A model generated the notes under the pieces. It was not told the DNA's origin. It worked only from the letters and a program-made list of their open reading frames with translations, and did not search any database. Positions 1 to 63,527 of a stretch of DNA of 63,527 nt are shown here, piece by piece. The stretch lies in the IMG/VR virus record IMGVR_UViG_3300042691_048475, positions 1 through 63,527 of that record, one strand, 5' to 3'. Position 1 is the first letter of the stretch. Every line of letters starts with the position of its first letter. Position numbers and translations under genes: made by a program. Source of the DNA: a virus.

Positions 1-7
1 AGGGAAA

Positions 8-355
8 TTATTCATCAAATAACTTAATTACAGGTGGTTCTTCATTAGAAGGAGATGCTGGTGGCGGGTTGCAGATGCGCGTATATTGTTCCTTAAGGCG
101 ATCATCTACAGAAATATTTTTACCCAATGCAATTGAATTCAATGGAAATTCAAATACTGTGCCTGATGAGCGGGAACTTTCATCTAAAAATTCTGGAAAA
201 AATAACGGAAATAATTGTACTTGCAATTGTCCATTTTGGAGCTGATTTACGTTAATCATGCAAGGATTCTTTACTGCGAGAAGACCATTTTCTCGTGAGA
301 CTTCATCGCCTAAAATAGTTCTACCAATTTGATCAATAAAAATAATTGTTGACAT
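8..355 (-). CDS. Conserved hypothetical protein, 115 aa
   Basis: I do not recognise a specific family. The protein starts MSTIIFIDQIGRTILGDEV, is rich in beta-type hydrophobic/polar alternation in its first two thirds, and ends in a proline-rich, acidic tail (around residues 96-115). It lies immediately downstream of the last polymerase fragment on the same strand, separated by about 36 nt, so it probably shares the replication-gene transcript. The ATG is preceded by an A/T-rich leader without a clear Shine-Dalgarno, like many genes here. No signal peptide or membrane segment is seen. Confidence 0.7.
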   Translation of the reverse strand: MSTIIFIDQIGRTILGDEVSRENGLLAVKNPCMINVNQLQNGQLQVQLFPLFFPEFLDESSRSSGTVFEFPLNSIALGKNISVDDRLKEQYTRICNPPPASPSNEEPPVIKLFDE

Positions 356-391
356 CTTTTATATTTTATGTTTTAGTATTATATTGTCAAC

Positions 392-1348
392 CTATTCTCC
401 AAATAAATCGTCTAATTCGAAAAGTACTTGTTCACTTGGTTTTCTAGGTGTCCAATTTACACATTGATAAAAACGTTCAACAGCTGCATATACAATTTTT
501 TCAAATAATAATTCTCTGTCCGGTTGAAATATAGATTTGAATTCTTCAGGAAAAATATACTTAAAACCTATGCTTTCAATACCATACTTATTAGGTGTTT
601 GTACATAAAAATATTTAATTTTGTCACCAGAAACAATTTTTTCATATTTGCCTTCTAAGTTCATTTTTTCTAAAAGAATATTATGAAAATAAGCTGCTTT
701 TACATGATTGGGCATGCCTTTACTAACACGAAAATCATGACACATATTTGCATATTTTTCATATCCTCTAATACCACTTGTTCTAGACACATCTTCCAAT
801 GGTAATGCTTGAAATACATCATACGCTTCTTTCAAGACTTCATTTGTTTTAGCACAGGATTTGGTTGTTAACATTGTTTCAATAATTTTTTTAACATATG
901 GTTTAACATTTTTTGGCATTGATGTTCTAACTACGTCTACACCAGTATATTTCCATTTATCACATTGAATGCCTTCATCATCTAAAACATGCAATACATA
1001 TCGTTTCTTTTCTAAAAAAAGACCAACATCAGCCATTGATTCTCTTTTAAAGGCTAATCTACAATCTTTTGAATTCAATGTATTTTTAGCCCATACCTGT
1101 ATTTGTTCATTTAAATATTTTTCTAATTTTTCAGCATGTTCGTAACCTTCTTTTGTAACTTTACCATTCTTGCTAAATTCAATTGGCAATAACTTAAGAG
1201 ATAAATAACAGGAATTATGAATTAAAATGTCATTTGCAAAGAATGTGTGTTCTGTATCAGACTCCATTTCAATGTCATAAACATATTCGTCTTCAAAGGA
1301 GCCAACGCACGTTACCTCATCTATATTTGATATATTAAATTGTTTCAT
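392..1348 (-). CDS. 43: DNA polymerase gp43, C-terminal fragment (C-intein + C-extein)
   Basis: 318 aa. Residues 1-45 are a C-terminal split-intein half: block F (YVYDIEME...HTFFANDILIHN) ends in the penultimate His and terminal Asn needed for cyclisation. It is followed directly by Ser46 as the +1 nucleophile, SCYLSLKLLP. The remaining 273 residues continue family B polymerase after the YGDTDS motif: the rest of the palm and the thumb, including a KKRYVLHV segment equivalent to the KKRYALNV region of T4 gp43. Joined to the N-terminal fragment by protein splicing, the active site would read YGDTD-SCYLSL. Its first 14 nt overlap the end of the small endonuclease ORF upstream, in another frame, suggesting coupled translation. 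What is seen is the intein motif set and the gene break; trans-splicing is inferred from known split inteins. Confidence 0.93.
   Translation of the reverse strand: MKQFNISNIDEVTCVGSFEDEYVYDIEMESDTEHTFFANDILIHNSCYLSLKLLPIEFSKNGKVTKEGYEHAEKLEKYLNEQIQVWAKNTLNSKDCRLAFKRESMADVGLFLEKKRYVLHVLDDEGIQCDKWKYTGVDVVRTSMPKNVKPYVKKIIETMLTTKSCAKTNEVLKEAYDVFQALPLEDVSRTSGIRGYEKYANMCHDFRVSKGMPNHVKAAYFHNILLEKMNLEGKYEKIVSGDKIKYFYVQTPNKYGIESIGFKYIFPEEFKSIFQPDRELLFEKIVYAAVERFYQCVNWTPRKPSEQVLFELDDLFGE
1214..1348 (-). other. C-terminal half of a split intein in DNA polymerase (C-intein, 45 aa)
   Basis: Codes for 45 residues ending ANDILIHN, followed by the +1 Ser codon at 1213-1211. It has blocks F and G of the Hint fold, with the conserved FFAND and HN. 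The length matches natural C-inteins of split inteins (about 35-45 aa). It has its own ATG start, so it is translated as a separate polypeptide rather than as an internal intein. Confidence 0.92.
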
Positions 1349-1601
1349 TTAAAAATTGTAAGCATTTTTTTATAATTGCATCTCTATCTTTTAGAAGATC
1401 ATTTTCCCAAATCATTAAAACTTTACAACCATGAATATTCTCTAAAAGAGAATTGTGTTCTAACGTTTTTTCATATAATTCTTTAGCTGTTAGTTTTGTC
1501 TGATTGTTTATAAAATCAGGTGTATATACCTCAGGCTTACCGTGCCAGTAATCTCCTAAAAATTCGATAATTTTTTTCTTCGAAATGTCATAGAAATCCA
1601 C
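1335..1601 (-). CDS. Free-standing Vsr/EDxHD-type homing endonuclease between split-intein halves
   Basis: 88 aa from a GTG start. The segment VDFYDISKKKIIEFLGDYWHGKP resembles the Vsr-like (EDxHD, I-Bth0305I-related) endonuclease core, and the later KVLMIWENDLL matches the family's final strand. The frame is open upstream of the GTG to a TGA that abuts the N-intein stop. The predicted EAKNHEYFFTHLGYKTIF just upstream also looks like the family's N-terminal strand, so the real start may be a non-standard codon nearer 1690. It sits exactly between the N-intein and C-intein genes and overlaps the latter by 14 nt. This is the layout described for 'fractured genes' in metagenomes (Dassa and colleagues, 2009). 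Cleavage activity and target are inferred. Confidence 0.8.
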   Translation of the reverse strand: MDFYDISKKKIIEFLGDYWHGKPEVYTPDFINNQTKLTAKELYEKTLEHNSLLENIHGCKVLMIWENDLLKDRDAIIKKCLQFLNETI

Positions 1602-1687
1602 AAAAATAGTTTTATATCCCAGGTGTGTAAAAAAGTATTCGTGATTCTTTGCTTCAAAGAAAATATTATTATGTATCTGCGTAAGTG

Positions 1688-2226
1688 TTAATCAATTGTT
1701 ATGATTTTATCAGACTCAATATCAATTTCACAGGGTTTAACACGGACAAGATTGCCATTACGCACAACCATACACCCGTGATCTTCTGTCATATACAGAA
1801 CTTTGTTGTTTACTACAATTTTATATTTTTTCTTACTGACCTTATGTCTAATGAGATTTTTAATCTTTCCCCATTTTACGGTATTTGTTTTACTACAAAA
1901 TGTAAATGTTTTTAAATTTTTATCCGATACATCAATAATTTCGTGGCCGTGTGTAGTTACTTGTTTTTGTGTCGTTTTGTAGTTATCATAAAGTACACCT
2001 ATTTCGCACGTTCCTAAATTTGTTTGTACCATTGTATTTGCAACCACACTATCTGTATCACCATATATTGCAACGGTTTCTAAGGTTTTTTCATCTGTAA
2101 TATTGCTGTGTTTTGATATGTAATTCTTTGCAATATCACGTGCTTGTTTAATTACAGCTTGACCAGTTAAGGTGATCGACGATGCGATATCATCATCACC
2201 AATTGGTGCATGCTTATTACCGAAAT
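1688..2226 (-). CDS. 43: DNA polymerase gp43B exon 2 + N-intein
   Basis: Second exon after a group I intron. The spliced reading begins (..Y)FGNKHAPIGDDDIASSITL, the conserved region after polymerase motif B, and runs to AIYGDTD, the catalytic motif C (the two Asp residues bind metal). At 2050 it passes into an N-intein that begins with Ser. The frame is open upstream to 2287, but those extra residues (about 20, low-complexity) lie inside the intron and do not fit the polymerase family. The ORF ends right after the N-intein (..DKIITID, stop). Exon 1, the 58 residues here and the junction codon give a 95-aa extein piece carrying both motif B and motif C. The protein alone would be inactive. 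Confidence 0.9.
1691..2050 (-). other. N-terminal half of a split intein in DNA polymerase (N-intein, 120 aa)
   Basis: Starts at the Ser codon (2050-2048) directly after YGDTD, the known pol-c insertion site of polymerase inteins. Block A is SVVANTMVQTN and block B is the MTEDHGCMV segment (consensus TxxH-like, here T-E-D-H). The total of 120 aa is usual for an N-intein lacking an endonuclease domain. A stop codon follows at 1690-1688. The first residue Ser, rather than Cys, means an O-N acyl shift in the first step. Confidence 0.9.
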
Positions 2227-2485
2227 CATTATCTTCCAAATAAATCGTTATTTTATTTGCGCTCGAATGAGCTGCTATATTTTTCAATATAGATGAGACT
2301 ATATCATCATCCGTTAAGGATGTCTCCCGTTTCGATACACTTGTATCTACTCACAATTTGTGATAGTCGTTGAACGTTCTTCTTGCGAAGCTTCGCTGCT
2401 GATTGCCATGATGCTTTCATTTTAGGTTCCCAGCAATTAAAGAGATTTGCAATATTAATTACTTAATATTGGGACTTTGGTGTTA
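2227..2485 (-). ncRNA. Group I intron (IA-like), 259 nt, in DNA polymerase gene
   Basis: Lies between the codons for motif B (INSAYG) and FGNKHAP. Core elements on the minus strand include P (AATTGCTGGGA), Q (AATCAGCAGC), R (GTTCAACGACTA, 2375-2364) and S (GATATAGTC, 2305-2297). R and S pair through GACTA/TAGTC to form P7. Between R and S are hairpins TCACAAATTGTGA, GATACAAGTGTATC and CATCCTTAACGGATG, matching P7.1, P7.2 and P8 of subgroup IA. P9 is CTATATT-GAAA-AATATAG. The 5' site follows U at 2486. P1 is GGAU in the exon against GUCC in the intron with the required U-G wobble. The last intron base is G (2227). The splice gives GGA TAT TTC GGT (G-Y-F-G) in frame. No ORF is carried inside. 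Confidence 0.92.
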
Positions 2486-2594
2486 ATCCGTATGCTGAAT
2501 TGATAAAAATTTTTATACTCATTTGTTTGGCATTAAGCCTTAAAATTGTATCCTCTAGTTCACGTTTTCGCTGCATTAATTGCTGAATATCCAT
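2486..2594 (-). CDS. 43: DNA polymerase gp43B exon 1 (motif B)
   Basis: 36 codons plus one base, starting at ATG 2594: MDIQQLMQRKRELEDT..., then KQMSIKIFINSAYG. This is family B motif B (K-x-x-x-N-S-x-Y-G), the fingers helix that contacts the incoming dNTP. Unspliced, the frame ends eight codons later (LTPKSQY, stop), so the exon only makes sense when joined to exon 2 at 2226. An in-frame TAA lies eight codons before the ATG, which fixes the start. Its charged helical beginning continues where gp43A stops, so the polymerase is split at the tip of the fingers, as known for gp43A/gp43B of some Aeromonas T4-like phages. Confidence 0.88.
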
Positions 2595-2821
2595 ATATAA
2601 TGTTAATGACTGTTATAGGGTTTTTATCTATAGAATAGATTATAAGGGTGATAATGATGTTATCAAGAACTGTAGTTATGCAGGTTCAAGAAAAAAAGAT
2701 TTATTAATATGGGGATATGCGAGAGATAGTATAATGCACAGAATAAAAAATAATTCTAGTAAACCATTATTTTTAAGAACCAAAAAAAAATTAGATTAGA
2801 GTAGATGGATTTATTAAAAAA
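2595..2821. other. Spacer between gp43A and gp43B, possible relic ORF on the plus strand
   Basis: 227 nt separating the two polymerase pieces. I see no group I core motifs here on the minus strand, and the minus frames are full of stops. The plus strand is open for about 70 codons from 2587 to the TAG near 2800 without an ATG at its head. It reads ...CYRVFIYRIDYKG... then CSYAGSRKKDLLIWGYARDS, which looks protein-like but matches no family I know. It could be the remains of a mobile endonuclease whose insertion split the gene. That is a guess. Confidence 0.4.
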
Positions 2822-4327
2822 TCACTCGCCTCGCTGTAGTCGTTGAATTTCTTTTTCTAATGCTGCGTATTCTTTTTTATATTTTTTAAGTTCTGCTTGA
2901 ACTGCCTTTCTTTTTTGATAATAAAAATCAACCATCTCAGGTACTATACCTTTATTCTTTTGTGAAAATAAAACTTTTGCTTTACTAATAGCAATATCTT
3001 CTTTCTTTAAAAAATGTGCAAAATTAGGTTTTGTCAATTTAAATGTTTGCCCGTTTACGTGATGTACAGTGACATCGTCATCGGTCATATCAACTATTTT
3101 TCCTACCTTTGTTTCTGGCGACATGTTTAATGAAATCATTAGATTTGGATATAGTGAATTAGCATCGAATGATACAATATCTTCCTGAAACCCATTCAAT
3201 GGCTCTGCGACGTATGCACCGGGATTTCTGGATCCATCGTCTTCTTTTCTAATAAAAGTAGATATACGTTGACCTCTCTTGCGCGCACGAATACATGCAG
3301 CACCGGTAATAATACCCAATGTTCCGAGTGCGCCTTCAAATGTAGTACAACCAATATAAGAAATCATTCGAATTAAAGATAAAAATTGCAATTTCTCTTC
3401 TAACTTTACAAGAATATTCACGTCTTGAATATTATAATCGATGAATTTATCCCAATCTTCTACCATTACATCATATAAGTCCTTTTCTAAAACTACCTTT
3501 TTTTCACCTAACTCCAATTCACCAATACTATCTAATTTATAGCTTTCTCTGTTTGCAAAAGAAAAACGTTTATAAACATCCAAGTAATCAACACATGATA
3601 TACCATCAATATGATAGCTAGCTTGTGTTTTACCGAATGTTCCAATAAAGGTGCGTACATATGTTCTCTTTACTGGTGATATCTCATGCATTCCCGCTTC
3701 ACCAAATACATTTTTTAATCGGTTAATGATGTATGGTATATCAAAACCAGCACTATTCCATCCTGACAAAACATCAGGTGGATCATTCTTAAAAAATTCA
3801 ATTACACCCGACAATAAATCTTCTTCAGATTTACAATAATAATAAACTACATCATTTCTTTTAGCTTTGTATGGTTTTAATCCCCATGCATAAAATTTCT
3901 TACTGAAAGAATCATATATAGTAAGAACATTAATAGGTACATCAGCCAATGCAGGATCAGGAAAACGATCTTTACACACTGCTTCGATATCTACGAAATA
4001 TGTTTTAATAGGAAATTTTGAGAAATCTTCTGTCTCATTATGTTCCCAAAATATATCTAATAATGCTTGTTGTACAGAACCAAAATGCTCATATACACGA
4101 CGAATACCCGTCTCTGTTAAATATTTTTGTCTTTCGTATGCGTTGTTAAAAGATTTTTTAGCTAGAGGTGTATTATAGATCGATATCTCATGACCTCGTT
4201 TATCTTCATAATAATAATATGGATAATACTTTGTTGTATATGAAATACGATCTCCATCGTCAGACCATGTGTATATTTCCACAGTCTGATCTTTAGGATT
4301 ATAACAAGCGTTGCGATACCCAATCAT
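2822..4327 (-). CDS. 43: DNA polymerase gp43A (exonuclease domain and palm motif A)
   Basis: 501 aa, the N-terminal part of a T4-type family B replicative polymerase. The 3'-5' exonuclease motifs are complete: Exo I DIE (113-115), Exo II N191...F195 D196 and Exo III YNIQD (298-302). Palm motif A is FDANSLYP (387-394). The protein ends in a charged helix (KKYKKEYAALEKEIQRLQRGE) at the fingers, before motif B, and a true TGA follows. Motif B and motif C lie in the separate downstream pieces. The spliced exteins sum to 501+95+273 = 869 aa against 898 for T4 gp43, so little or nothing is missing. Functional assembly of A and B as a two-subunit enzyme is inferred from other split gp43 phages. Confidence 0.95.
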   Translation of the reverse strand: MIGYRNACYNPKDQTVEIYTWSDDGDRISYTTKYYPYYYYEDKRGHEISIYNTPLAKKSFNNAYERQKYLTETGIRRVYEHFGSVQQALLDIFWEHNETEDFSKFPIKTYFVDIEAVCKDRFPDPALADVPINVLTIYDSFSKKFYAWGLKPYKAKRNDVVYYYCKSEEDLLSGVIEFFKNDPPDVLSGWNSAGFDIPYIINRLKNVFGEAGMHEISPVKRTYVRTFIGTFGKTQASYHIDGISCVDYLDVYKRFSFANRESYKLDSIGELELGEKKVVLEKDLYDVMVEDWDKFIDYNIQDVNILVKLEEKLQFLSLIRMISYIGCTTFEGALGTLGIITGAACIRARKRGQRISTFIRKEDDGSRNPGAYVAEPLNGFQEDIVSFDANSLYPNLMISLNMSPETKVGKIVDMTDDDVTVHHVNGQTFKLTKPNFAHFLKKEDIAISKAKVLFSQKNKGIVPEMVDFYYQKRKAVQAELKKYKKEYAALEKEIQRLQRGE

Positions 4328-4358
4328 ATATAAATGATAATGGGTATCGATACTATAA

Positions 4359-5555
4359 TCAAGGATTGTATCTCTTTAAATTTGTTCTCTTAGGATCACC
4401 ATATGCATATTGATATAAATCCATATAACAATCCAAATTACGATCATGTTCTAAGAATCTATTTTCAGCTACTTTATACCGTTGTATAGCTTGGTTTTTG
4501 TATCGACCAGCACGTCCCAATTCTTCATTGATACAATGAATCATCTCTTCTCCACTATCAAATTTAATTTCTGCATCCTTATATGTTTCCATGTTTTGAC
4601 ATGCTACTGGTATACCATAACAACATGCTTCAATATATTTCAAATCAGATTTAGCTTTATTAAAATTATTCACCTGCAAAGGTGCTACAGACATCAATAC
4701 TTCAAGATCTGAAATTTTCTTTGGATATTCATAAAGTTTTTGCCACGGATGAAATTCTATATCACCATTTTGAATATATGGCCTCAAAGCTAGAGGGAAT
4801 GCACCTATAAATACCCATTGTAATTTTTTTCTTGTATCAACAATTGCCTTTAATACATGCTCAAAATCGTCTTTCTGGCCTACTCTATTTTCTACATCAA
4901 AATGAGCACCCGAGCCGGCATATAAAATGCGTGGCTTCTTCTTATGTTTATCATAATTGCGCGATACCTTGGCTTCACTAAAATAATTACCCATCCAGAA
5001 CCTAGGAACGAAATTAGGTATTACAGAAATTTCTTGTTTGCCTGTTCTTTCTTGATATAACTTTCTCATGAAGTCACATGTCACAGTAACTTCGTCACAC
5101 AAATTAATAATATCAACAGCACTTTGTCTTATTTCATCAGCCACGAAAGCCGTTTTGAATTTATTATAGTCTGGAATATCTTCTCTAAAAATTACATCGT
5201 CTACCTCATATATCAAACGGAATCCTATATCTTTTTGAATACTCTTGAGAAATTCAACAAATTTTAATTGATGCGGTGTAGCTTGTCTCTGGATTCGAAT
5301 AACTTTTACATTTTGGTACCAACGTGGTTCTGTAATCATTACAGTAGATTCTGTAATCATTGCTTTGGCATGAAAATTAATAAGGTGTGCAGGCCACGAC
5401 ATTCTCCATAATCCACAACCCGAATGATCCGCATTGTAGTGTACAATGCGCGTTAAGTCTTCTGGTTTTTCTTCAGCTGGTTGTTGTGTTTGGGGTTGTT
5501 GGATAGCAGCTGGCTGTAACCCCATAGGGAGTGTATTAATTTTCGGTGTGAACAT
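4359..5555 (-). CDS. Glycosyltransferase, GT4-like
   Basis: About 398 aa from ATG 5555 (MFTPKINTLP), chosen because the longer frame would overlap gp46 and because TTAGG stands just before this ATG. A proline/glutamine-rich linker (residues 15-35) precedes a two-domain GT-B-like body: NADHSGCGLWRM near residue 45, FRLIYEVDDVIF near 120, and LYAGSGAHF starting the second domain. KSDLKYIEACCYGIPVAC is the E-x7-E-type nucleotide-sugar site typical of GT4 enzymes. It lies between gp46 and gp43 in the replication operon. The acceptor is unknown; a DNA base, a virion protein or a host glycan are all possible. Confidence 0.8.
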   Translation of the reverse strand: MFTPKINTLPMGLQPAAIQQPQTQQPAEEKPEDLTRIVHYNADHSGCGLWRMSWPAHLINFHAKAMITESTVMITEPRWYQNVKVIRIQRQATPHQLKFVEFLKSIQKDIGFRLIYEVDDVIFREDIPDYNKFKTAFVADEIRQSAVDIINLCDEVTVTCDFMRKLYQERTGKQEISVIPNFVPRFWMGNYFSEAKVSRNYDKHKKKPRILYAGSGAHFDVENRVGQKDDFEHVLKAIVDTRKKLQWVFIGAFPLALRPYIQNGDIEFHPWQKLYEYPKKISDLEVLMSVAPLQVNNFNKAKSDLKYIEACCYGIPVACQNMETYKDAEIKFDSGEEMIHCINEELGRAGRYKNQAIQRYKVAENRFLEHDRNLDCYMDLYQYAYGDPKRTNLKRYNP

Positions 5556-5562
5556 CCTAAGA

Positions 5563-7377
5563 TTAATTATCCAAAAAAGGATTATAATCAATCTTATTTG
5601 TTACTCCATTTTTCTTTTCTAGAAAAATCACATCACCTGTTGCGTGCTGAATGCTTTCTTTTCTATGAGAAATAACCATGACACATTCATTATGCGAATG
5701 AACTCTTTCCTTCAAAATATTAGTGACAAGCTCAACCCCCTTTTCATCTAATGATGAATCAAATAATTCATCATAGATAGAGATGTTGTATATAACATCA
5801 CCTTGTAGTCGGCGCATATCCATAAAAGTAAATAAACACGCAAAATCTATATTTTTTCTTTCAGCACCAGAAAAATTAAAATATGAACAAATTTTATTTT
5901 TTTCATTGATAATTTCTTCTTCAAAATATTCATTAAAAAAACACGTGCAATTCGCATCCATCTTTCGAAGATAATTTAATAAAATTGAATTAAACAAACC
6001 TAAAATTTTATTAACGATATATGATTTAACACCTTCCTCTGATACAATATACTTAACAGTTTCTAATAAATTCAAATGTGTTTTGTGTTTGTTTACTACT
6101 TCACGAATAGATTCAACTCTCTTAATAGTATCGGATAGCAAATCATCTACATCTGTTGTTTCAGATTTAAGCAATACAATGTCTTCGTCTAATTGAACTA
6201 ACCATTCACTCAATTGATTAATACGTGTTTGAATATTAATTTTTTGTTGCTCAAATAATTTAACTTCATTTAGTTTTGAATTAAGTTTATCTATAGCTAG
6301 TTTTATAGTTGGTTTTTTTCTTTTAAGTTGATCAATAGCTTCTAAACATTTTTCTAATTGATCATTGCGGTGTTTAATATCGTTTAAAATATTTTCTTTT
6401 TCATGTTGTAATTCTTCTTTGTCGTGCTCGGTAACAGGTTTCAAGCAAACTGGGCATGTATTTTTATCAGTGCCTATAGAATTTCTTTTTATTTGTAATT
6501 GTTCAATATGTGATTGAATTGTTGCCTTTCCATTAATAAATGATTCGATTTTTTGATCACATTGAATCAACCCCTCTTCTAGTTTTGCAATTTGTGTGTT
6601 AATTGCGTCTTGATCAATATCCAATACTTCACCTAATTGTTCAATTAATTTTTGTTTTTCATTAATATTATTATCTTTGCGATTCAAATATGTAGAAATT
6701 TTTTCTTTACGTGTATTTAAAATAGTCAGTTTTTGATTTTCTAAATTATCTTTTATATTTTGTGATTCTTCAAATTTTGTTAATTCAATTTCATATATTC
6801 GCTTATGGCTACTATATTCATCACGGATTACAGATAACATTTGTGAAAAAATTTCTAAATTAAAAATACCTTCAATGAATTTGCGTTTTTCAACTTTTGT
6901 TTTTGCCATGAAAGGTACTGTGTTATTCAGTGTCATGATAACACAATTTTCAAAAATAGAAGGTGTAGCATTTAATAGCTTATAAATGTCTTCTTCTGTA
7001 TTTTTAATAGAATCACGTGTAATATCTTTTCCATTGCTAATTAGCACTAATTTTGAAGGATTTAACGTGCGTATAATAACATAATTATTAGCGACTCCGT
7101 TTTGAATTACTTCAAAAGATAATTTAACTTCACATGTATTATTAGTATAAGAATTTGGTATTAGATCTTTTTTCAGATCTCTCATTGTGGTCCCAAATAT
7201 AGCAAAATAGATTGATTCAATTAATGATGTTTTACCAATACCGTTTCGTCTGTCAATTTTATCACGATTAATTCCTGTTATAATATGCAATCCTGGTTTA
7301 AATTCTAATTTAACCGGTTTATCACCAATAGACAAAAAATTCTTGATCTCAACTTCTTTAAAATTAACTCTTTTCAT
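5563..7377 (-). CDS. 46: Recombination endonuclease subunit gp46 (Rad50/SbcC-like)
   Basis: 604 aa SMC-type ATPase. The N-terminal Walker A is in GINRDKIDRRNGIGKTS (about residues 35-52). Two long coiled-coil arms flank a zinc hook CPVC near residue 310. The C-terminal ABC signature lies at FSGAERKNIDF, with a Walker B/D-loop region IYDELFDSSLD. It works with gp47 to resect ends and load recombination proteins for recombination-dependent replication. It overlaps gp47 by 4 nt (ATGA), so the two are translationally coupled. Length is in the family range (T4 gp46 is 560 aa). Confidence 0.96.
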   Translation of the reverse strand: MKRVNFKEVEIKNFLSIGDKPVKLEFKPGLHIITGINRDKIDRRNGIGKTSLIESIYFAIFGTTMRDLKKDLIPNSYTNNTCEVKLSFEVIQNGVANNYVIIRTLNPSKLVLISNGKDITRDSIKNTEEDIYKLLNATPSIFENCVIMTLNNTVPFMAKTKVEKRKFIEGIFNLEIFSQMLSVIRDEYSSHKRIYEIELTKFEESQNIKDNLENQKLTILNTRKEKISTYLNRKDNNINEKQKLIEQLGEVLDIDQDAINTQIAKLEEGLIQCDQKIESFINGKATIQSHIEQLQIKRNSIGTDKNTCPVCLKPVTEHDKEELQHEKENILNDIKHRNDQLEKCLEAIDQLKRKKPTIKLAIDKLNSKLNEVKLFEQQKINIQTRINQLSEWLVQLDEDIVLLKSETTDVDDLLSDTIKRVESIREVVNKHKTHLNLLETVKYIVSEEGVKSYIVNKILGLFNSILLNYLRKMDANCTCFFNEYFEEEIINEKNKICSYFNFSGAERKNIDFACLFTFMDMRRLQGDVIYNISIYDELFDSSLDEKGVELVTNILKERVHSHNECVMVISHRKESIQHATGDVIFLEKKNGVTNKIDYNPFLDN

Positions 7378-8426
7378 TTTTGAATCTTATTAAAAATTTC
7401 TAACGTATAATTGATAACATCACTTTTATTATTGATATCCATCAATTCAATAAATTCCTTAATTGCTTGTTGAATATCAATACCAGACAAATCTTTCTTT
7501 TCATCTTCTAAATTGTATGGTGAATACGATGTATCATATTCTACAGTAAATTGCAAAGGATTCAATTGTTTTAATTTGGCTAATAATACATCCGTATCAT
7601 CTGGCGTAATTCTTTTATCAATTTTTAATTTAATGAGGTTATCTGCAAATATTTCCTTTATATCTTGTGTGATAGTACCTCTTTTTACTAATTCAGATAA
7701 TAAAACATTGTGATGTCCTGGTGAGACATTGTTTTCTTTAAATTCATATTGTTTATTAGAAATGTCTAAATTATAGACACCCTTCACAGTATTTGCATCG
7801 TTAAAATCCATCTGAAAAGGATTTCCGACATACAATATAGTTCCACCTTTGTATTTCTTTTCATCACGAAGATGAAAATGTCCTGATATCACTAAATTAC
7901 TTTTGTTTAAAATATCTTGTGCATCATCACCATGATCACAAATATAATAATTATTTGTTTTGAAATTATTAATTTCAAAATGCCCGAAAGTTATGTCTGC
8001 TTCTGGTATTTCTTTTGCTGGGGTACCCCATGGTATAAAATTAATTTTACGCCCATGTGATACAACACTTTGTGGTTTGTCAACTAAATTAATATTTTTC
8101 CATCCACGAAAAGGTGATAAAGAATTTATTTCAGATGAATCTTTTAAATAGCAATCATGATTACCAGTTATTAAGGTAATATTATATTCTTTTAGTTGAT
8201 CCAAAAACCAAGAACCAAAATGTAATGAATCTACAGATACTTCATCTCTTGTATGAAAGAAATCACCACAAAAAACAATATCTCTAATATTCTGTGTTTT
8301 AAGATCCTGTAAAAACCAATTCAACCATTCTTTTGCTATGTTATGCCAAAATCTAGAATTTTGGTGAACTCCGATATGGAGATCAGAGAATATAGCAATA
8401 TTTTGTTTTTCAAAATAATTATTCAC
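7374..8426 (-). CDS. 47: Recombination endonuclease subunit gp47 (Mre11/SbcD-like)
   Basis: 350 aa metallophosphoesterase. Motifs in order: FSDLHIGVH (about 13-21), FCGDFFHTRDE (about 53-63), ITGNHDC (about 95-101) and SGHFHLRDE with the metal-binding histidines (about 183-191). This is the nuclease partner of gp46. The start overlaps the end of gp55 by 8 nt and the end overlaps gp46, giving a gp55-gp47-gp46 string. T4 gp47 is 339 aa. Confidence 0.96.
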   Translation of the reverse strand: MNNYFEKQNIAIFSDLHIGVHQNSRFWHNIAKEWLNWFLQDLKTQNIRDIVFCGDFFHTRDEVSVDSLHFGSWFLDQLKEYNITLITGNHDCYLKDSSEINSLSPFRGWKNINLVDKPQSVVSHGRKINFIPWGTPAKEIPEADITFGHFEINNFKTNNYYICDHGDDAQDILNKSNLVISGHFHLRDEKKYKGGTILYVGNPFQMDFNDANTVKGVYNLDISNKQYEFKENNVSPGHHNVLLSELVKRGTITQDIKEIFADNLIKLKIDKRITPDDTDVLLAKLKQLNPLQFTVEYDTSYSPYNLEDEKKDLSGIDIQQAIKEFIELMDINNKSDVINYTLEIFNKIQK

Positions 8427-8916
8427 TGTAATCAGTATAGCCTAGTTCGTCATCAGATTCAATAGTTGGTTTAATATAAATATTTGCTTCTCCGCTAGTT
8501 AATAATTCTTCATATTTTTGATCTCTATAGGCAGTTACAGCATCATGATGTTTCTTTTCTTTTTTAATACGATTAATAAATGCATGGAAAGCAATAGTTG
8601 TAAAATAAGAAAATGGTGATGTTTCAGAATTTACATCATATTTTTTTCTCTTAAGTGCAGAGAACATTTTTACTATAGCATCACCAATCATTTCTTCCTT
8701 GTAAGAATAATTGATAAAGGAAGGTGAAAAAGATAGACCTTGGGCAATTTTATTAATGCTTTCACATAAAAATACCGTGCAATCGTCTGTCTTATAATAA
8801 TCTTCAATTGCTTTTTTCAGATCATCGCAATTGACATAATGTTTATCTTTTCCGACTTTTGGAACAGCCTTTACTTTAGGTTGTTTATTTGTTTTGTTAT
8901 TTGAGATAGTTGCCAT
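8419..8916 (-). CDS. 55: Late-transcription sigma factor gp55
   Basis: 165 aa. After a basic, low-complexity N-terminus comes the gp55/sigma region 2-like core: SPSFINYSYKEEMIGDAIVKM followed by SPFSYFTTIAFHAFINRIKKEKK. These match the FINYSY...DE and NPFAYFTQI..AFLRRI..EKK segments of T4 gp55. It recruits host RNA polymerase to late promoters of the TATAAATA class, boxes of which recur before structural genes in this window. The acidic C-terminal tail (ESDDELGYTDYSE) may be the clamp-binding end. It heads the gp55-gp47-gp46 cluster. Confidence 0.93.
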   Translation of the reverse strand: MATISNNKTNKQPKVKAVPKVGKDKHYVNCDDLKKAIEDYYKTDDCTVFLCESINKIAQGLSFSPSFINYSYKEEMIGDAIVKMFSALKRKKYDVNSETSPFSYFTTIAFHAFINRIKKEKKHHDAVTAYRDQKYEELLTSGEANIYIKPTIESDDELGYTDYSE

Positions 8917-8958
8917 AACCTATTTTTACAATAATAGGTTACCCTTTCATTTTAGCTA

Positions 8959-10386
8959 CTATTTTTCCGAAAGTTTGTGTATTGAAAATGGTATATTTTC
9001 TGCACGATATATTTCTATTCTTTTCAAAGCATGTTGTAAACCGTATTTTAATTGATCTGCTAAATCTATAATGATTAATTTTTCTTTGTTTTCATGTTTA
9101 CGCAGACCACGGCCGATGCTTTGAACGATCCTGATAAAACTTTTACCACCCGCCGCAAATACAATTAAATGTATATTTTTAATATTAACACCAGTAGAAA
9201 ATATTGATGATATCGCAACACATATAACATTATTTTCTGTTTCCATTATATGTTTAATCTTATCTCTGTCTTCTACCTCTACTTCACCCCTAATGAAATA
9301 AACTTTTTTATTTTGAATATCTTTTAATATTGATTCTAATATTTCGCCGTGATCAATATGATTAACCATAATTAAAACATTATTTTTAAAATTAGTACAA
9401 ATGGTTTTTATAGCATTATTTCTATATGTATTTGTTTTTAAAAATTCATTTTCAATTGTATATTCTTCAGTAGCAAATTGTTTTTCTTCTATTTTAGCTG
9501 GTTTGTTTTTATATGACAATTCAAATAATTTCACTTCTACATTTGTTAGATAATCTTCTAATCTTAATTCATGTGAATTTTTTGTTATTAAAACAGGACC
9601 TATTTTACCTAAAATATTCCATGCATCAATTTTTGATTCGGGTAATGTACCAGTAAACCCAAATTTACAATTTGTCTGTATCTTTTGTAGAATCTTTGCT
9701 AATTTAGTGTCTTTACCGGCTTTATGAACTTCATCAACAATAACCATATCTACAAACTGAATCCATTCATTGTCATCGAATCTACTTTGAATAATGGCTG
9801 TATTTGCAATTACTATATCAGCACTAGTATCTAAGTCTATAGATCCTGTCCACTTCGACATTGAGAAAGTTACTCCATATTCATTAAAATCAGAATATGT
9901 TTGATTTACTAGACCCAAATCAGGTACTATAATTAAACATTTAAACCCGGGATGCCAGCATGATTGAACTAATGTTGCAACAGTCAATGTTTTACCAGCA
10001 CCAGTTCCTAGGACGGCTACACCTCTGCCAGAGTTTAAACAAAGCTTTACGGTGTTTTCTTGATAATCACGTAATGGATATTTTTTATAAAAATTATTTT
10101 TAAAATTGTGTACAATGTTTGGCGAAATTGCATCTGTTGTTGCTTTAGTCAAAAATAATTCAGACGCAATATTATTTTTATATAAAAATTGTTTTATTTC
10201 ATTTATTAAGCCAATATCAAATAAACCGGTTGGTGTTATTGCATATATACGTTTAGGTATAAATCTTTTAAATTTTAAAAATTTAGCAGCTGGATTTTCT
10301 ATTGAAAAATGCTCTCTAATTAAATCAAAATGATCTCCAGTTAAAATGGCTTTTTTCTTTTTGATATTGTAATCTATCTGGATCAT
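8959..10386 (-). CDS. uvsW: DNA/RNA helicase UvsW-like (SF2)
   Basis: 475 aa superfamily 2 helicase. An N-terminal accessory region (1-110) precedes the Q-motif PLRDYQENTV. Walker A is GTGAGKTL, DEVH is motif II, FTGTLPE is motif III, and QSIGRGLRKHE is motif VI with arginine fingers. UvsW remodels recombination intermediates and branched DNA. It overlaps the upstream uvsY-like gene by 4 nt; T4 also has uvsY and uvsW adjacent. Length is close to T4 UvsW (502 aa). Confidence 0.94.
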   Translation of the reverse strand: MIQIDYNIKKKKAILTGDHFDLIREHFSIENPAAKFLKFKRFIPKRIYAITPTGLFDIGLINEIKQFLYKNNIASELFLTKATTDAISPNIVHNFKNNFYKKYPLRDYQENTVKLCLNSGRGVAVLGTGAGKTLTVATLVQSCWHPGFKCLIIVPDLGLVNQTYSDFNEYGVTFSMSKWTGSIDLDTSADIVIANTAIIQSRFDDNEWIQFVDMVIVDEVHKAGKDTKLAKILQKIQTNCKFGFTGTLPESKIDAWNILGKIGPVLITKNSHELRLEDYLTNVEVKLFELSYKNKPAKIEEKQFATEEYTIENEFLKTNTYRNNAIKTICTNFKNNVLIMVNHIDHGEILESILKDIQNKKVYFIRGEVEVEDRDKIKHIMETENNVICVAISSIFSTGVNIKNIHLIVFAAGGKSFIRIVQSIGRGLRKHENKEKLIIIDLADQLKYGLQHALKRIEIYRAENIPFSIHKLSEK

Positions 10387-10778
10387 TGTTGCTCTAATTT
10401 TAGAATTTCTACAATATTTTTAATATCATAAGTCATTGAATTAAAGTTTTTTTCAACCTTTTCTAAAAGTTCAATAACATATTCCAATTCCTTAATTTTA
10501 TTATTAAGGACATTCATTTCCGTCAGATCATCTACTTTTCTTTCAGCCAAAGCTTTAGAAACAACTACAGGCGAATCAACTACTACTTTTTCAACCAAAA
10601 TTCTTTTAAGTTCTTCTTTTTGTTTTTTGTAATTATTGATTTCAATTTTATGCTTGATAAGTCTGGCTACCCAAAAATGTTTTTTAGATGGTAAACGTAA
10701 TTGCACATCTCTCAAATTAATTTCATCTATTACTAAATCTGCTTCAATTTCTTTTATATAACGATCTAGTAAGTCCAT
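10383..10778 (-). CDS. uvsY: Recombination mediator UvsY-like
   Basis: 131 aa, mostly helical with coiled-coil stretches. It fits the UvsY pattern: an IDEINLRD start, a central lysine-rich coiled coil (about 45-70), and a C-terminal YDIKNIVEILKLEQQ resembling the 'YQIKNAIEW' end of marine T4-like UvsY. Size matches T4 UvsY (137 aa). UvsY loads the UvsX recombinase onto ssDNA covered with gp32. Position supports the call more strongly than the weak sequence similarity: it lies directly upstream of and overlaps uvsW. Confidence 0.8.
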   Translation of the reverse strand: MDLLDRYIKEIEADLVIDEINLRDVQLRLPSKKHFWVARLIKHKIEINNYKKQKEELKRILVEKVVVDSPVVVSKALAERKVDDLTEMNVLNNKIKELEYVIELLEKVEKNFNSMTYDIKNIVEILKLEQQ

Positions 10779-10805
10779 TAGATATATAATAAATATATTT
10801 TATAA

Positions 10806-10997
10806 ATGGCAATATCCTTTGAAGAATATTTTAAAATGGATGAGATGACCACTGCTAGTGTCCTAGGACTAGGATCTGATACGGGTATGGGTGGTGCAGT
10901 CGGTAATAAAGATTTCTATGCACCTGGTACTGCAGTAATACCAAAAGGTGGTAAAAAGAAAAAAATACAAAGGCGTAATTTAAAAAATAAGCTATGA
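10806..10997 (+). CDS. Small conserved phage protein, 63 aa
   Basis: It starts MAISFEEYFKMDEM, then has a glycine-rich centre (VLGLGSDTGMGGAVG) and a strongly basic tail (GGKKKKIQRRNLKNK). No known domain is recognised. Its stop overlaps the ATG of the GIY-YIG gene by 4 nt. Transcribed divergently from uvsY with about 27 nt between the starts. The ORF is compact and coupled, so it is likely real. Confidence 0.65.
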   Translation: MAISFEEYFKMDEMTTASVLGLGSDTGMGGAVGNKDFYAPGTAVIPKGGKKKKIQRRNLKNKL

Positions 10998-11413
10998 TTG
11001 ATTATGGTCATTGGACTTGCAATATTCCTTTTGTGTCTGCATATGGTTTTGTTTATGTGATTGAAAATTTAATCAATAATAAAAAATATATTGGTAAAAA
11101 ACAAATGCAAACGATCAAAAAACTTAAGCCTTTAAAGGGTAAAAAAAATAAAAGGCATTTTGTAATCGAAACGGATTGGAGGAATTATATGTCGTCATCC
11201 AATGAGTTATTGTATGATATAGAAAAAAACGGAAAAAATAATTTTAAATTTGAAATCTTAAGATTTTGCCAAAGTAAAAGTGAATTGGCTTATTTCGAAG
11301 CTAAAGAGCAATTTGACAGAGAAGTATTGCTCCGTGATGACTATTATAATGGCATAATTAACTTGAGAATAGGAAAAATAAAAAATATTTCAAAAATACC
11401 GGTTGCAAATTAA
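10994..11413 (+). CDS. GIY-YIG endonuclease domain protein (SegE-like)
   Basis: 139 aa. GFVYVIENLINNKKYIGKKQ (about residues 18-38) is a GIY-YIG core with the tyrosine and the Y-I-G-K. A DWRNYMSSS block and the helix ELAYFEAKEQFDREVL carry the family's conserved Asp/Tyr and Glu positions. This resembles the phage 'SegE-like GIY-YIG' proteins. Some are homing endonucleases; others are conserved phage genes of unknown role. No DNA-binding C-terminal domain is seen. It overlaps the preceding small gene. Confidence 0.8.
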   Translation: MIDYGHWTCNIPFVSAYGFVYVIENLINNKKYIGKKQMQTIKKLKPLKGKKNKRHFVIETDWRNYMSSSNELLYDIEKNGKNNFKFEILRFCQSKSELAYFEAKEQFDREVLLRDDYYNGIINLRIGKIKNISKIPVAN

Positions 11414-11444
11414 GTACTCTAGATAACTATAATAGAGTTCCGAA

Positions 11445-11951
11445 ATGATAGAATATAAAATATATAATGAATATAATATTATAATTTATAATTTGAATAA
11501 TATTATTAATAAAATTGCTGAACTCGATATATTTAAATATTTTAATAATAATAAAATTGATATAAATTTTAAATCTAGAGATGTCAAACGTTTAATTACC
11601 CATTTTTTAATTAATTCAATAATAAAAGTAATTAAAAATTCAGGAAATGAAAAAATTATATTTAATTATAAATTTATAAATTTACAAATATTAGATATCC
11701 AATATAATCATGATATTGATATATTAATTAATAAAATATTTAAAAAATTTAAATTTTGCCACTTCAACTTTGACGATATTTTTAATTTAAGTTCTTTTGA
11801 ATTAACAGATATTAAAAGAAATTTACAACGTTGTCATTTAGCAATTAGTAAAATTAATAATATTAAAAAGTTTCTAGATGTTAATGGTTTAACAAATCTA
11901 CACAAAACAATAAGTACTGATCATAATATAAAAATGTCATTGACTAAATAA
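11445..11951 (+). CDS. Hypothetical protein, extremely AT-rich, Asn/Ile/Lys-rich
   Basis: 168 aa with an unusually high share of Ile, Asn and Lys (for example YNIIIYNLNNIINKI). Gene base composition is more AT-rich than the neighbours by eye. No motif is recognised. It sits between the GIY-YIG gene and another unknown gene, spaced 31 and 5 nt, on the same strand. The single open frame of 507 nt supports coding, but I cannot suggest a role. Confidence 0.6.
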   Translation: MIEYKIYNEYNIIIYNLNNIINKIAELDIFKYFNNNKIDINFKSRDVKRLITHFLINSIIKVIKNSGNEKIIFNYKFINLQILDIQYNHDIDILINKIFKKFKFCHFNFDDIFNLSSFELTDIKRNLQRCHLAISKINNIKKFLDVNGLTNLHKTISTDHNIKMSLTK

Positions 11952-11956
11952 GTTTA

Positions 11957-12331
11957 ATGAGATTTACAAAATTAATCAATGATCGATTAAAAGTATATGG
12001 TGAAGCAGAATTACCGGACGCTGCTATGCCTGTAGAACCAGATGCATCTATCAAAAATGATATTGAACCTTCTGCAGTAGATGATATGCAGGCCGAAGAA
12101 GATAGAAAAGTAAAAGCTATTATAAAAAATACATTAGATGTTATAAAAAACCTTTCTTTAGTTTTTAAGGATAAATTTAGTACCCAATTAGGACAAGGAG
12201 ATCCTATAATAGTACAATTAGATCGATTAATTGATGCATCCTCTGCTATTACTGATGAAGATGCAACACCGGACAAATTAAATGATATTCAAGCAGTAAT
12301 TAGAGACATTAAACCAGAGGTTGAAATTTAA
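11957..12331 (+). CDS. Hypothetical acidic protein, 124 aa
   Basis: Starts MRFTKLINDRLKVYGEAELP. It has an acidic linker (residues 25-50) and helical segments after it. No family is recognised. Spacing is 5 nt to both the upstream and downstream genes, so it belongs to the 10.8-12.8 kb operon. Confidence 0.65.
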   Translation: MRFTKLINDRLKVYGEAELPDAAMPVEPDASIKNDIEPSAVDDMQAEEDRKVKAIIKNTLDVIKNLSLVFKDKFSTQLGQGDPIIVQLDRLIDASSAITDEDATPDKLNDIQAVIRDIKPEVEI

Positions 12332-12336
12332 ACTGT

Positions 12337-12852
12337 ATGCCATTTAAGATCAAAAAAAGAGGTAATGGTTACTTTGTATATAATACAAAGACAGGTAAGT
12401 CAAAAAACAAACAACCACATAAAACTAAAAAAGAAGCCAACAAACATTTAGCGGCATTACAGATTAATATTTCACAAAATGAATCATATGATCAATTATG
12501 TAATAAATTGCTAGGACAATACCTTTTTGAAACAAATACATCAACATTATCTAGTGGTGCGAATCCATCAACATTAGATTTAGATAATAATGATGAACAT
12601 AAAGCTGCAGCTGCGGAAATGTTGAAAAATGATCCTGAACTCAAATCAGAATTGGGTCATTATGCACAAACAAAAACAGTTATTAATAAGGACGAGTGGA
12701 AAAAAATATTACCAGCACAACAACAAAAAATTATAGACTTAGCTAAGAAAAAGTTGCAACAAGGACAAAAAAATAATGCCGTAGCTAATAATAGCCCGGC
12801 ATTACCACTTACCAATACAGTACCGACAGGCGGTACAACTAATGTAGCTTAA
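12337..12852 (+). CDS. Conserved phage protein with N-terminal AP2-like/KKG repeat fold
   Basis: 171 aa. The first 45 residues (FKIKKRGNGYFVYNTKTGK then HKTKKEANKHLAAL) match a short basic module seen at the start of many phage proteins: a beta-rich KKGxxYxVxNxxTGK stretch followed by an AAxxHLxAL helix. The remainder is Gln/Asn/Lys-rich and helical, with a low-complexity tail. No enzyme motif is seen. The last 4 nt overlap the end of the convergent folE gene. Confidence 0.65.
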   Translation: MPFKIKKRGNGYFVYNTKTGKSKNKQPHKTKKEANKHLAALQINISQNESYDQLCNKLLGQYLFETNTSTLSSGANPSTLDLDNNDEHKAAAAEMLKNDPELKSELGHYAQTKTVINKDEWKKILPAQQQKIIDLAKKKLQQGQKNNAVANNSPALPLTNTVPTGGTTNVA

Positions 12853-13502
12853 CGCGTTTGAGAAAACTCGACAAATTTGTAAAATTCTGCACGTGCATTA
12901 TTTCCATTATCCATAAACGCTCCAGACATCTTAGCTGTTCTCATGGTAGAATCATGCTTAATACCTCGATTGGAACAGCATGTATGTTTGCATTCTACTA
13001 AAACAGCCACACCCTTATTATTATCGCAAATATTATTAACATAATCATGAATTTGTGAAGTAAGACCTTCTTGGATTTGTGGCCTTCTAGCAAACCAGTC
13101 AACAATACGATTAAGTTTAGATAGTCCAATAACTTTACCGTCTACTGAAGGAATATATGCGACATGTGCAACACCTGTAAATGCGGCATGATGATGTGAA
13201 CACAATGAAGTTACTTTGATATTATTTTGACATACCATTCCATCATATCCATCTTCGTTATCGAATGCTGTGATATTTGGTGCACTATTATAACAACCCG
13301 AAATTAAATCATTGACAAATGCTTTTGCTACACGTCTTGGAGTATCAGCACTATTAGAATCTGACTTCCAATCAAATTGGAGTGCATCTAAGAATTGTGC
13401 ATATGCAATAGATGCTTTATCAATAATATTCTTTTTTTCTTCTTCAGAAAGAGACAAATTACCATTTGCTCTAGACAATAGTTTATTACCTAAGTTAGAC
13501 AT
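12849..13502 (-). CDS. folE: GTP cyclohydrolase I (FolE-like)
   Basis: 217 aa T-fold enzyme. The zinc and catalytic motif is SLCSHHHAAFTGVAHVAYIPS, followed by VIGLSKLNRIVDWFARRPQIQEGLT and ECKHTCCSNRGIKHD, all in family order. It converts GTP to dihydroneopterin triphosphate, the first step of both folate and 7-deazaguanine (queuosine/archaeosine-type) synthesis. QueD and QueE genes follow at 18-20 kb and a DpdA-like gene at 48 kb, so the pathway purpose here is most likely 7-deazaguanine. Convergent overlap of 4 nt with the neighbour at 12852. Confidence 0.95.
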   Translation of the reverse strand: MSNLGNKLLSRANGNLSLSEEEKKNIIDKASIAYAQFLDALQFDWKSDSNSADTPRRVAKAFVNDLISGCYNSAPNITAFDNEDGYDGMVCQNNIKVTSLCSHHHAAFTGVAHVAYIPSVDGKVIGLSKLNRIVDWFARRPQIQEGLTSQIHDYVNNICDNNKGVAVLVECKHTCCSNRGIKHDSTMRTAKMSGAFMDNGNNARAEFYKFVEFSQTR

Positions 13503-13537
13503 TAACTTATCATATCATAAAAAGCTAAATATTCAAT

Positions 13538-13966
13538 GTGAAAAGATTCAACAAGGTTATTGAAGATAGTTTAAAGAGAAGTCACCTTTTAAAAATAAAA
13601 CTTAAGGTAGATCCTGCAAATTGCTCTTCTGGTGAAATATTAAAGTATAACGGGTATGAGGGATATATACTTGCTGAAAATGAACATGACTATAAAGTGT
13701 ATATAGAGGATTTGGGTGTAGTAACTACAGTGCCCCAAGAAGTGATTGCGATACAAGATGTTTTAACGCCTGTTGAAAAATTCAAGATTTGTTCATTGCA
13801 ATACTTAATATCAAAATCAATGATTAATATGAATAATGATATGTTATTACGTACTATATATACATCTCCTAATTTAGAATGTATAGAAGCATTTTTGAGA
13901 GAAAGTGGATTATCAGATTCTGATATTTTAAGTATTTATAAAAATACATTAATGTTTAATATTTAA
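13538..13966 (+). CDS. Hypothetical protein, 142 aa
   Basis: Starts at GTG 13538, as no in-frame ATG is near; CTAAATA stands shortly before it. It contains a beta-rich centre (GYEGYILAENEHDYKVYIEDLG, about 40-60) that may be an SH3-like barrel, and a helical C-terminus. No family is recognised. Divergent from folE, convergent with the tail-fibre cluster, which it overlaps by 11 nt. Confidence 0.65.
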   Translation: MKRFNKVIEDSLKRSHLLKIKLKVDPANCSSGEILKYNGYEGYILAENEHDYKVYIEDLGVVTTVPQEVIAIQDVLTPVEKFKICSLQYLISKSMINMNNDMLLRTIYTSPNLECIEAFLRESGLSDSDILSIYKNTLMFNI

Positions 13967-14771
13967 TAAGATAATTAAGTGCTAAGTAGGGCTGCATATT
14001 ATTATGATATCCATCACCGCCCTCAAAGCTTACACTTACACTAGATGGTAATGTTTTGGTATCAAATGCTTCATTTATTATAGGTTTTGCTTTTTCTCTA
14101 TTAGCTATTTCATTTTTGATTGAAGAGAAGTTAGGTACATCACCAGCTACGGGTTTTGGGTAAGTTTGATGTTGGTATGTTGAATACACATAATCAAACT
14201 TTGTTACATCTAAATAATTATGTGTATGGCCTGGGTCGGTGTGTGTATGTCTAGGCATTTCATTATCAGTTATTTTGTGCCTAAATTCACCCATGTCTGT
14301 TCCGGGGTAATTACCATATCCTAATTTTAAATAATTTGATTTATTCCAATTCCCAAAATTAGGTGTGAATTGTTCGGTGCTTGTACAATATCCGATAATT
14401 ACTCTACCTCTTAAATCTGGCAATTTAAAAGTATTACTTTTTTCAGGCCCATATATATTTTTTATTTTTCTATATAAATTACTATATTTTCCTATACTGG
14501 ATACATAACTACCATCACACAATAACCAACCATCTAGAGATATATTATTGTTTAATGGAGCTGCATATGTTTTTATGCAACCAACAGGTACTATCTTATC
14601 AAAATCATTATAAATTATATTTTTTATGTAATCAAATAATTGATCTGCTGTTGCGTAACGTGTCTCTATTTTTCCATCAACAGGATTTGTTTGATTTATT
14701 ACAAATTGTTCGTCTCCTACAAATGATGAACCTTTATCCAGTTCAGATATTGATATTATTTCATCAGCCAT
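13956..14771 (-). CDS. Tail fibre protein with collar domain, paralogue 5 of 5
   Basis: 271 aa. The N-terminal module (residues about 1-60: ISELDKGSSFVGDEQFVINQ then IETRYATADQL) is shared by all five genes and probably attaches the fibre. The central phage tail-collar domain (about 75-150) has VPVGCIKTYAAP, DGWLLCDGSYVS and FKLPDLRGRVIIGYC. The region from 150 to 240 is variable, with an HxH-type PRHTHTDPGHTH segment. It ends GGDGYHNNMQPYLALNYLIKY. T4 gp12 and many adhesins have the same collar architecture. It is last in the minus-strand operon. Confidence 0.85.
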   Translation of the reverse strand: MADEIISISELDKGSSFVGDEQFVINQTNPVDGKIETRYATADQLFDYIKNIIYNDFDKIVPVGCIKTYAAPLNNNISLDGWLLCDGSYVSSIGKYSNLYRKIKNIYGPEKSNTFKLPDLRGRVIIGYCTSTEQFTPNFGNWNKSNYLKLGYGNYPGTDMGEFRHKITDNEMPRHTHTDPGHTHNYLDVTKFDYVYSTYQHQTYPKPVAGDVPNFSSIKNEIANREKAKPIINEAFDTKTLPSSVSVSFEGGDGYHNNMQPYLALNYLIKY

Positions 14772-14772
14772 A

Positions 14773-15651
14773 TCAATATTTAATAATATAATTAATTACA
14801 TTGTATGGTTGGAGGTTATTATGCAATGCATCACCGCCCATGTTTTCTAAATTGACTTTTCCTGTGTGTGTTTTTGTATCATACTGAATATCATATGATA
14901 TATTTTTTATTCTGTTATTGATTTCAGTTGATAGAGATTTACTCTGAAGTAATAACATATTCATAGGTGGAAAAGCTTGAGAACCTTTAGATACCCAGAA
15001 AACTGTTCTAGCCTTGGGCCCCCACTTAAGAGAACCCATTCCCCCAACTGTTTTTATATCAAGTGCTTCTAAATAATCACTATATTTTGTTAAGTCTAAA
15101 TAAATGTGATCATGTGGTAATACAGTATGCGAATGATAAGGCAATTCTTTTATTTTTAATATATGACTATACGTTCCACCTGTTTGAGCAAATTTTAATT
15201 CACCAGAATTCCAATAACCAAAATTATTACTGCTGTTTATAGAATTTGGATTGTATGTACTTGAAGCACTGCAATAACCCATAATGGTTTTTCCTCTTAG
15301 GTCTGGTAATTTGAAATGTGTGCTGGTGCGCCCATATATAGCACCTATTTTTTCATCTAGATCTTTATATTTTTTTCTACTAACCTCTTGCCCATTACAC
15401 AGTAACCATCCATCTATCTCATCTACTGCTTTAACTGGAGCAGCATATGCTTCTATATCACCAACATCTACTTTATCTTTTATAACATTGGGTATATTTT
15501 TTTTATAAAATTCTACTAATGATGATATTGGTAATTTTACAGTTGTGAATACTTTTGTTTTATTATTAACCTGATTAGTCAATATATATTCACTGCCATT
15601 CAATTCAAAGGCTTTTCTCAAATCTGTAATTTTTTGTATTATATCAGCCAT
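14773..15651 (-). CDS. Tail fibre protein with collar domain, paralogue 4 of 5
   Basis: 292 aa, the longest of the set. Same plan: N-terminal attachment module (AFELNGSEYILTNQ), collar motif (DGWLLCNGQEVS, FKLPDLRGKTIMGYC), a HSHTVLPHDHIYLD histidine segment, and the conserved end GGDALHNNLQPYNVINYIIKY. The middle variable region differs strongly from its neighbours, as expected of receptor-binding parts. It abuts the next gene by 1 nt. Confidence 0.85.
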   Translation of the reverse strand: MADIIQKITDLRKAFELNGSEYILTNQVNNKTKVFTTVKLPISSLVEFYKKNIPNVIKDKVDVGDIEAYAAPVKAVDEIDGWLLCNGQEVSRKKYKDLDEKIGAIYGRTSTHFKLPDLRGKTIMGYCSASSTYNPNSINSSNNFGYWNSGELKFAQTGGTYSHILKIKELPYHSHTVLPHDHIYLDLTKYSDYLEALDIKTVGGMGSLKWGPKARTVFWVSKGSQAFPPMNMLLLQSKSLSTEINNRIKNISYDIQYDTKTHTGKVNLENMGGDALHNNLQPYNVINYIIKY

Positions 15652-16448
15652 TATGTTTTTATAATATAATTTAATACTAAACTAGGTTGAACATTATTAT
15701 GTGATTCATCACCCACAGAATCATCTACGGTCCCCTCTGATTTTAATGTATCTGAATAAAATTCTTTTCTTGCATTCAAACCTTTTAAATGCCTTATAAA
15801 CTGACCCAAACCTGGAAATTCTCGCCAATTTATAAAATCACATTCACTATCGCTATCACCACCCATAGATCTGCCAGCATCATTAACTTTAAAATAATCA
15901 AAATATAAATGTGAATGTTCATATACACCATGGTTGTGTGAAGGTATTTCGTCTTCTGTTAATTTGTGTGAAAAATACCCACCATACTGCCCGTGTGTTA
16001 TATTACCATTAAACTCTTTAAACGCAGGTATATTGTATGGAGAATTAAAATTGCAAAACCCCATAACAGTACGACCTTTTAAATTTGGTAAATAAAATTT
16101 ATCATTAGCTGGCACAGCGTCTTTAGGTGTGTATGTATCTTTTAATATATTATATAAAGACTCATGCAATTTTTTCGAAACTTGTTGTCCATTACATAAC
16201 AACCAACCATCAATCGCATCTATTTTATCAATAGTACCAGCATATGCTTGTATTGTGCCTATAGGTATAAATGTATTAATTATACTATTGATCGATGTTG
16301 CAAAATAGTTCATTATTTGTTTTAAAGATGCTAATCTTGTTTCAATTTCATTATTAAATTTTGGATTTTTTTGATTTATAATAAATTGTTCGTTCCCTAA
16401 AAAATCTATAGCTGTTTTTAATTCAGAAATATTTTTAATATCGTCCAT
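15651..16448 (-). CDS. Tail fibre protein with collar domain, paralogue 3 of 5
   Basis: 265 aa. It shows the attachment module (AIDFLGNEQFIINQ), collar segment (VPIGTIQ-type start, DGWLLCNGQQVS, FYLPNLKGRTVMGFCN), histidine segment IPSHNHGVYEHSHLYFD and the conserved end DESHNNVQPSLVLNYIIKT. Closest by eye to paralogues 1 and 2 (NLKGR and MGFCN forms), while 4 and 5 share PDLRG. Overlaps the stop of the downstream gene by one base. Confidence 0.85.
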   Translation of the reverse strand: MDDIKNISELKTAIDFLGNEQFIINQKNPKFNNEIETRLASLKQIMNYFATSINSIINTFIPIGTIQAYAGTIDKIDAIDGWLLCNGQQVSKKLHESLYNILKDTYTPKDAVPANDKFYLPNLKGRTVMGFCNFNSPYNIPAFKEFNGNITHGQYGGYFSHKLTEDEIPSHNHGVYEHSHLYFDYFKVNDAGRSMGGDSDSECDFINWREFPGLGQFIRHLKGLNARKEFYSDTLKSEGTVDDSVGDESHNNVQPSLVLNYIIKT

Positions 16449-16452
16449 ATTT

Positions 16453-17262
16453 TTATATTTTTATAATATAATTCATTGGTATGCTTGGTTGCACATTGCT
16501 ATGATATTTATCACCTCCTACGGAGTCTAAAGTCCCCGCATTCCCCAATAAAGTTGTATCGTAATATTTTAAATCAGCTTGTTTTCCAGCTAAATGTAAA
16601 TCAACATTTTGTTTAGCTTCTTCACATTTACCTTGGGGTATATACCTCCTCCATACTTCGTTATCCAATGCAGATTTACCCCATGTATCATTATATCTAA
16701 AATAATCAAAAAATTTATGGGTGTGTTCTTGTATGATATGACTATGTGATGGTGTTTCAGATCTAGTTAATTTATGTGAATATTTTCCAACTGTTTTGCC
16801 CATATCAATAGGCAATTCTTTCCATGGTGGATCTCCCGGGCTAGTATTGGGTGTGTATGGCTGTTTAAGATTGCAAAATCCCATTATTAATTTACCTTTT
16901 AAATTAGGCAAATAAAATTTGTCACTTTCTACTTTTGATCCTGCAGGCTGATATTTTGCACCTATTACGGAATATAAATTATTATATTCGATTTTAGATA
17001 TTTGTGAACCATCACATACCAACCACCCTTCTATTTGATCAATATACTCTATGTTTCCTGAGTAGGCTTGTATTGTACCTGCTGGAACATATAAATTCAA
17101 AAAATCGTCAATATTATTTTTAAAATATTTTAATATTTGTTGAATAGAAGCTATTCTAGTTTCTATAATATTATCTATATTTTCTTGATTAACAACAATA
17201 TATTCACTGCCTTCTAATTTAGAAGCGCTTTTTAATTCAGATATTTTTGTAATATCATCCAT
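16453..17262 (-). CDS. Tail fibre protein with collar domain, paralogue 2 of 5
   Basis: 269 aa. Attachment module ASKLEGSEYIVVNQ, collar segment VPAGTIQAYSG, EGWLVCDGSQIS, FYLPNLKGKLIMGFCN. Histidine segment TPSHSHIIQEHTHKFFDYF, end GGDKYHSNVQPSIPMNYIIKI. Gene spacing is 1-4 nt on both sides, so the five genes are one transcript. Confidence 0.85.
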   Translation of the reverse strand: MDDITKISELKSASKLEGSEYIVVNQENIDNIIETRIASIQQILKYFKNNIDDFLNLYVPAGTIQAYSGNIEYIDQIEGWLVCDGSQISKIEYNNLYSVIGAKYQPAGSKVESDKFYLPNLKGKLIMGFCNLKQPYTPNTSPGDPPWKELPIDMGKTVGKYSHKLTRSETPSHSHIIQEHTHKFFDYFRYNDTWGKSALDNEVWRRYIPQGKCEEAKQNVDLHLAGKQADLKYYDTTLLGNAGTLDSVGGDKYHSNVQPSIPMNYIIKI

Positions 17263-17263
17263 A

Positions 17264-18115
17264 TTAAATTTTAATGATATAGTTCATCGCAATATAAGGT
17301 TGGACATTATTGTGTGTTAAATTGCCCCCTGAATTAAATGTAATTGCTTTTGATTTCTGTGTTTCACTGTAATATTTAATATCTGATATTTTGCCTTTAT
17401 CATGTTCTTTTTCTGCTAACATTGCACCTTCTACATCTGGTATTTTATCTTCCGGATATGTATGACTTCTTGGATCACCGTTATAAGGTTCAAAATTTCT
17501 CCTTCCTGCTTGTCGATGACCCGCTTTCATTTTTCGTGTATGAACTTTAAAAAAATCAAATATTTTATGTTGATGACCTTTTGTATCACCATGTGAATGT
17601 GCGCCTAATTGACTCTTTAATAATCTCACTGAATATTGACCTATAGGTTTTCCTAGATTTAATTCATCTTCTAGCCATTCATCCGGCTCCATAAGATCAG
17701 GATCAAAAGGTGTATTATAATTACAAAATCCAATTATAGAACGGCCTTTTAAATTAGGTAAAAAAAACATGTTTTTTGCGGGTTTTCCACCTTCAGGTGT
17801 ATACACATCTTTTACTATGTTATATAAACCAGCATACTTTAATTTTGATACCTGTTCTCCATTACATAACAACCAACCATCAATGCTGTCCAGTTTTTTA
17901 ACTTCTCCGGAATATATCTGTACAGTACCTGTAGGAACATATTTACTAACTGCAAAGTTTATTGCATCATCTAGAAATTCTTTTATTTGATTTAAAGTAG
18001 CTTTTTTAGTTTCAAATATATTATTAGATTTATTATTTTGATTAATAACAAAATTTTCTTCGCCTGTTAGTTCATAAGCGGATTGCAATTCTGATACCTT
18101 TATAATTTCATCCAT
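17264..18115 (-). CDS. Tail fibre protein with collar domain, paralogue 1 of 5
   Basis: 283 aa, first in the array. Attachment module AYELTGEENFVINQ, collar segment VPTGTVQIYSG, DGWLLCNGEQVS, FFLPNLKGRSIIGFCN, histidine segment HSHGDTKGHQHKIFDFF, end GGNLTHNNVQPYIAMNYIIKI. GTAAATA lies upstream of its start. The gene is divergent from queD with about 37 nt between, so both promoters lie in that short gap. Confidence 0.85.
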   Translation of the reverse strand: MDEIIKVSELQSAYELTGEENFVINQNNKSNNIFETKKATLNQIKEFLDDAINFAVSKYVPTGTVQIYSGEVKKLDSIDGWLLCNGEQVSKLKYAGLYNIVKDVYTPEGGKPAKNMFFLPNLKGRSIIGFCNYNTPFDPDLMEPDEWLEDELNLGKPIGQYSVRLLKSQLGAHSHGDTKGHQHKIFDFFKVHTRKMKAGHRQAGRRNFEPYNGDPRSHTYPEDKIPDVEGAMLAEKEHDKGKISDIKYYSETQKSKAITFNSGGNLTHNNVQPYIAMNYIIKI

Positions 18116-18152
18116 ATTGAATATATTTGTATTTACGATATTATTGTTTTAT

Positions 18153-18722
18153 ATGAATAAATTCATTTCTACAAAATTGATTGAATTAGGGTCTTGTGCA
18201 TTTAGGCAATGGCGTGCCAAACACTCACACTGCAGTCTAATTCACGGTTATCAATTAAAAGCAAAATTCTGGTTCGGTTGTTCACAATTAGACGAAAGAA
18301 ATTGGGTAGTAGACTTTGGTGGTTTGAAAGATTTAAAAACAAAATTACAAAATCAATTTGATCATACTCTTTGTATAGCTGCGGATGACCCCCAACTCCC
18401 ATTATTCCAAGCTTTGCATGAGTCTAAAGCTTGTGACTTAAGAATCATGGAAGCAGGTGTTGGTATTGAACGAACTGCAGAGTGGTGTTTTAATACAGCT
18501 AATGAACATATTAAACAATTATCTAATAATAGATGTTGGGTAGAAAAGGTTGAAGTATGGGAGCATGATCTTAATTCAGCAACATATGAACCAACACAAG
18601 AAGTAAAATCACAACAGAGTGATACTAATAAACACATGCAAATACCTAGTAAGGCAGCAGCTGTAGGCAATGAAGTAACTGTAGGATTGAATAATTTATT
18701 TAAAGGAACCTCTTGGGCATGA
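18153..18722 (+). CDS. queD: 6-carboxy-tetrahydropterin synthase (QueD-like)
   Basis: 189 aa from ATG 18153; the longer frame needs a TTG and adds a non-conserved hydrophobic stretch. T-fold/PTPS family: FRQWRAKHSHCSLIHGYQ holds the catalytic Cys27 and zinc ligands, NWVVDFGGLKDLK and FDHTLCIAADDP follow, and VEVWEHDLNSATYE carries the late Glu. The usual HGH reads HGY here (Tyr33), so one normal zinc ligand is replaced, a form I recall from other phage QueD proteins. It turns dihydroneopterin triphosphate into carboxy-tetrahydropterin. The C-terminal 45 residues are an extra polar tail. The stop overlaps the next ATG. Confidence 0.88.
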   Translation: MNKFISTKLIELGSCAFRQWRAKHSHCSLIHGYQLKAKFWFGCSQLDERNWVVDFGGLKDLKTKLQNQFDHTLCIAADDPQLPLFQALHESKACDLRIMEAGVGIERTAEWCFNTANEHIKQLSNNRCWVEKVEVWEHDLNSATYEPTQEVKSQQSDTNKHMQIPSKAAAVGNEVTVGLNNLFKGTSWA

Positions 18723-18919
18723 TACAAAAAGAACGAGATAAAAATATAAAAATTTTAGAAACTAATATTTTTTCTAAAATGAATGAAATCTTAGGACCTG
18801 AAATAGACACAGGTCCTAAAAACAATTTAAAATTTGTATCTGTTGAAGATGCTATTAAAGAATTAATAGAGATAGAAAACAAAATCAATGTTGTACCGAC
18901 TCTAACTTCTTTACAATAA
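18719..18919 (+). CDS. Hypothetical protein, 66 aa
   Basis: Starts at ATG 18719, sharing ATGA with the queD stop. Charged helix at the start (IQKERDKNIKILETNIF), no known motif. Its last 35 nt overlap, tail to tail, the end of phoH. Coupling to queD supports it as real. Confidence 0.6.
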   Translation: MIQKERDKNIKILETNIFSKMNEILGPEIDTGPKNNLKFVSVEDAIKELIEIENKINVVPTLTSLQ

Positions 18920-19652
18920 ACTTCAATATTTGCGACCGCACTACTTCATTTTCAGTAAAGATAAAGGAATGAATTCCTTGTTCTTCACTTTCTTCATTGT
19001 CAAAAACGTGTCTAATTTTAGAAAATCCTGATTTATTGCCAATATCAGCCTGAAATGAATCACCTATAATAATATATTTAGAATTTTCTCCGAAACGTGT
19101 AAGAATTGTAGTTAATTCTGCTGAATTAAGATTTTGTGCTTCATCAACAATAACTACAGAATCTCTAAATGTTAATCCCCTCACAAAGTTTACAGGCATA
19201 CATTTCACAAAATGATCTCTCATTAAATCACCACCTATTTTCGAACCAACTAATTCATCTAATTTTTCAATTAATGGTAACGACCATGGTTGGAATTTTT
19301 CTTGTAATTCCCCCGGCAATGCACCCATGCTCTTAGAAGCACTTTCGACAACACTTCTAATATAAATTATATTATTAATAGATTTGGTTTTTAACATCTG
19401 CAATCCAGCTAAAACAGCAAGATATGTTTTAGCTGTCCCAGCAGGCCCATCTACAAACACCATTTTTGTTTGATCATACATCAATAATTCTAAAAATGAA
19501 TTGTGTATATCATTTAATTTGAATTTATTTTGTATTTTGAAATTACAGAACCAATCTTTTCTTTTGCTGATTTCAAGGTTGTGAAGAAGTACATCTGCAT
19601 CTAATTTAAGATCCTCTTCTACTGTCGCTCTTTTTCTGGTTTTCTTGGCCAT
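18885..19652 (-). CDS. phoH: PhoH-like ATPase
   Basis: 255 aa P-loop protein of the PhoH family, very common in environmental T4-like phages. Walker A is GPAGTAKTYLAVL (about residues 69-81), Walker B VVIVDEAQNLN (about 167-177), and a later IIIGDSFQADIG sensor segment. RNase or RNA-helicase related roles have been suggested for the family; its phage role is unknown. A CATAAATA box lies 6 nt before the ATG. Its 3' end overlaps the neighbour's by 35 nt. Confidence 0.92.
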   Translation of the reverse strand: MAKKTRKRATVEEDLKLDADVLLHNLEISKRKDWFCNFKIQNKFKLNDIHNSFLELLMYDQTKMVFVDGPAGTAKTYLAVLAGLQMLKTKSINNIIYIRSVVESASKSMGALPGELQEKFQPWSLPLIEKLDELVGSKIGGDLMRDHFVKCMPVNFVRGLTFRDSVVIVDEAQNLNSAELTTILTRFGENSKYIIIGDSFQADIGNKSGFSKIRHVFDNEESEEQGIHSFIFTENEVVRSQILKFIVKKLESVQH

Positions 19653-19658
19653 TGTTTT

Positions 19659-19666
19659 TATTTATG
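19659..19666 (-). promoter_or_regulatory. Late-type box CATAAATA before phoH
   Basis: CATAAATA on the minus strand, 6 nt before the phoH ATG (19652). It matches the T4 late promoter TATAAATA in 7 of 8 positions and shares its spacing with the other boxes in the window. Confidence 0.45.
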
Positions 19667-19702
19667 GGGTGTATTTAAATGTACATCATATTAATATAGG
19701 TT

Positions 19703-20452
19703 ATGGAAAAATTTGAAAATGAAACAATGTTTATCTCTGATGATAAGTTATTTTATACTTTAGAAGGTGAAGGTGTATACGTAGGTATGCCATCTGTCTT
19801 TATGCGGTTATCTATGTGCAACCTAACTTGTAAAGGATTTGAATCACAGGATTCTCCACACGGTTGTGATTCATTTATTTCTTGGACTGTAAAAAATAAA
19901 ATGTCTTTCAAAGAAATTGATCAATATATGATCGATTCTGGTTATGTGCACAGGCTAAAAAATAATGCAATTTTTAAGATTACTGGTGGTGAGCCATTTC
20001 TTCAAGAAAAAAAATTATTAAATTTCATTAAATATTTTGAATATAAAAATGGATTTATTCCAATTATTGATTTTGAAACTAATGGCACATTAGTACCTTC
20101 AGATGATTGGAAAGATTTGGGTGCTACATTTACTGTTTCGCCTAAATTGGCTTCAAATGGTGATCCTGAAAAGAAGAGATATAACCCAGACGCATTAAAA
20201 TGGCATAGTGATAATGGTAAATCATTTTTTAAATTTGTTGTTCAATCTGAAAATGATATTGATGAGATTATTGAAAAATATATTAATAAATTTTTCATTC
20301 CGAATAAAAATATTTGGTTTATGCCGTGTTGTGGTTCGCGTGAAGAACATATAGAAAAAGCTACACAAGTTGCCGAATGGGCAAAACAATGGAATGTTAA
20401 TTTTTCTCCACGATTACACTTAGTACTTTGGAATAAAGCATTAAAAGTATGA
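19703..20452 (+). CDS. queE: 7-carboxy-7-deazaguanine synthase (QueE-like, radical SAM)
   Basis: 249 aa. The opening FYTLEGEGVYVGMPSVFMRL is the QueE signature, followed by the SAM cluster cysteines C39, C43 and C55 (CX3CX11C instead of the common CX3CX2C). KITGGEPFLQ is the SAM-binding GGEP motif, and IDFETNGT follows. The end WFMPCCGSREEH and FSPRLHLVLW matches the phage-type QueE C-terminus. It makes CDG from carboxy-tetrahydropterin. The stop region overlaps the start of the Nudix gene by 4 nt. Confidence 0.92.
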   Translation: MEKFENETMFISDDKLFYTLEGEGVYVGMPSVFMRLSMCNLTCKGFESQDSPHGCDSFISWTVKNKMSFKEIDQYMIDSGYVHRLKNNAIFKITGGEPFLQEKKLLNFIKYFEYKNGFIPIIDFETNGTLVPSDDWKDLGATFTVSPKLASNGDPEKKRYNPDALKWHSDNGKSFFKFVVQSENDIDEIIEKYINKFFIPNKNIWFMPCCGSREEHIEKATQVAEWAKQWNVNFSPRLHLVLWNKALKV

Positions 20453-20859
20453 ATATACAAAAAATATCAAAAATATTCATAATGAATGGTGATAAAGTTT
20501 TGCTTTTACTAAGTAAACATTTAAATAAATACCATTTACCAGGTGGACATTTAGAATCAAATGAAACGTTCGAACATGCGCTACAACGCGAAGTAGAAGA
20601 AGAAACAAGCCAAAAATTAAAGTTTTTCCACAGAATTGGTTTTACAAGCTATAATGTTTGCTTGTATATAGGCAAATTATGGAATAATAATATCAAATTA
20701 TCAGATGAACATTCAAAATATATTTGGGCCCCTGTTAAAGAAGCACATAAATTAAATGTTTGCAAATTCACATTTAAAGATTTAAAATATTTACAGACTA
20801 TTTTAAATGTAACTAAAAAAACAACATCTGTAGATATTACAGAAGACGAAAATAATTAA
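20449..20859 (+). CDS. Nudix hydrolase
   Basis: 136 aa with a clear Nudix box: GGHLESNETFEHALQREVEEET (G-x5-E-x7-R-E-x2-E-E). The substrate is unknown. In this position, coupled to queE, a nucleotide or pterin-phosphate role (for example dihydroneopterin triphosphate or dNTP sanitation) is conceivable but not shown. Polar C-terminal tail. Confidence 0.88.
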   Translation: MNIQKISKIFIMNGDKVLLLLSKHLNKYHLPGGHLESNETFEHALQREVEEETSQKLKFFHRIGFTSYNVCLYIGKLWNNNIKLSDEHSKYIWAPVKEAHKLNVCKFTFKDLKYLQTILNVTKKTTSVDITEDENN

Positions 20860-20863
20860 TTAT

Positions 20864-21604
20864 ATGAGAATTGCAATTAGCGGAACAGCCAGTATTGGTA
20901 AAACTACATTAATTGAAGATTTTTTAAAAGAATGGCCAAATTATATTAAAAATAACTATACATATAGAGATGTATTAAAAAATCACAGTAAAAATACAGA
21001 TTCAGATGTTCAATGGACTATATTGAATAACATGATAGATGAACTCCAAAAATATGATAAAAATGACAATGTCATATTTGATAGATGCCCATTAGATAAT
21101 TTAGTTTATTCAATGTGGTCAAATAATTATGGTAAAATTGATGACAACTTTATTTCAAAATGCATTCCTTTAGTAAAAGAAAGCATGCGATTATTGGATA
21201 TTGTATTTTTTATTCCGATTACTAGAGTGGCACCGGTTCCTATTACGGATGACAAACGCCGAGAAGTTGATCCAGCATATATTCAAGAAATTGATCAGAT
21301 TTTTAAGGCTATTATCCAACAATATCAGTATAACTTAAACAATACACCGTTTTTTCCCAAAGACGATTCACCAGGTGTTATCGAGATATTTGGTAAAAGA
21401 GATGAAAGAATACATCTTATTAGACAATATTTAAATAAAGATGGAAATATTATAGGTGATGAAGGTGGGTCAGTTTTTTCAGAAGAAAATTTAAATGAAT
21501 TAAAAGCTCTTTTAGAACAACAAAAAGATTCACATTTTTCCGAGCAGTTCAAAAAAGAGCAAATGGATATATTGAAAGATTTAGCTAAACTTAATAAGTC
21601 TTAA
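20864..21604 (+). CDS. P-loop kinase/ATPase (AAA_28 or nucleotide kinase-like)
   Basis: 246 aa. Walker A GTASIGKTTL (7-16), an FDRCPLDN motif near 68 typical of deoxynucleoside and NadR-type kinases, and a VFFIPITR strand near 110. The C-terminal 60 residues are charged and helical. Its 3' end overlaps the convergent neighbour by 14 nt. It is paralogous in plan to the kinase at 47706-48275, which also has a D-R-C-x-LD motif. The substrate is unknown. Confidence 0.75.
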   Translation: MRIAISGTASIGKTTLIEDFLKEWPNYIKNNYTYRDVLKNHSKNTDSDVQWTILNNMIDELQKYDKNDNVIFDRCPLDNLVYSMWSNNYGKIDDNFISKCIPLVKESMRLLDIVFFIPITRVAPVPITDDKRREVDPAYIQEIDQIFKAIIQQYQYNLNNTPFFPKDDSPGVIEIFGKRDERIHLIRQYLNKDGNIIGDEGGSVFSEENLNELKALLEQQKDSHFSEQFKKEQMDILKDLAKLNKS

Positions 21605-22361
21605 CTACTTTTATTAGATAACTAGGAGCTTGTTCTAAATCTTCCGCAACAATATCTAATTCATCAGTTTGAATACTTACATTGCCAATATTGTCTGTAC
21701 TTACAGAATATTTATCCAACAAATAACGATCTAATTGATTAAAAAAATATTCCAAATTAAACGAAGATACAATCTGATTCATAGTGTCTGCGAAATTTAT
21801 TCCGTTTGATGAATTGAAATAAGTATTGTAGGCAACACTATTATCAATGATCAAATCAGATTCAATTTGACCGGCTGCAGCCGCTGCAATTTTTTTAATT
21901 GGGGCATACACTGAAAAAGTACCCCTTCCATCTTCTGAAGTATCAACTTGAGTAATATAACAAGGATATTTGCAAGCAGCTTGGTTTGATGGTACAATAA
22001 TAAAATCATTAAATGATAATTCTACTTCAGCTGGCGGTCTCGGTGATAAGTATGACGTTGCGGTATGACCTGAATCTATAGTAATTTCTGCGGTACCAAT
22101 ATATAATTGTTTAAAATTTTCATATATATCCGTAGATAAATTATCTATAGATGTAGCTATATTTTGTGCCAAATCTAATACATCATTTGTTAATGATGAT
22201 ACGGTAACCGAAAGGGTTGTATTTTCGGGTCCAATTATAAAATTCTCATAATCAATAATAGATGTACCATCAGGTGTCTCTACTACAAGATAATCACCAG
22301 CAGCAACATTTTCTACTAAAGGCAAATCTAATATATTGATATCTGTCTTTTTTATCGCCAT
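21591..22361 (-). CDS. Virion-associated protein with fibre-type attachment module
   Basis: 256 aa. The start (ITDLPL-type: INILDLPLVENVAAGDYLVVETPDGTSI) has the same plan as the N-terminal module of the five collar fibres (ISEL...GxEYxVxNQ...IETR). A coiled-coil-like stretch follows, then a beta-rich centre. It has no collar domain. Probably a neck, whisker or fibre-adaptor protein; the exact role is inferred. An AATAAATA box stands 6 nt before the ATG. Confidence 0.6.
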   Translation of the reverse strand: MAIKKTDINILDLPLVENVAAGDYLVVETPDGTSIIDYENFIIGPENTTLSVTVSSLTNDVLDLAQNIATSIDNLSTDIYENFKQLYIGTAEITIDSGHTATSYLSPRPPAEVELSFNDFIIVPSNQAACKYPCYITQVDTSEDGRGTFSVYAPIKKIAAAAAGQIESDLIIDNSVAYNTYFNSSNGINFADTMNQIVSSFNLEYFFNQLDRYLLDKYSVSTDNIGNVSIQTDELDIVAEDLEQAPSYLIKVVKTY

Positions 22362-22367
22362 TGACTT

Positions 22368-22375
22368 TATTTATT
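22368..22375 (-). promoter_or_regulatory. Late-type box AATAAATA
   Basis: AATAAATA on the minus strand, 6 nt before ATG 22361, in the 32-nt gap between two divergent genes. Seven of eight positions match TATAAATA. Confidence 0.45.
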
Positions 22376-22393
22376 GTCGTAATAAAATTAACT

Positions 22394-23335
22394 ATGAATA
22401 TTTTAGTAACAGGTGGTTATGGATTTATAGGCAGCAATTTTATAAACTTTCTCGCACAAAAAGATGATGTGGAATCGATTATAAACATTGATTCTGTGAC
22501 GTACGCAGCCAAACGGACAAACATTTTTTTCAATAAAAAAATAAAAAATTATGAAATAGATATTTGTAAACAACATTTAATATATAATCATTTATCAAAT
22601 CATAATATAACACATGTAGTTCACTTTGCCGCTGAAAGCCATGTAGATAATAGTATTAAATCACCAGATAGTTTTATTAAAACCAATATTAATGGTACTT
22701 TCTCATTATTAGAAGCATCAAAAGATTATGGAAAGCTGAAAAGATTTCATCATGTATCGACAGATGAAGTATATGGATCCTTAGGCGCTATAGGATATTT
22801 CAAAGAAAATACACCATATGATCCACGTTCTCCCTATTCAGCTTCGAAGGCGGCTTCTGATCATTTGGTAAATGCATATCACCATACATATGGATTGAAT
22901 ACTACTATTTCAAATTGTTCAAATAATTACGGACCTAATCAACACATTGAAAAATTAATACCTAAAATTATTACAAATCTTCATAATGATAAAAAAATTC
23001 CAATTTATGGATCTGGTGCCAATATTAGAGATTGGCTTTATGTTGAAGATCATTGTGAAGCTATTTGGCTTATTCTTAATAAAGGCAAAAATGGTGAAAC
23101 CTATAATGTAGGGGGCGACACAGAAAAAAGTAATCTCTCTATTGCAAAGACACTATGCAATTTAATGGAGAAAGATCCCGATCAATATATTGAGTATGTG
23201 GAAGACCGCAAAGGCCACGACTTTAGATATGCTATTGATTTTTGTAAGATCAATAATGAATTGAATTGGTTACCTAAAACAAATTTTATTGACGGTCTAA
23301 AAAAGACTATTGATTTTTACAATAAAAGGAATTAA
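22394..23335 (+). CDS. dTDP-glucose 4,6-dehydratase-like SDR (RfbB/RmlB)
   Basis: 313 aa from ATG 22394 (MNILVTGGYGFIGSNF), preferred over the upstream in-frame codon because the Rossmann motif GGYGFIGS must be near the N-terminus. THVVHFAAESHVDNSI, STDEVYG and YSASKAASD (catalytic Y-x3-K) follow, then a SNNYGPNQ segment. This strongly resembles RmlB, which forms dTDP-4-keto-6-deoxyglucose. No RmlA-like partner is adjacent, though a sugar nucleotidyltransferase lies at 60359-61165. First gene of the glycan operon. Confidence 0.88.
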   Translation: MNILVTGGYGFIGSNFINFLAQKDDVESIINIDSVTYAAKRTNIFFNKKIKNYEIDICKQHLIYNHLSNHNITHVVHFAAESHVDNSIKSPDSFIKTNINGTFSLLEASKDYGKLKRFHHVSTDEVYGSLGAIGYFKENTPYDPRSPYSASKAASDHLVNAYHHTYGLNTTISNCSNNYGPNQHIEKLIPKIITNLHNDKKIPIYGSGANIRDWLYVEDHCEAIWLILNKGKNGETYNVGGDTEKSNLSIAKTLCNLMEKDPDQYIEYVEDRKGHDFRYAIDFCKINNELNWLPKTNFIDGLKKTIDFYNKRN

Positions 23336-23342
23336 TAAATAT

Positions 23343-24125
23343 ATGTCAAAAATAGGAGTAGGTATTATTACATACAATAGACCAGATTTTTTTGATCAAT
23401 GTTTAAATTCAATTGATAGTAAAAAAATCGATAATTTAATTGTCGTAAATGATGGAACACCGTACAAATCCGTAAATGCACCTTTAATTCAACACGAAAA
23501 AAACCAAGGTGTAGGTAAAAGTAAAAATAGTGCGTTTAAATTTCTCTTAGAAAAAGGATGTGACCATATCTTCTTGATAGAGGATGATATCATTATAAAA
23601 AATAATAATGTATTTGATGCATATATTGATGCATCAAATACAACAGGTATTAAACATATGATGTATGGATATCATGGTCCGGCAAATAAGAAAAACGGTA
23701 TACCCAACCCCCGATATATATTTGATTATGGCAATAATATGAAAATTGCAATGAATCAACATTGTGTGGGTGCCTTTTGTTATTACACACGGGATGTTCT
23801 TGAAAATGTCGGACTTAATGATGAAACATTTATAAATGCTTGGGAGCATGTTGAACATTCATATAGAATTGTAAAAACAGGATACTTGCCTTCATATTGG
23901 TGGTGGCCTGACATAAAAAATAGCAGTGAATATATTGATGAATTGGCATGTAGTGAAGTCAATTCTACCATTAGACCACAATCAACATGGAGAGAAAATA
24001 TTACTAATGGAGCAAAATATTTTATTTCTAAACATGGATTATCACCCGTATCTATACCAGATACCTCTTTAGATGCAGTAACTGCGAAATTAAAAAAAAT
24101 ACATACTGATTATGCAAAACATTGA
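23343..24125 (+). CDS. Glycosyltransferase family 2-like protein
   Basis: 260 aa from ATG 23343. GT-A fold: VGIITYNRPDFFDQCLNSI at the start, a VVNDGT strand, GVGKSKNSAFKFLLEKG, then IEDDIII as the metal-binding D-x-D. The later NAWEHVEHSYRI is an acidic catalytic-type segment. It transfers a sugar from a nucleotide sugar; the acceptor is unknown. Overlaps the next gene by 14 nt. Confidence 0.82.
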   Translation: MSKIGVGIITYNRPDFFDQCLNSIDSKKIDNLIVVNDGTPYKSVNAPLIQHEKNQGVGKSKNSAFKFLLEKGCDHIFLIEDDIIIKNNNVFDAYIDASNTTGIKHMMYGYHGPANKKNGIPNPRYIFDYGNNMKIAMNQHCVGAFCYYTRDVLENVGLNDETFINAWEHVEHSYRIVKTGYLPSYWWWPDIKNSSEYIDELACSEVNSTIRPQSTWRENITNGAKYFISKHGLSPVSIPDTSLDAVTAKLKKIHTDYAKH

Positions 24126-24795
24126 TGTAATTTTTTTATCAAATACAAAAGATTTGAGTCTTTATGGTATGACTCAGCGGGCAATTAATACATTGAAATG
24201 TTCTGAAACGAATTTTAATTTTGATATCAAAGTTGTCGAAACTAATGCAGATCTTTTGCGCGACGGATTTGTATATCACGGATGCAATGTAGTCATACCT
24301 AAAACAGAATTTAATTATAATAAATTTTTAAACGAGGGCTTAAAACATTGTACAAATGAGTGGGTGGCATTATGTAATAATGATTTAATATTTACACAAT
24401 ATTGGTTTAGCAATTTGATGAAATTCCATCAACAACATGAAGATGTTAAATCACTTGCCCCCTATGAGCCCAATTGGCATCCCAATCGGGGGTTATCTCC
24501 CGTTGCAGAATCATACTACGGGTATAGGACATCATTTGAGATCACCGGTTGGTGTTTGGTTGTGCATCGCGATGTTATATCTACATGCAATCTATTTGAT
24601 GAAAAATTTGCATTCTGGTATCAAGACAATGATTATGCAGAAACTATCAAACAGCATCAGTTTAAGCATGCTTTAGTTTGCAACTCTAGAGTATATCATA
24701 TGGTGTCTGGATCACACCATCTACTTGAAACAAATAAACATCAAATGACATCGGGTCAACATGAAGTCTTTATTAGTAAATGGAACAAGAAATGA
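24112..24795 (+). CDS. Glycosyltransferase family 2-like protein
   Basis: 227 aa. It opens with VIFLSNTKDLSLYGMTQRAI, followed by KFLNEGLKHCTNEWVALCNNDLIF (the CNND replaces a DxD) and a FDEKFAFWYQDNDYAETIKQHQF segment typical of GT2 rhamnosyl- or glycosyltransferases. The stop TGA overlaps the next ATG. Confidence 0.78.
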   Translation: MQNIDVIFLSNTKDLSLYGMTQRAINTLKCSETNFNFDIKVVETNADLLRDGFVYHGCNVVIPKTEFNYNKFLNEGLKHCTNEWVALCNNDLIFTQYWFSNLMKFHQQHEDVKSLAPYEPNWHPNRGLSPVAESYYGYRTSFEITGWCLVVHRDVISTCNLFDEKFAFWYQDNDYAETIKQHQFKHALVCNSRVYHMVSGSHHLLETNKHQMTSGQHEVFISKWNKK

Positions 24796-25466
24796 ACATC
24801 AAAATTTGCATAACTTCGCATCATAGCTTTTCAAACCAAACATTTCCTATTATTGTACCCTCATTGATATCCAGCGGAATTGAACCAAAAAATATATTTT
24901 TTATTGAGGGCGGACATACATCTAGATCAATTGATATAACTAATAATATAAATTACATCAAAACCAACCATAATTCAATTGAATATACGGGTCTTATCGA
25001 TATAGCAGAATATTCTATGGAGTCAGATTATTGGGTTATGTTACATGATACATGCAGGGTAGGTAAAAACTTCAAATCATTGATTGAAAATATACCACAA
25101 GGGAGTGATAAAGTAGCTTTGAAACGATGGCCTTCGATGTCTATAGGCGCATACAAGTATACTTACTTAAAAAAACAATGTGATCGCTTAATGAACATTA
25201 AAAATACAGATTACAGCAGGGAAAAAATACAATACTGGAAACAATGGGGTATCTACAATGAAGACTATATGCTATGGAAAGAACATACAACAGATTGTGC
25301 ATTATATAATGAACATCTAGAATTGTCTGATAAATTTATTGTTGTTGATGAACAACCATGGTTTTATTCAAAAATAAAACGACGCGTAGAATATTATCCA
25401 CAATTAGATTTATATAAAAATAAAGCAAATTGGCAACCTAAAGAATGGATGGAAATTGATGTATGA
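24792..25466 (+). CDS. Putative glycosyltransferase-like protein
   Basis: 224 aa from ATG 24792 (ATGA overlap with the gene before). ICITSHHSFSNQTFPIIVPSL and a DYWVMLHDTCRVG strand look like a GT-A core with an H-D metal site. No stronger family assignment is possible. Coupled on both sides, so it is part of the glycan operon. Confidence 0.6.
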   Translation: MNIKICITSHHSFSNQTFPIIVPSLISSGIEPKNIFFIEGGHTSRSIDITNNINYIKTNHNSIEYTGLIDIAEYSMESDYWVMLHDTCRVGKNFKSLIENIPQGSDKVALKRWPSMSIGAYKYTYLKKQCDRLMNIKNTDYSREKIQYWKQWGIYNEDYMLWKEHTTDCALYNEHLELSDKFIVVDEQPWFYSKIKRRVEYYPQLDLYKNKANWQPKEWMEIDV

Positions 25467-26434
25467 AAATTGCAATTATTGGTTCGGGGTGGGTTGGATG
25501 TCATCTCGCATTATCTTTAAAGAATAAACATGATCTTTCATTATATGATAAAAATGATGATGTTTTTTGTGGAACATCATTATATAATCAAAATAGATTG
25601 CATCTCGGGTATCATTATGCTAGAAGCCACAAAACGCGCATCCTTTGCAAAAATACATTTAATTTATTTTTAGAAAAATATGGGCATGTCACTGATGTTA
25701 TACATAACAATTTATATGCGGTACCAAAATATAATTCTATAATAGATTTTGATACATATTTAAAAATTTTTGATGATCATAAACATGATGCATATTCATC
25801 TGATAAATTAAAAAATCTCGAAGGTTGTATAATAGTTGATGAACGTTATATAAACCCCCAAAAGAGTAAAGAGCATTTTAAAGAAAGATTGAGTAATATT
25901 ATATATAAAGAAAATATCACAGAAAAAACACTAAAACAATTATCTAAAGATTTTGACTTAGTGATAAACAGTACAAATAATTTTTTGACACCAGATACAG
26001 AAAATACATTTTGGGAATTATGTATAATGATGATCTATGATAGAAAACAACCATTAGATTTTAATGCACTCACACTTGTTGATGGTTCATTGTTTTCCAT
26101 ATATCCATACCTGAATAATACAGTTACATTAAGCCATGTAATCTATACACCTATATTAAAAAGGAAAGTACCTGTTTTTGATGATGTGATTATAAATGTA
26201 TCAGAAATAAGAAATAATATGGAATTGGATGTCAAAAAATATTTTCCAGATTTCCATGATTATTTTAAATATTGTGATTTTTTTAAAAGTATAAAAATAA
26301 AAAGAGATATTAAAAGTGATGATAGAACGCCAGTATGCAACATTAATAATAATATTATAAATTGTTACACTGGCAAAATACAAGGAATATTCTACATAGA
26401 ACAGTTTATAAAAAATGAAATATCTAATAGGTGA
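25463..26434 (+). CDS. FAD-dependent oxidoreductase-like protein
   Basis: 323 aa. The N-terminal dinucleotide-binding motif is IIGSGWVGCHLALSL (GxGxxG-type), followed by SLYDKND, then TSLYNQNRLHLGYHYARS. The last resembles the substrate/FAD region of DAAO-type oxidoreductases in which histidines contact the flavin. The oxidation substrate is unknown, probably a sugar derivative given the neighbours. Overlaps both neighbours. Confidence 0.65.
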   Translation: MKIAIIGSGWVGCHLALSLKNKHDLSLYDKNDDVFCGTSLYNQNRLHLGYHYARSHKTRILCKNTFNLFLEKYGHVTDVIHNNLYAVPKYNSIIDFDTYLKIFDDHKHDAYSSDKLKNLEGCIIVDERYINPQKSKEHFKERLSNIIYKENITEKTLKQLSKDFDLVINSTNNFLTPDTENTFWELCIMMIYDRKQPLDFNALTLVDGSLFSIYPYLNNTVTLSHVIYTPILKRKVPVFDDVIINVSEIRNNMELDVKKYFPDFHDYFKYCDFFKSIKIKRDIKSDDRTPVCNINNNIINCYTGKIQGIFYIEQFIKNEISNR

Positions 26435-27173
26435 TAGTGGTTTAATAGGTAAAAATTTGCTTAAAAATTTTAGTTTTGACGCGACATTTAATAGCAAAAA
26501 TATAGATACATTCCGAGATACATTTATTGACGGTGGCGACGTTTATTTGTCTTGTCTGCCCGCTACGAAATGGAATGTGAATAAAAATAAATTGAATGAT
26601 CTCCAAAACATGAATAAGATATTAGATATCCTATCACATCACACATTTGCAAACATTATTTTGATATCAACTATTGATGTATACTTGGATTCACCGTTGC
26701 ATGTTGATGAAACATACAATCCAGACTTCAAAAGTTTACATTATGGGACACACCGTCTTTTATTTGAGAAAATAATAAAAGATATTTTATCTTATAAGTC
26801 GCTTTATATAATAAGATTGCCTGCATTATTCGGTGATTTTCTCAAAAAAAATGTTTTATATGATTTACTAAACAATAATTGTATAGAAAATATCAATAGA
26901 AACACGTATTATCAATGGTATAATTTAAATCGACTTCATATTGACTTTGCTAATATATTAGCAAAAGAAGGTGGAATATATAATTTATTTACATCGCCAA
27001 TATACACTGGTGAAATTGTAGATAATTTTTTTAAAAATACTATCATTAATAGTAAAGATGAATGTATAAAATATGATTGGAAAACAAAGCACAATAATTC
27101 AGGTTATATACAAACACATGACGAAGTTTTATGTGATATAGAAAAATTTATATATGAAAATCGCAATAAGTAA
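26415..27173 (+). CDS. NAD-dependent epimerase/dehydratase-like protein
   Basis: 252 aa, short extended-SDR. Rossmann start YLIGDSGLIGKNLL, ILISTIDVYLDSP (active-site Ser/Thr strand), YGTHRLLFEK (Y-x3-[K/R] with R in place of K) and IIRLPALFGDF follow the family order. The Lys to Arg change in the catalytic motif is notable. Overlaps both neighbours by about 20 nt. Confidence 0.65.
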   Translation: MKYLIGDSGLIGKNLLKNFSFDATFNSKNIDTFRDTFIDGGDVYLSCLPATKWNVNKNKLNDLQNMNKILDILSHHTFANIILISTIDVYLDSPLHVDETYNPDFKSLHYGTHRLLFEKIIKDILSYKSLYIIRLPALFGDFLKKNVLYDLLNNNCIENINRNTYYQWYNLNRLHIDFANILAKEGGIYNLFTSPIYTGEIVDNFFKNTIINSKDECIKYDWKTKHNNSGYIQTHDEVLCDIEKFIYENRNK

Positions 27174-27879
27174 TTTAGCATATAATAATATAGATTGTAT
27201 AAAAAATATTAACATATCGTTAATAGAATGTGTTTTTTCTAAAATAAAAAATATACCAGATCTTACAAATGAATTAATTATTCAATGGTTGAGTAAAATA
27301 CCTTCACACATTAGACCTTATTCAGTCCAATCTATAACATATAATTGCGGATTATTGAATTTCAATTTTTTAGATGAAAATATTTTCATTATTGATAAGA
27401 TAATAAGTCTGTCAAAAATTTTAAATATAAAAAGAATAATTTTCGGCTCACCTATTCTCAGAGTAGGTGAGCCGGATTTAAGTATGTTTTCATATATTGA
27501 TAAAGCTCTACATGACACAGATATAATTTTTTGTATTGAACCCAACGCAAAAATATATGGTGGATCATATTTTTATGACATTGAAGAAATAGTAAATTTT
27601 ATAAACAAAAACAAATTTAAAAATATATATACTATGATTGATACCCACAATGCATGGCTAGAGCAAAGAGATATTGTATCTGATATTAAAACCTATAAAA
27701 ATTATATTAAACACATACATGCATCAGAGATTGGTTTGTCTGGTTTTTTCAGCTTATCTGCGCACGACTTAGTAAGCAAAACTCTACGAGAAATAAGTTA
27801 TGAAGATGTAATAACATTTGAATCACAAAACATGTGCGGTATAGATGATTTTCTACGCATTTATGGCCACAATGTGTAA
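27154..27879 (+). CDS. Sugar phosphate isomerase/epimerase-like TIM barrel
   Basis: 241 aa. AP-endonuclease-2/xylose-isomerase-like barrel: IKRIIFGSPILRVGEPD, IFCIEPNAKIYGGSYF (metal-binding Glu), IYTMIDTHNAW (Asp/His), IKHIHASEIG (His). The metal ligands appear in the normal order along the barrel. Last gene of the glycan operon. It carries an 11-bp perfect palindrome inside the coding region. Confidence 0.72.
   Translation: MKIAISNLAYNNIDCIKNINISLIECVFSKIKNIPDLTNELIIQWLSKIPSHIRPYSVQSITYNCGLLNFNFLDENIFIIDKIISLSKILNIKRIIFGSPILRVGEPDLSMFSYIDKALHDTDIIFCIEPNAKIYGGSYFYDIEEIVNFINKNKFKNIYTMIDTHNAWLEQRDIVSDIKTYKNYIKHIHASEIGLSGFFSLSAHDLVSKTLREISYEDVITFESQNMCGIDDFLRIYGHNV
27444..27474 (+). repeat. 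Perfect 11-bp inverted repeat inside a coding region
   Basis: CGGCTCACCTA, a 9-nt loop, then TAGGTGAGCCG. It is far more GC-rich than its surroundings and would make a stable hairpin in the mRNA. There is no T-run after it, so it is not a simple terminator. Confidence 0.8.
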
Positions 27880-27923
27880 TTGCAATTACTTGAAATTTTT
27901 TTGATTTGTTTTAATATGGATAT

Positions 27924-28511
27924 ATGATTCTAGATCAAAACACAACATATAACGGCGATCTCATCCACAAGCGATTTGCATATGAATTCTTGAGAAAGAA
28001 TGTTTCACCTATCGGAGATGTAATTTGTTTTCGTGGTGCTATGAATGTAACCACAAATCTGATTGATCAAGAAGATCTTTTAGCTAAAGATTACATTTAT
28101 AGTAATGATGCAATTAATTTTGTTTGGGAGATTCCAAACCTATGCCCATTCGGTGCTGTAGCTTTTCAAAGATTATTCAATACACAGATCGCAAATATCC
28201 TCTCTGTGCGATATCTCAAGAAGCCTATTGAATTACGCGGGGATGATTTAATGGTACATGATACGTTTTTCGGTTCTGATGGAAAAGAACAAAAAGTTGG
28301 TAAGGCATCTGTTTCAATTACATATTCTACAAATAATGTAGCTATTGGTCATACCGGTATTAATATTGATGCTGGAAAAGCTGCACCAGGATTTGCTTAT
28401 TCCACTAAATTATCAGATGAAGATGCTATTTCCTTTATGAAAGACATTGAAAGTGTCTTTTATATTTCGACAAGAGATATGCAAATCGCAACAACTAAAG
28501 TCATTCTCTAA
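27924..28511 (+). CDS. DUF366-like protein, candidate late step of 7-deazaguanine synthesis
   Basis: 195 aa. VICFRGAMNVTTNLIDQEDLLAKDYIYS, then LRGDDLMVHDTFF, KVGKASVSITYS and HTGINIDAG fit my memory of DUF366 (FRGPxNVxxxxMVDxEDxxxxxxIYS...R.GDDL). The function is not established for the family as far as I can recall. It has no QueC ATP-pyrophosphatase motif and does not align with QueF. Phages that lack QueC but carry DpdA are thought to end with CDG or its decarboxylated form, with DpdL as predicted decarboxylase. Whether this protein does that job is inference from context. Confidence 0.6.
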   Translation: MILDQNTTYNGDLIHKRFAYEFLRKNVSPIGDVICFRGAMNVTTNLIDQEDLLAKDYIYSNDAINFVWEIPNLCPFGAVAFQRLFNTQIANILSVRYLKKPIELRGDDLMVHDTFFGSDGKEQKVGKASVSITYSTNNVAIGHTGINIDAGKAAPGFAYSTKLSDEDAISFMKDIESVFYISTRDMQIATTKVIL

Positions 28512-28891
28512 TGGATGCTACAATTTTTGATTATATTAACTCAATACTCTTTGATAAACGATACATAGATGATATACGCTATGAAGAAGGACAATTCAAT
28601 GTTTTTATGTGTAATCGGTGGATTTCTATGTATAGCGACGTTTCTGCTGAAATTATTAACGAAACAACCAACAAATACTGGCAAACGTTAACTTCAAAAG
28701 AAGATCAATATAATTTTTTATATCATGTATTTCCTAAATTCAAACGCAAGAGAATTGATTATATTAAAAAACATAAAGAAGACAAAACAGATAAAAAAGA
28801 ATCATTAGATATTGACAGTTTATTATCACAAAGATATCAAATTTCAAAAAGAGAAATTCAATTATATAAAAATAGTTTCATGTCTACATAA
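28511..28891 (+). CDS. 62: Clamp-loader small subunit gp62-like
   Basis: 126 aa. FNVFMCNRWISMYSDVSAEI, NETTNKYW, and FPKFKRKRIDYIKKHKED then RYQISKREIQLYK fit the pattern of the T4-like phage clamp loader A subunit (NRxxSxxP...N...  KKKR...). It would work with gp44 to load gp45. No gp44 or gp45 gene is in the window. Start overlaps the stop of the preceding gene by one base. Confidence 0.6.
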   Translation: MDATIFDYINSILFDKRYIDDIRYEEGQFNVFMCNRWISMYSDVSAEIINETTNKYWQTLTSKEDQYNFLYHVFPKFKRKRIDYIKKHKEDKTDKKESLDIDSLLSQRYQISKREIQLYKNSFMST

Positions 28892-28894
28892 ATA
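28887..28894 (+). promoter_or_regulatory. Late-type box CATAAATA
   Basis: CATAAATA lies 5 nt before ATG 28900 and overlaps the stop of the preceding gene. Confidence 0.45.
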
Positions 28895-28899
28895 CAGAC

Positions 28900-29616
28900 A
28901 TGAAATTCGACTCTTTAGTTTCACATTTAAATGATTTATTTTTACCAGTTTTAACAGAAAGTTTAGAACAAGATCCATATTATCAAATGATTGGTCTTTT
29001 TAAAGATATTGTAAAATCATTCGAAGACTCAGATAAAGGTATAACAGGATTACAAGAACTTTTAAAGAATTATTTTCAAAAGAAAATTGAAGTTAGAAAT
29101 GTTTCGATTGATAAAGAAGATGAAGCAAAAGAACAACTTTTTTCATTACAAGATGATGTTATAGATACTATAAGGGGTGTATTCATACCATGGGACAAAA
29201 AAAGATTCGAAGCTGATAAACTTTCGGCTGGTGAAAAACATATAGATGCAGAATATAGTGATCGCATTGATAAAGCTTTAGAAGTAGGTGCTATAGAAAA
29301 GGGAATGAACAGATCTGAGATGAATCGACCAGTAGTAAAAGATAGTTTCTTAGAATTTTTGAGAATGGTTTTCAAAACACAAAAAATACTACCTTTAGTT
29401 TCATCCAAGCCTCTAGCTCATCAATTATCAGGTAATAAAAAAGTGTTATTTGATGAATTTAAAAGATTCAATAACACAAGAGATGAATCATTAAAGAAAA
29501 AGCTTGAAACAAAATTTATGCAAATGCTGCCGTCTCCATTAAAAGATAAATTTCAATCATATGTGAGTGGTGATATCACAGAGAGAGATATGGTAGAAGC
29601 TATTCGTTTGTTTTAA
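28900..29616 (+). CDS. Hypothetical protein, 238 aa
   Basis: I do not recognise the family. It is charged and largely helical, without membrane segments. The start MKFDSLVSHLNDLFLPVLTESLE resembles the amphipathic N-terminal helix of several short proteins here (e.g. MKLNDLIDLVLEEY at 45386). This may be a virion targeting or cleavable leader type, as T4-like head proteins often have an N-terminal cleavage site. Preceded by a late-type box. Confidence 0.6.
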   Translation: MKFDSLVSHLNDLFLPVLTESLEQDPYYQMIGLFKDIVKSFEDSDKGITGLQELLKNYFQKKIEVRNVSIDKEDEAKEQLFSLQDDVIDTIRGVFIPWDKKRFEADKLSAGEKHIDAEYSDRIDKALEVGAIEKGMNRSEMNRPVVKDSFLEFLRMVFKTQKILPLVSSKPLAHQLSGNKKVLFDEFKRFNNTRDESLKKKLETKFMQMLPSPLKDKFQSYVSGDITERDMVEAIRLF

Positions 29617-29650
29617 GTTGACTTAGACAAAAAAAGGCATAATTAATATT

Positions 29651-30061
29651 ATGCCTGCTGAATTACCAACAGAATTAGATAATTTAAAAAATACCAAAAG
29701 CCTCATTGACTTAGATGGTCATTCTGGAGGCTTTTTTGGCTTAGATGAATATAAGCTTTCATTTGTTTTTGCTGATATTGTATTAGTGGAAATGATTGAT
29801 GAAGTAGAAGATGCACAAGGTTCAGCTATTCAGCGCAATGGCTTATTTATTCCTACTAATGCTGTCACTAAAGCATGGAGAAAAGCTAAGGTAGTACTAG
29901 TAGGCCCTAGCGTAAAATATTGCAAACCAAATGATATTGTAGTATTTCCAAATGATAAAGGAGCGTCAGTATCGAATCTTGAAATAGATGGTTATGGTAA
30001 AGTCAAAAAGGGGATGTTCTTAAACGAAGAGCGACTTTTTGGTATTTGTAAAAAAATGTAA
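29651..30061 (+). CDS. 31: Co-chaperonin GroES/gp31-like
   Basis: 136 aa. After a 40-residue leader, the GroES-type barrel follows: DIVLVEMIDEVED, GLFIPTNAVTKAWRKAKVVLVGP, CKPNDIVVFPNDKG and EERLFGIC. The DEVEDAQGSAIQRNG stretch sits where the mobile loop that contacts GroEL should be. T4 gp31 replaces GroES for folding of gp23; here the gp23 gene lies 10 kb downstream. Length is near T4 gp31 (111 aa) plus the leader. Confidence 0.8.
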   Translation: MPAELPTELDNLKNTKSLIDLDGHSGGFFGLDEYKLSFVFADIVLVEMIDEVEDAQGSAIQRNGLFIPTNAVTKAWRKAKVVLVGPSVKYCKPNDIVVFPNDKGASVSNLEIDGYGKVKKGMFLNEERLFGICKKM

Positions 30062-30064
30062 GTT

Positions 30065-30439
30065 ATGGCTGGGTATGATGAATTAAAAAATCTTTTACTT
30101 TCTAATGTATTGGAAATACGATTTTTGAGAAGAACACCAAAAGCTGGTGCAAATTCATTCAGAAGAATGATGTGTACCAATTCTATGTCACTTCTTAATT
30201 CATATAATGGGAAAGTAATTTTGGGTTATTTCACTCCAACACAAATGCCTAAATTTAATCCATCGCAAAATAATATTGTCATAACTTGGGATATTTTAAT
30301 GCAAAATTATAGGTGTGTGAGTACTGACAATTGTTCTATTATTAAGCAATATCCAGCTAATGACGAATTTTGGAAATATTTTAATGAAAATATTTATACT
30401 ATGTCAACACAAGACAAAATCAATTATATGTCATCATGA
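30065..30439 (+). CDS. Hypothetical protein, possibly DUF2693-like
   Basis: 124 aa. LLLSNVLEIRFLRRTPKAGANSFRRMMCTNS resembles the small DUF2693 fold of T4-like phages (V-x-V-x-F-T-K-x-x-G-x-x-R-x-M-x-C-T), but the match is short. No other motif is seen. 4 nt overlap with the next gene. Confidence 0.5.
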   Translation: MAGYDELKNLLLSNVLEIRFLRRTPKAGANSFRRMMCTNSMSLLNSYNGKVILGYFTPTQMPKFNPSQNNIVITWDILMQNYRCVSTDNCSIIKQYPANDEFWKYFNENIYTMSTQDKINYMSS

Positions 30440-30777
30440 TTACCGATTTAGAAACAAATTTAAATAATTTTTTGCAACGCAACGTGTCATTTATTATTAA
30501 TAATAAAGCAGTAAAGAAAGGCAAACTTCTTTTATTTACAATAAAAGATTTCTATATTACTTTCTTTTTAAAAATTAATAATGAACAAAAAAAGTTTGAA
30601 TTGCCGTATCCTTTTGCAACTAAGACTAAGGGACTTACCGCTGAATTAAACTATTCATTAGAAACTTTATCACAAAATTGTGATCATTTGTTTTTCAAAC
30701 TAAAAACATTAACACCCAAAACAAATACAAAAATTTATAATAATATTATATATATGATTGGCGACGTTGAAGAGTAA
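30436..30777 (+). CDS. Hypothetical protein, 113 aa
   Basis: Basic in the first half (NNKAVKKGKLLLFTIKDFYITFFL), no recognised domain. It overlaps the gene before by 4 nt and precedes the helicase by 23 nt. Confidence 0.6.
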   Translation: MITDLETNLNNFLQRNVSFIINNKAVKKGKLLLFTIKDFYITFFLKINNEQKKFELPYPFATKTKGLTAELNYSLETLSQNCDHLFFKLKTLTPKTNTKIYNNIIYMIGDVEE

Positions 30778-30800
30778 AGGAAACCATTTAATATGGCATT

Positions 30801-32423
30801 ATGAATTTGATGTCATTTTTTCCTGATGGTTATGAACCTTTAACTCAACAGACAGAATTAATTAATAGAATTGAGAGAGCTTTTGAATCTGGAAAAAGAT
30901 TTGTTATTTGCTGTGCGCCCACAGGATCAGGTAAGTCTTTTTTATCTAAAACGTTAGCTAATAGTAGTTCTGTTTCTTCGGCAGAGTTTATTAATTCAAT
31001 TAAGACTAATCAGGCTTTTACATTAGATCAATTCGGTACTTATCTCGACCCAGATGGTTGTGGTGATATGCAAAGTTTTGGTGCTATAGCACTTACCATT
31101 ACAAAAACATTACAAGATCAATATGCACTCTTATTCAAGGATTCAAAAATTTTAAAAGGAAAATCAAATCATGTATGTACTATTGATCCAAAATTCACCG
31201 CGGATGTAGCACCGTGTAATTATCTAACAGATCTCAAATTAGAATGTTTCAAAGCAAATAAGTGTCCTTATTATAGTCAAAGAGCTGAAGCATTAATCGC
31301 ACAATTTGGTGTATTGAATTACAGTATGTTTTGTTCTCTTCCTAAACATATTAAGAAAAGAGAATATTTGATTTGTGATGAAGCTTCAGAATTAGAAGAT
31401 GAATTGGTGAGACAATTTTCCAGAGAACTCAATTTTAAAGTACTCAAGAAGATGAATGTTCCAATAACATCTATTCCCATTAACAATTATTCAAAATTCA
31501 GAGCATGGCTTGAAAAATTTGTCGCAGATCTTTTCGAAGAAACAAAGACAATGCAAGAAAAATTAAAGAAGTCTAAAGAAAGTAAAAACTTAGCAGATAG
31601 ACAAAGACTTCTTCTTTATAAGAGTTTGCATATGTCTCTAGAGACAACTATTGATACTTGGGATGACTGTGAATATATTTTAGAAAAAACTAATGAAGCC
31701 ATTACATTGAAACCATTAAAAGTTGACAAGCTATCACATCATATTTTTAAACATGGCGATAGAATTTTATTAATGTCTGCAACTATTATTGATCACAAAC
31801 ATTTTGCAAAATCTTTGGGTATTACAGATTATGAATATATTGAAGTAGATTCAACATTCAATGCATCCAAAGCACCTATTTTTTGTACAGGTAAAATAAA
31901 ATTGAATTATAAAAATTTAAAATCATCTTTGCCATATATAGCAAAACAAATTAAAATGCTATGTGATCAACATAAAAATGTAAAGGGGGTGATCCATACA
32001 CACACGATGGAAATTACAAATTATTTAAAAACCCAATTAACAGATCCTCGTTTTATTTTTAGAGACGAACATCTGAATAATGAGCAGATATTGAAATTGC
32101 ATTCTGAAAGTGATGAACCAACTGTTTTAGTTTCACCATCATTAACCTATGGTGTCGATTTAAAAGATGATTTAGCAAGATTTCAGATTATTACAAAAGC
32201 AGCTTATATGCCATTAGGAGACGAACGCATCAAGAGAATCTTTAAAGAAGATGGTCAATGGTATGTTAATAAAATGCTCAATAATTTAATCCAAGCTTGT
32301 GGTAGGGGTGTGCGTTCTGTTGATGATTATTGTATTACTTATATTATGGATGCATGCATTACTGATGCTGTGATTCAAAATAGATCTAAATTACCCAAGT
32401 ATTTCCTAAAGCGATTTAATTAA
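30801..32423 (+). CDS. DinG/XPD-type SF2 helicase with probable Fe-S cluster
   Basis: 540 aa. Walker A APTGSGKSFLSKT (about 41-53), a CDEASELEDE box (about 192-201, DEAH-like), LLMSATIIDHKHF (motif III) and QACGRGVRSVDD (motif VI). Between Walker A and the DEAS box four cysteines (in CTIDPKFT, APCNYL, LECF and NKCPYY, about 116-157) are placed as in the Fe-S domain of XPD/DinG helicases. The order of motifs is that of 5'-3' DNA helicases of this clade. It is not a T4 Dda or UvsW homologue. Confidence 0.8.
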   Translation: MNLMSFFPDGYEPLTQQTELINRIERAFESGKRFVICCAPTGSGKSFLSKTLANSSSVSSAEFINSIKTNQAFTLDQFGTYLDPDGCGDMQSFGAIALTITKTLQDQYALLFKDSKILKGKSNHVCTIDPKFTADVAPCNYLTDLKLECFKANKCPYYSQRAEALIAQFGVLNYSMFCSLPKHIKKREYLICDEASELEDELVRQFSRELNFKVLKKMNVPITSIPINNYSKFRAWLEKFVADLFEETKTMQEKLKKSKESKNLADRQRLLLYKSLHMSLETTIDTWDDCEYILEKTNEAITLKPLKVDKLSHHIFKHGDRILLMSATIIDHKHFAKSLGITDYEYIEVDSTFNASKAPIFCTGKIKLNYKNLKSSLPYIAKQIKMLCDQHKNVKGVIHTHTMEITNYLKTQLTDPRFIFRDEHLNNEQILKLHSESDEPTVLVSPSLTYGVDLKDDLARFQIITKAAYMPLGDERIKRIFKEDGQWYVNKMLNNLIQACGRGVRSVDDYCITYIMDACITDAVIQNRSKLPKYFLKRFN

Positions 32424-32431
32424 ATACATAT

Positions 32432-33886
32432 GTGGAGATACAGACATTTCATTTCGAGATAAGAGATATTATATCACAATTCATAGCTGCATTCGATGAT
32501 GTGGTTATTAATAGATATGATAAAAATAGAAATGTAAGGTCAAATGTAAAGGTTAGATATGTATATTCCCCGAAAGAAAGAGTTTTATTTGATATAGTAA
32601 ATAAAGCCCAAAATATGACATTGCCTGTTATAGCAGTCAATGTTAACAGCATTAGTCGTGACGAAAGCCGTGTATTTTCAAAGGTATATGGATTTGATGA
32701 AAGTGATCATTTTGCTGACAACAAACCAGGCAAAAATTACACACATATAAACATGCCGGTGCCAATAGATATATCAATAAATATGTCTATATTAACAGAA
32801 TATCAAACTGATATGGATCAAATTTTATCAAATTTTATTCCATATACAAATCCTTACGTAGTTATATCATGGAAAATACCAGATGATATGGGTATCAAGA
32901 CTATTCAAGAATTGAGATCACCGGTAATATGGGGTGGTGATATGAATATGGCATATCCAATAGATTCATCTAGTTCAGATAAAAATCGAATCGAAGCCTC
33001 TACATCATTTGTTATAAAGGGTTGGTTATTTCCAAAATCAACACCCAAACAGCAAAATGTATTTTTTGTTACTCAAAATTTTAAATCATCATTATTGGAA
33101 GATGCATATTGCAGCAATATTCCAGAATCTGGATCAGTGCCATTAGGTGTGGATACAAAAACAATAATCATCTCTGCAGCACCCATATGCAAATACATTT
33201 ATTTTAATGGCATTTTAATAAATGATGATTTTGAATTTCAAAGTGAAGAAATAAAATATCCTTTTATTTTATTAGGAGAAAATTTTACTAACACAACAAA
33301 TTTGTATCTTTCTTCTAAAAATACAATCCTTTCATCATTTATAACTATTTCTGATTTTGATTATTACCCATCAATAAGTGCATATAATTTACCACTATCA
33401 TGCTATAAAGTATTGAATGATTATACTATCGAATTGACAATGCCAGATCTTATTAGTGATGGAAAATTTGATATTATAATAGCTAATAGAGCCGGTTGGA
33501 GCAAATTCGAAAATAATTTAAATGTAGTTGATGCAACAGATGATTCATTATTTGATGATCCCTCATTAGAACCCGTAATTTTAGATGTTATGGGGAAATA
33601 TTTCTATTCACTTATAGATAATGATTGGTATAATTTAGGAAATTGGTATGCTGACTCAGCCATGACCGTAGCAGCAACATTGTTGCCTGATGATACACAA
33701 GATGTAGTGATATTGGAAAATACATTGAGACCTGTTGTGGACCTTGATAATCCTGATTGGGTAAATCCGTTATCTATAGATGCATCTGCTTATCCTGGTA
33801 TAACATTTACATCGCAACTCAATAATAAAGTTGCATCTCCTATATTGGGTGATGTTATATATCAAGGAAATGCTGGTCATGTTTAA
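32432..33886 (+). CDS. Putative tail completion/sheath terminator protein (gp15-like) with C-terminal extension
   Basis: 484 aa, GTG start. The first 170 residues (FHFEIRDIISQFIAAFDDVVINR, VKVRYVYSPKERVLFDIVNKA, LPVIAVNVNSISRDESR) resemble the gp15-type tail terminators of marine T4-like phages: a phi-x-x-x-x-FxxxFxxxxI start and an R-x-L-x-x-I, P-x-I-x-V-x-I-x-S centre. The remaining 300 residues are beta-rich, not part of that family, and may be a virion decoration. It lies directly upstream of portal gp20, a late position. The identification is tentative. Confidence 0.5.
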   Translation: MEIQTFHFEIRDIISQFIAAFDDVVINRYDKNRNVRSNVKVRYVYSPKERVLFDIVNKAQNMTLPVIAVNVNSISRDESRVFSKVYGFDESDHFADNKPGKNYTHINMPVPIDISINMSILTEYQTDMDQILSNFIPYTNPYVVISWKIPDDMGIKTIQELRSPVIWGGDMNMAYPIDSSSSDKNRIEASTSFVIKGWLFPKSTPKQQNVFFVTQNFKSSLLEDAYCSNIPESGSVPLGVDTKTIIISAAPICKYIYFNGILINDDFEFQSEEIKYPFILLGENFTNTTNLYLSSKNTILSSFITISDFDYYPSISAYNLPLSCYKVLNDYTIELTMPDLISDGKFDIIIANRAGWSKFENNLNVVDATDDSLFDDPSLEPVILDVMGKYFYSLIDNDWYNLGNWYADSAMTVAATLLPDDTQDVVILENTLRPVVDLDNPDWVNPLSIDASAYPGITFTSQLNNKVASPILGDVIYQGNAGHV

Positions 33887-33908
33887 CCGGTTATTAATAA
33901 AAAAATGA

Positions 33909-33916
33909 GATAAATA
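33909..33916 (+). promoter_or_regulatory. Late-type box GATAAATA before portal gene
   Basis: GATAAATA 6 nt before ATG 33923. AGAGGAA follows it, so this start also has a Shine-Dalgarno-like element. Confidence 0.5.
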
Positions 33917-33922
33917 GAGGAA

Positions 33923-35716
33923 ATGAGTTCTCTAGATGATGGTCGTTCTTCTACATTTGGTAGAGATTTGATGAATTATATTTCATCAAAATTGCCTTAT
34001 ACTGGCTTTGATATTACAGATGCTACTGAACAATTGAATTCAAAATTTAAATATTTTGAAGGCATTGGTTCAAGAAGAGCAGAAGCTTTATCTAGACATT
34101 CAGTATCACAAAATTTTGAATTTAACAATGCAGGTGTGGGGGCTATTCAAAAAGATTCGCGGTTCTCTGAAATTATGTATGCCAACATACAGAAAGACAA
34201 ACCAGCAAGAATTAGAGACTATCGAATTATAGCTGCATTCTCTGAAGTATCTGATGCATTAGATGAAATATGTGATGAAGTAATTAATAAAGATTCAGAA
34301 GGAAATATTTTGAAATTGAAATTTAAACATGATAATCTTAATGAATTTCAGCAGCAGTCATTAGAAAGAGAATTTCAAAAATATATACAATACTTTGATT
34401 TGGAAAATAAAGGATGGGATTACTTTAGGTCACTTTTAGTTGAAGGCGAAATATTTTTTGAGCATATTATACACGAAAAGTATCCTAAAGAAGGTATTTT
34501 GGGTGTCATACAAGTACCATCAGATGCAGTAGATCCTGTATTTACTAATGTACAAAATATGATGGTAAAAGCATACCTTTACCGCAAGCCAAAATTTGAT
34601 CCTAATAATCCATTAAAACAAATAGGACATGATTATGTGCCTATGGATAAAAATCAGATTACATATGTTCATTCTGGTATATGGAATGAAAATAAAACAA
34701 TGCGATTGCCTTTTTTGGAAAATGCTAGGAGGGCATATAGGCAATTATCAATGATTGAAGATGCTATAATCATTTATAGATTAGTAAGAGCACCTGAGAG
34801 GTTAGTATTCAACGTAGATGTCGGTAATATGCCTGCACCTAAAGCTGAATCCTATTTAAAACGTTTACAACAACAATATTGGTCTTCAAAAACATTTGAT
34901 AATAACCAAGGTAGCATTGTCCAGAAATTTAATCCGCAAACCATGTTAGATAGTTATTGGTTTGCAAAGAGAGCGGGCTCAGAAGGTACATCAGTTACGA
35001 CATTACCAGGCGGCGCCAATCTTGGCCAATTAGATGATTTGATGTATTTCATGAAGAAATTGTATAGAGCATTGAAAATACCTTCTTCCCGATTAGATCC
35101 CCAAGATACATTTAAAGATGGGCAGGAAATTTTGCGCGAAGAATTGAAATTTGCTCGATTCATTATTAGACTCCAACAACAAATAGCCGCGGGGCTTAAA
35201 AATGGGTTTGTGACACATCTACAATTAAGAGGGCTGTGGAATGATTTTAAATTAAAAGAACAGAATTTTGATCTTGAATTTAATGTACCTACTAACTTCT
35301 ATGAATTGAGAGAAAGTCAAAAAATGGAAATGAAGGTAGCTAATTTCGGTAATATGTCTTCAAATCAAAGTATTTCACCTTCTTATGCGCAGAAAAAATA
35401 TCTTGGGTGGTCTGATGTTGATGTTAAAGCGAATAGAGAATTCTTGAGGAGAGATAAAGAATTTGCTTGGGAATTGGCTCAAATAGAAGCTGGTGGGCCT
35501 AACTGGAAACAAACCCAAGCTGCACAAGCCACAGCTATGGGCGTTGGCGGATCTGAACCAGGAGGATTCACTGGCGGTGGAGGCAGTAGTAATACACCAC
35601 CGCCATTTGTGGGCGGTCCTGCACCTACTAGTGAAACACCACCAGAAACACCTGAAGAAATAACACCAACAACAGGTACACCAGGTACTCCTGAAGCAGG
35701 TGCTCCTGCAACATAA
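33923..35716 (+). CDS. 20: Portal vertex protein gp20
   Basis: 597 aa. The mid region is highly characteristic of T4-type portals: FFEHIIHEKYPKEGILGVIQVP, LENARRAYRQLSMIEDAIIIYRLVRAPERLVF, LPGGANLGQLDDLMYFMKKLYRALKIPSSR. The dodecameric portal is the head-tail channel and docking site of the terminase. The last 65 residues are Gly/Pro/Thr-rich (GGGGSSNTPPP, TPETPEEITPTTGTPGTPEA), an unusual low-complexity tail. It opens the head gene cluster. Confidence 0.95.
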   Translation: MSSLDDGRSSTFGRDLMNYISSKLPYTGFDITDATEQLNSKFKYFEGIGSRRAEALSRHSVSQNFEFNNAGVGAIQKDSRFSEIMYANIQKDKPARIRDYRIIAAFSEVSDALDEICDEVINKDSEGNILKLKFKHDNLNEFQQQSLEREFQKYIQYFDLENKGWDYFRSLLVEGEIFFEHIIHEKYPKEGILGVIQVPSDAVDPVFTNVQNMMVKAYLYRKPKFDPNNPLKQIGHDYVPMDKNQITYVHSGIWNENKTMRLPFLENARRAYRQLSMIEDAIIIYRLVRAPERLVFNVDVGNMPAPKAESYLKRLQQQYWSSKTFDNNQGSIVQKFNPQTMLDSYWFAKRAGSEGTSVTTLPGGANLGQLDDLMYFMKKLYRALKIPSSRLDPQDTFKDGQEILREELKFARFIIRLQQQIAAGLKNGFVTHLQLRGLWNDFKLKEQNFDLEFNVPTNFYELRESQKMEMKVANFGNMSSNQSISPSYAQKKYLGWSDVDVKANREFLRRDKEFAWELAQIEAGGPNWKQTQAAQATAMGVGGSEPGGFTGGGGSSNTPPPFVGGPAPTSETPPETPEEITPTTGTPGTPEAGAPAT

Positions 35717-35719
35717 ATA
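35712..35719 (+). promoter_or_regulatory. Late-type box CATAAATA before neck gene
   Basis: CATAAATA 5 nt before ATG 35725, overlapping the portal stop codon. Confidence 0.45.
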
Positions 35720-35724
35720 TAATT

Positions 35725-36867
35725 ATGTCATGTTTGATAACACCCGTATCAGCGTTCCAAAGTACTAATCTTAATAGTAAAATAGACTCATATTCAAGAT
35801 TAGCAGACAGAGTGGTAAGGATGTTGGGTGCTCCGTTGATTTCGGTTGAAACACATCAAGATCAAATTTTCGAAGCTATAGCTATAGCATGTGAAATGTT
35901 CACCAAATTTGCTGGCTATACAAGAGAATATTTGGTATTTGATTCTAATTTATATGAACGCGGAAAGGGTATACGATTAGATTACTTATATACATTATCA
36001 AATACTAATTTAACTCCCACAGAAGTAGACAATCATAATACCCTTTCGAGAGACACTGCGCCATATGTAAGTGATCACGATCCTGTTTATATTTCATTAT
36101 CTACTATACCATCAGAATATTTTTCAACATCAACAATACTTTCAACCATATTTTCTGACTCGTTGCGAGCCAATCAAATTTTAGATAAAAATATATTTGA
36201 TCAAATCATATCTCACAATCAAACACTTTCTTCATTATTTGAATCATCAGCTATTCAACGATTTTCATTCAAAGGTGAAAAGGATGCATTAGCAAATCAG
36301 CCCATTAATAAAATGTTTGATTATGATTTGATGGATTACCGACGTGTTATTTCTGTAACAGATTTTGAAGAAGGATCAACGTCAGGTATCAATACACTGT
36401 TCACCATTGAACAAACATTAGCACAACAAACATATTTTTCATATGCTATGGGAAATTATGGATTTGATTTAGTATCTTGGTATACTTTAAAAGAATGGTT
36501 GGAATTGCGTGAGAAATTATTATCTACAAGAAGATCATTTAATTTTGATGACAGAACACAATATTTGCGTTTGTACCCGGAACCTAATGATTCAACTAGA
36601 TTTTATGGTGCTATAGCTTGCTATGTCGAAAAACCTCTTAGAGATATAATAAAAGAAGCTTGGGTTTATAAGTACACGCTAGCGCAAATAAAAGTAATTG
36701 TAGGTACAGTAAGAAGCAAAGTTCCAGTTGCGATGTTTGGAGGTCAACTGTTCAATGCAGATCTTTTAAATCAAGGAAGAGAAGAAATGAAAGAACTTGA
36801 ACAGATGCTATATTCAAATGCTGCTGGAATGGGTGATTCGGATCCTGCAGTATTTTTAGTTGGCTAA
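35725..36867 (+). CDS. Neck protein, gp13/gp14-like
   Basis: 380 aa. VRMLGAPLISVETHQDQIFEAIAIACEMF, DYRRVISVTDFEEG and FDDRTQYLRLYPEP, then EAWVYKYTLAQIKVIVGTVRSKVPV and the end FNADLLNQGREEMKELEQML. This is the usual neck/head-to-tail connector type found next to the portal in environmental T4-like phages; the C-terminal 'W...YAxAxxKxxxGxxRxK' helix is the marker. Whether it is the gp13 or gp14 equivalent I cannot decide. Confidence 0.72.
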   Translation: MSCLITPVSAFQSTNLNSKIDSYSRLADRVVRMLGAPLISVETHQDQIFEAIAIACEMFTKFAGYTREYLVFDSNLYERGKGIRLDYLYTLSNTNLTPTEVDNHNTLSRDTAPYVSDHDPVYISLSTIPSEYFSTSTILSTIFSDSLRANQILDKNIFDQIISHNQTLSSLFESSAIQRFSFKGEKDALANQPINKMFDYDLMDYRRVISVTDFEEGSTSGINTLFTIEQTLAQQTYFSYAMGNYGFDLVSWYTLKEWLELREKLLSTRRSFNFDDRTQYLRLYPEPNDSTRFYGAIACYVEKPLRDIIKEAWVYKYTLAQIKVIVGTVRSKVPVAMFGGQLFNADLLNQGREEMKELEQMLYSNAAGMGDSDPAVFLVG

Positions 36868-36882
36868 TATTTGTTATATATT

Positions 36883-37335
36883 ATGCCTTCATTATCTAGA
36901 GATCCAAGATTCAAACAAGGTATATACACACCTAAGAATAAACAAAAATTTATTGGAAAAATAGCCATATATAGATCATCTTTTGAATTGCAGTTCATGA
37001 GATGGGCAGATAACAATCCCAATGTATTAGAATGGGGATCCGAAAATATAATTGTGCCATATAAAAGTCCAATAGATAATAAGATACATCGTTACTATGT
37101 AGATAATTTTTTGGCACTTAAAGAAGGAAATAATATTAAAAAATATCTGGTAGAAATAAAACCTTCATCACAGACATTACCACCTAAACATTCTAATAGA
37201 AAGAAAAAACAAACTATTCTATACGAAAATATGCAGTATGCAATTAATCAAGCCAAGTGGGAAGCAGCTAAAAATTTTGCAACAACACGTGGTTGTGAGT
37301 TTATTATATTAACAGAGAAAGAATTGTTTAATTAA
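36883..37335 (+). CDS. 4: Head completion protein gp4-like (putative nuclease)
   Basis: 150 aa from ATG 36883 (MPSLSRDPRFKQG); the longer frame would start with TTG. IAIYRSSFELQFMRWADNNPNVLEWGSEN, HRYYVDNFLAL and KYLVEIKPSSQTLPP form a TnsA/PD-(D/E)xK-like nuclease core (E in SFE, D in YYVDNF, E-x-K in VEIKP). T4 gp4 (50/65) completes heads, probably protecting or trimming DNA ends. Confidence 0.85.
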   Translation: MPSLSRDPRFKQGIYTPKNKQKFIGKIAIYRSSFELQFMRWADNNPNVLEWGSENIIVPYKSPIDNKIHRYYVDNFLALKEGNNIKKYLVEIKPSSQTLPPKHSNRKKKQTILYENMQYAINQAKWEAAKNFATTRGCEFIILTEKELFN

Positions 37336-37354
37336 AAAAAATAATTGCGGTTGG

Positions 37355-37362
37355 TATAAATA
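37355..37362 (+). promoter_or_regulatory. Late promoter box TATAAATA before gp21
   Basis: Perfect TATAAATA, 5 nt before ATG 37368. It overlaps the earlier in-frame ATG at 37362, which argues that 37368 is the true start. Confidence 0.6.
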
Positions 37363-37367
37363 TGGAC

Positions 37368-38030
37368 ATGCCTCTTAGACTAATTGTCGAAAAACCTGCA
37401 CCTGAAGAACAATTTGAATATATTCTGGAAGAAAAAGATAGGAATACACCTGCAAATCTTTTTATCAAAGGACCATATATGATGGCAGAAGGTGTGAATA
37501 GAAACAATCGTTTATATCCTATAGAAGAAATGCAAAGAGAAGTTGATCGTTATCGTAATGAAATGATTGACACTGCTAGAGCTATGGGTGAATTAAATCA
37601 CCCCACGTCAGCTGACGTTGATTTGGAACGGGCATGCCATTTAGTAACAGAAATGAAAAGAGATGGTAATGTTTTTTATGGAAAAAGCAAAGTATTAAAT
37701 ACGCCCTGTGGTCTAATTGTTAAGTCTTTAATTAATGATGGGGTTAGAGTGGGTATGTCTTCTAGAGCATTGGGACAATTAATAGAAAGTAATGGTAAAA
37801 ATATTGTAAAAGATATGCGACTAGTCGCAGTAGATTGTGTTGCAGATCCTTCTTTTCCTAAAGCATTTGTTAATGGTATTTTAGAATCAAAGCAGTGGGT
37901 CTTACAAGAAGATGGAAAGTTTGAAGAAGATTATGAAAATTTCGAAGCATCTATATCAAGCCTCCCAAAACATGAAATTGATAACTACCTCAGGCAATTA
38001 GTATTGGAATTTATTAATAAAATTCGTTAA
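37368..38030 (+). CDS. 21: Prohead core protease gp21
   Basis: 220 aa from ATG 37368 (MPLRLIVEKPAPEE), chosen from the late box spacing. Herpes-type/U9 serine protease fold: FIKGPYMMAEGVNRNNRLYP, GELNHPTSADVDLERACHLV (His in NHP is the catalytic His), VRVGMSSRALGQL (Ser in GMSSR is the catalytic Ser) and VADPSFPKAFV. It cleaves scaffold and capsid proteins during head maturation. It is followed by the small core protein and gp22, the usual order. Confidence 0.93.
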   Translation: MPLRLIVEKPAPEEQFEYILEEKDRNTPANLFIKGPYMMAEGVNRNNRLYPIEEMQREVDRYRNEMIDTARAMGELNHPTSADVDLERACHLVTEMKRDGNVFYGKSKVLNTPCGLIVKSLINDGVRVGMSSRALGQLIESNGKNIVKDMRLVAVDCVADPSFPKAFVNGILESKQWVLQEDGKFEEDYENFEASISSLPKHEIDNYLRQLVLEFINKIR

Positions 38031-38034
38031 CCGC

Positions 38035-38042
38035 TATAAATA
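38035..38042 (+). promoter_or_regulatory. Late promoter box TATAAATA
   Basis: Perfect TATAAATA, 5 nt before ATG 38048, between gp21 and the small core gene. It could drive the small core gene, gp22 and gp23. Confidence 0.65.
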
Positions 38043-38047
38043 TCATC

Positions 38048-38194
38048 ATGAATGTTAAAAACGTCCTCTTAAAATTTATTGAGTGCATTAACGAAAAAAA
38101 TTATGCACAAGCGGATAAATACTTGAAATTAGTCGTGACTGAAAAAATGAAGGCACGTATTAAGAATGCAATTGCAACACAAAATATTTTCTAA
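38048..38194 (+). CDS. Small prohead core protein (gp67/gp68-like), 48 aa
   Basis: 48 aa: MNVKNVLLKFIECINEKN..., a short helical protein with a basic C-terminus (EKMKARIKNAIATQ). It sits exactly between gp21 and gp22 behind a perfect TATAAATA box, with 2 nt to gp22. T4-like phages keep small prohead-core genes in this position. Too short to be identified by sequence alone. Confidence 0.7.
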   Translation: MNVKNVLLKFIECINEKNYAQADKYLKLVVTEKMKARIKNAIATQNIF

Positions 38195-38196
38195 TT

Positions 38197-39084
38197 ATGC
38201 CTAAAGACATTACAACACTTTTAAAGCAAGCAACCAAGGATCTACTTTCTGAAGATTCACTTAAATTAATTAAAGAATCATTTGACTCTGCTGTTTCCAT
38301 TCACGTTGAAAAGGCATTGGCGGAACAAGATAATGATTATGCAAAGAAACTTGAACATCTTTTAGAGGTTCAAGACACCGACCATACAAACAAGTTAAAG
38401 AAAGTTGTAGAAGCGGTAGATTTAAACAATGCTAAAAAGTTACAAACCGTTGTTGCTCGTTATAGCAAGGCATTAACTGAACAAGCGTCTACATTCCGTG
38501 ATAGTCTTGTAACAAAATTATCAAATTATTTAGATGTTTACCTAGAAGAAAAAATCCCCACAGTTGATTTGAACGAAGCAGTAAAAGCAAAGAAGGCTAA
38601 AATTGTATTAGAAAATCTACGCCGTTCTCTAGCTATTGACTCTGCACTTATGGCATCTTCTATTGAAGATGCTGTTTTAGATGGCGCACGCCAATTACAT
38701 GATTCAAATAAGGAAGCATCAGAATTGCAAGACCAAGTTATTTCATTGACTGAGCAATTAGAACAAGTAAATGCTAAATTAGTTCTAGAATCTAAATTAT
38801 CTACTTTAAATGATGAAAAACGTTCGTACGCCCGTCGTATCCTAGATGGTAAAAGCGTTCAATTCATTAATGAAAATTTTGAATATACAATGTCTCTCTT
38901 CGACCAAAAAGAAGAAGAACGTATTGAAGCTCTTCGTGAAGAAGCTTTTGAAAATACGGTCATTAGAGAATCCGTCTCAGTACCTGCATCCGAATCTGAT
39001 GAGGTTCTAGAGGAATCCACACAAACAACCAAAATTTCAACCCCTTTCCTCCCCGCTTACTTAAGTGAGCTAGGGAAATATTAA
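38197..39084 (+). CDS. 22: Prohead scaffold core protein gp22
   Basis: 295 aa, acidic and almost wholly helical with coiled-coil runs (AEQDNDYAKKLEHLL, EASELQDQVISLTEQLEQVNAKL). C-terminal SFDQ-like LFDQKEEERIEAL and the final PFLPAYLSELGKY are gp22 features. It is the internal scaffold around which gp23 assembles and is degraded by gp21. It is directly upstream of gp23. Confidence 0.9.
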   Translation: MPKDITTLLKQATKDLLSEDSLKLIKESFDSAVSIHVEKALAEQDNDYAKKLEHLLEVQDTDHTNKLKKVVEAVDLNNAKKLQTVVARYSKALTEQASTFRDSLVTKLSNYLDVYLEEKIPTVDLNEAVKAKKAKIVLENLRRSLAIDSALMASSIEDAVLDGARQLHDSNKEASELQDQVISLTEQLEQVNAKLVLESKLSTLNDEKRSYARRILDGKSVQFINENFEYTMSLFDQKEEERIEALREEAFENTVIRESVSVPASESDEVLEESTQTTKISTPFLPAYLSELGKY

Positions 39085-39116
39085 TTTCAGTAGAAGTATA
39101 AATTACTTGAACATCC

Positions 39117-39130
39117 TGGACGAAAGTCCA
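39117..39130 (+). promoter_or_regulatory. GNRA hairpin in the gp23 leader
   Basis: TGGAC-GAAA-GTCCA: a 5-bp stem capped by a GNRA tetraloop, 36 nt before the gp23 ATG. It could stabilise the capsid mRNA or present the start. A longer in-frame ATG at 39130 sits at its foot. Confidence 0.45.
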
Positions 39131-39165
39131 TGAGGTCGAAAAAAAGAAAGGAAAAAGACAATCTT

Positions 39166-40635
39166 ATGCAAATTAAACCTACACAAGCATATATCGATAA
39201 GAATCGTGCAGAAGCACTTCTTGAGAAATGGGCACCAGTGCTCGATTATTCCTCTAAGACAGTAGCTCCTCTCGAGGACTCACACACCCGTTTAAATACA
39301 GCTATGCTTCTTGAGAACCAAGAATCATGGTGTTTAACAGAAGCTGGTAACGTTGCGGGGGGCCAAGCCTCTATGTTCAACTATGGTTCTGTTGATGTTG
39401 GTCAAACCGGCGGAAAATTCGGAAATACTGATAGTTACGCAACAGGTGATGCGCGTCTTCCAAAGATTCTCATCCCGATGATTCGTCGTACATTCCCTGA
39501 ACTCATTTCAAATGAGATCGTTGGGGTTCAACCAATGAGTGGTCCTGTTGGACTTGCTTTCGCACTCCGTTATAAGTATGCAAATACTGCACTCGGTGGC
39601 GGCGGCGCAGACGGTGGAGTTGGTGGAGATACCACTAGCCACCCATATGCACAGGTTAGTTATGGATCTGGCGCAAATGCAAATGAAATTGGTTATCAAC
39701 ACCTTGATACACGTTACACTGGTGCTTCTTCAGCATCTCTCTCAGGTAACGCTGCTTGGTCATTCGCTGATCAAGATCGCGGCGTAGCCGAAGTATTGAA
39801 GAGCTTTGAAATCAATTCACAGATTCCAACTGTTGAAGTCTCCTTTGAGAAGACAGCAGTAGAAGCTGGTACCCGTCGTTTAGGCGCTCGTTGGTCTGTT
39901 GAGCTCGAACAAGATCTCAAGAACATGAACGGCATTGATATTGACGCTGAGATCACAAATGCTATGGCATATGAGATCCAAGCAGAAATTGACCGTGAAA
40001 TGATCATCCGCATGATTCAAACAGCACTCAATGGTGGACAAGGAGCCGGATATTCTATCTGGAGTCCAATCTCCGCAGATGGTCGTTGGTTAGTTGAGCG
40101 CAATCGTGATTTCTATCAACGTTTGATCGTTGAAGCAAATCGTATTGCAGTTCGTAATCGTCGCGGTGCTGCTAATTTCGTTGTAGCTACACCACGTGTT
40201 TGCGCAATTCTTGAAATGCTTCCTGAATTCCAATGGGCTCCCGTACAAGGTTCTGTAAATACACAACCTGTCGGAGTTGCTAAAGTTGGTAATCTCGGTG
40301 GTCGTTTCAATGTATATCGTGATACCCGTACAGAAGTACAAAATACTACACAATACGGAAATCAAGGATATGGTAGTCCCCGTGCAGCTGTAGAATATGC
40401 TCTCCTTGGATACAAGGGACCAGAATTCTATGACACAGGCATTATCTATTGCCCATACATCCCAGTAATGGTTCAGAGGACAATTGGTCCTAATGACTTT
40501 GCTCCACGTGTTGGTCTATTAACCCGTTATGGCGTTGTAGACAACATCTTCGGTGCAAATCTTTACTACCATGTAATTCTCGTCAAGAACTTGGGTGAAG
40601 CATTCACACCAGGCGCTAATAGCGTATACTTCTAA
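39166..40635 (+). CDS. 23: Major capsid protein gp23
   Basis: 489 aa from ATG 39166 (MQIKPTQAYIDKNRAEALLEKW), with AAAGGAAA upstream; the 12-residue basic extension to 39130 does not fit the family. Core: MLLENQESWCLTEAG, LPKILIPMIRRTFPELISNEIVGVQPMSGPVGLAFALRY, FEKTAVEAGTRRLGARWSVELEQDLKNMNGIDIDAEITN, and end PFxPRxGLLTRYG-type APRVGLLTRYGVVDN. The gp21 cleavage site is expected after about 60 residues. Codon use looks adapted and GC-richer than most genes here, as expected of the most expressed gene. A terminator follows. Confidence 0.97.
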   Translation: MQIKPTQAYIDKNRAEALLEKWAPVLDYSSKTVAPLEDSHTRLNTAMLLENQESWCLTEAGNVAGGQASMFNYGSVDVGQTGGKFGNTDSYATGDARLPKILIPMIRRTFPELISNEIVGVQPMSGPVGLAFALRYKYANTALGGGGADGGVGGDTTSHPYAQVSYGSGANANEIGYQHLDTRYTGASSASLSGNAAWSFADQDRGVAEVLKSFEINSQIPTVEVSFEKTAVEAGTRRLGARWSVELEQDLKNMNGIDIDAEITNAMAYEIQAEIDREMIIRMIQTALNGGQGAGYSIWSPISADGRWLVERNRDFYQRLIVEANRIAVRNRRGAANFVVATPRVCAILEMLPEFQWAPVQGSVNTQPVGVAKVGNLGGRFNVYRDTRTEVQNTTQYGNQGYGSPRAAVEYALLGYKGPEFYDTGIIYCPYIPVMVQRTIGPNDFAPRVGLLTRYGVVDNIFGANLYYHVILVKNLGEAFTPGANSVYF

Positions 40636-40660
40636 GAGTATTTTAAATACGAAAAGTTTA

Positions 40661-40694
40661 AGATCCGGTTCGAAAGAGCCGGATCTTTTTTTTT
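40661..40694 (+). terminator. Rho-independent terminator after gp23
   Basis: AGATCCGG and CCGGATCT form an 8-bp stem, extendable by T-G and T-A pairs over the loop, followed by eight or more T. It closes the head gene cluster and faces the convergent gene at 40702. Confidence 0.9.
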
Positions 40695-40701
40695 AATTTA
40701 A

Positions 40702-41031
40702 TTAAAGCCTGCCACCTGTTTTATGAGTAGCATTTTCTTCACCTAGAAGATCACGCCACTTTTTTCTGACACGTTCTCTCAAAGCATCTACTCCTGGTTC
40801 TTTAATAGCAGAGGTTCTAAATCCTGAACATGTAACATAATTTAATACGCGACGGACCCGCCATGGATCATTAGGATCTTTTTCAAAATAATTTTCAAGC
40901 TTTTCTAAACATTCTTTCCCTCTATTATTCCATTTACCTTTAAACCAAAGGCGCAATTTTTGCCATTCTGGATTATCAACTACTTTCTTAATATTAGTTC
41001 CTTTAACAATTTGTGCTTCGTTCTTTTGCAT
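40702..41031 (-). CDS. Hypothetical protein, 109 aa
   Basis: Starts at ATG 41031 (MQKNEAQIVKG). Basic with many Trp (EWQKLRLWFKGKWNNRGKECLEKLENYF and DPWRVRRVLNYVT). It could bind nucleic acid. No family is named. Last gene of the nrd transcript. Confidence 0.6.
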   Translation of the reverse strand: MQKNEAQIVKGTNIKKVVDNPEWQKLRLWFKGKWNNRGKECLEKLENYFEKDPNDPWRVRRVLNYVTCSGFRTSAIKEPGVDALRERVRKKWRDLLGEENATHKTGGRL

Positions 41032-41056
41032 GATCAATAATAAAGGGTTTCCTTTA

Positions 41057-42118
41057 TTAAAGTTCTATCTCAGAAAATGCATTAACATCGACTTCAGTAT
41101 TTCGTGCTCCAATTTTATATGAAGTAATGCCCGTTTCTTGTGGTGCAACTTGTACCTTATCTGAATTCATAAATGCATCATACCATGATCCCAATGGATT
41201 CTTTTTAGTATCAAAAATCTTTTTATATCCCAATGAAGTTAAACGATTATTAGCTAGCCATTCAACATATTGTTTTAATACATCCGAATTAAGACCTAAT
41301 AACCCACCATTTGAAAAAAGATAATCAGCCCACTTCTTTTCGATGTTTACAGCTAAACCATATGCATCATAGACTTTTTGTTCATTGGCTTTAATAATAT
41401 CTTGAAACCCTTCATCAGGATTATCACGGAGATAGGAGAGGATATTTTGACTTACCGCAACATGAAGGTTTTCATCTCGTGCAATGAGCTTAATGATTTT
41501 AGCATTTCCTTCCATTTTTCCCCTGGCGCCGAAGAAAAAGCTACAAACAAAAGAAGTATAAAAAGCAAGACCTTCAGTAATTTGCGTAGATAAAAGCGCA
41601 TCAAATATTTGAGTTCTGATATCACTAGTTTCACCAAACAATTTATCATAATCTTTTTTGGCTGCATTCGCCCTACTTTGAATCTCTTGGTCTTCTAAAA
41701 TAGAATTCCAAAATTTTGATTCATCGGGATAAACATTTTTAAGAATATGTGAGTAAGAGCGTGAATGAATGTTTGATTCAAAAAATGCCCAAACATTCAT
41801 GGCTGCTTCTAATTCTGGATTAGACACATATTCAGCCATTTTAAAAATAGAGCGTGACAGCATACTATCTGTCATGGTTTGCCATTTGAGATTTGTGTCA
41901 AAAACAAATCTTTCTGCATCACTTAATTCGTAATAATCATTGCGATCCTTTAAAAGAGATACTTCATTTGGTCTCCAAAAAAATTCTTCCATTTTTTCAG
42001 CCAATTCAAACAACTTAGGATATTTGAGTTGATCATACCGCTGCAGAGAAAGATCTTTGCCTAAAAAAAGTGGTTCGTGCCGTGTATCAACATTGTCAAT
42101 ATTCAAAACAGTTCTCAT
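41057..42118 (-). CDS. nrdB: Ribonucleotide reductase class I beta subunit NrdB
   Basis: 353 aa. Ferritin-like fold with iron ligands in FWRPNEVSLLKD, FFESNIHSRSYSHIL (E-x2-H), and the later ARDENLHVAVSQ (E-x2-H). The radical-bearing Tyr and the core order follow class Ia beta subunits. C-terminal tail (ISYKIGARN...FSEIEL) docks to NrdA. Together with NrdA it supplies dNTPs. Confidence 0.96.
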   Translation of the reverse strand: MRTVLNIDNVDTRHEPLFLGKDLSLQRYDQLKYPKLFELAEKMEEFFWRPNEVSLLKDRNDYYELSDAERFVFDTNLKWQTMTDSMLSRSIFKMAEYVSNPELEAAMNVWAFFESNIHSRSYSHILKNVYPDESKFWNSILEDQEIQSRANAAKKDYDKLFGETSDIRTQIFDALLSTQITEGLAFYTSFVCSFFFGARGKMEGNAKIIKLIARDENLHVAVSQNILSYLRDNPDEGFQDIIKANEQKVYDAYGLAVNIEKKWADYLFSNGGLLGLNSDVLKQYVEWLANNRLTSLGYKKIFDTKKNPLGSWYDAFMNSDKVQVAPQETGITSYKIGARNTEVDVNAFSEIEL

Positions 42119-42133
42119 GATATTATTATAATA

Positions 42134-42388
42134 TTATTTTTTAGATATCCATTTAATTCGTTTAGTGCTCTTCTTCTTTCTTTTTGATGCTGTGCACATA
42201 GCCTTAGTGGGTCTGCATGCAGGATAGCTCCTTCTCTTTTCACCTTCTCGCCGCCCACAGGGTTTGCCAGTTTTACAATCAACCCATCCTTTACCATGAT
42301 TACGATCAAACCATCCTTTTAGACCCCTTTCTTTTTCTAATTTAAATCCTTCAAGAAGAATATCTATTAAATGGTTTAGTGTATTCAT
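42134..42388 (-). CDS. Small Cys-rich conserved phage protein (DUF5872-like)
   Basis: 84 aa from ATG 42388, which overlaps the TGA of the gene before. Contains KGWVDCKTGKPCGRREGEKRRSYPACRPTKAMC, the hallmark of a small protein widely found in T4-like phages, probably a metal-binding fold. Basic C-terminus. Function unknown. Confidence 0.75.
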   Translation of the reverse strand: MNTLNHLIDILLEGFKLEKERGLKGWFDRNHGKGWVDCKTGKPCGRREGEKRRSYPACRPTKAMCTASKRKKKSTKRIKWISKK

Positions 42389-42546
42389 TTTGATTTGCCC
42401 CAATTTTTAGCACCTTTTTTTCTACATTTTACTAATGCCCCGGATGCATATGCAGAAGGCCATACTTTATACCTACTCTTCACCTTATAATAACAAGCAT
42501 CCTTCTTCTCACGAAGAAGGATGTTAATCATCTCATTTAAATCCAT
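42385..42546 (-). CDS. Small conserved phage protein (KVWPSAYASG type), 53 aa
   Basis: 53 aa: MDLNEMINILLREKKDACYY then KVKSRYKVWPSAYASGALVK and CRKKGAKNWG. The K-V-W-P-S-A-Y-A-S-G motif is a recurrent signature of small basic phage proteins. It is too short for many gene finders. Its stop overlaps the ATG of the DUF5872-like gene. A late-type box stands 5 nt before the start. It includes an 11-bp palindrome (42498-42523). Confidence 0.8.
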   Translation of the reverse strand: MDLNEMINILLREKKDACYYKVKSRYKVWPSAYASGALVKCRKKGAKNWGKSK

Positions 42547-42551
42547 GTATA

Positions 42552-42559
42552 TATTTATC
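42552..42559 (-). promoter_or_regulatory. Late-type box GATAAATA
   Basis: GATAAATA on the minus strand, 5 nt before ATG 42546, in the gap downstream of nrdA. Confidence 0.45.
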
Positions 42560-42563
42560 TAAA

Positions 42564-44807
42564 TCATAACGTACAAGCTCCACTGGCGCATTTATCATCA
42601 TTGCTAGCAGATTGTTTATCACCGTCTGATGTATTTGAATAATATAAACACTTAATTCCCATTGAATATGCATGCAATAAATCCTTTATTACAACAGTAT
42701 CTGGAAGTAAACGATCTGGATAATTGTCATAATTATAATAGAGATTACCTGATATTGCCTGGTCAACCCATTTTTGGGCTGCAGCCATAACATTAATAAG
42801 GCCAATATTATCAGGCATGTCAAATGCTAATGTATACTTATTTTTGTTGGTTGCAAAATTGGGTACAAGAACTGGTATAGTAGACGCTTTAGAAGCTTTA
42901 TATGTCATCAAAGATCTCACTGGTTCAATGCCATTAGTTGAATTTTGAATAATTGATGAACTTTCCACAGGCATCTGTGCAGTTTGTGTCGAATTGCGCA
43001 AACCGTGTTTAAGAATACGTGCTCTTAAACCATTCCAATCCATTGATGGTTTCCTGGTAATTACCTGGTCTATTTTTGTTTTATATGTATCAATTGGTAA
43101 AATGCCTTTGCTATATTTGGTTAAATGAAATTTATCACATTTTCCTTTTTCTTCTGCTAACGTGCACGATGCGGATAGTAAATGATATTGTATTTTTTCA
43201 AACCATTCGTCTACGAAGTTTGGTGCTGACTGGTCTGTATATTTGATATTATTTTTAGCTAACAATGCCGCAAGATTAGTGACACCAACACCCAATGCTC
43301 TTCTGCCCTCAATAAAATTCTTTGCAGCAGGTGTAAACCAATCTTGATATGAGATCAATTCATCCAACATGCGTACAATAATATCACAAGTATTAATCAA
43401 ATCAGCATCATCTTTAATCTCTAGCAAATTAAGCGCAGAAAGTATGCAAATACCAATCTCACCATTTGGATCATCAATATGATTAATAGGAGTTGTTGGG
43501 AATGTAATTTCTGTGCAAAGATTGGTCATAGTTACACGATCCAAAAATGCTCCATGGTCGTTGCAATGGTCAATATTCATTACGTATATGCGACCAGTTT
43601 CCGTTCTTTCTTTTACAAACAATGACATTAGTTGTTTTGCACTTATCTTGCGTTTATACCGTATTTTTGCATTATTCTCAGCGGCTTTATAAAGCTCATC
43701 AAATTCTGGCAACCCCCAAGAGTCAATTAATTCTGGAACTTCGTGTGGAGAAAATAACGTAATGCCTTCATTCTTCATGAATCGTTCATAAAATAATTTC
43801 GAAAATTGAATGACATAGTCTAAGTGTCTTACACGAGAATCTTCTGTACCTCCATTATTTTTCAAAACAATGATATCTTCTATATCCCAGTGCCAAAATG
43901 GAGTATTGACAGTGCCACCCCCACCACGCAAACCATTTTGCTGTAATGACTTTACTGTAGATTCAAATACTTTAAGAAAGGGAATAGCGCCAGTATGAAT
44001 AACCGCGCCACCTTTGATTTCTGTTCCTAATCCTCGGATACGACCGAAATTTAAACCAATACCATAGCGCTGAGCTGTTGCATATCCCGCAGCCATAACT
44101 GAGGAGAAAATGCTTTCTTTTGAATCCCCTACATCAATAAGACAACATGATGCATATTGTTTGAGGGGGCCTCGAATTCCAGCCATTTGTGGTGTTGGTA
44201 AATTAATTTTAAATTTAGAGAAAGCATCATATGCCTTTTTGACATAATTTAATCGGCTGTCTTTGGGGTACTTATGGAAAGCGACCATAGCAATAAGCAT
44301 ATAAACAAATTGGGGGGTCTCATAAATTTCTTTTGTTTTGCGATTTTGTATAAGATACTTATCTACTAATTGTTTGATACCAGCATATGTAAAGTTATAA
44401 TCACGGTCATGATTAATTTTTTCATCTAGTTTATCAATTTCATCAATTGAATACATTTCAAGTAATTCGGTGTCGTAAACACCGCGATCAACATTTTTCT
44501 TGATTAAATCAATTAACTTTGGAGGATTCTTTCCGCCCCAAACGTCTTTTCTTAATTGGTAATTAAGAAGTCTAGAAGCTACCCATTGATAATTTGGTGC
44601 ATCTTCTGTAAAGAGATTGGCTGCAGATTCAATTAATACCTTGTGAATTTCTTTTGTAGAAATACCGTCTGCGATATTTATTTTTGCATTTATTTCAATA
44701 TCAGAAAGAGAAACACCACTAACTCCTTCTATGGCCCACGAAATAACTTTATTAATCTTCTCAATATCGAAATCTTCTTTCTCTTTATTTCGTTTTACAA
44801 CTTTCAT
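42564..44807 (-). CDS. nrdA: Ribonucleotide reductase class I alpha subunit NrdA
   Basis: 747 aa. An N-terminal ATP-cone-like region (KVVKRNKEKEDFDIEKINKVISWAIEG), the reductive Cys in YASCCLIDVGDS, NLCTEITFP with the radical-site Cys, GICILSALNL, and the C-terminal shuttle pair CASGACTL. NLYYNYDNYPDRLLP carries the Tyr pair region for radical transfer. Length and order are class Ia. A CATAAATA box is 8 nt before the ATG. Confidence 0.97.
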   Translation of the reverse strand: MKVVKRNKEKEDFDIEKINKVISWAIEGVSGVSLSDIEINAKINIADGISTKEIHKVLIESAANLFTEDAPNYQWVASRLLNYQLRKDVWGGKNPPKLIDLIKKNVDRGVYDTELLEMYSIDEIDKLDEKINHDRDYNFTYAGIKQLVDKYLIQNRKTKEIYETPQFVYMLIAMVAFHKYPKDSRLNYVKKAYDAFSKFKINLPTPQMAGIRGPLKQYASCCLIDVGDSKESIFSSVMAAGYATAQRYGIGLNFGRIRGLGTEIKGGAVIHTGAIPFLKVFESTVKSLQQNGLRGGGGTVNTPFWHWDIEDIIVLKNNGGTEDSRVRHLDYVIQFSKLFYERFMKNEGITLFSPHEVPELIDSWGLPEFDELYKAAENNAKIRYKRKISAKQLMSLFVKERTETGRIYVMNIDHCNDHGAFLDRVTMTNLCTEITFPTTPINHIDDPNGEIGICILSALNLLEIKDDADLINTCDIIVRMLDELISYQDWFTPAAKNFIEGRRALGVGVTNLAALLAKNNIKYTDQSAPNFVDEWFEKIQYHLLSASCTLAEEKGKCDKFHLTKYSKGILPIDTYKTKIDQVITRKPSMDWNGLRARILKHGLRNSTQTAQMPVESSSIIQNSTNGIEPVRSLMTYKASKASTIPVLVPNFATNKNKYTLAFDMPDNIGLINVMAAAQKWVDQAISGNLYYNYDNYPDRLLPDTVVIKDLLHAYSMGIKCLYYSNTSDGDKQSASNDDKCASGACTL

Positions 44808-44815
44808 AGGATTTG

Positions 44816-44823
44816 TATTTATG
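44816..44823 (-). promoter_or_regulatory. Late-type box CATAAATA before nrdA
   Basis: CATAAATA, 8 nt before ATG 44807. Surprising for a nucleotide metabolism gene, which is expected early or middle. Confidence 0.35.
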
Positions 44824-44859
44824 TGTATGATTATGCATCAATGAATTTAAATGCAATAT

Positions 44860-45201
44860 TTAAATATTGCATTTTTTGATATTTTCAATAAAAGCAGCCA
44901 CATCTGGATCTGACTTTTTAATGCTCATATTTTCTAATCTCGCTAGATCATCGTTTTCATTCAGGTTTTTTAATTCAGCAACTAGTGATTCATCAATCGA
45001 AGCCATTTTTTTATCTACCTTAAGGAGATCCCTGATTTCATCTACTGAATAACCACGATTCAACAATCCGGCCGCTTGTCGACATACATACTTGCGCTGT
45101 AATTCTGTTTCTGACCCAAATTCATTTACTTTCTTTTGGTAAAAATCATTATTAAAATTAAAACTTTTGCCAGTAATAATACAAGTTACTTTCTTTGCCA
45201 T
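44860..45201 (-). CDS. Hypothetical protein, 113 aa
   Basis: Starts MAKKVTCIITGKSFNFNNDFY, contains a C-x2-T-G start that may bind zinc, and a RKYVCRQAAGLLNRGYSVDEIRDLL helix pair resembling a small DNA-binding or SAP-like element. No family is named with confidence. Confidence 0.6.
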   Translation of the reverse strand: MAKKVTCIITGKSFNFNNDFYQKKVNEFGSETELQRKYVCRQAAGLLNRGYSVDEIRDLLKVDKKMASIDESLVAELKNLNENDDLARLENMSIKKSDPDVAAFIENIKKCNI

Positions 45202-45209
45202 GCTTTATA

Positions 45210-45386
45210 TTAACGCCGCTTTTTCAATTTTCTCTTCTTTTTTAAGATAATTGGTTTTTGTTCCATAGGGTTTTGTTTTAATGGAACATAACCTGAAAAA
45301 TTTACAGAGAATGAATATTTGTTTTGAGGTGCATATGGTGGCATATATTCTTCCAACACTAGGTCTATTAAATCATTTAATTTCAT
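45210..45386 (-). CDS. Small hypothetical protein, 58 aa
   Basis: MKLNDLIDLVLEEYMPPYAP... ending in KKKRKLKKRR. The amphipathic start is shared with several other short proteins here, and the end is strongly basic. ATG at 45386 lies 1 nt from the stop of the upstream phosphoribosyltransferase gene (45388), so the two are coupled. Confidence 0.65.
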   Translation of the reverse strand: MKLNDLIDLVLEEYMPPYAPQNKYSFSVNFSGYVPLKQNPMEQKPIILKKKRKLKKRR

Positions 45387-45387
45387 A

Positions 45388-45837
45388 TTATTCCCATGGA
45401 AATACTAGCCACGAATCTTTTTCATATCTTCTACTATAAAAATCAGGTTCGAATGTGGTGCCTTCCTTTACATATGGTGTTAACGTATATACGTTATCGA
45501 AATAATATTTATAATTGTCGACAGCAAATTTAAGGGTATTTCCACTATCTGATAAATCATCTACAATTAATAAATTTTTTCGATTTGATTTCGCATTAAT
45601 AATGCTATCTCTACATGTTTGATATATAGTAATTTCATCATTTTGTTTAGTATCAATATATGATTTGATACCAAACATTCTTAATGGCACATTCAATTTA
45701 TTTGACAGAATAGTTGCAGGAATAGAACCTCCTCTCATTAAACCCAAAATAAAATCAAATGATTTATCTTTAATTTGATCTAAACATTTTTCGATATCAG
45801 ATTGAACAGTTTCCCATGTTAGAAATATTTTTTCCAT
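45388..45837 (-). CDS. Purine phosphoribosyltransferase (Gpt-like)
   Basis: 149 aa PRTase-fold. FILGLMRGGSIPATILSNKL is the N-terminal loop and LLIVDDLSDSGNTL the PRPP-binding motif. Similar in size to E. coli Gpt (xanthine/guanine PRTase, 152 aa). It would make GMP or XMP from free base plus PRPP. This fits salvage of guanine released by a DpdA-type exchange, see findings. An AATAAAT stands just before the ATG. Confidence 0.8.
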   Translation of the reverse strand: MEKIFLTWETVQSDIEKCLDQIKDKSFDFILGLMRGGSIPATILSNKLNVPLRMFGIKSYIDTKQNDEITIYQTCRDSIINAKSNRKNLLIVDDLSDSGNTLKFAVDNYKYYFDNVYTLTPYVKEGTTFEPDFYSRRYEKDSWLVFPWE

Positions 45838-45857
45838 AATTTATTATAGCAAATACA

Positions 45858-45865
45858 ATTAAATA
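45858..45865 (+). promoter_or_regulatory. Late-type box ATTAAATA
   Basis: ATTAAATA, 5 nt before ATG 45871, in the gap between divergent genes. Confidence 0.35.
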
Positions 45866-45870
45866 TCTAC

Positions 45871-46227
45871 ATGGCAGATGACTATTATGCGATTAAAAAA
45901 ATATATGAAGCTTATAATGTTGGGACACAAAGCAGTTTCCAGCATGCAGATATAACTTCTGACCATGATCACAGCTATGAAACTACTTCTTCTATGATGG
46001 GGCCTGGTCATGGGCCTGTTGCTGGTAGCAATACAGGGTTGGGTTCACCTACTGATATATTGAATTCACCTATTCAAAAATATTCTGTTGAGGGATTAAA
46101 AAATACACTTATTAAAAAAATCAGCAAAGAACTTGATGAAGCTGCTGAGAAAAAAATGTATTATGCAGAAAATTCTCTTAAGAGACTATTAAATTTTCTT
46201 TTAGAGTTAGAAAAGACTGAAGATTAA
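45871..46227 (+). CDS. Hypothetical protein, 118 aa
   Basis: A His/Gly-rich first half (SDHDHSYETTSSMMGPGHGPV) and a helical charged second half. No motif is recognised. The stop overlaps the convergent neighbour by 4 nt. Possibly a minor virion protein, given the late-type box. Confidence 0.6.
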   Translation: MADDYYAIKKIYEAYNVGTQSSFQHADITSDHDHSYETTSSMMGPGHGPVAGSNTGLGSPTDILNSPIQKYSVEGLKNTLIKKISKELDEAAEKKMYYAENSLKRLLNFLLELEKTED

Positions 46228-46496
46228 TGCTTTACGATAAAATCATGTAAAGCATCAATTGACCAAGAGAACGCTGCCGCGGCGGTAGGAAATAATATTG
46301 CATCAACAATATTATGATTATAAAAAATAAATGGTGATAATAATATACCACTCCAAAATCCTAAGCATAAAGAACATTTAAATAGCTCTTCGAAAAAATT
46401 ACTTTTTGAAATGAGAAATGCTCTTAATTTTTGTAAGATAGACCCATATTTTAAAATATAGGTCAATCCCAAAGAACTTATCAATTCAAACCACAT
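46224..46496 (-). CDS. Membrane protein, DUF1360-like
   Basis: 90 aa with two or three hydrophobic segments (WFELISSLGLTYIL, GFWSGILLSPFIFY, AILFPTAAAAFSWSI). KCSLCLGFWSG is the C-x2-C-x-G-F-W motif of DUF1360, a small inner-membrane family in bacteria and phages. Its role is unknown. The start overlaps the next minus gene by 16 nt. Confidence 0.72.
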   Translation of the reverse strand: MWFELISSLGLTYILKYGSILQKLRAFLISKSNFFEELFKCSLCLGFWSGILLSPFIFYNHNIVDAILFPTAAAAFSWSIDALHDFIVKH

Positions 46497-46672
46497 GAAT
46501 CACCTTGTGACGATTCTTGATATTGTTGAACAGCTTCCTTCAACATTAAAAATTCATCTTTTGTTAATTTAATTTGTCCACCGTAATCATCCGAAATAGT
46601 GAAATTATCTTCTTCTTCATTAATTACAGGACAACATGAACTACTGCGGCCGCACAATGTGTATTTAAACAT
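46481..46672 (-). CDS. Hypothetical protein, 63 aa
   Basis: An acidic centre (EEEDNFTISDDYGGQIKLTKDEF) and four cysteines in the first half and end. Upstream of and overlapping the DUF1360-like gene. No domain is recognised. Confidence 0.6.
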   Translation of the reverse strand: MFKYTLCGRSSSCCPVINEEEDNFTISDDYGGQIKLTKDEFLMLKEAVQQYQESSQGDSCGLN

Positions 46673-46719
46673 ATATTATTATATTATTTTTATAATATAA
46701 AAAATCAATAAATAAAATT

Positions 46720-47721
46720 ATGCATTCTCTAGATGGTTTAATAAACGAAGAATTATATTACACATTAATAGATCGTGATAGAGACATTGCAAAAGATGTT
46801 ACGGATTTGCTGTTAGATATAAAAGAAATTTTAACTAGTAATTATATTAAAATAAAACCCACTTATTCTTTTTCTAAATATTTGCACATTGTTTTCGAAC
46901 CGCGAACTCCTACGGGTGAATTGAGAGATGATCTTTTAAATCAAAATATTAATGTATTAATTCAAAAGTTATATAAAAAAGGTATTGAAGCAGAGTTGGT
47001 TGAGATGACTGAAGACGGAGCTCCGCATTATGCACTACATCTCACTAAAGTAAATCTTTATGATCAAGAAACTAAAAAGGATATAACTGCTGATGTTTAT
47101 TTTACAATATATATGAGTGATACAAATGGATCTGCCGATACTTTAAATAAATTTGTTTCCTTTTATCCCAGATTATTAGCTCTTTCTGATTCAGATATAT
47201 ATGGGATTGTATATCATGAATTTTTACACATGACACAACCTTCAAAAAAACTTACTAGAAGGTATATTGCTGCGACGCGACCCAGTAAAGGTGAATATAT
47301 ACCAGTAATGAAATGGTATAATTATATGAGAGCTAGAATAGAATTTGAAGCCCAATTGGGTGGTTGTCTAGAAATAATAAGGCATAGATTTTTTTCATTA
47401 TACGAAAAGGCTCCTAATAATGAATTGTGGCAGCGAACACGTAATTTGCAATTAAACAATATTAAAAAAATATCTGAATTAAATAGAAAAGAAGTATTGA
47501 GAGAATTTAGTATTAATTACACTGAAGAAAAAAAATTACCTTTTCCGGATTCAATTATTCCTTCTGAAGATACAAAATTATTAATCTTAATTTATTACTC
47601 ATCAATTGGTGAAGAAAAATCAAATAATAATGTGGGTCGCTTAAGATGGAATCAATTGATTAATGCATTTAAGAATTTATATAAATATCTGTCTGAATTA
47701 AAAGATTATGAAACAAAATAA
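46720..47721 (+). CDS. Putative zinc metalloprotease (HExxH protein)
   Basis: 333 aa. The motif IVYHEFLHMTQP (around residue 167) is HExxH, the zincin zinc-binding signature. Nothing further matches a named peptidase family, and a third ligand is not clear. Helical C-terminal third. It might be a virion protease or a structural protein that only resembles one. The last 16 nt overlap the convergent kinase gene. Confidence 0.6.
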   Translation: MHSLDGLINEELYYTLIDRDRDIAKDVTDLLLDIKEILTSNYIKIKPTYSFSKYLHIVFEPRTPTGELRDDLLNQNINVLIQKLYKKGIEAELVEMTEDGAPHYALHLTKVNLYDQETKKDITADVYFTIYMSDTNGSADTLNKFVSFYPRLLALSDSDIYGIVYHEFLHMTQPSKKLTRRYIAATRPSKGEYIPVMKWYNYMRARIEFEAQLGGCLEIIRHRFFSLYEKAPNNELWQRTRNLQLNNIKKISELNRKEVLREFSINYTEEKKLPFPDSIIPSEDTKLLILIYYSSIGEEKSNNNVGRLRWNQLINAFKNLYKYLSELKDYETK

Positions 47722-48275
47722 TTTGTTTGTATAAATTGTTTCATTTCATGCATAAAAATACTAACTCTCTCTTCTACTGTGCCTGATAATCGTATAATCT
47801 TAGGTGCATTATTATACGTAGAAATATTTTCTAACCAACGATCATAATAATATACTACCTTATCAAAAAATGCTTTATCTGTTGGTCTAGTACCATCTTC
47901 TTTTAATTCTAATTCTGGTTCAATATAAAAAATAATATCATAGTTTTTAAAACATTTTGACGCAATAATACCCAACGCTTGCTTAAACTCACTATCATCA
48001 AATCCTTCTAATACAGCTTGTGTATATGCTAAACCATCTAATACACATCGATCAGCGATAATTGATCCATTCTTTTTACTATATTCATAGTATTTCGAAA
48101 TGACAAATAATTGAGTCACTTCATCACCATCTTGATTAATTGGAAATCCTTGCTTTTGCAAATCACGAATAGGCGACGCAATAAATTGATAATCTTTTAG
48201 AAATGCATTATTTTTTAAAGCATTACACAATGTTGTCTTACCTTGGCTGTGTGCCCCTGAAATACAAATATACAT
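47706..48275 (-). CDS. P-loop NadR/nucleotide kinase-like protein
   Basis: 189 aa from ATG 48275 (MYICISGAHSQGKTTLCNAL); the longer frame adds six residues and is less likely. Walker A SGAHSQGKTTL, IADRCVLDGLAY (D-R-x3-D of NadR and deoxynucleoside kinases), a lid-like EPELELKEDGTRP segment. It follows the DpdA-like gene by 21 nt on the same strand, so a role in nucleotide or base salvage is possible. Confidence 0.72.
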   Translation of the reverse strand: MYICISGAHSQGKTTLCNALKNNAFLKDYQFIASPIRDLQKQGFPINQDGDEVTQLFVISKYYEYSKKNGSIIADRCVLDGLAYTQAVLEGFDDSEFKQALGIIASKCFKNYDIIFYIEPELELKEDGTRPTDKAFFDKVVYYYDRWLENISTYNNAPKIIRLSGTVEERVSIFMHEMKQFIQTNYFVS

Positions 48276-48296
48276 ATGTTTATTATATATCAAAAA

Positions 48297-49097
48297 TTAT
48301 TTTCTACCTACAATTTGTTTAAATGCATCAATATTATATTTGATGAGATCTAATTGTTCATCATCTAATGATGCGTCAATATTATCCGCAAGCAATCCTT
48401 TTGGCTTATCCTTCAAACCTAAATCACCGTTGTATTTCATATGCGTAAAACCAGCCATCACCGGATTACTAGTATCTACACTTCTGATATTGTATATATT
48501 TTTTTTCCAATAATAATTAAATTCTTGAGGCAATGCACATCCCAATAAATGATGTGGTTTATTCCAACACCAAATTCCGTCATCAATTAAATTACGAATT
48601 AAACGTTGTCTGCCAGAAGCCATCCGCTCGAGTTTATTATTGCCAGTGCCTATATATTCAAAAAAACTGTATGCAAATGATACTGCAATATAGTCAGCAT
48701 GCTCAGCCATAAATTTATAGCAATCTACAAAATCTTGATATGTTTTGCCTTGTGTAGCACCAATTTTTAATGATTGAATATCATTGAACTCTTGTGTAAA
48801 TTTTTTAAATGATTCTCTAGTAGCTTTACTATCCTCCCATACATCTGGAACAATGTAATATGTTGGTTCTAGTAGATGAATCCATCTGTGATATTCTTTA
48901 CTTTCGAAAGCAGTACCCAATTCGAAAATACTATTATCTAATAATACTTCGCGATTAGCTAAAACAGAGCTTCTAAAAAAATTAAAGTAATGATGATTCT
49001 GTTCAAAAAGATGTACTAGAGCATAATCATAATCATTATAATTAATCGAATCCTTTAATAAACACAATGGGGATTCATGAGATACTTTAATTTTCAT
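48297..49097 (-). CDS. DpdA-like transglycosylase (7-deazaguanine insertion into DNA)
   Basis: 266 aa TIM-barrel of the tRNA-guanine transglycosylase superfamily, phage DpdA type. LLDNSIFELG (52-61) replaces the DSGGFQ active-site motif of TGT, with D54 as candidate catalytic Asp. YYIVPDVWEDS, GATQGKTYQDFVDCY, HHLLGCALPQEF and SVDTSNPVMAG follow in order. It lacks the TGT zinc domain, as expected of DNA-acting forms. DpdA swaps guanine in DNA for a 7-deazaguanine. FolE, QueD and QueE in the same window supply the precursor. Subfamily (DpdA2 or another) cannot be settled by eye. Confidence 0.82.
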   Translation of the reverse strand: MKIKVSHESPLCLLKDSINYNDYDYALVHLFEQNHHYFNFFRSSVLANREVLLDNSIFELGTAFESKEYHRWIHLLEPTYYIVPDVWEDSKATRESFKKFTQEFNDIQSLKIGATQGKTYQDFVDCYKFMAEHADYIAVSFAYSFFEYIGTGNNKLERMASGRQRLIRNLIDDGIWCWNKPHHLLGCALPQEFNYYWKKNIYNIRSVDTSNPVMAGFTHMKYNGDLGLKDKPKGLLADNIDASLDDEQLDLIKYNIDAFKQIVGRK

Positions 49098-49144
49098 AAT
49101 ATGATTATATTAAGATACTTTAGATATTTCAAGTAAATATTTTC

Positions 49145-49729
49145 GTGGATCTTAATAGACTAGCAGGTGGCTTCGCAGGCCAACTTAACAATTTAGATAA
49201 AATAGTAAAACTATCACAAGGATTATTATGCGCAGGTATGACTGCAGCGACATTATTGTCTAATCCTGCTAATTTATTTAAAGCAGTAGGCTTTGTTGCG
49301 GCTTCAGTAGGTAATTTGATTACTAATGCAATTGCGGATCGCATGCAAGCCCGAGTTAATAATATACTGCAAATTACATCATTAGGTATTCGTCTTTTAA
49401 AAAGCTATGTAGAATCAGCACAAAATATTTTATCAAATCTACAACAAATATATGATAAAATAAAAAAGAAACAATCAAATTTATTAGATTTTATTTTTAA
49501 TACACAGAATTGTGCTATACAAGCTGCAAATTTTTTGAATTGTATTTCAGCTATTATTGCAAAAAAAATTACTAAAAAAGTTTTACCTAAAATAGATAAT
49601 GAATTCGATCGCATTCAAAATGAAGTAGCAGGCGCGATATATAATGCGGGCGGGGTTATGGAACAACACGCAGGCCGTAATCTTCGTTCTGTAGAAAAAT
49701 TAACAAAGCAATTAAATGCAATGCTATAA
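49145..49729 (+). CDS. Tail-associated structural protein, hypothetical
   Basis: 194 aa from a GTG start. Two hydrophobic stretches (GLLCAGMTAATLLSNPA and FKAVGFVAASVGNLITNAIA) and long helices. It is 3 nt from the gp5-like baseplate gene, so a baseplate or tail hub role is likely. No family is recognised. Confidence 0.6.
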   Translation: MDLNRLAGGFAGQLNNLDKIVKLSQGLLCAGMTAATLLSNPANLFKAVGFVAASVGNLITNAIADRMQARVNNILQITSLGIRLLKSYVESAQNILSNLQQIYDKIKKKQSNLLDFIFNTQNCAIQAANFLNCISAIIAKKITKKVLPKIDNEFDRIQNEVAGAIYNAGGVMEQHAGRNLRSVEKLTKQLNAML

Positions 49730-49732
49730 TAT

Positions 49733-51073
49733 ATGTTTGATAAAAAAATATATGGCTTTACTAGAGGTATTGTAATAAAAAATAATGATCCTGAATCTAG
49801 GGGTCGAGTAAAAATATTTTTACCTCAATATTCAAATTATATTTTAAATGGGTCGTATAGCCTTAATAAGATTGGAGAAAAAACAATTTCTTCACAAGCA
49901 AAATCTTTTCTAGAAAGCAAACCATCGTCATCAACTCAAATACCCACTGTAATTATAGAACAAATTGCAGAGATAGTCCCATGGGCAGACCAAGCAGCAC
50001 CTTTGATAGGTGGCGGTGGCATGGGAATGTTCAATGCAATAACAAACACATATACTGCTAGTGATGCCACATTAAGTGGAGGATTTTTTCCAGCTGCATT
50101 TAATAGAGAGGTCAAGCTAAGCTTAGCCCCTGATCCCAAAAGAGAAGGAAGCACAAATATTAATACAAATCTCGAGCAACCCATGCATGCATTAGCATCT
50201 GCTAGAGGATCATTTTCTATACCTAAAGTTGGATCACATGTATGGGTCTTTTTCGAAGATGGTAATATAGCTAGTCCAAAATATTTTGCTTATTCATACA
50301 ATTCAGAAGAATGGGGTTCTGTAATAAAAGGTTCACCTAATAATTCTTCTTTAAATCAAGCGGTATTACCTGTCGAAAGTGATAGTAAATCACCTTCACT
50401 TTATGCTAGTAAATATACTTTAAGTGAACGCGGCGGTACTATAGAAATTAACAGTACACAGGGATCCGAAGGAATAAAGATGGGTGACTTGTACGGAAAT
50501 AGCTATCAGACTAGCCCGTTCGGCATTTTCGAAACAGTGGCAAAGAGGCAAAAAACAACAGATGTTAATGGTGATTATTTTATAAAAGTTCGAGGCAATT
50601 ACAAAGTAGAAGTAGGTGGTGATTGTCAAATAATAGCAAAGGGCACTACACATCATGTAGCAGGTGATTTAAAAGATGTAAAGTATCAAAAGGATTGGTT
50701 AAAGACTGCGGCACCTGCATTTCAAAACGCTGCCAAACCAATAGCACAGCCAAATTTCGAAAAGGTGAGGAAACAGAATGCTAAAGTAGCAGAGAAGAAA
50801 GCACCCAATGATACTTTCTGTTTGCCTTTTTCATTAAAATTTAAACTACCATTTGGTCTTCCTTTTTCTGTGTGGTTAAAACAATTGAATTTGATGTTGC
50901 AAACCGTAGGAAAATATTTGGACATGGGATTGTTGATGCTTAAAGCTGTGCAAGAAATTGTCGCAGAAGTATTAAATTTGATCAGAAATCCATTTGCATT
51001 TTTATTTGCAATGTTGGGTGATCAAATTAAATTATTAGGTATAAAGCTTTGTAATAATAAAAATAAAAAATAA
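49733..51073 (+). CDS. Baseplate hub/OB-fold protein, gp5-like
   Basis: 446 aa. The start FTRGIVIKNNDPESRGRVKIFLPQY is the OB-fold opening of gp5/VgrG-type hub proteins. FSIPKVGSHVWVFFEDGNIASPKYFAY completes the OB barrel near residue 185. Then follow beta-rich TERG-type repeats (LSERGGTIEINSTQGSEG, VNGDYFIKVRGNYKVEVGGDC) as in the spike stem. There is no lysozyme domain, unlike T4 gp5. C-terminal hydrophobic helix region (about 380-440) is unusual. Confidence 0.8.
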   Translation: MFDKKIYGFTRGIVIKNNDPESRGRVKIFLPQYSNYILNGSYSLNKIGEKTISSQAKSFLESKPSSSTQIPTVIIEQIAEIVPWADQAAPLIGGGGMGMFNAITNTYTASDATLSGGFFPAAFNREVKLSLAPDPKREGSTNINTNLEQPMHALASARGSFSIPKVGSHVWVFFEDGNIASPKYFAYSYNSEEWGSVIKGSPNNSSLNQAVLPVESDSKSPSLYASKYTLSERGGTIEINSTQGSEGIKMGDLYGNSYQTSPFGIFETVAKRQKTTDVNGDYFIKVRGNYKVEVGGDCQIIAKGTTHHVAGDLKDVKYQKDWLKTAAPAFQNAAKPIAQPNFEKVRKQNAKVAEKKAPNDTFCLPFSLKFKLPFGLPFSVWLKQLNLMLQTVGKYLDMGLLMLKAVQEIVAEVLNLIRNPFAFLFAMLGDQIKLLGIKLCNNKNKK

Positions 51074-51076
51074 TAT

Positions 51077-52387
51077 ATGTCTTGTTCACCAAATTCTTCA
51101 CAAACAAATGCTATAAAAAAAGCAAGGCAAAAATTAGATTCATTGTCTAAACAAATAAGCAACTTTAATTTAGGTACCATGATTAAAGGCATGGGTGCTA
51201 AATTGATAGCTAGTAAAATTCCTACTACACAACCCGCTAAAATTGAGCTTCAACAGGATCATCAAAAAGTTATTGAATCTACAGCTAAAGATCTTGTCAA
51301 TGTTGAAACAGAAATGAATCCAGGCGGTACACAGATTTTTACTTATACTAATGATTTACACATATGTGTCGGTGGTCAATATGTATCATCTGAAAGTGCG
51401 CCCCCAGTTAGAAAATTTGATGGCGACGCCGGATATCCTATAGTCGAAAAAATAGAAATAGGAAGTCAAAGAACTGATGTAAAACAAAAAAATATACCAC
51501 ATTTTCAAACTGTATCACATCCAGTACCATGGGGTAATTATTCTATTTTAGCTAATAATAGTTTTAATGTAACTGTCGGTGCCGGTGGTATAACAATGTC
51601 TACAGAGGGCAATTTAGATATAAATTCTGGCGCCGTTACAAATTTTTCTTCATTATATGATTTTAATATAACATCCGCAGAAGGCAGTATAAACATTATT
51701 TGTGGTAATCATGTTAATTTAGTTGGTGATACAGTTAATATTCAAACATGTGACGAAACAAATCAAGTTGTAATTAACAGTAATTTAGGAATTAAAAGAA
51801 ATGCTATTGTACATGGTTCATTATATGTTGATGGTGAAATTTATGCACAGCATATGACTATACCATGTCAAACACAAGAGACATCTCAAAATGCCGGTAC
51901 AGCTTATCTGCCAGAAGATTCTACTATAGCATATGCTGATTTAGGACCACTAGCGACTTGGTTTGATACTGTATTTTTACCGGCATTAAATATATCTATA
52001 GCAGCGGCATGCCCGATTGGTGGCGTATTTATACCAGTTATGACTATGTTAAATACAACCGGCATGATGGCTTATCCCGGAATGAAACTAGCATGTCGTT
52101 CATTTAGCTTAAAACCCGGTGTACCTAATGGCATGTATTGTTATAGGCCTGGTGCACCAGTTGGTAGTTTTATAGATATTGCAAAAGACATGGGCGAAGC
52201 TCATTATTCTGACAATGCTAGTAAAGCGTCACACACATTACCACATAGTCATAATTTTTATGGACCAGCTACTTCAAAGTTGGGAGGGAATCCCGAAATT
52301 AGAAACGAAGCCGGTAATATTATAAATTCTGGTATAATTGGTGAGGCTAAAACCATAATTCATGGTGGCGCCGGTCTCACTAGTTAA
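51077..52387 (+). CDS. Baseplate spike-like protein with beta-helix repeats
   Basis: 436 aa. Repeating short beta strands (MSTEGNLDINSGAVTNFSSLYDFNITSAEGSINIICGNHVNLVGDTVNIQ in pieces) fit a gp5C/VgrG-type triple beta-helix. A C-terminal conserved THTLPHSHNFYGPAT His motif follows. 3 nt after the gp5-like gene. Probably the central spike stem and tip. Convergent overlap of 8 nt with the guaC-like gene. Confidence 0.65.
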   Translation: MSCSPNSSQTNAIKKARQKLDSLSKQISNFNLGTMIKGMGAKLIASKIPTTQPAKIELQQDHQKVIESTAKDLVNVETEMNPGGTQIFTYTNDLHICVGGQYVSSESAPPVRKFDGDAGYPIVEKIEIGSQRTDVKQKNIPHFQTVSHPVPWGNYSILANNSFNVTVGAGGITMSTEGNLDINSGAVTNFSSLYDFNITSAEGSINIICGNHVNLVGDTVNIQTCDETNQVVINSNLGIKRNAIVHGSLYVDGEIYAQHMTIPCQTQETSQNAGTAYLPEDSTIAYADLGPLATWFDTVFLPALNISIAAACPIGGVFIPVMTMLNTTGMMAYPGMKLACRSFSLKPGVPNGMYCYRPGAPVGSFIDIAKDMGEAHYSDNASKASHTLPHSHNFYGPATSKLGGNPEIRNEAGNIINSGIIGEAKTIIHGGAGLTS

Positions 52388-53321
52388 CTAATAAAAAGTC
52401 TGTCATAGACATTTGTACTATGCTATGTGCGCCGGCATATGACATCGAACTTTGTAAATCTTCTTGTATTTCTTTTAATTTTTCAAAATATGTCATGCCA
52501 TTTGATGACAATAAAATTTTCTTTCCTTCGACATTTTTATTGAATCCTTTATTCTCCGCAGACGCTGATCCGAAGTATACTTTTTCACCATTAATATTTT
52601 CGCTGGGGCTATCCACACATTGTGCAAAAATACTTCCAGCCATTACAAAATCCGCACCAGCTACAAATGCTTTGGCAATATCACCATTTTGTTGAATGCC
52701 TCCATCAGCTATTAAAGTAATTCCTTTTGTATTTTCTCTAATATTTTTAATAGTAGAAAACATTGGTGTAAAGAATCCAGTCTTTAATTTTGTGATACAT
52801 GATTTGCCAGGCCCTATACCCACCTTCACAGCATTAGCACCCCAATCATACAGCGACTGTGCACCGTCTACAGTACCAACATTACCTGCAATAATAAATG
52901 TATTTGTATAGTATTCTCGTAAAAAATGAAGCATTTCTCTCATGGACTTAGAATGACCATGAGCAATATCTACTGTAATATAATCAACAGATAGATTAGC
53001 ATTTAAGATTTTGCGCAATACACTATAGTCTTCATCTTTCACCCCAACAGAGATGGATATGTTATTCCATCCGTCTTGATTTGCTTTTAAGACATGCTCG
53101 TAATTATCGATATTAAAACGATGCATGATATGAAAATAATTATTTTTTTGCAATTTATCTGCTATAGATTCATCGATTACACATTTCATATTTGCTGGTA
53201 TTACCGGCAAACGAAATGTTTTATTACCCAATGTCATATTAGTAGATATATGGGACCTACTAGTCCCATCAAAGAATCTAGGTACTAATGCAACATCATC
53301 ATAATGCAGTGCTCTATTCAT
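52380..53321 (-). CDS. GMP reductase/IMP dehydrogenase-like protein
   Basis: 313 aa TIM barrel of the IMPDH/GMPR family without a CBS domain, so the GMP reductase type is more likely. YDDVALVP at the start, VKVGIGPGKSCITKLKTGF (the phosphate loop and catalytic Cys; usual GxGSxCxTR here GPGKSCITK), IADGGIQQNGDIAKAFVAGADFVMAGSIFA. It converts GMP to IMP, or the reverse direction through XMP if IMPDH. It is uncommon in phages and links to the purine flux needed for FolE. Confidence 0.85.
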   Translation of the reverse strand: MNRALHYDDVALVPRFFDGTSRSHISTNMTLGNKTFRLPVIPANMKCVIDESIADKLQKNNYFHIMHRFNIDNYEHVLKANQDGWNNISISVGVKDEDYSVLRKILNANLSVDYITVDIAHGHSKSMREMLHFLREYYTNTFIIAGNVGTVDGAQSLYDWGANAVKVGIGPGKSCITKLKTGFFTPMFSTIKNIRENTKGITLIADGGIQQNGDIAKAFVAGADFVMAGSIFAQCVDSPSENINGEKVYFGSASAENKGFNKNVEGKKILLSSNGMTYFEKLKEIQEDLQSSMSYAGAHSIVQMSMTDFLLVN

Positions 53322-53338
53322 ATCCCCAGTATAGGGGA

Positions 53339-53971
53339 TCAGATAATTTTATCAACTAGGCCATACTTCAAGCATGTATCACTATCCATCCATAAGTCAT
53401 GTTTAAGGATAGAATCTAATTCTTTCATAGGAATTTTAGTGTATTGCTTATATAAAGATTTGATTAGTGTCATTAATCGTTTGTTATTTTCTTGCCCATC
53501 ATTCATTTGTTCGTATGTACCAGCACAAACAGATGACAATTGATGGATTAGCATAAATGCATTTTTGCCTATAAAACGCTTAGTGCCGGCTATAGAAATA
53601 ATAGTAGCTGCAGATGCAGCAGCTCCTTCTACATATGTATAGACGCGACTCTTAAGATTTCGAATAGTATCGACTGTTGAAATACCCGCAAATAAATCAC
53701 CCCCATAGCTATTAATTCTCAAATGAATTGTAGGAGTAAAATCTTCTTCATTCATTAACATTTTAGCTTGAAATAATTTATTATCTACTTCTCGCAAAAG
53801 TCTGTTTAATTCAGCACATGATTGCGTATGTATATCACAATAGAAAAAAATTGAATTATCAACTGATTTAATTGATCCCATGGATGTAATTAAATCAGCC
53901 ATTGGTGCTGCTGGTTGAGCTTCCCTGGCGGGTTGTTCACCTTCCGTTGTCAGACCCCATTTTTTTAACAT
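53339..53971 (-). CDS. ClpP-like serine protease
   Basis: 210 aa. Core: IHLRINSYGGDLFAGISTVDTIRNL, YTYVEGAAASAATIISIAG (Ser of AASA), FMLIHQLSS (His), and DLWMDSDTCLKYGLVDKI (Asp). The catalytic triad is present. A proline/alanine-rich start is not in host ClpP. Phage ClpPs may act in head maturation or alter the host Clp system. The neighbours are a PAS protein and Hsp20, not capsid genes. Confidence 0.87.
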   Translation of the reverse strand: MLKKWGLTTEGEQPAREAQPAAPMADLITSMGSIKSVDNSIFFYCDIHTQSCAELNRLLREVDNKLFQAKMLMNEEDFTPTIHLRINSYGGDLFAGISTVDTIRNLKSRVYTYVEGAAASAATIISIAGTKRFIGKNAFMLIHQLSSVCAGTYEQMNDGQENNKRLMTLIKSLYKQYTKIPMKELDSILKHDLWMDSDTCLKYGLVDKII

Positions 53972-53993
53972 TATATTAATTTATCGTATCAAT

Positions 53994-54560
53994 CTACTTT
54001 AGCAAACGTGAAAACCCCAAAATAAAAACCCTATTTCCATTATCATCCAATACATCTGTAGCATGACATTTTACAGTAGTAATTTCCTGAGTTAAACGAT
54101 GTTGATATCTAAACGTCTCTTCGAATGGTATTCTATTCTCTACCATGTCCTGCCATTTTTCTTGTATATGGTCGCGATCTTCTGGATGTATAGATAATAA
54201 CCAATTATGTCCCAATGCTTCAGATTCAGACATGCCAGTTAATTGTATCCATTTACTATTTACTTTTATACATTTTCCTAATGAATCGCAAAGAAAATGA
54301 GCCAATTCTAATGTATCTAGCATTGTATATATCAACTTACCCTGCAACTTTATCTCGGAATAAATATGTGTTTGGTGTTGGGCTATTTCTTTTATTGAAA
54401 TAGGCATTTCTTTTAAGCTATCTAAAAAATCTTTTATATCAGAATTGGTTAATTTTTTCTTTATATATAGATAGGTAGAAAACAACGTAAAAGCTGTTGA
54501 CACAGCATAATACATCCATGTAGAATGATTTTTAATAATTTGTAAGAAAAAATCTTCCAT
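53994..54560 (-). CDS. Membrane-anchored PAS domain protein
   Basis: 188 aa. One N-terminal transmembrane helix (MYYAVSTAFTLFSTYLYI, residues 16-33), then a coil, then a PAS/PAC fold: LCDSLGKCIKVNSKWIQLTGMSESEALGHNWLLSIHPEDRD and the PAC end VKCHATDVLDDNGNRVFILGFSRLL. There is no kinase, GGDEF or other output domain, so it is a sensor or an adaptor only. Directly upstream of the ClpP-like gene and just after the small membrane protein. Confidence 0.8.
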   Translation of the reverse strand: MEDFFLQIIKNHSTWMYYAVSTAFTLFSTYLYIKKKLTNSDIKDFLDSLKEMPISIKEIAQHQTHIYSEIKLQGKLIYTMLDTLELAHFLCDSLGKCIKVNSKWIQLTGMSESEALGHNWLLSIHPEDRDHIQEKWQDMVENRIPFEETFRYQHRLTQEITTVKCHATDVLDDNGNRVFILGFSRLLK

Positions 54561-54562
54561 GA

Positions 54563-54793
54563 TTATGGATTGTTTTGAGATTTATCATTTTGATTATCGC
54601 CATCTGTATTATCTGCTGTATCAAATAAAGCCTTTACAGAAACCAAACATGGCATGGCTGATTTTAATATAATGCCTGCCCACTTTGATGAATTTAGACT
54701 GCTAAATGCAAAATCAATCTGATCTAATTGAGATATAATGGCTATAAAAAACGTAGTCAATACATAGCCTATGATTTTTGCATTGTTTTTCAT
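54563..54793 (-). CDS. Small membrane protein, possible holin
   Basis: 76 aa. One clear transmembrane segment (IIGYVLTTFFIAIISQL) and a second weaker one (WAGIILKSAMPCLVSVKALF), then a polar Asp/Asn-rich tail. Size and layout fit class II holins, but no lysin gene is next to it. 2 nt before the PAS gene. Confidence 0.55.
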   Translation of the reverse strand: MKNNAKIIGYVLTTFFIAIISQLDQIDFAFSSLNSSKWAGIILKSAMPCLVSVKALFDTADNTDGDNQNDKSQNNP

Positions 54794-54814
54794 ATTAATA
54801 TTTAATCAAATTTA

Positions 54815-54858
54815 AACAAAAAAATTCGCGAGAACACAATAAAATGTTCTCGCGAATT
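54815..54858 (-). terminator. Rho-independent terminator after hsp20
   Basis: Perfect 14-bp inverted repeat AATTCGCGAGAACA / TGTTCTCGCGAATT with an 8-nt loop (54823-54858), followed on the minus strand by a run of seven T. It lies 15 nt after the hsp20 stop. Confidence 0.9.
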
Positions 54859-54873
54859 AATTATTTACCGCTA

Positions 54874-55302
54874 TTAACTAATTTGCACCCGTTTTAATTT
54901 TTCTTTTGTTGATGCCTTCCTAGGTACATTAATAGTTAATACACCATCTTCTTGCTTTGCTTTTAAAAGCTCGATGTCAAAATCTCTATCAATACGATAG
55001 GATCTAGTAAATGTTTCATCGTGCTGGCCCGATTGACTTTTAATACTTCTTTTCGCGGAAATATAAACGTCATCTTTGCCTAATTCAATGATTGTATCTT
55101 CTTTCTTTACACCAGGCAGATCTACTTCTATAGTTAAAGCATCTGCTGTAGAAGAGAATCTACTTGTCTCTTCTGAGAAGTTTGAGAATAATGGTGTAGC
55201 GTTAATATTGTTAAATAACGACCATGGATTACCGACAAGTTTGTTCCAGACATCGTCTGAAAACAGTCCTGTCCCTACTCGTGGGATTAATGATGTACTC
55301 AT
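54874..55302 (-). CDS. Small heat-shock protein Hsp20
   Basis: 142 aa alpha-crystallin. N-terminal NKLVGNPWSLFNNI, core VDLPGVKKEDTIIELGKDDVYISAKR, and the family end DGVLTINVPRK followed by the short tail with the I-x-I-like RVQIS. Common in T4-like environmental phages. Preceded by ATAATAAAC-type leader and followed by a strong terminator. Confidence 0.95.
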   Translation of the reverse strand: MSTSLIPRVGTGLFSDDVWNKLVGNPWSLFNNINATPLFSNFSEETSRFSSTADALTIEVDLPGVKKEDTIIELGKDDVYISAKRSIKSQSGQHDETFTRSYRIDRDFDIELLKAKQEDGVLTINVPRKASTKEKLKRVQIS

Positions 55303-55348
55303 ATGTTTATTGTAGCAATTTAAAAAATAAAATATATGTGCTACAATA

Positions 55349-55570
55349 TTATTTATTCACATTCAATTTTATTTCAATATTTTCTAATAAAAAATGATAT
55401 TGTGGTTTAAAAATACTCCTAGCTTCTTTTAGAGCACTATTAAGATACTTGGGGTTTATCCAAGTTAAATGCTCTTGCAGTATACCGCCGCAAGGAGATT
55501 TAGATACGATATACTGAAGAGCTAATTTTTCGTCAGAAGTTAATTTTTCTAGATTACTTTTTAGAAACAT
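55349..55570 (-). CDS. Hypothetical protein, 73 aa
   Basis: Starts at ATG 55570 (MFLKSNLEKLTSDEK), which overlaps the end of the upstream gene by 17 nt. LTWINPKYLNSALKEARSIF has a helical character. No family is recognised. Confidence 0.6.
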   Translation of the reverse strand: MFLKSNLEKLTSDEKLALQYIVSKSPCGGILQEHLTWINPKYLNSALKEARSIFKPQYHFLLENIEIKLNVNK

Positions 55571-55754
55571 TTTTCTTTTTATTTTTTGCAATAGCTTTAG
55601 AACGTGCGGCTTCCCATGGCGCTATTTTTCCATCTTTATCTACATCATACGCACCTTCTTTTTGTTTTGTGTCATCACTTTTTTTAATGCCCTTTTTTGA
55701 CATCTTTTTTTTCTTTGCTTCTAAAAAAAATTCAACTAATTCTGCAAATTTCAT
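55554..55754 (-). CDS. Small phage protein with EF-hand-like loop
   Basis: 66 aa from ATG 55754 (MKFAELVEFFLEAKKKK), chosen because the amphipathic MKFxELVExFLE start recurs in this genome. GAYDVDKDGKIAPWEAARSKA is an EF-hand/dockerin-type D-x-D-x-D-G loop, a small module frequent in phage proteins. Flanks are strongly basic. Confidence 0.7.
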   Translation of the reverse strand: MKFAELVEFFLEAKKKKMSKKGIKKSDDTKQKEGAYDVDKDGKIAPWEAARSKAIAKNKKKNVSKK

Positions 55755-55789
55755 ATTGTCTATATTTATAAATATTCTCATTAATATAA

Positions 55790-56014
55790 ATGAAAACCCC
55801 GAAAAATAATTTTTTAAAATATCGAATTGATCCTTTGAGAGAAAATGGAAAATTTGATTTCGATTTTTACGCTAGAAAAGATTATAATATTAAAAAGGAA
55901 TATCTTATAAAATATATGGAAGAAGAAGGGTTTTTTGAAACAACAGGTACTTATATTTTTTATAATGAAAAAGAATATGATTTGCCTTATTGTTGGTGGG
56001 TATGTGTAAATTAA
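55790..56014 (+). CDS. Hypothetical protein, 74 aa
   Basis: MKTPKNNFLKYRIDPLRENGKFDFDFY; basic start, aromatic-rich end (YFF, YDLPYCWWVCVN). No family is recognised. Followed by the TATAAATA box of the next gene. Confidence 0.6.
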   Translation: MKTPKNNFLKYRIDPLRENGKFDFDFYARKDYNIKKEYLIKYMEEEGFFETTGTYIFYNEKEYDLPYCWWVCVN

Positions 56015-56016
56015 AC

Positions 56017-56024
56017 TATAAATA
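56017..56024 (+). promoter_or_regulatory. Late promoter box TATAAATA
   Basis: Perfect TATAAATA, 7 nt before ATG 56032 of the fibre-like gene. Confidence 0.6.
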
Positions 56025-56031
56025 AAAAAAA

Positions 56032-57201
56032 ATGAAGAGTGATTTTTTGCCAGACAAAAAACTGGATCAATCTACAAAAATCAAAATACATAAATCTCGT
56101 GATGATGCGTATGGCGATTTCTTATCTATATTATTTGAGCAATTAAATAATTTAAAACATATTAATGATGAAATTGAAGAAGATAATAATTTTATTATTG
56201 ATAGTAAAAAAAATAATATATCATCTGGTCAATCGACATCAATCAACACTGGCAAATATTTACATTTTCTAGAGGAATTAGAAAATATACAGAAAACATC
56301 ATCAGAGTTACCTACACAGAATAAAGATATATCAAATATATCTACACAAATTAATGAAGAATTAAAAAAATTTAAAACCCAATTAGGCAGAATGGCTATA
56401 GAAGGTGGTGGCGGCACCAATGCAGTACAGTATGCTAGGGGTGGTTTTATGGATGGTGACTTAATAGTCAATGGGAATATTACAACATTAAGCAATTTCT
56501 TAGAAGGCGAAAATAATCTATCTGAAGAAATTTTAAATCTTTATACATTAATTCAAACCAATTCTGCACTCTGGGTTGCAGGAAGTGGCGGTACTGGTTT
56601 CCAAGACCAAATGAAATTTGCGGTCGATATCGAAGGGGATGGCACAACAACATATTTTACATATGCACATAGTTTAAGCACATCTGATCTCGTAGCAAAT
56701 GTTATTGACAAAAATACTAATACCATTGTATTAGCAGCTATACAAATAGACAATACAAATATATCAGTAGAATTTGCAGATCCGTTTTCAAGTACATATA
56801 GATTAGTAGCTATAGGTGCAGGCCAGCCAGCTGTAAGTTTAGGCACAGTTGTTTCTGATTCTGCTAAATGGAATAGCACTAGTACTACAGTAAAAAACTT
56901 TTCTGCATCATGGGGATTTAATTTAATTAAAATACAATCAGCAGGCAATTACACACAATCAGACACATATTCACATTTTATATATGATGATGATACAGCT
57001 GGCAGCGGCATTAACGTATCACTTTTACCTATAAACAATCATACCGGAGTCAAGCTGCATAAAAAGATAGGATCCACCGGCACTGTCACACTGACACCAC
57101 CAGCGGGTGTTTTAATTGATGGCGCACCAGTTTATGTTTTGAACAGCCAATACCAATCAGTAAAATTATTCACAGACGGCACTAATTATTTCATTGAATA
57201 A
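56032..57201 (+). CDS. Fibre or whisker-like structural protein, 389 aa
   Basis: N-terminal coiled coil (about 20-115). Then GGGGTNAVQYARGGFMDGDLIVNGNITTLSNFLEG, the 'ARGGxxxGxLTVxGNI' motif of phage structural proteins. A beta-rich domain near 190-250 (FAVDIEGDGTTTYFTYAHSLSTSDLVANVID) is a fibre repeat type seen in environmental phage adhesins. The last 140 residues are again beta-rich. Behind a perfect TATAAATA. Probably a tail or neck fibre. Confidence 0.65.
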   Translation: MKSDFLPDKKLDQSTKIKIHKSRDDAYGDFLSILFEQLNNLKHINDEIEEDNNFIIDSKKNNISSGQSTSINTGKYLHFLEELENIQKTSSELPTQNKDISNISTQINEELKKFKTQLGRMAIEGGGGTNAVQYARGGFMDGDLIVNGNITTLSNFLEGENNLSEEILNLYTLIQTNSALWVAGSGGTGFQDQMKFAVDIEGDGTTTYFTYAHSLSTSDLVANVIDKNTNTIVLAAIQIDNTNISVEFADPFSSTYRLVAIGAGQPAVSLGTVVSDSAKWNSTSTTVKNFSASWGFNLIKIQSAGNYTQSDTYSHFIYDDDTAGSGINVSLLPINNHTGVKLHKKIGSTGTVTLTPPAGVLIDGAPVYVLNSQYQSVKLFTDGTNYFIE

Positions 57202-57203
57202 TC

Positions 57204-57240
57204 AACTCACTCCTCGCTCATATAGAGTATTGAGTTTTTA
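57204..57240 (+). terminator. Possible Rho-independent terminator
   Basis: AACTCA ... TGAGTT, a 6-bp stem with a possible inner CTC/GAG pairing, then TTTTTA. Directly after the fibre-like gene. Its end overlaps the next late-type box. Confidence 0.4.
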
Positions 57241-57244
57241 AATA
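57237..57244 (+). promoter_or_regulatory. Late-type box TTTAAATA
   Basis: TTTAAATA, 5 nt before ATG 57250. Overlaps the T-run of the possible terminator. Confidence 0.35.
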
Positions 57245-57249
57245 CTCAT

Positions 57250-57777
57250 ATGTATCATACGTCAGGTAATATTCCTAAACATCAGTATGTTTGGGTAGAT
57301 TTATCTTTTGTTTCCCAGACTACTGGTTGGGCACCTGCTGTTTGGTTTGGTATATCTTCGATTCCTGGTAGGGTTTGGGGTTTGCATTTGCTCTTGGAAA
57401 ATGGCGCTGTATATCGCAATGTTCCACCACATGCGGTATCCTTTCATATAGATACCCCAGAATGGTCTCCTAAACAGGCACAACTTTGGGATTGTTATTC
57501 TTCGGAATTCAGTGTAATAGAATACCACTATCTATCTGGTATGCGATGCAAAACAATACCAGAAGGTCTCCTAGCTAGGTATCTATTCAGTGTGGTACCC
57601 TATGGTGAAGGGTTTTCTAGCTACCCCGAACAATCAAAAGAATTCTTTTTTCTGCAATTAGACAATGGCAGGGTATCTATATTACCTACAAATAAGATAA
57701 TATTTGAAGACAAGTCTTTTACCACTGGGGTATCGATACCCATGAAGGTATCCGATACCATTTGGAGGTGTGAATAA
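57250..57777 (+). CDS. Hypothetical protein, 175 aa
   Basis: Aromatic-rich (HQYVWVDLSFVSQTTGWAPAVWFG, RVWGLHLLLENGAVYRNVPPHAV). Its beta-rich layout and GC content a little above the neighbours' suggest a compact globular protein. No family is recognised, though it has the look of a conserved phage protein. Confidence 0.65.
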   Translation: MYHTSGNIPKHQYVWVDLSFVSQTTGWAPAVWFGISSIPGRVWGLHLLLENGAVYRNVPPHAVSFHIDTPEWSPKQAQLWDCYSSEFSVIEYHYLSGMRCKTIPEGLLARYLFSVVPYGEGFSSYPEQSKEFFFLQLDNGRVSILPTNKIIFEDKSFTTGVSIPMKVSDTIWRCE

Positions 57778-57778
57778 T

Positions 57779-57880
57779 TTACTTATTCTTTTTCTTATTA
57801 GCTCCTTTTTGTGATGATTTAGATCCAGCTTGTTTTGGTTTTTTCTTTTCTTTGCGTTGTGAATGATCGCCTTTTCCCAT
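57779..57880 (-). CDS. Small basic conserved protein, 33 aa (GKGD-QRKEKKKPK type)
   Basis: MGKGDHSQRKEKKKPKQAG then SKSSQKGANKKKNK. Below the length usually reported by gene finders. The GKGDxSxRKExKKPK start is a recurring small basic protein in bacteria and phages, possibly nucleic-acid binding. The stop is 1 nt after the end of the convergent gene. Confidence 0.65.
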   Translation of the reverse strand: MGKGDHSQRKEKKKPKQAGSKSSQKGANKKKNK

Positions 57881-57949
57881 AGAATAATATTTAGTTTATA
57901 TATAATATATATTATGTACTCTTCTCATATAAATTGTGTGATATAAAAT

Positions 57950-58159
57950 ATGGTTTATAAGGATGTTAATAAACAATTATTGGCCGCTATAGGATGGGAA
58001 TGGTATAACCATGGTGACATTGAATGGAAAAAATTTATTACTCTATTAGATATTGGTTTAAAATTTAAAGGCAAGGGCGAATTTAATTGTGACGTATATA
58101 CTATAACTGACCATAAAAAATGGATGCTGGCCTGTTTAAAGTATGGAATTGAATTGTGA
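57950..58159 (+). CDS. Tandem mini-gene paralogue 1
   Basis: 69 aa. First member of six. The middle EWKKFITLLDIGLKFKG and the end VYTITDHKKWMLACLKYGIEL show the family pattern W-x2-F-I...D-I-G-I...YxIxDxKKWLLAKLKYGI. Its last codons contain the ATG of the next gene (17-nt overlap). No outside homologue is known to me. Confidence 0.75.
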   Translation: MVYKDVNKQLLAAIGWEWYNHGDIEWKKFITLLDIGLKFKGKGEFNCDVYTITDHKKWMLACLKYGIEL

Positions 58160-58325
58160 TCCAGTATTTAATGTATTAAAGTATCAATATTTTTTGAATA
58201 ATGAATACAATGATTGGAGTCATTTTATTAAAAATTTAAATATAGGAATAATATATAAAGAAGGTTTATACATCATTACTGATGAAAAGAAGTGGTTAAT
58301 ATCTAAATTGAAGTATAATTTATGA
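58143..58325 (+). CDS. Tandem mini-gene paralogue 2
   Basis: 60 aa. DWSHFIKNLNIGIIYKEG then LYIITDEKKWLISKLKYNL. Its start overlaps the end of member 1. It is the shortest member. Confidence 0.75.
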   Translation: MELNCDPVFNVLKYQYFLNNEYNDWSHFIKNLNIGIIYKEGLYIITDEKKWLISKLKYNL

Positions 58326-58331
58326 TATAGT

Positions 58332-58586
58332 ATGTCTCACGACAAGAACATCGACATAAGTAAACAATACGATTTTATACCAAAGATTTATGATATGTTT
58401 AAAGATGAATGGAATACATCTCATATGAAATATTCAAAATTTATTAAAGAAAAATCAATGGGTGTATTAGTAAATCCTACTTTAATTGAAAGGGAAAACG
58501 AATTCGACTCATCTTTATACACTGATTATTATAATATTATTGATAAAAAGAAATGGATGCTTTTTAAGTTGAAATATGGTATTTGA
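58332..58586 (+). CDS. Tandem mini-gene paralogue 3
   Basis: 84 aa, longest of the six. It begins MSHDKNIDISKQYDF instead of the MEFxDI form, and is separated by 6 nt from the gene before, so it does not use the nested start. Ends YYNIIDKKKWMLFKLKYGI and overlaps the next gene by 11 nt. Confidence 0.75.
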   Translation: MSHDKNIDISKQYDFIPKIYDMFKDEWNTSHMKYSKFIKEKSMGVLVNPTLIERENEFDSSLYTDYYNIIDKKKWMLFKLKYGI

Positions 58587-58782
58587 TTTTAAAGATATAA
58601 ATGATTTAATTTATCTCACATTTAGAGATGAATTTTATTCTCTTTCGAACGATATATTCAGTTGGCATGCCTTTATCGAATATAAAGATATTGGTATTAA
58701 TTGCATCAATTATCATAGCAATTATTATATAATAACAGACGAGAAGAAATGGTTATTAGCTAAGCTAAAATATGGAATTTGA
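58576..58782 (+). CDS. Tandem mini-gene paralogue 4
   Basis: 68 aa. MVFDFKDINDLIYL..., FSWHAFIEYKDIGINC, end YYIITDEKKWLLAKLKYGI. The start is inside the KYGI codons of member 3; its own end holds the start of member 5. Confidence 0.8.
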   Translation: MVFDFKDINDLIYLTFRDEFYSLSNDIFSWHAFIEYKDIGINCINYHSNYYIITDEKKWLLAKLKYGI

Positions 58783-58984
58783 AGATATTGATAATATAAT
58801 ATATCATAAATTTTTATTAGAATTTTCTGACATGCTAGCCTCCAGTTACAATAAAACTCATGAAAGTCAATTGAATTTATTTTTTAAAAATAAAAATCTT
58901 GGAATAGTACATATGAAACATCAAACATATAAAATTGTAGATGAACAACAATGGCTATTAGCTAAGCTAAAATATGGAATTTGA
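58772..58984 (+). CDS. Tandem mini-gene paralogue 5
   Basis: 70 aa. MEFEDIDNIIYHKFLLEF..., LFFKNKNLGIVH, end YKIVDEQQWLLAKLKYGI. Both ends lie in a near-identical 36-bp repeat with members 4 and 6. Confidence 0.8.
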   Translation: MEFEDIDNIIYHKFLLEFSDMLASSYNKTHESQLNLFFKNKNLGIVHMKHQTYKIVDEQQWLLAKLKYGI

Positions 58985-59168
58985 AGATATAGAAGGAAGA
59001 ATATATGTAAAATTCGCCGACGAATTCAGAGACTTTAAAGGCCGCTGGCCGGAGTTTTTGGTTTATAAAAACCTAGGTATATCTTTTTTATTAAAAGAAT
59101 ATAGTCACTATTATACCATCGTCGACCATAAGAAATGGCTTCTCGCTAAGCTAAAATATGGAATTTGA
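58974..59168 (+). CDS. Tandem mini-gene paralogue 6
   Basis: 64 aa. MEFEDIEGRIYVKFADEF..., EFLVYKNLGISF, end YYTIVDHKKWLLAKLKYGI. Last intact member. Its end still holds a nested ATG that starts MEFE and stops after four codons, a vestige of a further copy. Confidence 0.8.
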   Translation: MEFEDIEGRIYVKFADEFRDFKGRWPEFLVYKNLGISFLLKEYSHYYTIVDHKKWLLAKLKYGI

Positions 59169-59521
59169 ATAACGATATTCTCTTTTCGAATATTCATTTT
59201 TCCATAAAACAGTAAGCAGCGCATCCTCCACGCACCACAAATATCGCAAAAGCCTATATAGGAAATTTCAAAAAATTTATAAAAAAAAATTTTTGAGGTT
59301 CAGAGACTTGCCCCAGGCCGCGAATGGTCTCGAAAGGCCTTATAGGAAATTCTAAGATTTGTATAAAAATTTTAGGCATGCGCCCCACAACAGCCTTTTG
59401 CCGGTGTTTTGTATATAACACTATTTAAATACCCTCTCTTGTCTAGAGAAGTGGTAGTCTACTAGACTGTATAGTCTATAGATCATACACCTATTAATTT
59501 AGGTAAAAATAAATATGACGT
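59169..59521. other. Non-coding region with an imperfect direct repeat
   Basis: 353 nt without a convincing gene. It contains two imperfect copies of GCCTATATAGGAAATT followed by an A/T-rich stretch (59252-59295, and 59337-59375 as GCCTTATAGGAAATT...TATAAAAATTTTA). Between them is a GC-rich stretch (GCCCCAGGCCGCGAATGGTC). Near 59440-59490 lies a series of short self-complementary CTAGA/TCTAG and AGTCTA/TAGACT words (GTAGTCTACTAGACTGTATAGTCTAT). Could be a regulatory or replication-related region, or a structured RNA. No clear promoter. Confidence 0.55.
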
Positions 59522-60190
59522 ATGATATTTAAATGCGAGCAATGCAATAAAACATTTCGAAATAATATGTCATTGAATGGTCATAAAGCATGGCATGTTA
59601 AGCGTTCAGGTAAAGACATTGCGTCTGCAATTCAACGAAACAAACAAAGATTGGAAAGGAATAAACAATTATACTACGCTGATCCACGCCGGTGCAATCA
59701 ATGTCATGAGATTATTTGTTATGAAAAAGCAATACAAAAGCGCAGCGAAAATATTTATTGTAATAGTTCATGCGCAGCCTCTTATAACAATGTACATAAG
59801 AAATATGGTACTAGGATATCAAAATTAGAAACGTGGCTAGCCTCAAAATTGAATACAATGTTTCCGCAATTAGAAATACATTATAATAGAAAGGATGTCA
59901 TAATGTCCGAGCTAGATATTTTCATTCCTGCTTTACAGCTAGCATTTGAATTAAACGGTGTGCATCATTATAAACCAATCCATGGATGCATTAAATTAAA
60001 TAGGATTCAACGGAATGATAACCTTAAGGTTTTGGCATGTATTAAACATAATATCCAATTGCATGTCATTGATACATCTCAACATAATTATGTTAAAGAA
60101 TCAACATGCATTCCTTACCTCCACCGGATTGCAGAGGTCATTAAAAAGAAACTCCTGGAGTTGGGCTTGAACCAACAACCGTTCGGTTAA
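59522..60190 (+). CDS. Homing endonuclease, Vsr/EDxHD-type with N-terminal zinc finger
   Basis: 222 aa. Residues 4-24 form a C2H2 zinc finger (CEQCNKTFRNNMSLNGHKAWH); CNQCHEIICY and NIYCNSSC form a second Cys cluster near 60-90. The nuclease core is SKLETWLASKLN, SELDIFIPALQLAFELNGVHH and QLHVIDTSQHN (Glu, Asp and His of the EDxHD order). The last 39 nt are antisense to a tRNA-Asn gene, so the C-terminal ELGLNQQPFG is dictated by the tRNA. Probably a mobile gene lodged beside a tRNA. Start ATG 59522; ACGTATG precedes. Confidence 0.85.
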   Translation: MIFKCEQCNKTFRNNMSLNGHKAWHVKRSGKDIASAIQRNKQRLERNKQLYYADPRRCNQCHEIICYEKAIQKRSENIYCNSSCAASYNNVHKKYGTRISKLETWLASKLNTMFPQLEIHYNRKDVIMSELDIFIPALQLAFELNGVHHYKPIHGCIKLNRIQRNDNLKVLACIKHNIQLHVIDTSQHNYVKESTCIPYLHRIAEVIKKKLLELGLNQQPFG

Positions 60191-60223
60191 CAGCCGAATG
60201 CTCTACCATTGAGCTATCCAGGA
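60152..60223 (-). tRNA. tRNA-Asn (GTT)
   Basis: 72 nt on the minus strand. Acceptor TCCTGGA/TCCAGGA with G discriminator, D-arm GCTCAATGGTAGAGC, anticodon arm TTCGGCTGTTAACCGAA with anticodon GTT, T-arm TTGTTGGTTCAAGCCCAACT. No CCA is encoded. The 3' portion of the plus-strand endonuclease CDS (to 60190) overlaps it antisense. Confidence 0.95.
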
Positions 60224-60283
60224 TTCGTTTCATGGTGACATTTATTTACGCCGCCGAATTAAACAAGCAACAATTATTAAGCC

Positions 60284-60352
60284 TTAAAGATAGCCCATGC
60301 TCATTAAGATCTGATCATTAGCCTCGTGCTTGATTGCTTTTTCTAGTCCCAT
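60284..60352 (-). CDS. Tiny ORF, 22 aa, doubtful
   Basis: MGLEKAIKHEANDQILMSMGYL, 7 nt after the nucleotidyltransferase stop. It reads like a real helix, but the length does not allow a decision. It may be the remains of a larger protein. Confidence 0.25.
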   Translation of the reverse strand: MGLEKAIKHEANDQILMSMGYL

Positions 60353-60358
60353 AATATA

Positions 60359-61165
60359 CTAAAAGTTAAAGTCATAGTAAGGTTTGTGACCTTTGCAAAG
60401 CACATTGCCAGGAGACTTAGTACTGCTATTAGCTGCTTTCCATTGACCGGTATTTCGGAGTGTAAACTTCATCGTAGAAGGTTTATCAGCTCTCTCAATC
60501 TTCCAGCGCTGGGATCCTGATGTATGGCCACAGAAGCCTCCAGGCTGATCTGGATTGTTTCCTTCTGCCAAATACTCTCTTACTTTCTTGACAGCAAGAG
60601 GAGGATAGTAATACAAAGCAATCCCGATCTTTGAACTCTTTGGATCAGCTGGCTTCTCTTCAAAAGATTTAATAACTCCCTCATCATCTAGCTCAACAAC
60701 TCCATACTTCTTTGCTTGTTCTTTTGATCCTACATCATACACTCCCAGCACAGCCTTATCAGAACTAGCACAGAAAGTATGAAAAGCTTCCAGGCTTTCT
60801 GAAAAAAGATTGTCTCCAGCTACTACAATCAGAGGCTCTTCTTGCAGATTACACTTGTTAATAACTAAGTTTAAGTCTCCAATTGCACCTAGCTTGTCTT
60901 GATCTGAAGTAGAAAGATCATTGACAATCTCAAACTCAATAGAAGATTTAGTATAACTTTGAGACCATTCTTTAAAGCTCTTTGCAAACTTGTTGTTGGT
61001 TACTACATAGACTTTCCCGAGATCTTTAATAGATGAAAGGTTGTCTACTACCCATTCCATCATTGGCTTTTGACATACTTCAAGTAAAGGTTTTGCTTTA
61101 TTCAAGGTTAAAGGGTAAAGTCTAGTTGCATAACCGGCTGCTAAAATTACTACATTTGTTTTCAT
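60359..61165 (-). CDS. Sugar nucleotidyltransferase (NTP_transferase), with odd C-terminus
   Basis: 268 aa. N-terminal ILAAGYATRLYPLTLNKAKPLLEV is the nucleotide-binding signature; VVAGDNLF carries the metal Asp; KYGVVELDDEGVIKSFEEKP and GNNPDQPGG follow as in RmlA/GlmU-like enzymes. After about residue 212, the expected end (a W-L-x-K stretch and a W-x-D-I-G motif) is missing. Instead there are 56 residues GFCGHTSGSQRWKIERADKP to YYDFNF that I cannot place. No frameshift restores the family end within the frames I read. It could charge sugars for the 22-28 kb glycan genes. Confidence 0.75.
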   Translation of the reverse strand: MKTNVVILAAGYATRLYPLTLNKAKPLLEVCQKPMMEWVVDNLSSIKDLGKVYVVTNNKFAKSFKEWSQSYTKSSIEFEIVNDLSTSDQDKLGAIGDLNLVINKCNLQEEPLIVVAGDNLFSESLEAFHTFCASSDKAVLGVYDVGSKEQAKKYGVVELDDEGVIKSFEEKPADPKSSKIGIALYYYPPLAVKKVREYLAEGNNPDQPGGFCGHTSGSQRWKIERADKPSTMKFTLRNTGQWKAANSSTKSPGNVLCKGHKPYYDFNF

Positions 61166-61203
61166 TGTGATTTAGTTAATACTTAACCTCTCACTCTATA
61201 TCT

Positions 61204-61225
61204 CTACCTATTATAATATAGGTAG
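61204..61225. promoter_or_regulatory. Perfect 8-bp inverted repeat with TATAAT core
   Basis: CTACCTAT-TATAAT-ATAGGTAG, 6 nt beyond the stop of the gene at 61232 and 39 nt before the start of the nucleotidyltransferase. No T-run. Could be an operator overlapping a -10 box. Confidence 0.45.
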
Positions 61226-61231
61226 CCCAGT

Positions 61232-61588
61232 TCACCAAGAGATGTCGTCTTTTTGAAGTACACCTAAACACCTTTCATTAGAGTCTATTACCAACAACTG
61301 ATAATCTTCATTGTCTCTTTCTAGCCTTTCTAATACTTCAAGGTCTGGAGAGCTGATAAGCATAGCAGAATAACCTTCTCTAAATAATGCACAAAGTTCA
61401 GAGAAACAATCTTGCTCTTGTGTCAACCTTTTTAATTGTACAGAAAATGATTCTAAATCTAAACTAAATTCATTTAGTTTATAATACACTTCAAGATTAC
61501 ATTGAAGAATATCCATGGTTGATGCAATGAAATTCTTAATGAGTTCATTTGTAGTTACACTAAAAGTTTTCTTAGTTGTAGTTAGCAT
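61232..61588 (-). CDS. Hypothetical protein, 118 aa
   Basis: MLTTTKKTFSVTTNELIKNF..., acidic and helical, ending in YQLLVIDSNERCLGVLQKDD. The end has the shape of a small regulatory domain, but no family is recognised. Confidence 0.55.
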   Translation of the reverse strand: MLTTTKKTFSVTTNELIKNFIASTMDILQCNLEVYYKLNEFSLDLESFSVQLKRLTQEQDCFSELCALFREGYSAMLISSPDLEVLERLERDNEDYQLLVIDSNERCLGVLQKDDISW

Positions 61589-61602
61589 ATTTGTTGTTTT
61601 AC

Positions 61603-61782
61603 TTAGATTTCTTTTGCAGTACCATCTTCTACTTCTACGTAAGACTTAATCTTACCATAAGGTGACTTTGTGGCAATGTATTTCTCTGCAGCAACTAGAG
61701 AAAAGAACAAACTCTTAAATTCTTCTGCTAATGTTTCAGGGTTTCTCTCAGTTACAATATAAGCTGCTTTCTTTGTAGTCAT
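61603..61782 (-). CDS. Small hypothetical protein, 59 aa
   Basis: MTTKKAAYIVTERNPETLAE then FKSLFFSLVAAEKYIATKSP, ending VEVEDGTAKEI. It starts with the same M-T-T-K-K type as its neighbour (MLTTTKK). Below common length cut-offs. Codon use and a clean ATG support it. Confidence 0.6.
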   Translation of the reverse strand: MTTKKAAYIVTERNPETLAEEFKSLFFSLVAAEKYIATKSPYGKIKSYVEVEDGTAKEI

Positions 61783-61916
61783 ACTATTAAGCTTTTGAGT
61801 TTTTATTATATTATTGTGTGTATTACCGCTGACATATATATTATATACCTTTATAGAGGTTTTTTATATATAACAATTTTTAGGACTATTACTCAAACCA
61901 AAACATCGTTTTTATT

Positions 61917-62144
61917 TTAAGATGGCCAATAGTTATGTGGACTACGAGAATTCCAATGTTGTAAAGCTCTTTCTGGTAACTCGTCTTCTTTACAACACAA
62001 CTCTTTTTCAGACAAATACACCCAAGGACCTGTACACCCACACTTAGTGCACATAATATTTGTTGGGATACCTTCTCTGTCTGTAGTACCAATTTGATAC
62101 TCTAGTTCATAACTCCCACAAAAAGGACAAGGTTTATGAGTCAT
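61917..62144 (-). CDS. Lar-like zinc-ribbon protein
   Basis: 75 aa from ATG 62144 (MTHKPCPFCGSYELEYQ); the longer frame adds a non-conserved start. CPFCG...CTKCGCTGPWV...ALQHWNSR is the pattern of Lar/restriction-alleviation-type small proteins (CPFCGS, C-x2-C-G, and W-N-x-R). In Rac prophage Lar eases type I restriction; many such phage proteins have no proven role. Confidence 0.72.
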   Translation of the reverse strand: MTHKPCPFCGSYELEYQIGTTDREGIPTNIMCTKCGCTGPWVYLSEKELCCKEDELPERALQHWNSRSPHNYWPS

Positions 62145-62201
62145 AATAATAGTATAGAGGTTTGAGTTAGGTAGGGTATTATTAACAAAATTAGACAACG
62201 C

Positions 62202-62396
62202 TTAATAAAGGCTCACTTCTCGGATGTCAAACCTACCTACTTGGATGTATGCAGTAGCTTCTCCTCCACCCATCTCATAGCTGATCCCACCAAATTTGAT
62301 TTCTGGATACTTGGCGCGCAACACCCTAAACTCTGCTAGAAAGGCTGCAAGCTTTTGATCTGCTTCTTCAAGTTCAATTTCTACTTTGTTCTTCAT
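62202..62396 (-). CDS. Hypothetical protein, 64 aa
   Basis: MKNKVEIELEEADQKLAAFL; helix then a beta-rich end (GGGEATAYIQVGRFDIREV). Part of the right-end small gene block. Its leader carries the CCCATTAAAATAAAA element shared by other genes here. Confidence 0.55.
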   Translation of the reverse strand: MKNKVEIELEEADQKLAAFLAEFRVLRAKYPEIKFGGISYEMGGGEATAYIQVGRFDIREVSLY

Positions 62397-62438
62397 ACTT
62401 TTATTTTAATGGGTTTCAGATGGTGGATCAGGCAACGC

Positions 62439-62645
62439 TTATTTCGTGCGAACGTCTACTTCATCCCAGTAGTACCTTTCAGCTGCAGCTGCTTCTGGAT
62501 TCTTGATGCCAAGGCGGGCATACTTAGGAACTTCTTTTGCTACTAATTCCTTCATGGCAGTCTTGGCTAGCTCTTCAGTAGCACAGATGCATTGCATGAC
62601 AGGAGCATCGAATTGACCGCCGCGATAAACAATGTAAACTTTCAT
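62439..62645 (-). CDS. Hypothetical protein, 68 aa
   Basis: From ATG 62645 (MKVYIVYRGGQFDAPVMQC), the upstream extension being non-conserved leader. CICATEELAKTAMKELVAKEVPKYARLG, then YYWDEVDV. Looks like a small alpha/beta fold of the type seen in phage early gene blocks. Confidence 0.6.
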   Translation of the reverse strand: MKVYIVYRGGQFDAPVMQCICATEELAKTAMKELVAKEVPKYARLGIKNPEAAAAERYYWDEVDVRTK

Positions 62646-62700
62646 TTGATTTCTTATTCTGGAGACAATCCTCGAGCCAGGCTCAGGACAGGGCAACGCT

Positions 62701-62958
62701 CTAGAGCTTGAACTTTTTGGTCACAATCTTGACTAACTCCTGAGCTAATAGCCTCTGTTTTTCAGCTATAAGCTTGTCAACAAGAGATTCAAAGGCTTTG
62801 ATTTCCTTCTTGTCTGGCCAAGATGAAAGAGGTGAGGGCTCTTCAGGAATGTCTTTAACATAGCATTCATACAAGTGCTCATCAAAGAGATCATCGATTA
62901 CACTCTTCAAGATGATTAGGTCTTTTTTCGAAACTTTTTGAGGATAGTTGGTCTTCAT
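62701..62958 (-). CDS. Hypothetical protein, 85 aa
   Basis: From ATG 62958 (MKTNYPQKVSKKDLIILKSVI), helical and charged. The longer frame would run through the shared leader repeat, so it is not used. Confidence 0.6.
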   Translation of the reverse strand: MKTNYPQKVSKKDLIILKSVIDDLFDEHLYECYVKDIPEEPSPLSSWPDKKEIKAFESLVDKLIAEKQRLLAQELVKIVTKKFKL

Positions 62959-62962
62959 ACTT

Positions 62963-63000
62963 TCTACTCTTTTATTTTCCTGGGTTTCTGAAAAGAGGTT
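62963..63000 (-). repeat. Shared leader repeat, copy 1
   Basis: On the minus strand AACCTCTTTTCAGAAACCCA then GGAAAATAAAAGAGTAGA. Near-identical elements precede the next two upstream genes (63227-63264 and 63503 to the window end), and a shorter one lies at 62402-62420. Confidence 0.8.
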
Positions 63001-63005
63001 AGCGC

Positions 63006-63209
63006 TTAGAGGATCACCTGATCCGGTCCGCATACATCACATACATTCCTAAGAACCTCTTCCATGTATGAGACAGTAGCCGGATAACGACTATCATTAA
63101 TGAACGATAGAATCACTTGCACTGCTTCTCCTACCTTAAGATGCCCTTCTTCTAGAAGGCTATCTGCTGCGGACTTTGCTGCTTCTGCGAGGTTGTATGC
63201 GTTCTTCAT
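63006..63209 (-). CDS. Duplicated small gene, copy A, 67 aa
   Basis: MKNAYNLAEAAKSAADSLLEEGHLKVGEAV..., ending VCDVCGPDQVIL. It is a clear paralogue of the gene at 63270-63485 (same start MKNAYNLAE and same end DQVIL), recently duplicated. No domain is recognised. Confidence 0.7.
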   Translation of the reverse strand: MKNAYNLAEAAKSAADSLLEEGHLKVGEAVQVILSFINDSRYPATVSYMEEVLRNVCDVCGPDQVIL

Positions 63210-63226
63210 AGGATGTAATGGGTTCT

Positions 63227-63264
63227 TCTACTCTATTATTTTAATGGGTTTCTGAAAAGAGGTT
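63227..63264 (-). repeat. Shared leader repeat, copy 2
   Basis: AACCTCTTTTCAGAAACCCA then TTAAAATAATAGAGTAGA, in the leader of copy A. Confidence 0.85.
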
Positions 63265-63269
63265 ATCGC

Positions 63270-63485
63270 TTAGAGGATCACCTGATCCTGTTCGCGCGCG
63301 GCACATACATGCCTAAGAACCTCTTCCATGTAGGCGGCATGAGTCGGATAAGGGCTATCGTTGATGAACGAGAGCATCTCCTGTACAGCTTCCCTGACCT
63401 CAAGATACCCTTCTTTGAGAAGGCTATCTGCTACGTTCTTTGCTGAAGCTGCGAGTACTTCTGCGAGGTTGTATGCGTTCTTCAT
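63270..63485 (-). CDS. Duplicated small gene, copy B, 71 aa
   Basis: MKNAYNLAEVLAASAKNVADSLLKEGYLEV..., ending CAAREQDQVIL. Paralogue of copy A with a 4-residue insertion near the start (VLAA). The cysteines of the C-V-C-D-V-C end in copy A have partly changed, so the two are diverging. Confidence 0.7.
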   Translation of the reverse strand: MKNAYNLAEVLAASAKNVADSLLKEGYLEVREAVQEMLSFINDSPYPTHAAYMEEVLRHVCAAREQDQVIL

Positions 63486-63502
63486 AGGATGTAATGGGTT
63501 CT

Positions 63503-63527
63503 TCTACTCTATTATTTTAATGGGTTT
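63503..63527 (-). repeat. Shared leader repeat, copy 3, cut by the window end
   Basis: AAACCCATTAAAATAATAGA then GTAGA, identical in the visible part to copy 2. The duplicated unit (leader plus gene) may continue outside the window. Confidence 0.8.

What the first reader, a model, noticed from the sequence alone, without database searches (positions are those of the whole stretch)
392..4327. DNA polymerase broken three ways: fingers split, group I intron and fractured split intein
One gene is interrupted by a protein split (gp43A | gp43B), a 259-nt group I intron after motif B, and a split intein at YGDTD|S with a free-standing endonuclease ORF between its halves. The pieces reassemble to about 869 aa against 898 for T4 gp43, with all exonuclease and polymerase motifs present once. 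So activity would need RNA splicing, protein trans-splicing and subunit assembly together. Each kind of interruption is known singly (gp43A/B in Aeromonas phages, polymerase introns in SPO1-like phages, fractured genes in metagenomes). I know of no case with all three in one gene.
Basis: partly seen in the sequence, partly recalled or inferred. Interest (0 to 1): 0.95.

Follow-up and report, generated by a model that had tools for sequence, protein, structure and literature searches.

The report
Phage DNA polymerase with three interruptions
An uncultured T4-like phage encodes its DNA polymerase in three pieces (a split subunit, a self-splicing intron and a split intein); the same layout is already on record for cultured Aeromonas phages, but close relatives here show in detail how such breaks arrive, spread and lose their mobility genes.

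Summary
On the minus strand, a T4-type family B polymerase (gp43) is encoded as gp43A (4327-2822), gp43B1 (2594-1688) with a 259-nt group I intron (2485-2227) and an intein N-half, and gp43B2 (1348-392) beginning with the intein C-half. Reassembled it is 869 aa, like uninterrupted relatives.

The novelty claim fails. GenBank already annotates all three interruptions together in cultured Aeromonas phages (Aes508, JN377894; also Aes517, Aes512, Aes144). The window is a new, distant member of that kind, and a second environmental phage (L113) has all three too.

Corrections and additions:
- The "endonuclease ORF" is a dead remnant: 720 nt, including the start codon, are missing relative to L002.
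- The fingers gap holds the scar of an antisense homing-endonuclease-like gene, intact at the same place in L060.
- The intein block is 98-99% identical to L002, while the flanking polymerase exons differ strongly at silent sites (dS 0.04 against 1.3-2.0), so it arrived recently by homing.
- The intron occurs only in polymerases with the fingers split, which suggests that split and intron travel together.

Splicing, trans-splicing and subunit assembly are inferred, supported by experimentally studied relatives.

The parts
2822..4327 (-). gp43A: exonuclease domain, palm motif A and first fingers helix (501 aa)
   Evidence: dN/dS 0.03 against L002 and L006
2595..2821 (+). Fingers split gap: antisense scar of a homing-endonuclease-like ORF. 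Matches at 2623-2694 (residues 11-34, 67%) and 2713-2847 (residues 293-336, 53%) of the intact 337-aa ORF in L060; about 250 aa deleted between
   Evidence: phrog_3339 'homing endonuclease' E 4e-5 for the intact ORF
2486..2594 (-). gp43B1 exon 1: second fingers helix and motif B (KIFINSAYG), ending at U2486
2227..2485 (-). Group I intron, 259 nt, no ORF
   Evidence: (RF00028, 103.8 bits); same site in L003-5, L011-12, L113; 18 of 67 predicted pairs with compensatory changes
2051..2226 (-). gp43B1 exon 2: palm up to YGDTD (motif C)
1688..2050 (-). Intein N-half (Ser1; TEDH block B), 120 aa, then stop
   Evidence: 9hth E 1.6e-6; 98.9% nt identical to L002
1335..1673 (-). Remnant of a Vsr-like homing endonuclease (residues 230-341 of the L002 protein); start codon and N-terminal two thirds deleted
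1214..1348 (-). Intein C-half (45 aa, ends HN)
   Evidence: TIGR01443 above cutoff; identical in protein to L002
392..1213 (-). gp43B2 C-terminal extein (Ser+1, thumb; 273 aa) and stop

Best explanation
This is a T4-type family B DNA polymerase gene colonised by three kinds of mobile insertion at three conserved sites. Inferred working: (1) the group I intron removes itself from the gp43B1 mRNA and joins Y-G to Y-F-G; (2) the intein halves on gp43B1 and gp43B2 associate and splice in trans to make one gp43B chain; (3) gp43A and gp43B assemble without a covalent link at the fingers. Origin: the fingers split is the scar of an antisense homing-endonuclease-like gene. The intein and its Vsr-like endonuclease arrived recently as one block from an L002-like phage. 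Both endonuclease genes have since been deleted, while the elements needed to keep the polymerase functional remain. It is a new, distant instance of the arrangement already annotated in Aeromonas phages such as Aes508.
For: Anatomy. Same arrangement annotated in Aes508, Aes517, Aes512, Aes144; introns confirmed. Exons under strong purifying selection (dN/dS 0.016-0.04). Intein, endonuclease and intein block dS 0.03-0.04 against 1.3-2.0 in flanking exons. The endonuclease remnant has 6 non-silent and 2 silent changes, the N-intein 1 and 3 (small numbers). Empty sites in L006-L010. Intact antisense ORF between gp43A and gp43B in L060. Intein model of relatives matches the Aes123 PolB1 intein 9hth first, TM 0.86. 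Gp43A and gp43B expressed together co-purify with polymerase activity (PMC2988022). Intron base-pair covariation.
Against: No RNA or protein data exist for this phage. The scar reading of the gap rests on one intact homologue; it matches at both ends with the middle missing. The window-specific deletions could be assembly errors, since no reads are available. The Aeromonas introns sit one codon (3 nt) downstream, so the introns need not be directly related.
Confidence: 0.87

Rival explanations
1. The polymerase is a decaying, non-functional gene: successive insertions have broken it and the pieces are no longer joined.
For: Both endonuclease ORFs are truncated; the gp43B1 start lies just after a deletion scar.
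Against: Exon dN/dS 0.016-0.04; all splice-site features are intact; the intron joint restores the relatives' sequence exactly; no second family B polymerase matched the relatives' gp43 fragments in the window, though the window is only a fragment.
Confidence: 0.06
2. The breaks are sequencing or assembly artefacts.
For: The 720-nt endonuclease deletion and the 226-nt spacer sequence occur only in this contig.
Against: The fingers split, intron and intein each recur in several other contigs, and all three together in L113 and in cultured Aeromonas phages. The deletion joins at a short shared ATAAT, as real deletions often do.
Confidence: 0.04
3. The halves on either side of the intein work without protein splicing, as a three-subunit enzyme.
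For: Split polymerase subunits without inteins are active in Aeromonas phages (PMC2988022).
Against: Catalytic Ser1, TxxH, HN and Ser+1 are all conserved, and the intein halves are less changed than the endonuclease remnant. The break lies within the catalytic YGDTDS motif, where intein tails would block the active site (inference).
Confidence: 0.03

Closest known systems
Aeromonas phage Aes508 gp43 (GenBank JN377894); same plan in Aes517, Aes512, Aes144
   Same: gp43A and gp43B split in the fingers, group I intron after motif B, split intein at the DTD|S motif with a Vsr-like gene between the halves.
   Different: About 26% identity in the C-terminal extein (compared with Aes123). A sense-strand Seg GIY-YIG gene, not an antisense one, in the gap of Aes508 and Aes512. 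Intron site one codon downstream. Vsr-like gene full length (353 aa).
Aeromonas phage 25 gene 43 (Intron 25.g43B)
   Same: 43A/43B split with an intercistronic endonuclease gene, and a group I intron without its own endonuclease in 43B (PMC2993671).
   Different: No intein; the seg gene is intact (phrog_314).
Aes123 PolB1 split intein (PDB 9hth)
   Same: Same insertion site, Ser nucleophiles, closest solved structure (TM 0.86).
   Different: 27% identity (to the L003 relative that was modelled); Aes123 is cysteine-less (PMC11923092), while the window's N-half contains cysteines.
'Fractured genes': split inteins with a free-standing endonuclease gene between the halves (Dassa et al. 2009, cited in PMC6892783; paper not held)
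   Same: Split intein with an endonuclease gene between the halves, as also in Pseudomonas phage MIJ3 polB (PMC6892783).
   Different: Here the endonuclease gene is truncated, and the gene is broken at two further sites.

Membership tests
Group I intron | Conserved catalytic core and secondary structure | tested here: met
   RF00028, 103.8 bits, full model 1-253; covariation in 18 of 67 predicted pairs over six sequences
Group I intron | U-G pair at the 5' splice site, terminal G, exons rejoin in frame | tested here: met
   U2486 pairs G in P1; intron ends at G2227; product Y-G-Y-F-G as in L006
Group I intron | Self-splicing activity | not testable with these tools
   needs RNA work
Split intein (Hint fold) | Sequence and fold of splicing domains | tested here: met
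   IntN to 9hth E 1.6e-6; IntC above TIGR01443 cutoff; contiguous relatives model as Hint fold, top hit 9hth
Split intein (Hint fold) | Ser/Cys/Thr at 1 and +1, TxxH in block B, C-terminal HN | tested here: met
   Ser1, TEDH, HN, Ser+1
Split intein (Hint fold) | Halves on separate ORFs, ligated in trans | tested here: inconclusive
   separate ORFs shown; ligation not testable here
Fractured gene with free-standing endonuclease | Intact endonuclease gene between the intein halves | tested here: not met
   only the C-terminal 112 of 341 aa remain and there is no start codon; intact in L002
gp43A/gp43B split polymerase of T4-related phages | Break between motifs A and B in the fingers; both parts conserved | tested here: met
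gp43A/gp43B split polymerase of T4-related phages | Subunits assemble into an active enzyme | not testable with these tools
   reported for an Aeromonas phage enzyme (PMC2988022)
GIY-YIG homing endonuclease (gap ORF) | GIY-YIG domain | tested here: inconclusive
   no Pfam match; phrog_3339 'homing endonuclease' E 4e-5; structure model unusable, pLDDT 40

The most novel reading that the evidence does not exclude
The fingers split and the intron are one co-travelling module. A previously undescribed antisense homing-endonuclease-like gene (intact in L060) inserts in the fingers and drives transfer of the neighbouring ORF-less intron in trans, so independent endonuclease families in unrelated phages have converged on the same polymerase sites.
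Probability: 0.3. Interest if true: 0.55.

Novelty: new member of a known kind. Interest (0 to 1): 0.42.

Why it matters
The triple layout is not new, but this clade shows the life cycle of such insertions in near-contemporary alleles: empty site, intein with intact endonuclease, intein with deleted endonuclease, and endonuclease-free contiguous intein. It gives a clear signature of recent intein homing (dS 0.04 inside against 1.3-2.0 outside). It also suggests that a split polymerase persists after the gene that split it has gone. The halves are candidate natural split inteins for protein ligation.

Tried and rejected
1. Artefact: rejected because the features recur in independent contigs and in cultured phages.
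2. An unprecedented combination: rejected after the Aeromonas records.
3. Gap ORF as a remnant of the Aeromonas seg gene: rejected; no significant similarity between L060's ORF and Seg, opposite orientation, different PHROG. A 14-aa match to seg25 is taken as chance.
4. Structure of the L060 ORF: single-sequence model with pLDDT 40, not used.
5. Further copies of the gap ORF: none in phage records (one marginal hit) and only L060's own contig in IMG/VR.
6. A clear direction of intein splitting: the tree puts contiguous and split states together and forces at least two changes, but most deep branches are unsupported, so direction is not claimed.
7. Some key papers (Petrov 2010, Dassa 2009) are not held; their content is taken from citing papers.

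Full report
WHAT IS THERE. The window is an IMG/VR virus record of 63,527 bases, linear. At its left end, on the minus strand, lies a T4-type family B DNA polymerase in pieces: gp43A 4327-2822; a gap; gp43B1 2594-1688 with an intron at 2485-2227 and an intein N-half at 2050-1691; a short endonuclease-like ORF at 1673-1335; and gp43B2 1348-392, which starts with the intein C-half. Joined, the exteins give 869 aa.

THE INTRON. Rfam RF00028 matches the full model with 103.8 bits. The aligned P1 helix pairs exon GGAU with GUCC, with the U-G pair at U2486. With the 3' end at G2227 the intron is 259 nt, and the joint reads Y-G-Y-F-G. The uninterrupted relatives L006 and L002 read the same. The same intron sits at the same site in L003-5, L011-12 and L113. 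Over six sequences, 18 of 67 predicted pairs show compensatory change (the structure was predicted from the same alignment). Splicing itself is inferred.

THE INTEIN. The site is YGDTD|S in motif C. The N-half alone finds the solved Aes123 PolB1 intein (9hth, E 1.6e-6) and the C-half passes the curated intein C-terminal model. Ser1, TEDH, HN and Ser+1 are present. Contiguous relatives of this intein model with pLDDT 92, and their best PDB match is again 9hth. Trans-splicing here is inferred from those relatives.

THE ENDONUCLEASE BETWEEN THE INTEIN HALVES IS DEAD. In L002 the same place carries a 341-aa Vsr-like protein, a relative of the Aes123 VSR protein (33% over 275 aa). The window keeps only its last 112 residues. 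A 720-nt in-frame deletion, joined at a short shared ATAAT, removed the start codon. L113 and L013 keep even smaller scraps.

THE INTEIN ARRIVED RECENTLY. Against L002 the N-half is 98.9% and the endonuclease remnant 97.6% identical in DNA, with dS 0.03-0.04. The flanking polymerase exons have dS 1.3-2.0. This is the pattern expected of homing between diverged phages, followed by loss of the endonuclease here. The remnant has 6 non-silent and 2 silent changes and the N-half 1 and 3; these numbers are small.

THE FINGERS SPLIT IS A SCAR. The plus strand of the 226-nt gap encodes two blocks that match the N- and C-terminal parts of a 337-aa ORF in L060 (67% over 24 residues and 53% over 49). In L060 that ORF is intact and lies antisense between gp43A and gp43B at the same place. 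It matches a homing-endonuclease PHROG (E 4e-5) but no Pfam domain. In L003-5 and L011-12 gp43 is also split, with only a few nucleotides between or overlapping the cistrons.

SPLIT AND INTRON GO TOGETHER. Among the gp43 loci classified, the intron occurs in seven contigs (window, L003, L004, L005, L011, L012, L113), all split at the fingers. L060 and L067 are split without an intron; no unsplit polymerase in the set has the intron. These contigs are related, so this is not an independent-sample test. The window's fingers segment between split and intron is closer to L003 (77.5%) than to L006 (58%), whereas the exon after the intron is closer to L006 (86% against 76%). This fits transfer of split plus intron as a block.

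WHAT IS KNOWN. Aes508 (JN377894) annotates exactly this plan: gp43A, a Seg-like GIY-YIG gene, gp43B-1 with group I intron and N-intein, a VSR-domain protein, and gp43B-2 with the C-intein. Aes517, Aes512 and Aes144 agree, and Rfam confirms the introns. AS-gz has the same ORF pattern and a Rfam intron hit. Aes123 has split plus split intein, with no intron annotated or found by Rfam. Phage 25 has split, seg gene and intron; its intron lacks its own endonuclease and is predicted to use a free-standing one (PMC2993671). Split gp43A and gp43B co-purify with polymerase activity (PMC2988022). Aes123 PolB1 is a characterised split intein from Aeromonas T4-like phages (PMC11923092).

HOW THIS ONE DIFFERS. 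It lies in a distant phage lineage (26% identity in the C-terminal extein). The gap gene is of another family and on the other strand. The intron site is one codon upstream of the Aeromonas site. Both endonuclease genes are truncated. So the sites are hot spots that have been hit more than once, at least for the fingers gap.

VERDICT. A real, well-supported feature; a new member of a known kind. The claim of a first case is refuted.

Noticed in passing
L113:3898-7771: A second environmental phage (62% identity in the C-terminal extein) with all three interruptions; its Vsr-like gene is reduced to a 47-aa scrap.
   Followed up: partly
L003:5611-6102, L018:5626-6123, L020:5629-6126: Contiguous, endonuclease-free mini-inteins at the same site in relatives of split-intein phages; contiguous and split forms interchange at least twice on the tree.
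   Followed up: partly
L060:925-1938: Intact 337-aa antisense ORF between gp43A and gp43B; possible new type of homing endonuclease, only one copy found.
   Followed up: partly
L067:2-5606: The gp43A ORF of 930 aa appears to hold a large intein in the exonuclease motif (ILSGWN|C...), and the gp43A/B gap holds a PP-loop (TilS-like) gene and an unknown gene instead of an endonuclease.
   Followed up: no
L023:2134-10676: Three Vsr-like matches and two intein C-halves within 9 kb, so probably more than one fractured gene.
   Followed up: no
window 59522-60190: 222-aa ORF with an N-terminal C2H2-type zinc finger (weak Pfam match), overlapping a tRNA gene on the other strand (60152-60223); may be another free-standing homing endonuclease.
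   Followed up: partly
window 10994-11413: SegE-like GIY-YIG endonuclease (PF19835, E 2.5e-30).
   Followed up: no
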